This document shows positions 1-16,409 of a stretch of DNA of 16,409 bases, in pieces. Below the pieces are notes generated by a model. It saw only the letters and a list, made by a program, of their open reading frames with translations, ran no database searches and had not been told where the DNA came from. The DNA lies in assembly GCA_001799195.1 (NCBI GenBank), contig MGSU01000057.1:1-16409 (forward strand). The letters run 5' to 3'. This DNA is from Deltaproteobacteria bacterium RIFOXYA12_FULL_61_11 (GTDB lineage: Bacteria; Bdellovibrionota_F; JAHFAK01; YA12-FULL-61-11). The position numbers were made by a program, and so were the translations under genes. Each line of letters starts with the position of its first letter. Position 1 is the stretch's first letter.

Positions 1-101
1 GGACTTCTGGGAATCTCGCTGTGCTGCCTGAAAACCCACTTTTAGGACGCACACCCTGCCTTCTCGGAGGTACCCGACGGGGAAACCGAATTTTTGGCAA
101 T

Positions 102-137
102 AAAAAAGCCTGAAGTTGAGGGGGGGTAACTTCAGGC
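102..137 (-). terminator. Rho-independent terminator, minus strand
   Basis: A perfect 10-bp inverted repeat, GCCTGAAGTT at 108-117 and AACTTCAGGC at 128-137, encloses a 10-base loop (C-rich on the minus strand). It is followed on the minus strand by six T (A-run at 102-107 on the plus strand). This is the standard shape of an intrinsic terminator for leftward transcription. There is no T-run on the other side, so it should not stop rightward transcription well. No minus-strand protein gene lies just upstream; the nearest ends at 1253 beyond nadC. Confidence 0.85.
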
Positions 138-190
138 CTAGGAAGATTGAGTATCTTCGAGCGGGACTATCAGCAAAGCTGATGCCAAAG
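102..190 (-). ncRNA. Possible small RNA, minus strand (3' part)
   Basis: Read leftward there are three consecutive stem-loops: ATCAGC/GCTGAT (arms 169-174 and 178-183, 3-base loop), GAAGAT/ATCTTC (arms 142-147 and 153-158, 5-base loop) and the terminator hairpin at 108-137 with its T-run. A row of hairpins ending in an intrinsic terminator, with no protein gene before it, is the form of a bacterial small RNA. The AT-rich stretch at about 198-230 could hold its promoter (a TATAGA hexamer on the minus strand at 227-222), but no matching -35 is clear, so the 5' end is unknown. Alternatives are a terminator guarding against antisense transcription into the left-hand neighbour, or a leader or attenuator of a gene left of the window. 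The family is not recognised. Confidence 0.35.
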
Positions 191-382
191 TTGGAAAATG
201 TGAATATATATTTATTTGCTCTCTATACAGTTTGTTAGATTCTATGCTCTGCGTCATAGGGCGATCTGCGGTGCGAGTCGCGCCTGCTCGGTAGCCTTGT
301 GTCCCTGGGTTTTTGCGCCAAGTCGATTGACAGGGCCTCGGGTCGGCGGGACGATAACCGTTCAGTGTCGGAGAGGTGGGAT

Positions 383-1228
383 ATGGAACAGGAATTCGCT
401 CAATTGATCGAGGTCGCTCTTGCCGAGGACCTCGGAACTGCCGGCGACCTGACTACCCGGAGCGTGATCGACGAAGGCCTCCGCGCCGAAGCCAGGATCA
501 AAACCCGTCAGGCAGGCGTCTTTGCCGGTGAACGGTTCCTCAGAGCTGTGATGGATCAGGTCGACCCCGGTCTGGAACTGAGTCTCGAGGTAACCGATGG
601 GGCCGAACTCCACCCCGGACAATGCTTCCTGGTCCTGCGAGGGAGCGCCAGGAGCCTGTTGGTGCTCGAGAGGACCCTGCTCAATCTGCTTGGTCTTGCC
701 TGTGGCATTGCAACCAAGACCCGGCGTTACGTGGAGTTGGCCGCCCCTCATGGAGCAACGATCTTGGATACGCGCAAGACCCTACCCGGGCTACGCCTGT
801 TCTCGAAGTACGCGGTCCGCGCGGGTGGAGGGAGCAATCATCGCCTGGGACTCTACGATCAAGTGTTGATCAAAGATAACCACATCGATGCGGCGGGTTC
901 GATTACCCAGGCCGTTGAAGCGGTGCGACGGCACCTGGGTGAGACGGTCGTGGTGGTGGTGGAAACCCGGAACCTGGTCGAGGTCGCCGAAGCGGTAGCC
1001 CTACCGGTCGACCGGTTGTTGTTGGACAACATGACTCCGGCCGAAGTCGCCGCCGCGGTGACTCTGATCGCCGGACGGCGTCCGACCGAGGTCTCGGGCA
1101 ACCTCTCCTTCGCCACGGTCGAGGCCTATGCTCGCGCAGGTGCGGACTTCCTCTCGATCGGCGATCTCACCAAGAACATCGAGAGTCTGGATCTCTCCAT
1201 GAGTCTCGTCCCTCTGAACAGGACCTAA
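383..1228 (+). CDS. nadC: Nicotinate-nucleotide pyrophosphorylase (quinolinate phosphoribosyltransferase)
   Basis: Makes nicotinate mononucleotide, CO2 and PPi from quinolinate and PRPP in de novo NAD synthesis; cytosolic. The product has 281 residues, the usual family length. The N-terminal part (VALAEDLGTAGDLTT) and the phosphoribosyl-binding barrel are both recognisable: DTRKTLPGLR, then KYAVRAGGGSNHRLGL with YDQVLIKDNH, then LLLDNMTPAEV, then SGNLSF and DFLSIGDLTKN near the end. The ATG at 383 was chosen because GGAGAGG sits six bases before it and the family N-terminus begins there; a GTG at 299 in frame would add 28 unrelated residues. Two late motifs differ from the common form: SGGI reads SGNL and LTHS reads LTKN. 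It stands alone: the gene after it is convergent, 24 bases away, and neither nadA nor nadB is in the window. Confidence 0.95.
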   Translation: MEQEFAQLIEVALAEDLGTAGDLTTRSVIDEGLRAEARIKTRQAGVFAGERFLRAVMDQVDPGLELSLEVTDGAELHPGQCFLVLRGSARSLLVLERTLLNLLGLACGIATKTRRYVELAAPHGATILDTRKTLPGLRLFSKYAVRAGGGSNHRLGLYDQVLIKDNHIDAAGSITQAVEAVRRHLGETVVVVVETRNLVEVAEAVALPVDRLLLDNMTPAEVAAAVTLIAGRRPTEVSGNLSFATVEAYARAGADFLSIGDLTKNIESLDLSMSLVPLNRT

Positions 1229-1252
1229 GGGCCTGGAAGGAAAAAAGAGCGT

Positions 1253-1714
1253 TCAACCGAGCAAGGAACAGGTGAGACCGAGGGCGATGGCCAGGGCCAC
1301 GGGGACACTTCGTCGGGGTTCCTGGTTGATCCCTTCGCTCCGCCAACGGACGAAGAGCCGAGGGGTATCGCGCACGACCGGTAGCAAGGCAAGGAATTGG
1401 AGGACTGCGTACCAGCAGAGGGTGGTGGCCACGATACGTAGTTCCAGCAGGGGCCCGTACAAAGCACCGAGCGAGGCAAGGAGGAGGAGGTCGCACCCCC
1501 TGATCCACCCCCGGAGATAGGGGTACAGGAAGAGCATCAGAGGGATCAGGACACCGAGGACGATGCGGGTGATGTCTCCGAGGTTGCCGAGGTCGAGTTC
1601 GACCAGAGTAGCATAGGCAAAGATCCCCACGATCGGAACGAGCAAATAGCGGCGTTCGAGTATGTCCTGGAAGGCCAAGAGGGCGAGGAGGGCGATTATC
1701 GTCCCGTCGCTCAT
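1253..1714 (-). CDS. Small A24 (type IV prepilin peptidase-like) membrane protein
   Basis: A 153-residue, very hydrophobic protein with about four to five membrane segments. Two aspartates stand where A24 aspartic peptidases (the catalytic half of PilD, and CpaA/TadV) carry theirs: D17 in AFQDILERRYLLVP, matching the family's D-x3-R-R-x-P segment, and D75 in WIRGCDLLLLASLGALYG, matching the GxGD-x-KLL-A-x-GA-x-LG segment. The GxGD motif is degraded to RGCD, so cleavage activity is uncertain. There is no N-terminal zinc/methyltransferase domain. Its ATG overlaps the stop of the MlaC-like gene by four bases, so it is the last gene of a translationally coupled trio. No pilin or secretion gene is nearby. 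It could be a prepilin peptidase for an unlinked pilus, or a derived membrane protein that kept the fold. Confidence 0.6.
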   Translation of the reverse strand: MSDGTIIALLALLAFQDILERRYLLVPIVGIFAYATLVELDLGNLGDITRIVLGVLIPLMLFLYPYLRGWIRGCDLLLLASLGALYGPLLELRIVATTLCWYAVLQFLALLPVVRDTPRLFVRWRSEGINQEPRRSVPVALAIALGLTCSLLG

Positions 1715-2298
1715 CGCCCGGCGCGCTGTTGTTTCTCCAGCGCGACGATCTTGGTATCGATGCGGCTGAGCAGGCCTTTCATACCGTGCTTCGCGAGGAT
1801 GCGATGGAACTGTTTGCGATACAGCTCAAGCAAATTGACGGTGTCGTATTCCAGGTTGATGATGCGCCAGACGCCCGAGGGACGAGCGCAGAAGAGTATG
1901 ATCTCGATGGTTCGCTTCCCGGTGCTCGTACTGACTTTCACGACCGAGTCACCGCTCTGATCGTGTTCTTCCAAGAAGGTGACCGGGTAGTCGCGGATGG
2001 AGCGTTCGGCTCGGTGCAGGTAAGAGAGTTCGATCAACCGGGGAAAACGTTCGAGAAAGGCCTCGAGATCGGGTTTGGTCACCGCAGTTCCTTCAGGGGC
2101 GAGCACGCGACGGCCGAGTTCAGCGAAATCGAAGAGGGTGCGGCTACGTTCGAGAAAGGCTTTGGGCTCTTTGCTCTTGGCGAGGAGTGCGCGCAGGGAG
2201 TCGCTCTCAGCCTTGAGGAAGGCGGTTGCCGATGGTTGTTCGGCGGCCTGGAGCGTTATCGTGAGGAGGAGGAAGAGGAGCGGGAGAGAATGGCTCAT
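1711..2298 (-). CDS. MlaC-like phospholipid-binding periplasmic protein (Ttg2D family)
   Basis: A 195-residue exported protein. Residues 1-19 form a signal peptide with a leucine-rich core ending in QAA. The rest fits the MlaC/Ttg2D family: FDFAELGRRVL near the start (family form FDF..-a..vLG), and near the end WRIINLEYDTVNLLELYRKQF followed by GLLSRID, matching the family's W-x-I-x-D pattern, the Y-R-x-QF helix and the GL-x-x-RL-x-x-K ending. MlaC carries phospholipid between the outer membrane and the MlaFEDB ABC transporter. No mlaD, mlaE or mlaF is in the window, so its partners must be elsewhere. It is coupled by four-base overlaps both to the upstream CDP-alcohol transferase gene and to the downstream A24-like gene, which links it to lipid metabolism by context. 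mlaC is the nearest name; orthology is not shown. Confidence 0.8.
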   Translation of the reverse strand: MSHSLPLLFLLLTITLQAAEQPSATAFLKAESDSLRALLAKSKEPKAFLERSRTLFDFAELGRRVLAPEGTAVTKPDLEAFLERFPRLIELSYLHRAERSIRDYPVTFLEEHDQSGDSVVKVSTSTGKRTIEIILFCARPSGVWRIINLEYDTVNLLELYRKQFHRILAKHGMKGLLSRIDTKIVALEKQQRAGR

Positions 2299-2999
2299 GG
2301 TTCGTTCCCACTCTGTTGACGGGCCAAGTAGGTGATAACGTGCCAGATGCGGTAGATTGCCGTGGCGTTGGCGAGGATGGCGATGATTCCCAGGATGGTG
2401 ATGAGCACGTAGTGGGGCAGTTGTTCAGGGTCTTCGACGAAGGGCATTAGACTGGTGGTGACGAAGGAGCTGAGAATGGCACCTGCCCCCAGATAGAAGA
2501 TCCGCTCTGCCCGTTGCATCAGCCCGACCTTGCACGGGACGCCGATGGCCTCGGCCTTGGCCCGGGTGTAGCTGACCATGATCGACCCGAAGAGGGCCAG
2601 CAGAATGACGAAGAGCACCCAGGATTCGTGGAAATAGCCCGCGAGACCGATGAAAAGGATGGAATCGGTATAGCGGTCCAGGACGGAATCAAGATAGCCG
2701 CCATAGGTGCTGACCTGACCGGTGCGACGGGCCACGCGGCCGTCCAGGAAATCGAGATTGCCGGCCAGGACGATAATGGTCCCACCGAGGAAGAAATACC
2801 CGTTGTAGAAGGCCAGGGCGGCAAAGCAGTTTGCCAGGAAGCCGAGGATGGTCAATTGGTTCGGGGTAATACCAAGGCTGATACAGGTGTTCTCGATCGG
2901 AAGGATGATGCGGTAGATCCACCAGTTCCGAATGGCCGAAGCGAGCATCTTGGAGCCGGGATAACGACCGTCGATATGTGCATCCTTGGTTTCGGCCAT
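2295..2999 (-). CDS. CDP-alcohol phosphatidyltransferase (PgsA/PIP-synthase-like)
   Basis: A 234-residue polytopic inner-membrane enzyme with about six membrane segments. It carries the complete CDP-alcohol signature D-x2-DG-x2-AR-x8-G-x3-D-x3-D, starting at LDFLDGRVARRTG and ending at GYLDSVLDRYTD, whose aspartates bind the catalytic metals and the CDP group. The segment VSYTRAKAEAIGV followed by GLMQRAERIFYL resembles phosphatidylinositol-phosphate synthases and their archaeal counterparts (S-Y-x-R/K-A-x-A-E, then R-A-E/D-R), so the acceptor alcohol may be a phosphorylated polyol such as inositol phosphate. This is inference; glycerol-3-phosphate cannot be excluded. It is the first gene of an overlapping trio with the MlaC-like and A24-like genes. 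The gene before it (pepP) ends 50 bases upstream on the same strand with no clear terminator, so they may be co-transcribed. Confidence 0.88.
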   Translation of the reverse strand: MAETKDAHIDGRYPGSKMLASAIRNWWIYRIILPIENTCISLGITPNQLTILGFLANCFAALAFYNGYFFLGGTIIVLAGNLDFLDGRVARRTGQVSTYGGYLDSVLDRYTDSILFIGLAGYFHESWVLFVILLALFGSIMVSYTRAKAEAIGVPCKVGLMQRAERIFYLGAGAILSSFVTTSLMPFVEDPEQLPHYVLITILGIIAILANATAIYRIWHVITYLARQQSGNEP

Positions 3000-3049
3000 G
3001 ACGAGTAGACTCCAGAGGAGAGGATACGCTGGGCCCTTTCCTAGGGGGT

Positions 3050-4855
3050 TCAGCCGGGAATGTCAAGCGCCGCGCAGTGTTCGGCCAGCCAGGCGGCGAG
3101 TTCGTGCGACAGGTGCGGAGCGAGTTCGGTCCGGACCCGATGGTGGTATGCGTTCAACCAGGTCACCTCGGCAGGTTCGAGGAGCGCGAGCTCGAGCAAG
3201 GAGAATTCGAAAGGACAGAGAGTCAACTCTTCGAAACGCAGGAAGGACGTTGCCGGTGCCGTCGGGTCGGAGAGGACGAGCTCGGCCAGGTTCTCCAGGC
3301 GGATGCCGAAAGCGCCTTCCTGGTAATACCCAGGTTCGAGCGAGGTGATCATGCCGGGTAGGAGCGGCATACCTCGGTCGCTGCGAGGCGAGATGCCGGG
3401 AGGGTTCTCGTGCACGCACAAGGCGGCACCGACACCGTGCCCAGTGCCGTGAGAATAATCAAAACCTTGATTCCAGAGGTGTTGGCGGGCCAGGGCGTCG
3501 AGGCGAATGCCTTCTATGCCCTGAGGGAAGCGCTGTTTCGAGATGGCGATCAATCCCTTGAGCACCAGGGTGTAAGCGCGGCGAACCGCGGGGGAGGCTT
3601 GTCCTCGGCAGAGGGTGCGGGTGATGTCGGTCGTGCCGGTATCGTACTGGCCGCCGGAGTCGAGCAAGAGGACGCTGCCGTTGGCGAGGGGGGCGTTGGT
3701 GCCGCGATCGGTGCCGTAGTGGATCACCGCGCTGTTGGTATCTACACCGGCGATGGTGTTGAAGCTGAGCCCGCGGAACCCCGGCTCTTTCGCCCGTTCT
3801 GCGTCGATCGCCGCGGCGAGCTCTCGTTCGCGCGGGAGGGCCTTGTCCGGCAGGTGGTGGAACCAGTGGAGAAAGCGGACCATGGCCAAACCGTCGCGGA
3901 GATGGCAGGCCCGCATGCCTTCGAGTTCGCGGGGAGTCTTGCAGGCTTTGCTGCGGCGGAGAGGCGATTCGTCGAGGATCAACCCGGCGCCGTCGAGCAG
4001 TCCGAACAACCAGACGCTGGCTGAGGTCTGATCGAGCCAGATGCGAGGAGGAGTCTCGGCCGTGAGTTCTTGTATCAAGGCAGGAAGGACTGTAGAGACC
4101 TCGTCGTAGCGATGGAGGACCAAGCCGTTCCCGAGGTGGGTAGCAAGGGCCTGAGGCGAAGTCCCGTCGACGAAGAGATGCAGGACAGATCGACCTACTG
4201 CCAGGTACGAGAGGGCCAGGGGATTGTAGTCCACGTCGGTGCCGCGAGCCTCGAGCAGCCAAGCGATTTCGGCGAGATTGGAGGTTACGAAGAGAGCGCA
4301 GTCCCGCTCGGCCATGGAGGTGCGCAAGGTCTCGAGACGCGCCGCCGGCCGAGCTCCGCAGAGGTCGGGCTTTCTGGGAGTAAGACCTCCGGCGGGGCGG
4401 GGGGGGCGATCCTTCCACACTGCATCGACCAGATTGTTGTCCAGGGAGAGGATGCGCCGAGGTTCTATTTCGGTGGCCAGAGTGCGGTACCGCTCACGTG
4501 AGAGCAGCCGGGGGTCTATCCCGACGGCCGCTCCTTGACCGAGGTGTTGGTTCAGATAGGCGGCGAGAGTGGGGACTCCCGGCTCACCCTGTCGCATCAG
4601 GTCGATGCCGCTACCGGCGAGTTCGCTCTCTGCCTGCAGGAAGTAGCGACCATCGACCCACAAGGCGGCTCGATCGGTCAGGACGACCAAGTCTCCGACC
4701 GAACCGGTGAAACCGCTGAGCCAGCGCCGGCGTTGCCAGGTGGCGGGAACGTATTCGTTGAGGTGGGGATCGGTCGAGGGCACGAGATACGCATCGATAC
4801 CTTCTGCCCTGAACAGGTTGCGCAGGTTGACAAGGTGGGTTGTGCTCGGGTGCAT
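3050..4855 (-). CDS. pepP: Xaa-Pro aminopeptidase, long form (aminopeptidase P, M24B)
   Basis: Removes an N-terminal residue from peptides with proline in second place; a dinuclear-metal, probably cytosolic enzyme. The 601 residues match the three-domain long form known from eukaryotic XPNPEP1 and many bacteria: creatinase-like domains at about 1-140 and 150-310, the M24 pita-bread domain at about 315-535, and the C-terminal extension after 540. All five metal ligands are present: D399 (LLLDSGGQY) and D410 (GTTDITRT), H473 (HGTGHGVG), E507 (SLEPGYY) and E521 (RLENLAEL). The ATG at 4855 was chosen because the family N-terminus begins at MHPSTTHL and GAGGAG lies just upstream. An open extension to 5155 overlaps the cold-shock gene and has no family resemblance. 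The neighbour upstream is the tandem cold-shock gene, 124 bases away. Confidence 0.95.
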   Translation of the reverse strand: MHPSTTHLVNLRNLFRAEGIDAYLVPSTDPHLNEYVPATWQRRRWLSGFTGSVGDLVVLTDRAALWVDGRYFLQAESELAGSGIDLMRQGEPGVPTLAAYLNQHLGQGAAVGIDPRLLSRERYRTLATEIEPRRILSLDNNLVDAVWKDRPPRPAGGLTPRKPDLCGARPAARLETLRTSMAERDCALFVTSNLAEIAWLLEARGTDVDYNPLALSYLAVGRSVLHLFVDGTSPQALATHLGNGLVLHRYDEVSTVLPALIQELTAETPPRIWLDQTSASVWLFGLLDGAGLILDESPLRRSKACKTPRELEGMRACHLRDGLAMVRFLHWFHHLPDKALPRERELAAAIDAERAKEPGFRGLSFNTIAGVDTNSAVIHYGTDRGTNAPLANGSVLLLDSGGQYDTGTTDITRTLCRGQASPAVRRAYTLVLKGLIAISKQRFPQGIEGIRLDALARQHLWNQGFDYSHGTGHGVGAALCVHENPPGISPRSDRGMPLLPGMITSLEPGYYQEGAFGIRLENLAELVLSDPTAPATSFLRFEELTLCPFEFSLLELALLEPAEVTWLNAYHHRVRTELAPHLSHELAAWLAEHCAALDIPG

Positions 4856-4979
4856 GGGCTCTCCTCGGTCGGTTGCGTTAGCACCGGGATACCACGACGC
4901 CGGGACTCTGCCAAGCACGACCTCGGCGATTGAACTCATGGTGATCGGGAGATGAAGATTCAACCCGTGGGAAGGGACG

Positions 4980-5522
4980 TCAATCCACGACACGCACCTT
5001 GACGGCCTGTAGGCCTTTCGGGCCTGGTTCGACGCAGAACTCGACCTCTTGGCCTTCCCTGAGGACGTTGAACCCATTGGTGATGATGGAGGAGAAATGC
5101 ACGAACAGGTCGCACCCTTCTTCCCGGGAGAGGAAACCGTGGCCTCTGGTGTCATTGAACCATTTCACCCTGCCCCGTTCCCGCTCGCTGCCGTCCGCGC
5201 AGAGTTCTTCCTCATCGGGCGGAGGAGAGGTTTCTTCCTCGAGGAGGGTGACTCGGACGGCTTGGAGACCCTTGGGCCCTTGCTCAACGCAGAATTCGAC
5301 CCGCTGGCCCTCGTGCAGGTTTTTGAATCCCTTCGTGATGATCGCGGTGAAATGTACGAACAGATCGGCGAGGCCTTCCTTGTCGGGATCGATGAAGCCG
5401 AAGCCCTTGGTGTCGTGGAACCACTTCACCGTGCCCTGGAGCCGCTCTCCGCGGGAAGCAAGGCAGTTCGAACCGAGGAACAGCCCGAGGGCCAGGAATA
5501 CTAATACCATGGTCCGGTGCAT
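4980..5522 (-). CDS. Exported or membrane-anchored protein with two cold-shock domains
   Basis: The protein has 180 residues. Residues 1-23 ([20 protein letters not shown] then LAS) form a hydrophobic segment like a signal peptide, with possible cleavage near A22. Two cold-shock (OB-fold) domains follow at about 28-93 and 117-178, joined by an acidic Pro-rich linker. Domain 1 has intact single-strand nucleic-acid motifs: RNP1 KGFGFI (39-44) and RNP2 LFVHF (54-58). Domain 2 keeps LFVHF (139-143) but its RNP1 reads RGHGFL, with a central aromatic lost. The domains are internal duplicates; EGQ-x-VEFCVE and GPKGLQAV occur in both. The start is well supported: AAGGAG lies six bases before the ATG, so the hydrophobic end is really translated. 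Ordinary Csp proteins are cytosolic single domains of about 70 residues. If exported, it would bind nucleic acid outside the cytoplasm; if anchored with the C-terminus inside, it would act at the membrane. Confidence 0.85.
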
Positions 5523-5816
5523 AGGAGACTCCTTGGAAACCTGTACTACTTGTCAATATTGCAGGTTGTATGCCTGGACCGTGTTTGCAATTTGTTACTA
5601 TAATAAATTGATATTAATAATAATTATGATTTACGCTGGGGACAGTTGCTTCAACCGTGGTGACAAGGTGACCCTCCATAAGCTCGGTGCGCTCCTGGGA
5701 GCCGGGTCCCTTGAGCGAGTTCTCAAAATCCATGTTTCACGCGAGCGTTGACAGGTTCCCACGGCTGGGTCAAGGTGAGCCCGCGGCTTTAGTCGGTCTG
5801 AGTTGGAGAAGAACCC
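5523..5816. promoter_or_regulatory. Divergent intergenic region with AT-rich core
   Basis: This 294-base gap lies between the minus-strand cold-shock gene and the plus-strand small membrane protein gene, so it should hold divergent promoters. Positions about 5582-5632 are a sharp AT-rich island in GC-rich surroundings. On the plus strand a perfect TATAAT lies at 5599-5604, with TGGACC (four of six matches to TTGACA) 18 bases upstream at 5575-5580. On the minus strand TTGACA lies at 5556-5551, but any -10 at normal spacing would fall on the ribosome site, so it is probably chance; TATAGT at about 5602-5597 is another minus-strand -10 candidate without a clear -35. A second TTGACA on the plus strand at 5748-5753 has no -10. 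Nothing else is recognised in 5641-5816. Confidence 0.4.
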
Positions 5817-6209
5817 ATGAAAATCGTCCTCGTCCTCGTGCTTGCCGGCTTGGTCCTTCTGGCCGGCCGTTACACCCTCGTCTCGACGGGCAGTGGGTAT
5901 GCCTTGGTCGATCGCGGTACCCTCTCGCTCGGCCCCTTCTATCTCAACCTGAAAGACTGGAGTCACGATCGGATCGCCGAGCTCGATTGGCTGCGCGGTG
6001 CCCTGGAACGGGGAGATCTGCCGGGGTTGGAGGAGAGCAGGAAACGTCTGCTCGAAGAGCTGCGAGAGGCAGATGAAGCCATTGATTCTGCTGCGGACAA
6101 GGCCGGCGACTTGAAGGACGAGGCGGGGAAGGGCTTGCGCGGGGCGGGCGAGGCCCTACGCGAGCAGACCCGTAAGGTCGACGAAGCCGTTCGCGACCAA
6201 GTGGAATAG
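5817..6209 (+). CDS. Small membrane-anchored protein with amphipathic helical tail
   Basis: A 130-residue protein of no family I recognise. Residues 3-17 form one hydrophobic segment (IVLVLVLAGLVLLAG), either a membrane anchor or a signal peptide. Residues 18-50 look like a short beta-rich stretch with many glycines and aromatics (SGYALVDRGTLSLGPFYLNL). Residues 51-130 are charged and helical, rich in E, R, K, D and A (EESRKRLLEELREADEAID, then KAGDLKDEAGKGLRGAGEAL), like amphipathic or coiled-coil helices that lie on membranes or self-associate. The start is supported by GGAG eight bases before the ATG. It stands alone on the plus strand and is convergent with the transporter gene, whose end is 25 bases away. 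A role in the envelope is a guess from topology only. Confidence 0.75.
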   Translation: MKIVLVLVLAGLVLLAGRYTLVSTGSGYALVDRGTLSLGPFYLNLKDWSHDRIAELDWLRGALERGDLPGLEESRKRLLEELREADEAIDSAADKAGDLKDEAGKGLRGAGEALREQTRKVDEAVRDQVE

Positions 6210-6234
6210 CGTCGAGGGCCTGCGTTCGTCGTGA

Positions 6235-7530
6235 TCAGGGAGGGGCTTTGGTCGAACCAACCCTTGTCCCTGAGGCCGACCGGCGGAGACGGGTCAATTC
6301 GAGTACCGCGGTGATCCAGAGCACGGTAACGGCGAGGATCGCCCCGAAGAACACCGAGAGATGCCCTGCCCCGAAGATGAGGAGCAGGCCTTTGAGCAGC
6401 AACGAGGCAGGTGCCTTGGCGAAACGGTACAGGAACATGTCGATGAAGGCCTTGGCCTTGTACTTGTGTTCGTAATCCAACGGGATGTAGAGCAGTTCTT
6501 TTGCTACCCGGAAGAGGGAATAATCCAGGCTCTTCGCGCTGATCTTGAGTACCAGGACGGTCGCGAAGCAGGTCATGATGAGGTTGGTGATCGTAGCGCA
6601 GAGGATCACCCCCGGGTAGAGCAGCAAACCGAAGGTCAAACCGAGGTAGCGGAGAAGAGGGGAGGCGATGATCACCTGGAGGACGAGCGTGACGATATTC
6701 ACCGCGCTGTAGATCATCCCGATGATCTGGGTGCGCCGATCGAGGTCCGTGACCATGGTTTCGAGCAGGTGCAGGTAGAGATAATCGATGATGACGATGA
6801 CGACCTGTGTGCACAACACGATACTCGAGAGGAGTAGGAGGTAGCGTGAGCCGAGGATCAAGCGCAGGCCTCCGCGCGGTGTGACCTGCTGTTTGAGAGC
6901 CTGCGCGCGCATTTGCGAGACCTTGAGCAAGTGGGTGTGCCGCAACATACCGGTCTGGATCAGGGCAAGGACCGAGAGTATGACCACGGCCACTACTACC
7001 GAGTTCAAGGTGCCTATCGAGGTCGGGAGACAACTGGCCAGGAGATTGCCGGTGATCGCGCCCAACCCACCGGTGGCTGCAAGCAACCCATAGCAACCTT
7101 TCGCTTTTTCGCTGTTGAAGGTGGTGTTGGCCAAGCTCCAGATCTGCTCGACCAGAATGACGATGTGGATGTCCTTCCAAATGTAGAAGATCAAGGCCGC
7201 GGGGCCGTAGTTCGCGGCGATGGCCAACCAGAGCACTGCCAGGTCGATCAGGAAGAACAGTAGGGTCGCCAGGTAGAGCTGCAGGAAGAGCAAGCGCCGG
7301 ACGAGCTTGTTGTAGACGAAGACCGTGACGGCGATGAAGAGCACGGACCATAGCCACACGTCGGGCAAGTCATCGGCGCTGTAGAATTGCAGGAACAGCC
7401 CCTGGCTGCTCGCCCGGATCAAACCATAGCTGACCAGGGTGAGGAAGTAGTTCAAGCCGAGGTAGAGCAAGAGGAAGCGGTCCTCCGCGGCCAAGCGGAA
7501 GTACGTCGCCAGGAACCGCCGGATCGACAT
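6235..7530 (-). CDS. ATP/ADP translocase (TLC/NTT)-like membrane carrier
   Basis: A 431-residue polytopic protein, about 12 membrane segments. It resembles the TLC/NTT nucleotide-carrier superfamily, known from obligate intracellular bacteria and plastids and also from free-living bacteria as MFS-like homologues. Recognisable parts are WKDIHIVILVEQIWSLAN with NSEKAKGCYGLLAATGGLG in the first half, and AKSLDYSLFRVAKELLYIP, LDYEHKYKAKAFID and MFLYRFAKAPAS in the second half. The last block matches the family's S-x-DYS-x-F-R-x-x-KE-x-LYIPL region closely. The substrate in free-living relatives is not established, so nucleotide exchange is not implied. Its ATG at 7530 follows the stop of the giant gene after one base (TGA C ATG) and has no clear ribosome site of its own, which suggests translational coupling. 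The last 15 residues are polar and probably cytosolic. Confidence 0.82.
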   Translation of the reverse strand: MSIRRFLATYFRLAAEDRFLLLYLGLNYFLTLVSYGLIRASSQGLFLQFYSADDLPDVWLWSVLFIAVTVFVYNKLVRRLLFLQLYLATLLFFLIDLAVLWLAIAANYGPAALIFYIWKDIHIVILVEQIWSLANTTFNSEKAKGCYGLLAATGGLGAITGNLLASCLPTSIGTLNSVVVAVVILSVLALIQTGMLRHTHLLKVSQMRAQALKQQVTPRGGLRLILGSRYLLLLSSIVLCTQVVIVIIDYLYLHLLETMVTDLDRRTQIIGMIYSAVNIVTLVLQVIIASPLLRYLGLTFGLLLYPGVILCATITNLIMTCFATVLVLKISAKSLDYSLFRVAKELLYIPLDYEHKYKAKAFIDMFLYRFAKAPASLLLKGLLLIFGAGHLSVFFGAILAVTVLWITAVLELTRLRRSASGTRVGSTKAPP

Positions 7531-7531
7531 G

Positions 7532-10500
7532 TCAGAAACCGTGTCCGCTCAGTCCGACCATCAAGCTGGGGTGGTGGTCCTGGTCCGGGATCAGGGTCAC
7601 CACGGGCAGGAGGATGCGTTCCCGAGCGTCGAGGTCGGGTGGGCGATGGTCCGGTCCGGGAGCGGGCCGGCTTTCTTTGGTCCAATCGAAGAACGAGGTG
7701 ACGAGTATCGAACCGAGGAGTCCCGACAGACCGCCGATGAGGATGCCCTGACGGATGGGAAGACCCGCGAGGCGGCCGAAGGCCGGGAAAAGGCCCATGC
7801 CCGCGAGACTGGACAGTTTGATGATGTAGAGCCTGGTACTGTTGGCATTGACCCAGGGTTGCAGGGTCAGGACGGAAGTCGCAATACCGAGGTTGCTGCC
7901 CACCAGGGCCGAGGTCAGACTCCAGCGGTAGCTGTGGTCTTCGACCAGGTCGGCGAACAGGAAGGCCAGCCAGCCTCCGTAGATGCCGCTCGACCCCAGG
8001 AGGAGGAGTTCGTAGGTGTCGAAGCTGAAGAACTCCTGGCTGAGTTCTCCGAGCAGATACCCCACGGCCTGGCCGAAGGCTGCCCCGCCAAGGAAGTTGC
8101 TTGGGTCGGGAGCATCGTAATGTAGGGTCCAACCCCAGCCGAGCCCCTGCAAGAGACCCCAGCTCGAGGCTCCGAGAGTTTGGAGAGGACGGGGTCCGAT
8201 GAGGTGATCATTGCGCGAGAACAAGGGGACCGCGACGGCAGCGCCAAGGCCTAACCCGAGGTTGGCAGCGATGGAAATCTCTCGGTTGGCCGAACCGTCA
8301 GGGAGGAGGTAGCCCAGGCCCCAACCCGCGCTCGAGCCCTGGAGGGTCCAGAGTGCGGTGCGACGCAGGGGAAAGACGTCCGAGCGCGGCGCAACGGCCA
8401 TGCTGCCGAGTAACCCCAAGGCCCCGCCGCCGAGAGTCACGAGAGGCCGGCGCCAGGATGCCTCGGAGTCGTCGAACAGCAGGCCGGCGCAGTAACCGTG
8501 ATAGAAACCGAGCGAGGTGAAGAAGGGAAGCATGCTCAGGCGCTCCCTGGGGATCGAGGGCAGTCGGGAGGAAAGGTCATACCCCAGGGGCAGCATGACG
8601 GGTATGGGGAGCAGGCCGACCAGAGCCACGTGGTGCGGATTGTCGAGGAAGAGCGAGCCGAGTCCCAGACCCACGAGGTTGCCGAGACCGGAGGCGAGGC
8701 TGAGCAGCGGGTAGTTGGGTGGGGGGAGGAAACCGGTCCTGGTGAGCAGGTCGGCAAGCGTCCCGGCGAGGCCGGCTCCGACCAGGGCTGTCCCGAGAGT
8801 GCGATCCTGGTCCAGATCGAGTCCATAGCCGAGCAGAGCCCCCTGGCTCGCGCCGAGGACCGAGAGGTCGGCAAGGCTCAGGGCGTGGACCAGGCCGAAG
8901 GGGCGATCGTTCAGAGCCAGGGCAAGCCCGAAGGAATGGAGATAGCCGCTGCCGAGAACCAGGGCATATGGCTGCCAGGAACCGAGGGTAGGTCCGAGAA
9001 GGAGGGCCGCGCCGCTGCCGCTGACCGTACCGAGGGTCAAGCCGGTGGTGAGGTCCAGGAAGGTGCCGGTGTCGATGGTTCGTTCATCGGTGAAGACGAG
9101 GCCGCCGGCGAGCCCTGTGGTGGTGCCGAGCAAGGCCTTGCCGTAAGCGCGGCGCAAGGCTGCCTGGGTCTCGACACCACTGGCATCATAGGATTGCACG
9201 AGGTAGTGGGCCCCTAAGCTCTGTTCCCGGTTGTGATCGACTAGGTCGAGCAGGACGCCGGTATACAGGCCGAGGACGCCGCTGTAGAGACCGGCGAGTC
9301 CCGGCCTGAGGTTGTGGGTCGGCGTTCCGGTCACGGCGAAGAGCGCACCGCCGAACGCGGCCGAACCGAGCATGGTGCCTGCCTGTATTCTGCTTCCAAG
9401 GTCGCCGAAGGCATGAAGGGCTCCGTAACCAGCGAGGCTGCCGACGACCACGCCCGAGGTGATGCAGAGGTCCGTATCCCAGGTTCTTTCGAGGTAGTTC
9501 CGGTTGAGACCTGCGCCGAGCAGCCCGAGGCTGCCGCCGAGGAGCACCCCTCCGAAACGGGCCCCGGAGTCGTCCGGATACGCGAGGCCTGAGGCAAGGA
9601 AACCGAGGTAGCCGGAGGTCAGACCGCTGAAGAGCAGGTCCTCGCGGACTCGTTGACCCTCGAGCTTGGGCGGGAAGAGGTACAGGTCCAGGGGGGGGAG
9701 GAGGAGGGTGCCTGCCAGGGTTGCTCCGGCCACGGCCTCGCGTTCGCGAAGACCCTCGGGCAGGAGCAAGCCAAGGCCGAGACCCAGCAGCGCCCCGTGA
9801 GCGCTATACAGAGAAAAGTCCTCGAAATCCGCCGAGGTCAGTCCGAGCTGACGGCCGAGGATGGTGCCGCCCATGAAGTAGGCGGCGCTGCCTGCCAGGG
9901 CTGCCCCTGGTAGCTTAGCCGAAGGAGAGGACGAGCTGGGCAAGGTCAGCGCAGCAAGGGTGAAGGTGCCAGCTCCGGTCAGGGCCGCAAAGCCCAGCCC
10001 GGGCAACCGCGGACGCAGTTCCTCGGCGGTGAGGTATTCGGTGCCGTACCACAGGCCGGGCAAGAAAGAGAGTACGGCGAGGTCGCTATACGGACGCCGG
10101 TCGAGTTCGGTCAGGCTCGCCACCAAGCCGTAGCCGAGCGCCGAGGTGAGCAAGCCGCCGTAGAGTGGGCGGTGCCCGGCGGCAGTGAAGGCGGGCCAGG
10201 TATTGGCTAGATAACGAGCCCCGACGTAACCGAGGCCGAGACCGGTGAGCCCGCTGGCCCCCGAGAGTTCTTCGTAGCCCAGCGCCGCGGGAGCGAAGTA
10301 GCCATAGTACCAACCCAGCAGGGACCACGGCACGGTCAGGGGGTGATGAGGTCGAGGCATGGTCGCCTCGAAGGCGAGGTTCTCGAGCGGCCCCAAGACG
10401 GCCGAGGTCAGGGCCGTGCCCCAGCGCCAGCGTTGATCGTCGGTGGCATAGCCGGCGAGACCGTAGTAGAAGAGGCGGCCATACCCCAAGGCGATCGGGG

Positions 10501-12433
10501 ACGGCAGCAACAGGGAGGTGCTGGAGTGGTCGTGATAGCCGGCGTAGAGTTCGATCGACGCTCCGAGCAGGCCGCTCCCGGCTGCAGCCAGCAAGGTCCT
10601 CTCGCCGGAGAGGTCGAACAGGGCTGCCCAACCCGCGCCCTCGACCGCGCCGAGCGCCGCACCGCTCAGATAGCGTGCTTGGTATTTCCGGTTCTCGTGG
10701 AAGAAGGGGCGGTCGCGGTAGGCAAAACCGAGCGCTTTGCCGGCCAGGAGACCCGCGAGGGCACTGGCATAATACGCGGTGGGTTCGGTCTTGAAAAAGC
10801 TTTCGCTGAGGAGCAGGCCGGCACCGCCGAGGTAGAGGGTGTGCTCCAGCCAGTGGAGGTTGCGGGCACGTGTGCTCTCGACCGGTTCGAGCGTGTGCAA
10901 GGCGACATAGTACCAGGCGCTGGAACAGAGCAGGGAACTTCCGAGCCAGCGCACGGTGTCTTCCTCGCCCCAGAGCGCGTTGCCCAGGAGGTAGCCTTCG
11001 ACGAGGCCGCTGAAGGACGCCCCGACCAGGTATTCGAGGTTCGGCCCCCGGTCGAGCGCGAAGTTGTCCGCGGCGAGCAGGTGGTAGGAGAAGCCGCTCC
11101 AACCCGACGCGATCATGGCTCCGTAGAGTACTGCGTCGTTGCCGAGTTGCTCTTCCGGCAGGTCGCCGGTGAGCATGCCGAGCAGACCCACGGTACCTGC
11201 CACGCTGACCGAGCCGCCGAGGTTGGCGAAGAGCAGTTCGTTCGTGGTGTAGTCGGCACCCTCGGTGGTCAAGATGCCGTAGCCGAGGCCCAGGGATTCT
11301 CCCAGGATCGAGGACAAACGGGTCCATTGGGCATCCTGGTCGAAGATGCGGTAGGCTGCCGCGCCGGTCAAGGCGCCCCAGGTGCCGAAGGTGCCGATGT
11401 AGGTGGGATCCTGGTAGTCGAAGGGTTGGTAGAGGCTCCACAGGTAGGTCGAGCCGCCGCCGACCAGCGCGCCCATAGAGGAATAGAGTACTGCGCTGGT
11501 GCCGCCGAGCTGGGCGATAGTGCCCATGGTGTACGCTCCGAAGGCCGAGTTCAGGGCGATGAGCATGAACCTGGCGTTGCGCTGCCGGCGTTTGTCCTGG
11601 AGCTCGCGCGCGACCGCCGCCTCGGCGGCGAGGTCTTCCTCGAGACGTTCGAGTTCGGCTGCTTCGGTCCCGAGGGCTCCGGCCTCGAGCGGCGGGGAGG
11701 TATCGGTGCTGACCTCGAGGGTAGGTAGTTGGGCCGCCTCTCCGGGAGACGGCGAGGGAGGAGGTTCGGTTATTTGCCCCGGATACCGTGGGCCGGGGGA
11801 CGAGGGTTGCGCGAGCAGGGGGTCGGAGGGGGAGGGAACCCGGGGAGCGAGTTCCTCGAGCAAGGCCGGTTGGTACCGGGCGAGGACACTCTCGAGCCAG
11901 GTGCGTTGCTGAGGATCGTCCTCGAGCGTTTGGTAGAGCTCGGCCAGGTGGTTCCTGGCACTGCCGGTCTCCTGTCGAGCCAGGGCTTCGAGGTAGGCTT
12001 CGGGTGGGGGATAGTCACTCGGATTGCTGTCGTTGTGGAGTTTGATCAGCCGCTTCGAAATCAGCTCGTGGGACCACTGGGAGGACAGCTCGAGCATCGT
12101 CGGCCGCAGCGCCCGCCGGTGAAAACCGTCGAGGAAGGAGGGGAGCAGGCGTTCATCTTTGGTCCCGGCCATGCGGCGAAGGCTCGCGGCCTGGTCCTCC
12201 GGCTCTGCCGAGAGTAGGTACCAATTGATCAGGTCGAGTACTTCGTCCTGCGTGAGGGAGGTTGGTCCCGGGACAGAGAGGTCGGAGCTGGACTCCGAGC
12301 TGGACTCCGGGGAGGCAAGAGTAGCTGCCGGCAGCAGGACGCTACCCAGCAGGATGACCTGAGGGAGCCGCAGCAGGGATCCTGCCCGGTTGAGCCAGGG
12401 ACGTGGGTGTTGCAAGGCGGTTTGAGGAACCAC
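7532..12433 (-). CDS. Giant Gly/Leu-rich multi-repeat membrane protein, unknown function
   Basis: About 1,633 residues; I recognise no family. The start taken is GTG at 12433 because GGAGG lies six bases before it; an open extension to 12661 would run into the divergent promoter area. Residues 1-40 are a signal peptide (VILLGSVLLPAATLA). Residues about 41-180 are helical and polar. Residues about 180-240 are Pro/Ser-rich (PPPSPSPGEAA). Residues about 250-295 are a charged helix likely to coil (ELERLEEDLAAEAAVARELQ). From about 300 to 1,590 hydrophobic stretches rich in G, L, A, S and Y follow one another, separated by short loops with D, E, R and P. Many share a G-x3-G or LG-x2-LG pattern (GALLGLGLGLLLPEG, GGALGLLGSMAV, GSLAGYGAL). 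Lysine and cysteine are scarce in this part. The tail is polar and ends SLMVGLSGHGF. It probably folds as dozens of packed membrane helices. It is coupled to the carrier gene downstream. Confidence 0.8.
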   Translation of the reverse strand: MVPQTALQHPRPWLNRAGSLLRLPQVILLGSVLLPAATLASPESSSESSSDLSVPGPTSLTQDEVLDLINWYLLSAEPEDQAASLRRMAGTKDERLLPSFLDGFHRRALRPTMLELSSQWSHELISKRLIKLHNDSNPSDYPPPEAYLEALARQETGSARNHLAELYQTLEDDPQQRTWLESVLARYQPALLEELAPRVPSPSDPLLAQPSSPGPRYPGQITEPPPSPSPGEAAQLPTLEVSTDTSPPLEAGALGTEAAELERLEEDLAAEAAVARELQDKRRQRNARFMLIALNSAFGAYTMGTIAQLGGTSAVLYSSMGALVGGGSTYLWSLYQPFDYQDPTYIGTFGTWGALTGAAAYRIFDQDAQWTRLSSILGESLGLGYGILTTEGADYTTNELLFANLGGSVSVAGTVGLLGMLTGDLPEEQLGNDAVLYGAMIASGWSGFSYHLLAADNFALDRGPNLEYLVGASFSGLVEGYLLGNALWGEEDTVRWLGSSLLCSSAWYYVALHTLEPVESTRARNLHWLEHTLYLGGAGLLLSESFFKTEPTAYYASALAGLLAGKALGFAYRDRPFFHENRKYQARYLSGAALGAVEGAGWAALFDLSGERTLLAAAGSGLLGASIELYAGYHDHSSTSLLLPSPIALGYGRLFYYGLAGYATDDQRWRWGTALTSAVLGPLENLAFEATMPRPHHPLTVPWSLLGWYYGYFAPAALGYEELSGASGLTGLGLGYVGARYLANTWPAFTAAGHRPLYGGLLTSALGYGLVASLTELDRRPYSDLAVLSFLPGLWYGTEYLTAEELRPRLPGLGFAALTGAGTFTLAALTLPSSSSPSAKLPGAALAGSAAYFMGGTILGRQLGLTSADFEDFSLYSAHGALLGLGLGLLLPEGLREREAVAGATLAGTLLLPPLDLYLFPPKLEGQRVREDLLFSGLTSGYLGFLASGLAYPDDSGARFGGVLLGGSLGLLGAGLNRNYLERTWDTDLCITSGVVVGSLAGYGALHAFGDLGSRIQAGTMLGSAAFGGALFAVTGTPTHNLRPGLAGLYSGVLGLYTGVLLDLVDHNREQSLGAHYLVQSYDASGVETQAALRRAYGKALLGTTTGLAGGLVFTDERTIDTGTFLDLTTGLTLGTVSGSGAALLLGPTLGSWQPYALVLGSGYLHSFGLALALNDRPFGLVHALSLADLSVLGASQGALLGYGLDLDQDRTLGTALVGAGLAGTLADLLTRTGFLPPPNYPLLSLASGLGNLVGLGLGSLFLDNPHHVALVGLLPIPVMLPLGYDLSSRLPSIPRERLSMLPFFTSLGFYHGYCAGLLFDDSEASWRRPLVTLGGGALGLLGSMAVAPRSDVFPLRRTALWTLQGSSAGWGLGYLLPDGSANREISIAANLGLGLGAAVAVPLFSRNDHLIGPRPLQTLGASSWGLLQGLGWGWTLHYDAPDPSNFLGGAAFGQAVGYLLGELSQEFFSFDTYELLLLGSSGIYGGWLAFLFADLVEDHSYRWSLTSALVGSNLGIATSVLTLQPWVNANSTRLYIIKLSSLAGMGLFPAFGRLAGLPIRQGILIGGLSGLLGSILVTSFFDWTKESRPAPGPDHRPPDLDARERILLPVVTLIPDQDHHPSLMVGLSGHGF

Positions 12434-12626
12434 CAACGACCTCCGCGCGTTAGTTCCACAATAGTGTATGCAGGAGATCGGGGCAGAAGTCACGACCTTT
12501 ACCACCTCGCCGGGTGCAGTAGCCGAGAGGTGTGACTTGCCACCTCGCGGGCCGGCGAGTACAGTCATCCAGCAGAGCGGCTCCGAACGGAGCCTTGTGG
12601 CGACAACCGAGGAAACCCTGCGTTCG
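12434..12626. promoter_or_regulatory. Divergent promoter region between giant gene and ppx-like gene
   Basis: The two large genes are transcribed away from each other, so this gap should hold promoters for both. The ribosome site GGAGG of the giant gene is at 12444-12440. On the minus strand TACACT at about 12468-12463 with GTGACT 19 bases further upstream is a weak promoter candidate. A repeat cluster is present: CCACCTCGC occurs twice in direct order (12502-12510 and 12540-12548), and GAGGTG at 12527-12532 is the inverted copy of the CACCTC part of each. This could be an operator or a transcribed stem-loop. The ppx-like frame is open through this region back to 12468, so part of it may be coding if an earlier start is used. 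Confidence 0.35.
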
Positions 12627-13754
12627 ATGCGTGAGAAGAATTGGGAGGACGAGCCCACCAATCGTTATCCGCGTTTGTTGCGGTACTTCGACCGAGAGCG
12701 CGGCTTCGGACTCCACCACCATGTGGCGATCTTCGACCTTGGTACGCGCGCGGTCAGGGTCTTGGTCGCCCCCCGCGTACTGGAATCCGAGGACTGGAAC
12801 CGCGAGCGCTTCTACAATGCCGCGAGCATGCTCGAGCTCGGTACCGAGTTGGTCCGCAATGGTTTCCAGCTCTCGCTTTCCTCGCTCTCGTTGGCGCGAA
12901 CCATCGAATTCGTGATCGGCTTCCGGGATGTCCTGGTCGCCCATGGGTTTCGACCCGAGGATTTTTACCTCGTCGGTACGGCCGTCTTCCGCTGGATGCG
13001 GAATCGCGAGGAAGTCTTGCGCTACCTCTTCGAGACCACCGCGCTCACTCCCTCCATCCTCGACGATCGGTCCGAAGCCCTGGCCGGGCTGGACGGTCTC
13101 TTGGCTACCTACCGGGTACCCGCGTCAAAGGCGACGATGAGTTTTCCCACCGAGGCGTTCCGGTTGGTCCTGATCGATCAGGGAGGCGGGTCCACCGAAG
13201 TGTCCAGCGCCGTGGTTGGACGGGAGGATCCTGGTCTGATCACGCATTCCTTCGATTTGCTCGGTTCGATGTCGCTGCGCGAACGCTTCCTCTCCCCTGC
13301 CTTGGGAACCCTCACGTCCCGAAGTGTGTTACAACGCTGGTTGGCCGGCCTCGAGCCCGAGGTGGAAGCCCACATCGAGTCCGAATTGGAACCCTTCGCC
13401 CTCTCTTGGACGAAGGGGGCGCCCTTGATCGGTTATGCGGTGGGTACCGCGATCGTGCGTTGTTCGCCGTTGCGCAATAATCACGACCTCCACAATCAAC
13501 TCCTCGATCTCTCCCAACTCGAGGGTAGTCGGGTGGAGTTGCGAGAACGTATCCATAGTATTCTCGATCGCGGGCGCGGCGATTTCGCCGCGTGTCCCGG
13601 GGTCGAATACCTGCTCGACCGCTTGCTCGGCCTGGCGGTGTATCGCACGCTGTTGCGGCGTTTCGGCCTGACCACGGTGAGGCTGTGCGGTTACGGCTTG
13701 CGTTACGGGGTGTACTGGGGAAGGGTCTTGGGGCGTTCGATCGGGCAAGGGTGA
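12627..13754 (+). CDS. Ppx/GppA-family phosphatase-like protein (short form)
   Basis: About 375 residues of the exopolyphosphatase / pppGpp phosphatase family (actin-like ASKHA fold, cytosolic), which splits phosphate from polyphosphate or guanosine pentaphosphate. The visible motifs are the first phosphate loop AIFDLGTRAVRVLV (family DxGSNSxRL), the catalytic-glutamate region LDDRSEALAGLDG, the second loop LIDQGGGSTEVS, and the C-terminal CGYGLRYGVYWG (family S-G-GLR-x-G). It lacks the extra C-terminal HD-like domain of long Ppx. The first loop has R where N/S is usual, so its substrate may differ. The start is uncertain: ATG 12627 lies just before the conserved part, GTG 12597 has GGAG four bases before it, and the frame is open to ATG 12468. 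yacG follows 34 bases downstream and is probably co-transcribed. The giant gene is divergent. Confidence 0.8.
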   Translation: MREKNWEDEPTNRYPRLLRYFDRERGFGLHHHVAIFDLGTRAVRVLVAPRVLESEDWNRERFYNAASMLELGTELVRNGFQLSLSSLSLARTIEFVIGFRDVLVAHGFRPEDFYLVGTAVFRWMRNREEVLRYLFETTALTPSILDDRSEALAGLDGLLATYRVPASKATMSFPTEAFRLVLIDQGGGSTEVSSAVVGREDPGLITHSFDLLGSMSLRERFLSPALGTLTSRSVLQRWLAGLEPEVEAHIESELEPFALSWTKGAPLIGYAVGTAIVRCSPLRNNHDLHNQLLDLSQLEGSRVELRERIHSILDRGRGDFAACPGVEYLLDRLLGLAVYRTLLRRFGLTTVRLCGYGLRYGVYWGRVLGRSIGQG

Positions 13755-13788
13755 TCGGAGGTGCCGAAGTTCCACCGGGGAGGTTCCC

Positions 13789-13971
13789 GTGCATTGTCCA
13801 AAGTGTAAGAAAGAGTGCGTCTGGGAGGGAAACCCCCACCGTCCGTTCTGTTCCCGGCGATGCAAACTCCTGGATCTTGGATGTTGGTTCGACGAGGTCT
13901 ATCGTCTCGAGGGTACCGACGAGGATTCGGAATTCGCCCTGCCGGAGGGCGACGGAGAAGAACAGGTATGA
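13789..13971 (+). CDS. yacG: YacG-type zinc-binding protein (DNA gyrase inhibitor family)
   Basis: A 60-residue protein with four zinc-ligand cysteines as C3-x2-C6 and C21-x3-C25, in HCPKCKKECVW and RPFCSRRCKLLDLG. The family features W, N-x-x-RPFCS-x-RC-x-L-x-DLG-x-W and the acidic C-terminal tail (EDSEFALPEGDGEEQV) are all present, and the length is typical. In E. coli YacG binds GyrB and inhibits DNA gyrase; here that role is inferred by family only. The start is GTG at 13789, with GGGGAGG five bases before it. It follows the ppx-like gene by 34 bases on the same strand, probably one transcript. The next gene is convergent; the 69 bases between them show no clear terminator. Confidence 0.92.
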   Translation: MHCPKCKKECVWEGNPHRPFCSRRCKLLDLGCWFDEVYRLEGTDEDSEFALPEGDGEEQV

Positions 13972-14040
13972 CCTGCGCCCATCCGAGTATCAAGACGTGC
14001 CGCTCGGGCTCGTCCTCGGTTTCCCGGAGAGAAGTGGGGT

Positions 14041-15231
14041 TCAGCGATCGCGGAAGGCGTGGTCGAGGTAGACGGGATAATGGTTACTCCGCAGGAAGTC
14101 GATGGCCGCGGTGTTGTCGGTCAACACGGCTTGGAAGAAAGCGGTGAGATAGGCATCGATCATGAGGTTGGCGGTGGCCGGCGGCAGGAGGTCGGGACCG
14201 CAGTCTGGGACCACGCCGGTCAGTGAGGGCGGGAGCAGGGAGCAGGCATCGGTAGGGGTGTAGTGCCCTGCCCGGAAGAGGTTTAGCCACACCTTGAGCG
14301 GCGCTGCGCACGCCTCGAAGTCCTCCAGGACGCGGACATTGGAGTTACCTACCAGCTTGCAGATGGTATCTTCGGCACTCTGGATGAGCAGGTACGGTTT
14401 GGCGAAGCTACTGGGTAGTTCGGTCACGCGCACCGGGTCGATCGGTGCGATGGCGGCGACGAACTCATAACGCACGCCGGCCAGGAGACTGGTCACGCCA
14501 CCGTAGCTATGCCCGGTCAGCCCAATGGCCGAGAGCTCGAGATCCGGGAGTTCTCCGGAGTCGAGTTGGTGCAGCTGTTCGTAGAGGAACTCGATATCCC
14601 GCGGCCGTTGCAACAGCGTGGTCAGGTTGGTCACCGGATTGAACAGTGTAGCTTGGTCGGCGTCGGCGACGAAAATCGCGTTATCGTAGTGATCGGCAGA
14701 GGCGACGATAAAACCGTGGCTGGCCAAGTGTTCGCACAGGGTATAGTTCTGGAAACGCACCGCGGTATTGCCGTGACTGAAGATGATCACCGGCCAAGGT
14801 TCCGACCGCGAGAGAGGCGCGGCGTCGATCCGGGCCGTGGTCTCCTTGGCCAAGAGTGTGGACGCCTCGGCACCGTATACCAAGTCGATGGCCTTGTCTC
14901 CCCAACCCGGCAGTTCGCCGATCAGGTCGCCCAGGGTGTTGGTCCGGCCGCTACCGGCCACCGCCGGATACCACACCGTGGTGGGTAATTGTCGAGGTCG
15001 CAAACCCCACACCTGCCAACGCTCGGCATCCTCGAAGGCATAGTGTCGCACCCCCACTGCATGAGGACCGCGCCCCTCGGGGTCATAGCCGCTCGGCTTC
15101 GTTCCTGGATGGAATGGCGGAGGTGCTGCGCCCTCGCCTCCCAAGCAGGATGGGCCGCTGCCTTGGGCCAAGGCAAGAAGTCCGAGAAAAGCGAGGAGAA
15201 TCGGAATGGTTTTCGCGCGCAGTACTTCCAT
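14041..15231 (-). CDS. Secreted alpha/beta hydrolase, PAF-acetylhydrolase-like
   Basis: A 396-residue exported serine hydrolase. Residues 1-25 are a signal peptide (TIPILLAFLGLLALAQG); C29 follows it but the preceding residues do not make a normal lipobox. The alpha/beta-hydrolase core resembles platelet-activating-factor acetylhydrolase / dienelactone hydrolase. It shows an oxyanion-type strand VIIFSHGN (H153), nucleophile S242 in TGHSYGGVTS, probable acid D288 in IQSAEDTIC, and probable base H323 in FRAGHYTPTD. The family cleaves short or oxidised acyl esters, or lactones; the substrate here is unknown. The ATG at 15231 was chosen because GGAGG lies upstream and the signal peptide begins there; an earlier ATG at 15276 adds 15 polar residues. 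It is convergent with yacG. The next gene upstream on the same strand ends 274 bases away, so it is probably a single-gene unit. Confidence 0.88.
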   Translation of the reverse strand: MEVLRAKTIPILLAFLGLLALAQGSGPSCLGGEGAAPPPFHPGTKPSGYDPEGRGPHAVGVRHYAFEDAERWQVWGLRPRQLPTTVWYPAVAGSGRTNTLGDLIGELPGWGDKAIDLVYGAEASTLLAKETTARIDAAPLSRSEPWPVIIFSHGNTAVRFQNYTLCEHLASHGFIVASADHYDNAIFVADADQATLFNPVTNLTTLLQRPRDIEFLYEQLHQLDSGELPDLELSAIGLTGHSYGGVTSLLAGVRYEFVAAIAPIDPVRVTELPSSFAKPYLLIQSAEDTICKLVGNSNVRVLEDFEACAAPLKVWLNLFRAGHYTPTDACSLLPPSLTGVVPDCGPDLLPPATANLMIDAYLTAFFQAVLTDNTAAIDFLRSNHYPVYLDHAFRDR

Positions 15232-15505
15232 GAAGAGCCCCCCTCCGGCCGGCGCGCCCCGTGGATCGGGCCTCACCGGAGGATTGCATACCAGATCGAG
15301 AGAATTTTGGCAAACGAAGCCGGAAATACCACTCGTTCAGGTCAGCTCTTCTGTAGCGCGCGAGGAAGGCCTTGGTGCGCCCTTTTCTTGGAATCAGTGC
15401 CCGCAACTTGCCGATGGAACCACCCGATGCTACCCTTGTCGGCATGAAGAAGGTGACGACACCCTCGACCGGGTGGTGAAGATTACCGACCCGGGGACAA
15501 GGTGC
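15232..15505. other. Intergenic region, nothing recognised
   Basis: This gap should carry the promoter of the hydrolase gene (minus strand) and the 3' end of the toxin gene transcript. Short open frames cross it on both strands, but none has a ribosome site or a family resemblance. No terminator hairpin with a T-run, tRNA or repeat end was seen. Base use changes across it toward the toxin gene, so a boundary of an acquired segment could lie here; that is an inference. Confidence 0.4.
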
Positions 15506-16324
15506 TCACGGCTCAGCCCCCCTCCACGGCTCGCCAGGTAGCTTCGCGATCAGCTCGTCCTTCACTACCTCCGCGGCCTTCACGGGGTTGTACTCGACCT
15601 CGGGCGGAATCAACAGACGGAGGTCCTCGAGGAACACGGCGCTCGCGAGCTTGGCTGCGAGGTTTGCCTCGAACTCGGCGCGCGACACGGTGGCACCGTC
15701 GTGGTCCATGTAGCGCCGAAAGCATTCGACGACGCGGTCGGGGCTCGGCTTGCCCGTGCCGAGCGCGAGCCAGAGATCGTAAAGATCGCGCCCCTTCTTG
15801 CGCTGGTAGAGAGCGCGCAGCTTGGTTCCGAGGAGTTCGTCGAGGTGATACACCGTGAGCGCGGCCGTGCCGGTGAACCACGGGTTCTCGACGGTGAACG
15901 GTCGCGTGTCGGTCCCGAGGACCGCAAAGTGCTCGCGGGTGTTGATCTCGATCTTCAGCCGCCTGGTCGAGACCGGCGCGAAGGAGGTCTCGAAACGGTA
16001 GAAGAGCGTGAAGCGTCCCTGCCCCTGCTTCCACCTCGGGCTGCCGAGCCACGAGTCGAGGGTTTTGCGGATGGCGTCGATCACCTCGCTGATCGGACCG
16101 GCATCGCGCTGCACGAGGTCGATGTCCTCGGAGTAGCGAGCACCCGCACCGAAGAAGAGTTTGTGCAAGGCGGTGCCACCACGGAAGACGACCCGGTCGG
16201 CCACGAGCTTCTGACTGAACATGGCGATCAGCGCACGGCAGAGCACCAGGTCCTGCTCTACTTGCTCGTTGGAGGGCCACGGCGCGACGGTGCGCCAGGC
16301 GGTAATGTTAGCGCGCGGGATCAA
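15506..16324 (-). CDS. AbiEii-type nucleotidyltransferase toxin
   Basis: A 272-residue member of the AbiEii/AbiGii toxin family (DNA polymerase beta-like nucleotidyltransferase fold, cytosolic) of type IV / MenT-like toxin-antitoxin systems, linked to phage defence. Seen from the chosen start are: the family N-terminus IPRANITAWRTVAPW and QVEQDLVLCRAL, the nucleotidyltransferase motif FRGGTALHKL (G49-G50-T51), metal aspartates in YSEDIDLV (D67, D69), and the late motif QRKKGRDLYDLWLAL. The start is taken as TTG at 16324, not ATG at 16363. A GGAGGGGG site lies just before TTG, family members begin with M-I-P-R at this point, and TTG overlaps the stop of the preceding frame by four bases (TTGA). 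The ATG start would add 13 residues and overlap the antitoxin by 43 bases. No break is seen; the gene looks intact. Confidence 0.9.
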   Translation of the reverse strand: MIPRANITAWRTVAPWPSNEQVEQDLVLCRALIAMFSQKLVADRVVFRGGTALHKLFFGAGARYSEDIDLVQRDAGPISEVIDAIRKTLDSWLGSPRWKQGQGRFTLFYRFETSFAPVSTRRLKIEINTREHFAVLGTDTRPFTVENPWFTGTAALTVYHLDELLGTKLRALYQRKKGRDLYDLWLALGTGKPSPDRVVECFRRYMDHDGATVSRAEFEANLAAKLASAVFLEDLRLLIPPEVEYNPVKAAEVVKDELIAKLPGEPWRGAEP

Positions 16325-16409
16325 ACGTCCCCCTCCAGTTCGGTGTTTGGCACGACTCGCCATTTCGGGTCGGCCTCGACGTCCGTCGCCTCTCCCTGTC
16401 GCAGGAGCA
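16321..16409 (-). CDS. Partial AbiEi-like antitoxin (C-terminal end)
   Basis: Read on the minus strand from the right edge, a frame stays open for 28 residues (ending DPKWRVVPNTELEGDV) and stops with TGA at 16323-16321, overlapping the toxin's TTG start by four bases. Antitoxin genes (AbiEi or DUF6088-like) normally precede and overlap AbiEii genes in just this way, and the D-P-K-W-R-V-V-P stretch looks like real protein. The fragment is too short to identify the family by sequence; the call rests mainly on position. The N-terminus, presumably a winged-helix DNA-binding part that represses the operon, lies beyond the window. Confidence 0.6.
   Translation of the reverse strand, partial: LLRQGEATDVEADPKWRVVPNTELEGDV

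Follow-up and report, generated by a model that had tools for sequence, protein, structure and literature searches.

With very few exceptions, the integral proteins known from the outer membrane are β-barrels, since α-helices that are hydrophobic enough for a membrane are caught in the inner membrane, and we know of no outer membrane described as holding many-helix proteins. In the Wza pore each of eight subunits contributes its C-terminal domain, glycine-zipper proteins of the YiaD type and of the bacteriocin type have one or few zipper segments, and Piezo channels carry very many helices in repeats within one chain, as does the protein described here. The Sec translocon sorts its clients by hydrophobicity, sending strongly hydrophobic helices to the inner membrane and letting weaker segments pass, and the strict beta-signal reads G-X-X-aromatic-X-aromatic (PMC13067283). 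Carriers of the TLC family occur in free-living bacteria, often fused to HEAT repeats (PMC5381601).

The locus compared here with these systems lies in a contig of Deltaproteobacteria bacterium RIFOXYA12_FULL_61_11 (assembly GCA_001799195.1, contig MGSU01000057.1), of which a stretch of 16,409 nucleotides, hereafter the window, was analysed. It encodes a very large exported protein (the giant protein), directly followed by a gene for a TLC carrier (Table 1).

Gene structure and N-terminal region

The minus-strand frame of the giant gene runs without a break over 7535-12433, with the stop codon at 7532-7534, and its GC content by codon position (0.68/0.51/0.79) is coding-like. The single open frame of 4.9 kb with a good ribosome site that the initial annotation had reported is confirmed, and its proposal that the gene is under selection is supported by homologous frames in other phyla. 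No stretch of 16 nt or more recurs identically in the DNA of the gene, so the array is not an assembly repeat and is old and diverged; as homologues also exist, an assembly artefact was discarded as the origin of the gene. A divergent gene for a Ppx/GppA family phosphatase (PF02541, E 1e-9; 12468-13754, plus strand) has its upstream region in common with the giant gene.

Table 1. Features of the giant gene, its product and the adjacent carrier gene in the window
Feature	Positions	Strand	Details and basis
Giant exported helical-array protein, 1633 aa	7532..12433	minus	GTG start; open frame and translation, homology to exported array proteins encoded in other phyla
Ribosome-binding site GGAGG	12440..12444	minus	6 nt before GTG, read directly in the sequence
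Putative signal peptide, residues 1-40	12314..12433	minus	Basic n-region, LPQVILLGSVLLPAA, TLA/SP; sequence and hydropathy
N-terminal domain, residues 57-200	11834..12265	minus	About 150 residues, probably helical
Linker rich in Pro and Ser, and a charged helix (AAELERLEEDLAAEAAVARELQDKRRQ), residues 199-288	11570..11839	minus	Composition of residues 1-290
Array of 45 glycine-zipper helices, residues 288-1582	7688..11572	minus	Periodicity, segmentation, AlphaFold2 (relative; window at low confidence)
Strand-like hairpin ILLPVVTLIPDQDHHPSLMVGLSGHGF, residues 1602-1633, final Phe	7535..7630	minus	Aligns collinearly with the C-terminal ends of relatives
TLC/NTT ATP-ADP carrier family protein, 431 aa	6235..7530	minus	PF03219, E 2.1e-25, 89.9 bits against a gathering threshold of 21

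The n-, h- and c-regions of a putative Sec signal peptide were read directly from the sequence, and the relatives described below likewise have signal-peptide-like N-terminal stretches. By composition, a Ser/Pro/Glu-rich part follows the signal-peptide-like stretch, so that sequence, hydropathy and composition agree with the signal peptide and Pro/Ser-rich N-terminal part noted initially. No HEAT repeats were detected in the N-terminal domain, either by Pfam or by hhalign against a profile of the HEAT N-termini of relatives (probability 0.2).

Detection and anatomy of the family

The giant protein was initially described as belonging to no recognised family, and the searches of curated libraries bear this out. 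A full Pfam scan yielded no family (the best match, E 0.083, was a holin fragment far below cut-off), and no match was found in NCBIfam, PHROGs or the PDB sequences. Searches with the whole protein returned nothing from its own phylum (one other genome), 57 further genomes, genome contigs, plasmids or IMG/VR, and a literature search found no published description of such a protein family.

Relatives were recovered with profiles of the repeats. Repeat alignments of four and nine helices were misaligned and left out; a two-helix alignment (A3), made from 20 two-helix units of the window protein, was used instead and searched in 386 genomes. It gave two real matches, a frame of 1971 aa in genome G151 and one of 464 aa in genome G053. 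From G151 the search extended to a paralogue of 1773 aa in the same genome and two relatives in genome G289, and profiles of these first relatives (A4, A9) matched members in further lineages. Of 371 genomes sampled, 26 had a match at E <=0.001, some of them to the N-terminal domain only or weak. Other A3 and A4 matches (L098, L099, L100, L102-L104, L145, L147, L148) were discarded after reading as chance hits.

Profiles built without the window protein recover it, and the homology is thus not circular: in searches of 2,614 frames and 400 shuffles (best shuffle E 0.5), the C-terminal part of the window protein scores at E 3.6e-11 with a profile of G151a, G151b and G289b, and its frame at E 1.5e-4 with one made from the array start. 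At both of its ends the array aligns collinearly between the window protein and the G151 proteins. On these comparisons of sequences, the assignment of the giant protein to an exported family absent from the curated libraries searched is well supported, as is the array itself, and the object that had first been flagged as unusual is real and stands at the giant end of an apparently undescribed bacterial family.

Members of the family range from 380 to 1971 aa and from 8 to 54 helices, and occur in candidate division TA06 (two MAGs), Ca. Hatepunaea, Ignavibacteria and Calditrichia, among other lineages. Their N-terminal domains vary, with HEAT repeats in the G151 and G289 proteins and TPR-like α-helical stretches in some members (by eye). 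The short group has a small α/β domain at this place, and the model of that domain bears a weak likeness to COMM domains (VIA Z 5.4, rmsd 2.8 over 59 residues). The 1971-aa protein combines a signal-peptide-like start, a Pfam HEAT match (HEAT_2, E 3.8e-11), a Pro-rich linker and a period of 30.8 residues. Directly ahead of the first helix, most members carry the motif D-Q-[SE]-G-R, in which G-R is nearly invariant. An internal unit of 119-124 residues (four helices) is seen in the large G151 proteins, and one of 57-58 residues (two helices) in the short members. One relative is weakly matched by the NCBIfam model YiaD_Gzip_OmpA (E 0.041), at 13.6 bits where the curated cut-off is 175.

Several further observations were made at the loci of relatives. 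G151 has a third member of the giant family (L121, contig C33, 60577-61318), a broken copy with an in-frame TAG, and at L178 (868-1929, minus) the N-terminal α/β domain of the short group stands ahead of a four-segment glycine zipper. In three genomes (L101, L119 and L120, in G053, G390 and G391) the short member lies, by eye, directly downstream of a gene resembling ETF-ubiquinone oxidoreductase; riboflavin genes are nearby in all three and a nadC-like gene in G053 and G390 (both by eye). The window also contains nadC (299-1228, by eye).

Repeat array and predicted fold

Dynamic-programming segmentation divides the array into 45 uncharged segments rich in Gly, Leu, Ala and Ser, spaced 29.0 ± 2.8 residues apart, and the spectrum of polar residues in the protein has a 29-residue peak of 94 times the mean power. 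Of its about 1,300 residues, Gly makes up 14.7%, Leu 19.1%, Ala 10.9%, Ser 8.0% and Tyr 4.8%, with Val and Ile together at about 6% and a (V+I)/L ratio of 0.30. Gly-Gly pairs at +4 number 52, compared with 29 in shuffles (z 5.2), and pairs at +8 are also enriched (z 3.5), so that the giant protein has the excess of Gly-x3-Gly characteristic of glycine-zipper helix proteins. The Gly/Leu/Ala/Ser/Tyr-rich repeats with G-x3-G patterns listed in the initial annotation therefore exceed chance by far, and its suggestion of a glycine-zipper-like assembly finds support in the form of a periodic helical array behind a signal peptide. Repetition at the sequence level is present in the array but strongly eroded: a four-helix profile from the first half matches the second half at 20.6 bits (shuffles < -26), whereas the reverse test did not succeed. 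Neither a phase nor a four-helix super-period was significant when the window's helices were tested one by one.

The hydropathy and Leu spectra of the array peak near 85-90 degrees, which together with the spacing of Gly at +4 and +8 fits helices with Gly-x3-Gly faces. In line with this, AlphaFold2 places eleven α-helices of about 24 residues in the 444-aa relative from G053 (eight sequences, mean pLDDT 71). The helices of this model are 22-26 residues long at a spacing of 29 residues throughout the array (111-136, 141-162, 169-194 ... 375-398), with block pLDDT values of about 71-87; an N-terminal α/β domain precedes them and a tail of low confidence follows. A similar succession of helices was predicted for residues 1196-1633 of the window protein (seven sequences, mean pLDDT 47.9), at a confidence that allows only secondary structure to be read. 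The models thus give helices rather than transmembrane β-strands, with good confidence in the relative and low confidence in the window protein, and that the giant protein's repeats form α-helices is well supported by these predictions. They contradict the plain outer-membrane barrel that had been named initially as the contrary outcome. The proposed comparison with solved structures gave no convincing match; the model of the relative returned only generic transporter-like folds (Foldseek best E 0.14; VIA Z <=5.8), among them inner-membrane transporters such as MurJ and MATE, a null result that at such model confidence says nothing for or against a new fold.

Some properties of the array would also suit a β-barrel or β-solenoid in which each 29-residue unit is a two-strand hairpin. 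This arrangement would put the charged loops all on one side, fitting the absence of charge alternation reported below, and would be in keeping with the C-terminal strand and with the two-residue periodicity of Gly in the array (z 5.2 at 175 degrees). The Gly peak can, however, be a harmonic of the Gly peak at 85-90 degrees, the hydropathy and Leu peaks lie at 85-90 rather than 180 degrees, the (V+I)/L ratio is low, and AlphaFold2 gives helices for the relative and the window protein alike, so that a β-structured array is very improbable.

C-terminal tail and membrane location

The last 30 or so residues of the giant protein resemble two β-strands, and the tail of the family consists of a Pro-containing strand, a turn and a last strand. 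Amongst the complete members, the final residue is Phe in 21 of 27, with Trp in 1, His in 2 and Arg in 3 (two of the Arg-ending members lack the tail hairpin); the G151a and G151b proteins end in WYH and G289b in R. The background of terminal Phe in the loci of the family is 6.1%, and the binomial probability for 20 of 25 against this background, 2e-20, is overstated because the members are related. The C-terminus of the window protein, LSGHGF, departs from the strict beta-signal, and in the two AlphaFold2 models the hairpin comes out either without structure or with low confidence. Two paralogous short members in a JAKPUX MAG (L155 and L157) both lack the hairpin that is found in nearly all others.

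The repeat segments are weakly hydrophobic in every lineage of the family. Their mean Kyte-Doolittle values are 0.76-1.40 in 12 members, whereas nine inner-membrane proteins encoded at the same loci reach 1.90-2.12, a gap that is inflated by the choice of the control helices by a hydropathy cut-off, and at 1.17 against about 2.0 the array does not have the strongly hydrophobic helices of an inner-membrane transporter. The dozens of probable membrane helices of the initial annotation thus hold as a helical array, but one whose segments fall short of the hydrophobicity typical of helices in the inner membrane. Lys and Arg in alternate loops number 27/29 in the window protein, 60/55 in G151a and 57/39 in G151b (p 0.054). 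These counts carry weight mainly in the large proteins, as the controls, which are too small for a firm contrast, show weak and no clear charge asymmetry with this segmentation, leaving the positive-inside test little power elsewhere. The genome encodes Omp85 proteins, indicating that the organism has an outer membrane. At two loci (L177, 1003-1947, minus; L179, 1-1092, plus) the α/β domain of the short members, which has no Pfam name, precedes what appear by eye to be outer-membrane β-barrels, though Pfam lends the barrel assignment no support. Taken together, low hydrophobicity, lack of clear charge alternation, an outer-membrane-type C-terminus and an N-terminal domain shared with putative barrels point away from the cytoplasmic membrane and favour the outer-membrane side, with a chance of about one in two once the inner-membrane, pore and periplasmic alternatives are counted.

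The same segments could instead belong to a polytopic inner-membrane protein with an N-terminal domain sent to the periplasm by a cleaved signal peptide, whose 45 helices would be inserted with the help of their neighbours and form a scaffold or channel around the ATP/ADP carrier. The segments are of membrane length and free of charges, some polytopic proteins do take up Gly-rich helices of low hydrophobicity, the adjacent gene encodes an inner-membrane transporter (TLC, PF03219), and the weak fold matches of the relative are to inner-membrane transporters such as MurJ and MATE. We nevertheless regard this location as unlikely, if still deserving consideration, given that the segments of the 12 relatives are on average less hydrophobic than the inner-membrane helices of the same loci, that neither the window protein nor G151a alternates in charge, and that the C-termini are of outer-membrane type and the linkage with the carrier is not conserved.

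The reading that we prefer, with a probability of roughly one half, is that the giant protein is a Sec-exported, glycine-zippered α-helical array forming a continuous ribbon or scaffold on the outer-membrane side, with its C-terminal strand docked there. After cleavage of the signal peptide the chain would pass into the periplasm, its helices being too weakly hydrophobic for efficient retention by the Sec translocon. About 45 helices, each 20-25 residues in length and linked at 29-residue intervals by short charged loops, would pack side by side through Gly/Ala/Ser faces, the C-terminal strand might dock at the Omp85/BAM machinery or at another outer-membrane partner, and the array would be laid into or against the outer membrane. 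That BAM is known for β-barrels, and that the helical outer-membrane proteins of the textbooks form oligomers without needing BAM (PMC13067283), counts against this reading. The most likely role would be a structural one, that of a long ribbon, its length set by the number of helices, which would tether an N-terminal domain in the periplasm that varies across the family (in relatives HEAT, TPR-like or COMM-like). Tentatively, and with the odds leaning somewhat against it, we also propose that this undescribed, widespread family inserts its 8-54 helices into the outer membrane by means of an OMP-like C-terminal strand, as a second class of integral proteins beside the β-barrels.

Two other arrangements were weighed. 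On the same evidence for the outer-membrane side, one or more single-chain α-helical barrels could form a pore with a function like that of Wza, since α-helical outer-membrane pores exist (Wza, PMC9601211; PMC13067283) and small-residue faces would suit helix packing; helix numbers varying from 8 to 54, however, argue against a closed barrel of defined size and for a ribbon or scaffold, and there is no structural match, which makes a pore improbable. The uncharged hydrophobic surface, open-ended repeat number, export and anchor-like C-terminus would also be expected of a periplasm-spanning solenoid of stacked helical hairpins that moves or stores lipid between the membranes in a groove and is anchored at the outer membrane by the C-terminal strand. 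By estimate, a stack of about 22 hairpins, each taking up roughly 10 Angstrom, would span about 220 Angstrom. Members with 8-11 helices would be far too short for bridging the periplasm, and the fold searches returned no known lipid-transfer fold, so that we consider such a solenoid less probable again than a pore.

Downstream carrier and other genes of the window

The carrier gene begins 1 nt past the stop codon of the giant gene (TGACATG), as the initial annotation had noted in calling it an immediate downstream partner, and the two genes are probably cotranscribed in this genome. The suggested conservation of this linkage failed in the survey of homologues: a TLC gene was found in the sampled flanks of 0 of 21 loci of the giant family, no giant gene lies near about 40 TLC loci elsewhere, and neither of two further TLC copies in the same genome has one beside it. 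The carrier was therefore rejected as a conserved partner, the linkage being seen only at the window, and given that TLC proteins occur in free-living bacteria and are often fused to HEAT repeats, its position next to the giant gene may be coincidental.

The MAG has at least three TLC/NTT carrier genes (in the window and on G000 contigs C316 and C116), of which those of the window and C316 are about 26% identical; several such genes are unusual for an apparently free-living genome of 4.6 Mb. Elsewhere in the window, an AbiEii-type nucleotidyltransferase toxin (PF08843, E 1e-39; 15506-16363, minus) lies at the contig end, with any antitoxin beyond it, and a 180-aa protein (4980-5522, minus) carries two tandem cold-shock domains (PF00313) behind an apparent hydrophobic signal-like start, which is odd for a nucleic-acid-binding domain.

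Comparison with known systems

We know of no counterpart to the architecture of this exported family. Whatever its location, an array of 45-54 helices with a single period and variable length, and with no relative in Pfam, NCBIfam or the PDB, constitutes a new protein architecture; it is present in at least four named deep lineages, and the relatives of 380-470 aa are open to expression and structure solution. Only the downstream gene of the window belongs with the TLC/NTT carriers (PF03219), including the NTT-HEAT fusions (PMC5381601); the giant protein does not. Piezo channels differ in that the giant protein is bacterial, is exported and has single-helix repeats of 29 residues, and the full Pfam scan found no Piezo domains in it.

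The glycine-zipper envelope proteins (YiaD-type lipoproteins; a Caulobacter bacteriocin, PMC5380434) are likewise exported and have Gly-x3-Gly helices, but the giant protein has 45 segments in a strict 29-residue period and the one relative touched by the YiaD model stays below the curated cut-off. Wza/OPX proteins and secretin regions share with the proposed reading an α-helix on the outer-membrane side of diderms, and differ from the giant family in that the latter has a single chain of 8-54 helices with no match to them in sequence or fold; no OPX domain was matched by Pfam in the giant protein at E 1. With the outer-membrane β-barrels that are substrates of BAM, the family has in common a putative signal peptide, weakly hydrophobic membrane segments, a putative amphipathic C-terminal strand with terminal Phe in most members and, in short members, an N-terminal domain apparently also found in putative barrels. 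The body of the giant family is, in contrast, predicted to be α-helical, and the window C-terminus lies off the strict motif; if the glycine-zippered helices are indeed placed in the outer membrane, the family would provide a direct test of the rule that integral proteins there are nearly all β-barrels.
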